A stretch of DNA of 9,759 bases from Chloroflexota bacterium (lineage in GTDB: Bacteria; Chloroflexota; Limnocylindria; Limnocylindrales; CSP1-4), in the NCBI GenBank assembly GCA_021777365.1, contig JAJYDP010000143.1, positions 1-9,759 of the forward strand, written 5' to 3'. The position numbers were made by a program, and so were the translations under genes. Each line of letters opens with the position of its first letter. Position 1 is the first letter of the stretch. Under the pieces are notes generated by a model. The model was not told where the DNA came from and ran no database searches. It worked only from the letters and a program-made list of their open reading frames with translations. This document shows, piece by piece, positions 1 through 9,759 of the stretch.

Positions 1-1050
1 AGGGCCCGCCGCGGCCTGAGGGCGAGGCCCACGCCGGCCAGGGCAAAGAGGGGCGTCCACAGGACCGCCGCGTAGCGGGCGTCGAGGAGGGGACGCCAGA
101 GGCTCAGCGCGACCAGCACGAGGACGGCCGCGATCCCCGCCGCCGCGCAGAAGGCCGCCGCACGGCGCCCCGCGGCCCCCAGCCGGTCGCGTCGGAGGAC
201 GAGCACCAGCAGCGCCAGGCCGCCGCTCGCGATGGCGAGCCCCTGCAGGACCTGCAGCGCGGTTTCGAACGGGATGCCCGCGCCGATGGGCGGGCCGGAC
301 AGGAACTGCGCGAGGGTGCCGGCGACCGTCGCGACGCCGAGTGGCTGCACCCAGAAGGGGACGGTAGCATGCGCGAACTGGGCCTGCGCCACCGCCAGCC
401 AGGGCGCCAGCGTGGCCAGGGCGCCGGCGGTCGCGACGGCCGCGACCGCGATGGTGCGCGGCGCGGCGCGGAGCCACCAGGCGGCCGCGGCCAGGGTCGC
501 GAGGATGGCCACCACGGCGAAGTAGTCGGTCCAGGCCGCGAGCGCGGCGACCAGGCCGTAGGCCGCCCAGCGCCCCCGGGCCGGGACGCTCCATCGCGCG
601 CCACAGGAGCAGGGTGGCGGCGACCACCAGGGTGGCGGCCAGCGTGTACATCCGGGCATCGCGCGCGGCGATCACGGTCGTCGGCACCAGTGCGACGAAG
701 GCCGCCGCCCACAGGCCGGCCCCGTCCCCATGAACGCGGCGGGCCAGGGCGGCCAGGAGCGGGATCAGGACTGTGCCGGCAGCGGCCGAGCCCAGGCGCA
801 GGGTCCACGGCGCGGCGTCGACCTGCGCCACGAGGTGCTCCAGCACGTAGTACAGGGGCGGTGCGCTGTCGCGACTGACCGCCGCGAGCATCGCCCCCAG
901 CGGGCGGCGCACCACGACGGCCGTAAAGGCCTCGTCGCGCCAGAGGGGCTGCTGCGCGAGGAAGACGACACGGAACAGTCCGCCCAGCGCGGTGATCGCG
1001 ACGAGGCTCGGCGCATACCGCCATCGGCGGGTCGGCGGGTTCCCCATCAT
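1..1050 (-). CDS. GT39/PMT_2-type membrane glycosyltransferase, frameshifted, C-terminus cut by window start
   Basis: Integral membrane glycosyltransferase of the GT39/ArnT-like superfamily (RgtA/B/C/D-like domain), which moves a sugar from a polyprenyl-phosphate donor to a lipid, glycan or protein on the outer face of the membrane; the acceptor is unknown. The ATG at 1050 overlaps the TGA of the upstream gene (ATGA). Reading down from 1050 gives WRDEAFT after the first membrane segment (the acidic DE pair is the family's catalytic site), then SAPPLYYVLEHL, then ARDARMYTLA; all three are hallmarks of the family. Near 573-577 the frame changes: after ERPGPG the sense continues one base later as RWAAYGLVAALAAWTDYFAVV and runs open, hydrophobic and stop-free to base 1. 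Removing one G (minus strand) restores a single frame of about 349 codons in the window. The family usually has about 450-600 residues, so the C-terminus lies outside. No strong ribosome binding site is visible; translational coupling to the upstream gene is likely. Confidence 0.8.
   Translation of the reverse strand, partial: MMGNPPTRRWRYAPSLVAITALGGLFRVVFLAQQPLWRDEAFTAVVVRRPLGAMLAAVSRDSAPPLYYVLEHLVAQVDAAPWTLRLGSAAAGTVLIPLLAALARRVHGDGAGLWAAAFVALVPTTVIAARDARMYTLAATLVVAATLLLWRAMERPGPGALGGLRPGRRARGLDRLLRRGGHPRDPGRGRLVAPRRAAHHRGRGRRDRRRPGHAGALAGGGAGPVRACYRPLLGAATRRRDGRRHPRAVPVRPAHRRGHPVRNRAAGPAGARHRERRPGAAGARPPTRPAGGRGAPCGGLLRGGGDRGRPRAGRAEPLASPPRRPLRGGPVDAPLCPGRRGPRPQAAAGP
573..577 (-). other. 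Apparent +1 frameshift in a five-base homopolymer (GT39 gene 1)
   Basis: A run of five C on the plus strand (five G in the coding sense). Upstream protein sense is in the frame of the ATG at 1050. Downstream sense (WTDYFAVV and the following membrane segments) is in the frame reached by dropping one G. It could be an assembly indel or a true mutation. Confidence 0.75.
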
Positions 1051-2577
1051 GGCGCCACCGACCACACCGTGGGCGTGCCCGCCGGGTCTCGCGCGACCGG
1101 CACGGCTCGTTCCGCCGCCGCCGACCCAAGGGCGCGCACGAGGTCGCCCTCGGTCCGGGCGATGACCTGCGAGTAGGTGCCGGGGTCGCCGAGCGTGTCA
1201 CCCGGCGCGATGATCGTCGGGGGGTCATGGAAGTCGAGGAAGCGCACCACCGTCGCGCTGTAGTCGTCGAGGATCACGGCGGCGTGCGGGGTCTCACGCG
1301 CGGCATCCGCCATGGCGACCAGGTCGTACGTGTAGGCCTCGTAGCGGTCGGCGATCGGACGCGCGAGATAGGCCGTGCCGCTGCCGTTCGCGAGGGCCAC
1401 GAGACCCACGGCCGACGCCAGGCCGGCCAGCCGCCCGGCCCCCGCGGACCCTGACCAGGCCGACCAGCTCGACGAGCCCGAGCCCGATCGTCACCGCGAG
1501 CGGCACCGCGAGCCCGAGTGCGCGCAGGAAGTGCGGCGAGTCGCCCTCGATCGCCACGAGCGGTGGCACGAGGAAGAGCGGCAGGCTCCACAGCACGAGC
1601 GCATGGGCGGCGTCGCGCCGTCGTCGCCACAGCCGCGCGAGGCCGAGCACCGCAACGATGGAGAGGGGCCAGCCGAGCAGGGGCAGCGCGGCGACATCGT
1701 GGCGCGCATTGGGATCGCCGACCAGGGCGAACATCCCCAGCGTGCGGACCCAGTGGCCCAGCAGACCGCTGTCGGCCTGCACGTCCGGATTGAACGGCGT
1801 CACCTCGGCCATGCGCCCGAGGTAGTTCGACGGGTCCGCGAGCGCGGCGCCGAGCATGGGGACGGCGACGATGAGGAACGCCACCGTGAACGCGGGGGCT
1901 CCCGCACGCAGCCGCGCGCAGGTGGGGCGATCGACCCGACGCAGCCACAGCAGCCAGACGAGGACCAGCACCGGCAGCAGTTTGAGCGGCTGGTACGTGT
2001 ACAGCGCGGCGATCGAGGTCACTGCGCCGGCGAGCACCGCCGTGCGTCTGGAGGGCCGGTCGAGCCAGGCGAGCAGGGCAGCCATGGCGAGAGCGCCCAG
2101 CAGCGGCACGAGCATGTTGCGCATCCCGTCGCGGCTGATGCTCACGAGCCACAGGGAGCCGGCTGCCCACGCCGCGGCCGCCAGGCCGGCCCAAGTGCCA
2201 AAGCGACGGCCGAGGAGCCAGATGGCGACCACCGCGAGGACGCCGATGCCCGCCGTGGTGGCGCGCAGGGCCAGCACGGTCTCGCCGGCCAGCCGGAAGA
2301 CCGCAGCGACGAGGTACCCGAAGAGCGCTTCGCGACCCCCGTCGCCGTGAAAGAAAACGGGGTGGAATCCGGCCACGTACAGCAGCCGCTGGGCGTCGAG
2401 CCCTTCGGCCGCCTCGTCCGGGTAGAGCCCGCCCGGGTTGCTGCCGAGATCGGCAAACCGCAGGATCGTTGCGACGACCACGATGGCGCCAAGTGCCGCT
2501 GCGGTCATCCAGCGTGCCGCGCCCCACCGCCCGGTGCGCTCCGGGGCGCGATTCCCTTCGAGCCGCGGCTGCTCCAA
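1047..2577 (-). CDS. GT39/PMT_2-type membrane glycosyltransferase, frameshifted near its C-terminus
   Basis: A second polytopic glycosyltransferase of the same superfamily. The start is a TTG at 2577, chosen because GGAGGG lies 7 bases upstream; an internal ATG (residue 24) has no comparable site. After the first membrane segment comes LYPDEAAE (residues 51-58, catalytic acidic pair), then SISRDGMRNML (about 146-155), ALYTYQPLKLLP (about 191-202), GDPNARHDVAALP (about 287-299) and DSPHFLRALG (about 346-355); the last two are typical of bacterial, notably Chloroflexota, members. About ten membrane helices are apparent. The frame breaks at a five-C run (1439-1443): the first frame degenerates into an Arg/Gly-rich tail, while the sense resumes one base over as AGRLAGLASAVGLVALANGSG followed by a soluble C-terminal part ending SVAP at 1047. 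Without one base the gene is exactly 510 codons including stop, which supports a single-base insertion. It is the first gene of a pair with the downstream glycosyltransferase. Confidence 0.85.
1439..1443 (-). other. Apparent +1 frameshift in a five-base homopolymer (GT39 gene 2)
   Basis: Five C on the plus strand. With one G (sense) removed, VELVGLVRVRG joins smoothly to AGRLAGLASAVGLVALANGSG and the total length becomes a whole number of codons. It is the same kind of lesion, in the same kind of run, as at 573-577. Confidence 0.8.
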
Positions 2578-2582
2578 GGCCG

Positions 2583-2617
2583 ATCCCTCCGTGGCGGCAT
2601 GGCCGCCCTGGAGGGAT
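2583..2617 (-). promoter_or_regulatory. Near-perfect inverted repeat covering the ribosome binding site of the GT39 gene
   Basis: Arms ATCCCTCC (2583-2590) and GGAGGGAT (2610-2617) pair fully. An inner stem GGCGGC (2593-2598)/GCCGCC (2602-2607) also pairs fully around a three-base loop, and the two stems are separated by a 2x2 internal loop that includes one G-T pair. On the minus-strand transcript the 3' arm contains GGAGGG, the ribosome binding site of the TTG start at 2577. If transcribed whole, the hairpin would hide that site. There is no T-run after it on either strand, so it does not look like a standard terminator. If transcription starts at the nearby TAGAAT box, the left arm is outside the RNA and the repeat would instead be a DNA operator. 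Confidence 0.6.
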
Positions 2618-2621
2618 TCTA
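2616..2621 (-). promoter_or_regulatory. Possible -10 box (TAGAAT) for the GT39 pair
   Basis: TAGAAT on the minus strand matches five of six consensus bases. It would place the transcript start near 2609 and give a leader of about 30 bases to the TTG at 2577. No good -35 is found 16-18 bases upstream, so this is tentative. The box overlaps the outer end of the inverted repeat at 2583-2617. Confidence 0.3.
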
Positions 2622-2854
2622 GGCGCCGACCAACCCCGTTCCGGGCGGGCTTACTCGAAGATGCGAGCGGTGCCGATCACGACCTGTGCGGCTGGATTGG
2701 CACCCAGGGAACCCTGGCGGGGATTGGCGACCCGAACGGGGCGCATCCGCCTTGACGCGCAGTGTGTCCACCTGTCTGACCATCTGCGGCATCGCACCCT
2801 CACGAGGTTGCTCACATCGTGGGTGCAGCGTGCTGACGGGCGACCCCGACCTTA
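2618..2854. other. Divergent intergenic region without a gene
   Basis: No supportable coding sequence on either strand. It holds a small inverted repeat CCAGGG-AA-CCCTGG (2704-2717), a direct repeat GGATTGGC at 2694-2701 and 2721-2728 flanking that palindrome, and the larger hairpin at 2794-2826. No tRNA or known riboswitch shape is recognised. The region separates the leftward glycosyltransferases from the rightward DUF4260-TetR pair. Confidence 0.5.
2794..2826. repeat. Inverted repeat upstream of the DUF4260-TetR promoter
   Basis: GCACCC (2794-2799) and ACGA (2802-2805) pair with TCGT (2817-2820) and GGGTGC (2821-2826). This gives ten base pairs with a two-base bulge (TC) and an 11-base loop. 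It ends 32 bases before the -35 box at 2859. It may be a protein binding site or a terminator remnant; there is no T-run. Confidence 0.35.
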
Positions 2855-2869
2855 GCTATTGACAGTAGC
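2855..2869 (+). promoter_or_regulatory. Candidate TetR operator over the -35 box
   Basis: GCTATTGACAGTAGC is a 15-bp pseudo-palindrome: GCTA/TAGC and TG/CA pair, with one mismatched pair and an unpaired centre. It contains the TTGACA -35 hexamer. TetR-family regulators commonly bind palindromes of about this size over their own promoters, and a TetR gene is the second gene of the transcript that starts here. The assignment is inference from position and symmetry. Confidence 0.5.
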
Positions 2870-2888
2870 CATGAAGGCGAAGTATCGT
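2859..2888 (+). promoter_or_regulatory. Sigma-70-type promoter of the DUF4260-TetR operon
   Basis: A perfect -35 TTGACA (2859-2864), an 18-base spacer and TATCGT (2883-2888, four of six consensus bases). The predicted start near 2895 leaves a leader of about 43 bases before the ATG at 2938, which has AGGGGGG (about 2925-2931) six bases upstream. Confidence 0.6.
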
Positions 2889-2937
2889 AGCCGTGAGGTC
2901 GGTTGACGACGGCAGAACGCGATCAGGGGGGACGGCG

Positions 2938-3387
2938 ATGAGGGCGATGACTGCGGCGCTGGCGAGCGAGCGCGCAGGAGCGGTGTCGCGCGACGGCCTC
3001 CACGCCGTCACGGGCACGCCCCGCGTGTGGCTTCGTGCGGAGGGGGTGGCCGCGCTCGTCGCGGGTGCAGCGCTCTACCTCCATCTGGGCGGCCCGCTCC
3101 TCTGGCTCGTGCCGCTGCTGTTTGCGGTCGACGTCTCGATGGTCGGGTACCTCGGCGGGCCCCGCCCCGGGGCCCTCGTCTACAACCTCGCCCACAACTG
3201 GGTGGCCGGCCTCGCCGTGCTGGCACTGGCGTGGTGGCTCGGGTCGGCGCCGCTTGCGCTCGGCGGCGCGATCCTGGTCGCGCACACCGGCCTGGACCGT
3301 ACCCTGGGCTACGGCTTGAAGTACCCCACCGCGTTCGCCGACACGCACCTCGGTCGGCTCGGGCGACCCCGGGGAGCCGGCCGATGA
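2938..3387 (+). CDS. DUF4260-family small membrane protein
   Basis: A 149-residue protein of the DUF4260 family, whose function is not known. After a polar N-terminus of about 30 residues there are roughly four hydrophobic segments (about 36-50, 53-71, 80-100, 103-117), then the family signature: HTGLDRTLGYGLKYP (about 116-130) and FADTHLGRLGR (about 133-143). The family is usually about 110-130 residues, so the N-terminal extension is slightly long. I chose the ATG at 2938 for its AGGGGGG site 6 bases upstream; an in-frame GTG at 2893 lies at the predicted transcript start and an ATG at 2947 is also possible. Its stop overlaps the start of the TetR gene (ATGA), so the two are almost certainly one operon. 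The TetR protein may control this gene in response to a small molecule, but no substrate can be read from the sequence. Confidence 0.85.
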   Translation: MRAMTAALASERAGAVSRDGLHAVTGTPRVWLRAEGVAALVAGAALYLHLGGPLLWLVPLLFAVDVSMVGYLGGPRPGALVYNLAHNWVAGLAVLALAWWLGSAPLALGGAILVAHTGLDRTLGYGLKYPTAFADTHLGRLGRPRGAGR

Positions 3388-3995
3388 GCCCGGCGCGCGC
3401 CCGGACCTCGCGGGCCGCGATCATCGCGGCCGCCCGCGACCTGCTCGAGGACGGTGGCCTGGAGGCCGTCTCGATGGCCGGCGTCGCCGAGCGCGTGGGG
3501 ATCAAGGCCCCCTCGCTGTACAAGCACTTCGACGACCGGAGCTCGCTCCTCGCCGCCCTCGCGACGGAGGTGGCGCTCGAGCTCGGGCAGAGCCTGGTCG
3601 ACGCGGCGGCGCGCTCCGGCGCGGAGCCGTCGGCGCGACTGCGGGCGCTCGCCGCCACCTACCGATCGTTCGCCCTGGCGACGCCGCGGGCCACCGCCCT
3701 CCTGTTCGCGAGCGTCGCCCCCGGTGTGGCACCGACCCCCGAGGCCCAGGCGGAGGCCGCGCGCCCGGTACTCGAAGCGACCGAGGCGCTCGTCGGGCGG
3801 GCGCGTGCGCTGTCCGCTGCCCGCCTGCTGACCGCGTTCGCGTACGGGTTCACCAGCATGGAGTCGGCGGGTGCGTTCCGCTTCGGGGGGGATGTCGAGG
3901 AAGCGTACCGGTTCGGCGTCTCGGTGTTGTCGGCTGGGTTGGAGCAGGGTGTCGCGGCCCCGCCGGACGCCCGAGGGACCCATGCTCGGGCGTGA
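3384..3995 (+). CDS. TetR/AcrR-family transcriptional regulator with WHG-type C-terminal domain
   Basis: A 203-residue cytoplasmic one-component repressor. The N-terminal helix-turn-helix is clear: RAAIIAAARDLLEDGGLEAVS (10-30), then MAGVAERVGI and the recognition helix with KAPSLYKHFDDRSSLLAAL (41-59), the classic TetR pattern. The remaining all-helical part (about 70-190), with AATYRSFALATP and a later AFAYGFTSMESAGAF, resembles the WHG/TetR_C_33 ligand-binding and dimerisation domain. The ATG at 3384 overlaps the DUF4260 stop and has GGGGAG upstream, which indicates translational coupling. The gene probably represses its own operon through the palindrome at 2855-2869. It faces the oxidoreductase gene ending at 4070; the 74-base convergent gap shows no convincing terminator. 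Confidence 0.9.
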   Translation: MSPARARTSRAAIIAAARDLLEDGGLEAVSMAGVAERVGIKAPSLYKHFDDRSSLLAALATEVALELGQSLVDAAARSGAEPSARLRALAATYRSFALATPRATALLFASVAPGVAPTPEAQAEAARPVLEATEALVGRARALSAARLLTAFAYGFTSMESAGAFRFGGDVEEAYRFGVSVLSAGLEQGVAAPPDARGTHARA

Positions 3996-4069
3996 GCCGA
4001 CCGTGACGTCGTGCTCGTTGCACTGATGCGCCACGATCCGTTCATGGTGTGGGTGCCCCGCTCCGGTTA

Positions 4070-4924
4070 TTAGCCCACGGCCGCGATAACCTCGCGCCCG
4101 AACCGCTCGATCATCGCCGGGTCGCCGGGCCCCGGCCAGACGTTGAGCACGATGCGCTGCACCCCAGCATCGCGATACGCAACCATGCGGTCTCGCTGCT
4201 CGGCGGCCGGCAACGCCGCGTCGGCGTCCCCCCACATCAGCATGGCCGAGCGCGCCACCGCAGCGGGGTCCCGCCCGACGGCCCGACAGGCGGCATCCAA
4301 GTGGGTGAACACCTCGCGGCATGTGGCCGGCGTCGGGGAGTCGAGGTTGAGCTCGTCGGCGTACGTGGCGGCCAGGCGCACCAGCCGCGGCTTCCCGTAC
4401 CCGCCCACGACGATCGGCGGATGCGGACGCTGCAGCGGCTTCGGCTCGCAGACCGCATCCTGCAGCCGGTAGTGGCGGCCGCTGAAGCTAAAGTGAGCCG
4501 AAGTCCACAAGCCGCGCACGATCTGCAGCTGCTCCTCCAGCAGCTCGAAGCGCTCCGCGCGCGGTGGATCGGGTAGCCCGAACCGCTGGTGCTCCGGCGC
4601 ATACCAGCCCGCGCCGATGCCGAGCTCGACCCGGCCGCCGCTCATCTCGTCGATGGTGGTCACGATCTTCGCCAGGGCGACCGGGTGCCGGAAGGTGACC
4701 GGCGAGACCATGGTCCCGAGGCGGATCCGCCGCGTGTCGCGGGCGAGGCCCGCGAGGGTGGTCCAGGCGTCGCTGGCGGGCCGGTCCCACGCACCTTCCA
4801 GGGAGAGCCAGTGATCCGAGCGCACGAAGCCGTCGAAGCCGGCAGACTCGGCTGCCCGCGCGAGCTCGAGCATCGCCGTGTAGGCGAGCCCTTCCTGCGG
4901 GTCCACCATCAGCGCGAACCGCAT
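4070..4924 (-). CDS. Luciferase-like (LLM) oxidoreductase, probably F420-dependent
   Basis: A 284-residue cytoplasmic TIM-barrel protein of the bacterial luciferase-like superfamily. The start MRFALMVDPQEGLAYTAML and GFDGFVRSDHW (29-39) resemble the F420-dependent subgroup I know as TIGR03560. Other family marks are RIRLGTMVSPVTFRHPVALAK (66-86), IDEMSGGRVELGIGAGW (91-107), APEHQRFG and ERFELLEEQLQIVRGLW (124-140), FSGRHYRL (147-154), and PHPPIVVGGYGKPRLVRLAATYADELN (167-193). Such enzymes use reduced F420 (or FMN) as hydride carrier; the substrate is unknown. The ATG at 4924 is preceded by GGGAGGG about 10 bases upstream. The open frame continues upstream to 5281 but there overlaps the next gene and loses family character. 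It lies 43 bases downstream of the nucleotidyltransferase-like gene on the same strand, so they may share a transcript, though no functional link is known. Confidence 0.92.
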   Translation of the reverse strand: MRFALMVDPQEGLAYTAMLELARAAESAGFDGFVRSDHWLSLEGAWDRPASDAWTTLAGLARDTRRIRLGTMVSPVTFRHPVALAKIVTTIDEMSGGRVELGIGAGWYAPEHQRFGLPDPPRAERFELLEEQLQIVRGLWTSAHFSFSGRHYRLQDAVCEPKPLQRPHPPIVVGGYGKPRLVRLAATYADELNLDSPTPATCREVFTHLDAACRAVGRDPAAVARSAMLMWGDADAALPAAEQRDRMVAYRDAGVQRIVLNVWPGPGDPAMIERFGREVIAAVG

Positions 4925-4967
4925 CGCTGCCGGTCCCTCCCAGTTCCGAACGTCTGGCCCGAGCCCG

Positions 4968-5759
4968 TCAGTGGCGGACTTCCTCGGGTGTCTCATACCA
5001 GCGCACCCGTTCCCCGACCCGCGCCCGAGCCTTCCAGGCCACCGACTTAGGCGCGCCGGCGATCGCGGCGCGCAGCGCCTCGATCTGCGCCGCGACGTCG
5101 TAGCTCGCGCCCGGGGCAGGCTGCTCGGTCCACAGCTCCGCGACCTTGCGGAGGTTGCGCTCCACGGTGTGGCAGAAGCCCCAGTCGGAGCCCAGGACGG
5201 CCCGCAGGCGGCGCAGGTCGATCGTGTCGGTGTCCGACTCGCCGAGCGGGTGGTCGGCCAGCAGGCAGAGCCCGTCGCCAAGGTCCTTCCGGTTGATCTC
5301 CCAGATCTGGAGTTTGGTCAGGAGCAGGTCGGCGAGCGGAATGGTCGGCTCAGCCGACGCCAGCCGATCGTGCAAGTCGAGCCGGTGACTCATGGTGAGC
5401 TCGTCAAAGATCACATCGATCGTCCAGCGACCGTCGGGCGCACCGTAGTTCAGTCGCTGTGCACCATGCAGCGCGTTGAACAGCTTCTCCGGCACATAGC
5501 CCTGCGCCTCGAAGAACGCCTTGACTGCGCTGCGCGCGCCCGAGCCGGCTGCGAAGTCCAGGTCGGCGTACTCCCTTGCGAACGGCGCGCGACGCACCGA
5601 CGGCGAGCGGAGCCAGACACCGAGGCCGCCCATGAGGCGCAGCGGGAGCCGTTGCGCGAGCGCGGCCGTCGCCAGGCGTTCAGCTTCGGCCCGGATGTCG
5701 GCCAGGATCGCAGGCGCGGTAGGGGCGTGCGGAACCTCGGATGGCGGCATGCTCGTCAC
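4968..5759 (-). CDS. Nucleotidyltransferase-fold protein of unknown function (Pol-beta/AbiEii-like)
   Basis: A 263-residue soluble protein. The visible features fit the Pol-beta nucleotidyltransferase fold: RLMGGLGVWLRS (41-52) supplies the GG of the nucleotide-binding turn, YADLDFA (64-70) the paired metal-binding acids, and WTIDVIFDE (112-120) the third acid on the next strand. PLADLLLTKLQIWEINRKDLGD (141-162) is the helix with KLQ and KD seen after the core in AbiEii-like and related proteins. I do not recognise a named family with confidence; these folds include antibiotic-modifying enzymes, toxins and inactive relatives. No AbiEi-like or other antitoxin partner adjoins it, which argues against a standard toxin-antitoxin pair. 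The start is a GTG at 5759; an ATG three codons later (5750) is equally possible because neither has a strong ribosome binding site. It begins just downstream (minus sense) of the terminator hairpin. Confidence 0.75.
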   Translation of the reverse strand: MTSMPPSEVPHAPTAPAILADIRAEAERLATAALAQRLPLRLMGGLGVWLRSPSVRRAPFAREYADLDFAAGSGARSAVKAFFEAQGYVPEKLFNALHGAQRLNYGAPDGRWTIDVIFDELTMSHRLDLHDRLASAEPTIPLADLLLTKLQIWEINRKDLGDGLCLLADHPLGESDTDTIDLRRLRAVLGSDWGFCHTVERNLRKVAELWTEQPAPGASYDVAAQIEALRAAIAGAPKSVAWKARARVGERVRWYETPEEVRH

Positions 5760-5776
5760 TGGCCACGAGCTTACCA

Positions 5777-5809
5777 GCAGCGACCCCGGCCGGCGGCCGG
5801 GGTCGCTGC
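5777..5809 (-). terminator. Perfect 15-bp hairpin after the APC permease gene
   Basis: The arms 5777-5791 and 5795-5809 are exact reverse complements around a three-base loop; each is GC-rich and ends in CGACCCCGG or its complement. It lies 20 bases beyond the permease stop and before the next minus-strand gene. No U-run follows, so if it terminates transcription it does so as a strong hairpin alone or with help from Rho. It is symmetric and would form on either strand. Confidence 0.7.
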
Positions 5810-5829
5810 GCGCACGAGCATGCCCAGGC

Positions 5830-7467
5830 TCACTCGGGCGGAAGCTCGCGGTAGACGAGATCGATGTCGATACCCTGGCTGCGACGGATGTACTTCGAGC
5901 CGAAGTACACGACGAGCCCCACCACCACGATCATGCCCATGAAGGCGGGGACCTGCCACCAGTTGTTCGGGTTGCCCGCGAGGGCGAGCGCAGGGAAGGC
6001 CAGCGTGCACCAGGTGAGGTACAGCATCACGAGGACCGAGAGGGGTGCCACGATCTTCAGGACCGGCACGCCCAGGAAGGACATGTTGGCCGGGGACGCC
6101 CGGTACAGGTCCGGCCGGCGCTCCGGGAAGATGAAGGCGGCCACCGCCACGATCACGACCGTGACCACGCCCGCCAGCACGCCGAGCGCGAGCCACGTCT
6201 GGAAGTCGGTGCTCACGATGCTCCAGACCAGCATCAGGGTGATGATCACCATCTCGAGCAAGATCGCCCACACCGGCGAGTGGGTCCGTTCGTTGACCTC
6301 GGCGAGCTTCTCGGGCAGCAGCCGATCGAAGGCCCAGGCGAACCAGGTGCGGATCGGCATGAAGGTGTTGCCCACCATGGCCGGCAGGCTCCAGAAGAGG
6401 AACGAGCCGACGATCAGCACCGTCAGGACCGGGATGTTGTAGACCAGCGACGCCATGAAGTGATACCAGGGGCTGGTCGGGATCTTGAGGACGTCGCCGA
6501 CGGCGGAGCCACCGGTGTTCACCGCCACCATGAAGTTGTAGCCGGTGACCTTGAAGAGCAGGATCACGCCCAGGCAGATGAAGATCACGTCCCAGGCGAG
6601 GGCGCCAAACATGATGCCCATCTGGCGGCCCCGGTTGGCGGCGCTCTTCAGCTCTCCGCTCAGATAGACCGACCACCAGTTCCACATCATGAAGGTCATC
6701 ACGACGAAGATCGACGGCAGGGTGGCGTTGAGGTTGCCCGCGTCTGCGTGGGCGCCGCCGGCACCCGCCGCCGAGATGATCTGCGCGGCGGTCCCACCGC
6801 CGTACTTCGCGTTCAACGCGTTGAAGTTGTTGACGAAGTCCTGGTTGGAGCCGAGTACCAGCACCACGAAGGCGAGGAACGTGCCGGCCGAAGCGATGAT
6901 CCAGAAGACGTTCTGCCAGCGGAATGTCGTCCGGAGCCCGGCGATGAGGATCGCGCCCATCAGGACGACCATGACCATCGCACCGAGAAAGACCCACAAG
7001 GGGTGACCGGACTGGTCCTGGAAGTTCTGGCCCCAGGTGATGAGGGTCTGGTTATCGAAGATGACCCCGAGAGTGGCGAGGATCGGGCCGAGGGCGAACA
7101 CGGGGAAGTAGCGGGCCCAGAACGTCGCCCCGATCGTGGCTGACAGGGCCGCCCCGAAGTTCGAGACGAGCGCAAGTGGCGGCGAGAGGATGCGGCTCAC
7201 CCAGACGTAGTCACCGCCGGTCCTGGGCATGCTCGAGGCGAGGAGCGACATCATCACGAGGACCGGGATGTTGATGACGAAGCTGATGATCGTCGCCCAT
7301 ACGAGATCGGCGCCGGGGAAGGCGGAGAGGGCGAAGAACACCCCCCAGGCCAGGGTCGCGCCCACCGGCGCCGAGAACACGGCGTTGAAGATCGTGGCGT
7401 CGACCGCATTCGCCTCGCGCACGAGCCCCGTGCTCTGGCGGACGAAGAGCTGACTGCCTCCTGCCAC
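5830..7467 (-). CDS. APC-superfamily permease
   Basis: A 545-residue polytopic inner-membrane transporter of the amino acid-polyamine-organocation superfamily, probably 12 or more helices. Landmarks are the first helix region with FSAPVGATLAWGVFFALSAF (31-50), the signature PRTGGDYVWVSR (81-92), SGELKSAANRGRQMG (about 270-284, the family's GE-K loop), and FAWAFDRLLPEKLAEVNERTHSPVWA (about 376-401), the family's DxxLP...V..R..SP segment. A poorly conserved extracytoplasmic stretch at about 206-250 makes it longer than the usual 430-500. The start is GTG at 7467, with AGGGAGGT five bases upstream; the open frame extends to 7608 but that part is Arg/Gly-rich and lies in the leader. The substrate cannot be read from sequence: APC members carry amino acids, polyamines, purines and others. 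It is divergent from the DeoR gene, whose product probably controls it. Confidence 0.9.
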   Translation of the reverse strand: MAGGSQLFVRQSTGLVREANAVDATIFNAVFSAPVGATLAWGVFFALSAFPGADLVWATIISFVINIPVLVMMSLLASSMPRTGGDYVWVSRILSPPLALVSNFGAALSATIGATFWARYFPVFALGPILATLGVIFDNQTLITWGQNFQDQSGHPLWVFLGAMVMVVLMGAILIAGLRTTFRWQNVFWIIASAGTFLAFVVLVLGSNQDFVNNFNALNAKYGGGTAAQIISAAGAGGAHADAGNLNATLPSIFVVMTFMMWNWWSVYLSGELKSAANRGRQMGIMFGALAWDVIFICLGVILLFKVTGYNFMVAVNTGGSAVGDVLKIPTSPWYHFMASLVYNIPVLTVLIVGSFLFWSLPAMVGNTFMPIRTWFAWAFDRLLPEKLAEVNERTHSPVWAILLEMVIITLMLVWSIVSTDFQTWLALGVLAGVVTVVIVAVAAFIFPERRPDLYRASPANMSFLGVPVLKIVAPLSVLVMLYLTWCTLAFPALALAGNPNNWWQVPAFMGMIVVVGLVVYFGSKYIRRSQGIDIDLVYRELPPE

Positions 7468-7472
7468 TCGGC

Positions 7473-7480
7473 ACCTCCCT
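7473..7480 (-). promoter_or_regulatory. Ribosome binding site fixing the permease start
   Basis: AGGGAGGT on the minus strand, five bases before the GTG at 7467. It is the only strong site near the N-terminus and settles the start against longer readings from 7608. Confidence 0.75.
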
Positions 7481-7482
7481 GG

Positions 7483-7537
7483 CGGTTCCCCGCGGGACCG
7501 TCCATGTCGGGCGCCCGGGGCCTCCGGGCAGGCCCGA
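7483..7537 (-). promoter_or_regulatory. Two consecutive hairpins in the permease mRNA leader
   Basis: Hairpin A: TCGGGC (7507-7512) pairs with GCCCGA (7532-7537) and GCCCGG (7513-7518) with CCGGGC (7524-7529), giving twelve pairs, a two-base bulge and a five-base loop. Hairpin B: CGGT (7483-7486) and CCC (7488-7490) pair with GGG (7494-7496) and ACCG (7497-7500), with a one-base bulge. B ends three bases from the ribosome binding site. Neither resembles a riboswitch class I recognise. They could affect translation or stability, or be chance in GC-rich sequence. Confidence 0.4.
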
Positions 7538-7561
7538 TACCTCGACCCACGCGCCGGGCCC

Positions 7562-7591
7562 TTGACGGCCCTGATGCGCGCAGTCGATAGT
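7562..7591 (+). promoter_or_regulatory. Possible promoter of the DeoR-BtpA operon
   Basis: TTGACG (7562-7567), an 18-base spacer and GATAGT (7586-7591, four of six consensus bases). The predicted start is near 7598, about 120 bases before the DeoR start. It would place both arms of the inverted repeat at 7601-7656 just downstream of the start, a position suited to repression. Confidence 0.4.
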
Positions 7592-7618
7592 GCAACACAA
7601 TCGCACACTCTACGTCAA
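7589..7618 (-). promoter_or_regulatory. Possible promoter of the APC permease
   Basis: On the minus strand TTGACG (7618 to 7613), an 18-base spacer and TGCACT (7594 to 7589, three of six consensus bases). The -10 is weak. It faces the possible DeoR promoter with overlapping -10 boxes. The left arm of the inverted repeat (7601-7609) lies within its spacer. Confidence 0.25.
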
Positions 7619-7656
7619 CAGAATCTGTGAGTTTCTCAGCGGGTCCAAGTGTGCGA
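7601..7656. promoter_or_regulatory. Candidate DeoR operator: 9-bp inverted repeat with distant arms
   Basis: TCGCACACT (7601-7609) and its exact reverse complement AGTGTGCGA (7648-7656), arms 38 bases apart, in the divergent promoter region. CACA also occurs just outside each arm in matching orientation, at slightly different spacing. DeoR-family regulators often bind several short repeats and may loop DNA between them. A looser related sequence, TGCAACAC (7591-7598), adjoins the left arm. Confidence 0.5.
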
Positions 7657-7701
7657 CTATGTGAGGACCGCCGCACCTGGAGCGCCGGCCACATGGCAGA
7701 T

Positions 7702-7707
7702 GGAGGT
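7702..7707 (+). promoter_or_regulatory. Ribosome binding site favouring the GTG start of the DeoR gene
   Basis: GGAGGT, ten bases before GTG 7718. The competing ATG at 7700 has no comparable site upstream, and this GGAGGT would lie inside its coding sequence. Confidence 0.6.
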
Positions 7708-7717
7708 GGCACCACCC

Positions 7718-8602
7718 GTGGTACTGGCCGCGGATCGCCGCGTGAAGATCCTGGAACGCGTGGCCGAGGGGATGTCCATCGCGGTGGCCGACCTCGCGCG
7801 GGACTTCGCCTGCTCGGAGATGACCATCCGACGCGACATCCAGCGCCTCGAGCGGGACGGGTTCCTGCGCCGTACCTATGGCGGCGCCACGGCCCACCTG
7901 ACCCGCTCGGTGGACCTCGCGTTCAACGCCCGCGCCCTCGCCCACGCGCGGGAGAAGCGGATGATCGCCCTCGCCGCGACCCGCCGGCTCGGCACGGCGC
8001 GGTTGCTCTTCCTCGGGATCGGCACCACCGCGGAGCAGTTCGCGCGGTACCTGCCGGCGGGGCTCGAGCTGACCGTGGCCACCGGGTCGTTGCCGATCGC
8101 GAGCCTGCTCGGGACGCGGCCCGTGCGGGTGGTGATCCTGGGCGGCACCGTCCGCCACGACGAGCTGAGCTGCGTCGGGCCGGCCGCACGGGCCACCCTC
8201 GAGCGCTATCGCTTCGACCTGGCTGTCCTCGGCGCTGCGGGTCTCACGGCGCGGTGGGGCATCACCGACCTGAACGACGAGGAGGCGGAGATCCATCGGG
8301 TCGCCATCGAGCGCAGCGAACGGCTGATGGTGATCGCGGATGGCTCCAAGCTCGGCGCCGTCGCCCCCGCCATGGTCGCCCCGGCCGACCGCATCGAGAC
8401 CCTCGTGACCGACGCCAGCGCGCCCCGGCCCGAACTGGACGCCCTGCGCGCCTGCGGTGTCCGGATCGTGATCGCGAACGGAATGACCGCGACGGGAGGG
8501 CCGACCGAGGCCTCGACCCGCGGTGACGACACCGTGGACACGCGCGTCCCGGGCCCTGCCGGCTCCCCGGACGCGGGGCGGATTGAAGACCAAGGGAGGT
8601 GA
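7718..8602 (+). CDS. DeoR/GlpR-family transcriptional regulator
   Basis: A 294-residue DNA-binding regulator. The N-terminal winged helix-turn-helix is canonical: RRVKILERVAEG (7-18), VADLARDFACSEMTIRRDIQRLERDGFLRRTYGGA (23-57). The C-terminal sensor domain has the ribose-5-phosphate-isomerase-like fold: LFLGIGTTAEQFARYL (97-112) carries the GTT phosphate-binding turn, VRVVILGGTVRHDELSCVGPAA (136-157), RFDLAVLGAAGL (165-176), then EAEIHRVAIERSERLMVIADGSKLG (189-213) with the conserved E and SK. Members usually sense a phosphorylated sugar, polyol or nucleoside. The core ends near residue 253, followed by about 40 Gly/Asp/Thr-rich residues beyond the family's usual 250-260. GTG 7718 is chosen for GGAGGT upstream; ATG 7700 is the alternative. 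It is divergent from the permease and its last codons form the ribosome binding site of the next gene. Confidence 0.9.
   Translation: MVLAADRRVKILERVAEGMSIAVADLARDFACSEMTIRRDIQRLERDGFLRRTYGGATAHLTRSVDLAFNARALAHAREKRMIALAATRRLGTARLLFLGIGTTAEQFARYLPAGLELTVATGSLPIASLLGTRPVRVVILGGTVRHDELSCVGPAARATLERYRFDLAVLGAAGLTARWGITDLNDEEAEIHRVAIERSERLMVIADGSKLGAVAPAMVAPADRIETLVTDASAPRPELDALRACGVRIVIANGMTATGGPTEASTRGDDTVDTRVPGPAGSPDAGRIEDQGR
8592..8602 (+). promoter_or_regulatory. Ribosome binding site of the BtpA gene embedded in the DeoR stop
   Basis: AAGGGAGGTGA spans the last two sense codons (GGG, AGG) and the TGA of the DeoR gene. It is a near-complete match to the 16S rRNA anti-Shine-Dalgarno, eight bases (from GGAGG) before GTG 8608. 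This supports that start over an in-frame GTG at 8599 that overlaps the site, and over ATG 8620. Confidence 0.75.
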
Positions 8603-8607
8603 CGCAG

Positions 8608-9426
8608 GTGGGTGATCTCATGCATCTGTTCGGCGTCCGGAAGCCCGTGATCGCCATGATGCACTTCCCCGGGCTGCCGGGTCGCCCACGGCACGACGTC
8701 GCCGGAGGACCCGACGCCCTCCTCGAGCCGCTCGCCCGCGACCTCGCCGTGCTCCAGGAGGCGGGCGTGGACGGGCTGCTGTTCTGTAACGAGAAGGACT
8801 ACCCATACCAGTTGAAGGTCGGCCCCGAGATCCCGGCCGCCATGGCGGCGGTCATCGGGCGGCTGCGGGACGAGGTGCACGTGCCCTTCGGCGTCAACAT
8901 CCTGTGGGACCCGATGGCCAGCCTGGCCCTCGCCCGGGCGACCGGCGCGGTCTTCATCCGGGAAGTCCTCACCGGTGTCTACGAGTCCGACCTCGGCATC
9001 ATCGAGCCCCACATCGGCGACATCGCGGCCTACCGCAGCGCCATCGGTGCGGCCGACGTGGCGCTCTTCGACAACATCTCGCCCGAGTTCAGCAGCGCGC
9101 TCGGCGGACGAACGCTCGCGGACCGGGCGCGCGGCGCCGCCTTCCTCGAGATGGACGCGATCCTCATCAGCGGCTGGGCCGCGGGAAGCCCCATGGCGAT
9201 GAGCGACCTCGTGGCCGCCAAGGAGGCGGCACCGGACACCCCGGTCATCGCCAACACGGGCGTGCGAAGCGAGCACATCGCGGAGATCCTGGGCGTCGCC
9301 GACGGGGCGATCGTGGGCACCAGCCTGAAGCGCGAGGGCGTCACCTGGAACCCGGTCGATCGCGAGCGGGCCATGCGCCTGATGGACGCGGCGCGCGCCT
9401 TCCGGGCGCGGCCGGTCGGCGCATAG
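8608..9426 (+). CDS. BtpA/SgcQ-family TIM-barrel protein
   Basis: A 272-residue cytoplasmic protein of the BtpA family (COG0434), which includes E. coli SgcQ and the cyanobacterial BtpA linked to photosystem I assembly; the biochemical reaction is not established. Family marks in order: RKPVIAMMHFPGLPG (11-25), EAGVDGLLFCNEKDYPY (51-67), VPFGVNILWDPMASLALARATGA (92-114), FIREVLTGVYESDLG (116-130), LFDNISPE (153-160), AILISGW (184-190), TPVIANTGVRSEHIAEIL (211-228), and ADGAIVGTSLKREGVTWNPVD (231-251), the end of a phosphate-binding-type barrel. Full length for the family. The GTG start at 8608 has a strong ribosome binding site in the DeoR stop, so the two are one operon. The phosphoesterase gene begins 13 bases after the stop. 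The DeoR partner and the barrel suggest a phosphorylated metabolite as ligand or substrate; that is inference. Confidence 0.9.
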   Translation: MGDLMHLFGVRKPVIAMMHFPGLPGRPRHDVAGGPDALLEPLARDLAVLQEAGVDGLLFCNEKDYPYQLKVGPEIPAAMAAVIGRLRDEVHVPFGVNILWDPMASLALARATGAVFIREVLTGVYESDLGIIEPHIGDIAAYRSAIGAADVALFDNISPEFSSALGGRTLADRARGAAFLEMDAILISGWAAGSPMAMSDLVAAKEAAPDTPVIANTGVRSEHIAEILGVADGAIVGTSLKREGVTWNPVDRERAMRLMDAARAFRARPVGA

Positions 9427-9439
9427 GCGGCGCGGCGGC

Positions 9440-9759
9440 ATGGTGCGCAAGACCCGCCTCTACTTCGCCACCGACCTGCACGGCTCGTCGAAGTGCTTCC
9501 GCAAGTTCCTGAACGCGGGCCCGGTGTACGGGGCCGACGTCATGGTCCTCGGGGGCGACCTGGCCGGCAAGGCGATCCAGTCGATCGTGCGCGGCACCAA
9601 CGGCATCTGGCACTGCACCTTCATCGGCACCGACTACCAGGTGCGCGAGGGGCCCGATCTCGACGACCTCGAGAAGCTGATCGCGGATCACGGCTACTAC
9701 CCCTACCGCGCCGAGCCGGGCGAGCTCGAGGCGCTCCGCGCAGAGGGAAGGCTGGACGA
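9440..9759 (+). CDS. Calcineurin-like metallophosphoesterase, partial (C-terminus cut by window end)
   Basis: The first 106 codons of a cytoplasmic metal-dependent phosphoesterase, open to the window end. The N-terminus TRLYFATDLHGSSKCFRKFL (5-24) carries the D-x-H metal motif (D12, H14), and ADVMVLGGDLAGK (32-44) gives the GD motif with metal ligand D40. The later GNH and histidine motifs of the family would lie beyond the window. Residues 65-106 (TDYQVREGPDLDDLEKLI onwards) form a charged insert that I recall in a chloroflexotal and archaeal subgroup; its substrate is unknown. ATG 9440 is 13 bases after the BtpA stop with only a weak GC-rich ribosome binding site, which fits translational coupling in the DeoR-BtpA operon. 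It may hydrolyse a phosphate ester handled by the same pathway, but a housekeeping nuclease or cyclic-nucleotide role is equally open. Confidence 0.85.
   Translation, partial: MVRKTRLYFATDLHGSSKCFRKFLNAGPVYGADVMVLGGDLAGKAIQSIVRGTNGIWHCTFIGTDYQVREGPDLDDLEKLIADHGYYPYRAEPGELEALRAEGRLD

Follow-up and report, generated by a model that had tools for sequence, protein, structure and literature searches.

A conserved BtpA cassette and a permease-nucleotidyltransferase-phosphoesterase module proposed to meet at a divergent promoter

Introduction

Which pathway could bring together a DeoR-family regulator, a BtpA/SgcQ-family protein and a phosphoesterase with a divergently transcribed APC permease? An earlier, sequence-only reading of this locus proposed a catabolic cassette at positions 7468..9759 of the window (the whole 9,759-nucleotide stretch analyzed here). 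BtpA/SgcQ proteins are widespread, and in the cassette BtpA has an EryC-like protein and a kinase as defined partners; its substrate can therefore be sought via the products of the kinase. The outline of that proposal held up but its extent was too narrow: a gene for a nucleotidyltransferase-like protein (NT), overlooked in the earlier reading, carries the unit leftwards to position 4968, and in relatives the unit extends rightwards past the phosphoesterase (PE) to a kinase and an isomerase-like gene. With a probability of about 0.55, we read the whole as two units at a shared divergent promoter, a BtpA sugar or polyol catabolic pathway and a transport module of APC permease, NT and PE. This reading draws on which genes are present, how far they are conserved and co-occur, the folds predicted for their products, active-site motifs that are conserved, and a promoter repeat.

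Results and Discussion

Genes and promoter region of the window

All four genes of the sequence-only reading, with the permease divergent from the other three, were confirmed by domains or relatives, and their likely starts were placed from ribosome-binding sites and homologue alignments. On the forward strand, the DeoR-family regulator (7718..8602; 294 aa from the GTG at 7718) has an HTH_DeoR domain (PF08220, E = 1.1e-13) and a DeoRC sensor domain (PF00455, E = 1.3e-39), both above cut-off. Five nucleotides downstream begins the BtpA/SgcQ-family gene (8608..9426; GTG at 8608), and 13 nucleotides after it the metallophosphoesterase gene (9440..9759; ATG at 9440), of which the first third is present before truncation at the window end. 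The reverse strand carries the APC (AA_permease_2) permease (5830..7467; GTG at 7467; PF13520, E = 1.3e-14), whose N-terminus reads FVRQSTGLVR, and NT (4968..5759; 263 aa). Between these two genes we read from the sequence a perfect, G+C-rich inverted repeat (5777..5809) that is terminator-like, without a T run. No Rfam families were found in the window. Genes to the right of its edge are deduced from relatives.

The region between the permease and DeoR genes has features expected of a shared promoter, as had been claimed. A sigma-70-like promoter pattern (TTGACG-18-GATAGT; 7562..7591, forward strand) is directed to the DeoR, BtpA and PE genes; it is the single such site between 7400 and 7760 (mean of shuffles, 0.0), and a similar site occurs in other APC-DeoR intergenic regions. 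Beside it lies an operator-like repeat, AACACAATCGCACA (7594..7607, forward strand), which follows a pattern, AACA[CT]AA[TC]CG[AC]ACA, common to 12 of 17 APC-DeoR intergenic regions (shuffles of two-base blocks, 0.0 per set) and missing in its exact form from the other five (L002, L014, L020, L023 and L026). An additional half-site, TGTGCGA, is found at 7650-7656. The repeat resembles GAACA, the half-site in operators of GlpR-type DeoR regulators, and DeoR would be the protein that binds it. Because the repeat at 7594 directly follows the promoter, binding of DeoR would block initiation; a phosphorylated intermediate of the pathway would then free DeoR from the repeat and induce the genes.

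Recurrence of the cassette in close relatives

We scanned genome contigs with a profile (A1, an alignment of 23 BtpA proteins) and compared the gene neighborhoods of the best 80 of 253 confirmed matches, which represent 75 distinct loci. Twenty-six of the loci drawn from these best 80 are close relatives, with BtpA proteins 59-80% identical to that of the window. Where at least 4 kb of flank was available on both sides (13 of the 26), tblastn detected PE, the APC permease, an FGGY kinase and a xylose-isomerase-like gene in every locus (13/13 each) and DeoR and NT in all but one (12/13 each). Thus, the kinase forecast further right by the sequence-only reading is present in the relatives. With the loci cut by contig ends included, the 26 hold the permease in 22, PE, the kinase and DeoR in 21 each, the isomerase-like gene in 18 and NT in 15. 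The usual arrangement is NT and APC on the left, pointing leftwards, and DeoR, BtpA, PE, the FGGY kinase and the isomerase-like gene on the right, pointing rightwards, with NT moved to the right side in L005, L020 and L021. Within 6 kb of BtpA, the 13 full-flank loci show the permease in 8 and NT in 7, counts that are lower than those for whole loci because loci with two BtpA copies (9 of the 26: L007, L011-L014, L016, L017, L019 and L025) were centered on the second copy. A rearranged relative, L073, whose BtpA is about 50% identical, combines DeoR, BtpA, an FGGY gene in two frames, an SDR gene, APC, NT, PE and an inositol-phosphatase-like gene.

Several loci count against a fixed cassette. 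PE was not found in the close loci L008, L010, L015, L018 and L026; three of these (L010, L015 and L018, with BtpA identities of 69-78%) have no PE or kinase within right flanks of 7.6-10 kb. All six partners are missing from L008, which has flanks of 10 kb to the left and 1 kb to the right. A BtpA match occurs in 33 of the 177 genomes in the class of the genome that carries locus L001, and 11 of those 33 are without PE. The sequence-only reading had held that absence of this gene order from related genomes would reduce the neighborhood to chance adjacency. The order is present in them, and recurrence of four partner genes in 13 of 13 full-flank relatives, and of DeoR and NT in 12 of 13, excludes chance adjacency for all practical purposes.

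Among known systems, the E. coli sgc operon (SgcXBCQAER) shares with the cassette a DeoR-type regulator and SgcQ, which is 42% identical to the window BtpA, but the cassette has an APC permease and an FGGY kinase instead of the phosphotransferase parts. In line with the proposed replacement of the phosphotransferase system by the permease, tblastn (E = 1e-5) found SgcA, SgcB and SgcC in 0 of 27 close loci, window included, and SgcX had no match in the same 27. An earlier paper classes sgc as a phosphotransferase system whose sugar is not known (PMC5797941). A second point of comparison is the Brucella-type erythritol pathway, for which one paper lists an EryA kinase, an EryC racemase, EryH, EryI and the DeoR-family regulator EryR (PMC5992420). 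Judged by sequence, the cassette appears to share with it a kinase, a regulator of the DeoR type and a relative of structure 4k3z, and differs in having BtpA and the permease triad as extra parts. We take 4k3z to be EryC, and EryA is presumably an FGGY kinase. The whole cassette is a variant of known catabolic operons; the module of permease, NT and PE could go beyond such a variant.

The permease, NT and PE as a recurring triad

In the same class (177 genomes; E = 0.001), PE is found in 55 genomes, NT in 54, both in 52 and either in 57, and PE lies no more than 10 kb away at 64 of the 71 places where NT scores above 100 bits. Stricter limits (E = 1e-40 for PE and 1e-10 for NT) were applied to 246 genomes drawn from a second phylum, that of the genome with locus L014 and presumably Actinomycetota, where PE occurs in 33, NT in 32, both in 32 and either in 33. 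Around 51 full-length PE places in this phylum, NT lies within 10 kb in 43 and within 200 bp in 35, always on the same strand in those 35. Fisher tests of PE-NT co-occurrence, which ignore shared ancestry, gave about 1e-38 in each set.

We then considered 114 PE stretches, 67 from the class (PE places tied to a close BtpA cassette left out) and 47 from the second phylum (chosen without regard to BtpA; two, in G416, overlap). A permease related to that of the window is present in 109 (65/67 and 44/47, respectively), with no more than 300 bp between it and PE in 86, and NT is present in 90 (49/67 and 41/47). BtpA occurs in 3 of the 47 second-phylum stretches and in 1 of the 67 from the class, the latter count being uninformative because the cassette-tied places had been left out. 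Hence the association of PE and NT with this permease subfamily does not depend on BtpA. The sequence-only reading, which counted PE among the enzymes acting with BtpA, probably misassigned it: PE associates with the permease and NT rather than with BtpA, and we therefore reassign it, together with NT, to the permease. As a control, only 1 of 49 distant BtpA loci (also from the best 80 of 253 matches) has the permease, and that locus, L073, has PE and NT as well. A single permease query (E = 1e-5) matched 39 of 39 chosen PE-bearing genomes but just 2 of 39 that were chosen for having neither PE nor NT.

Some observations go against the triad. In the five stretches without the permease (L143, L174, L215, L231 and L232), a contig end lies no more than 1.2 kb from PE, but 24 of the 114 are without NT and some of these are about 17 kb long (L142, L144, L164, L165, L171 and L180), so NT need not be local and can sit elsewhere in the genome. 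Further, G012, one of the two matching genomes without PE and NT, encodes a triad-type permease at full length, next to a hydantoinase-like frame.

The enzymes next to the triad vary widely. Pfam typing of 12 proteins in clusters chosen from the 114 stretches identified PfkB with SDR, FGGY with an FAD oxidoreductase, hydantoinase, amidase, amidohydrolase, CN-hydrolase, creatinase-type M24, an S-Me-THD-like protein with DUF1028, DAO with a GcvT domain, and the arginase family. In L113, a divergent BtpA (32-36% identical) is flanked by an arginase-family gene on one side and PE on the other, and a PfkB kinase follows PE. Because the trio persists next to changing enzymes, the most likely role of NT and PE is in the service of the permease or of some step that all cargos share.

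The fragment of PE in the window had no Pfam or NCBIfam match when searched alone. Its full-length relative in L001 (317 aa, 77% identical) has the motifs of calcineurin-type metallophosphoesterases (DxH, GD, GN, H and GHxH), with D12, H14, D40, N141, H217, H270 and H272 invariant in 24 sequences. These motifs liken PE to the Icc/Rv0805 group, and profile searches weakly match it to Rv0805 and relatives; it differs in that the Pfam Metallophos models mostly stay under cut-off. The fold of NT matches MenT1 and MenT3, and NT has the fold and acidic active-site residues of the AbiEii/MenT-like and ANT/Lnu nucleotidyltransferases; it differs from them in its partners, a metallophosphoesterase and a permease, and in matching PF14907 only below cut-off. 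Sequence searches of the PDB gave no match of note for NT and none at E = 0.001 for the permease.

In the transport module that we propose, NT would add a nucleotide and PE would take it off, acting as a reversible switch or trap. Our tentative suggestion, possible at best, is that permease, NT and PE form a widespread transport-control module, undescribed in the open-licence papers searched, that reversibly nucleotidylates the permease or its cargo and that in the window is plugged into a BtpA sugar-phosphate pathway. The candidate site is the serine or threonine of a conserved permease N-terminal motif, [FY]xR[QNK][AS][ST]GL[VT][RK]. Searching 115 sources gave 88 pattern matches, and the 74 that passed a filter for hydrophobicity, which come from 72 sources, have only S or T at the key position, a weak result because the pattern preset that residue to S, T, A or C and permeases without the pattern were not counted. 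If the imported small molecule were instead the target, NT would nucleotidylate the cargo in the cell and PE would cleave the ester later, making the trio a trapping uptake system; this is doubtful, as one NT family would need to accept widely differing cargos across the clusters. The fold matches to MenT1 and MenT3 could also suggest that NT and PE are a toxin-antitoxin pair that happens to adjoin a permease. However, NT is paired with a metallophosphoesterase and one permease subfamily in two phyla, which makes such a pair most improbable, and the Pfam scans made named no AbiEi-type antitoxin. With the trio in dozens of genomes of two groups, reversible nucleotidylation of an amino-acid-type permease class becomes a testable question. 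Open-licence literature yielded nothing on a neighborhood of metallophosphoesterase, nucleotidyltransferase and APC permease, and a search by the names PF14907 and PF14582 gave a single paper, on Borg elements.

BtpA and the proposed catabolic pathway

The window BtpA scores above the curated cut-offs of its family (PF03437, E = 2.8e-68, 230.6 bits versus a cut-off of 30; TIGR00259, 232.5 versus 153.4), and the nearest protein with a named source, at 86% identity, comes from a Candidatus Limnocylindrales metagenome assembly. Structure prediction returned a confident AlphaFold2 model (pLDDT 95) of a predicted phosphate-binding (beta-alpha)8 barrel. The fold matches of this predicted model are many and tied, so no single reaction can be chosen from them. 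Searching solved structures by sequence returned no family member; the best hits were 5ey5 (LBCATS-a; E = 0.0088) and then a tryptophan synthase alpha chain (E = 0.06). BtpA is most likely an enzyme of the phosphate-binding barrel class, and we infer the chemistry of a sugar-phosphate isomerase, epimerase or lyase.

In the two-unit reading, a carbohydrate or polyol would be imported unphosphorylated and then phosphorylated by the FGGY kinase. BtpA and the EryC-like (xylose-isomerase-like) barrel would turn the phosphorylated intermediate towards central metabolism, the direction that we favor for the pathway. Permease, NT and PE would serve as the transport module, which elsewhere adjoins quite different catabolic enzymes.

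The catabolic half could alternatively be of the fructoselysine type, with a permease, a kinase, an epimerase-like barrel and a BtpA that cleaves a sugar-phosphate from an amine. The frl operon presumably has the same combination of APC permease, kinase and xylose-isomerase-like barrel, and the partner enzymes in other triads work on nitrogen compounds. Peptidases of families M42 or M29 lie near 29 of the 49 distant BtpA genes (best 80 of 253 matches), in keeping with such a substrate. Further, a 2026 study reports that nitrogen-containing substrates induce the E. coli sgc operon; it saw no growth defect in sgc mutants and calls the substrates and biochemical functions of sgc unestablished (PMC13343008). 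Against a fructoselysine-type reading, the isomerase-like protein is closer to 3qxb and 4k3z than to a FrlC structure, among the hits seen, and the kinase is FGGY rather than PfkB. We thus regard a fructoselysine-type pathway as unlikely.

A non-enzymatic role has a published precedent in cyanobacteria, where BtpA, formerly a photosystem I factor, is redefined as a stabilizer of glutamyl-tRNA reductase according to a 2024 review (PMC11449065). The cyanobacterial and window proteins share a Pfam family, but the latter scores far under the cut-off of the photosystem I biogenesis BtpA equivalog (NF045918, 157.8 versus 400 bits). Its strand-end polar residues are conserved in SgcQ too and its neighbors are catabolic genes, which makes a purely stabilizing BtpA very unlikely. 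The open-licence literature yielded nothing on BtpA together with FGGY, or on the family under COG0434, PF03437 or IPR005137. Among the matches listed, the name BtpA largely denotes a Brucella effector, alongside unrelated uses.

Distribution and gene context of the cassette

The grouping of a DeoR regulator, a BtpA/SgcQ-family protein (BtpA), a metallophosphoesterase, an FGGY kinase, an isomerase-like gene, an APC permease and a nucleotidyltransferase-like protein (NT) is referred to here as the cassette. DeoR, BtpA and FGGY genes surround the phosphoesterase (L127 and L186) in one genome, G377, of the second group searched (presumably Actinomycetota), and the cassette itself therefore spans phyla. 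At another locus (L107), genes for an S-Me-THD-like protein, a DUF1028 protein and an M24 peptidase adjoin the triad of permease, NT and phosphoesterase.

Among the 26 close BtpA loci (59-80% identity), the clusters at L007, L011, L012, L013, L014, L016, L017, L019 and L025 each carry two BtpA copies, which could catalyze two successive steps or form a hetero-oligomer. We also identified BtpA genes in other settings. A divergent BtpA (L113) adjoins an arginase-family gene, the phosphoesterase and a PfkB kinase, in a genome region that retains only remnants of NT. In a set of alphaproteobacterial loci that includes L031 and L035, the neighbors of BtpA encode an M42 peptidase, an aldo/keto reductase, an amidohydrolase, PfkB, a xylose-isomerase-like protein, RbsD and a sugar ABC transporter; these loci represent a further uncharacterized BtpA pathway.

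In the window, a perfect G+C-rich inverted repeat lacking a T run (5777-5809), read from the sequence, sits between the permease (5830-7467, minus strand) and NT (4968-5759, minus strand), and NT may be under separate control. Adjoining NT is a minus-strand frame (4070 to about 4880) that by eye resembles a luciferase-like flavin monooxygenase; a plus-strand frame (3387-3995), also judged by eye, resembles a TetR-type regulator.
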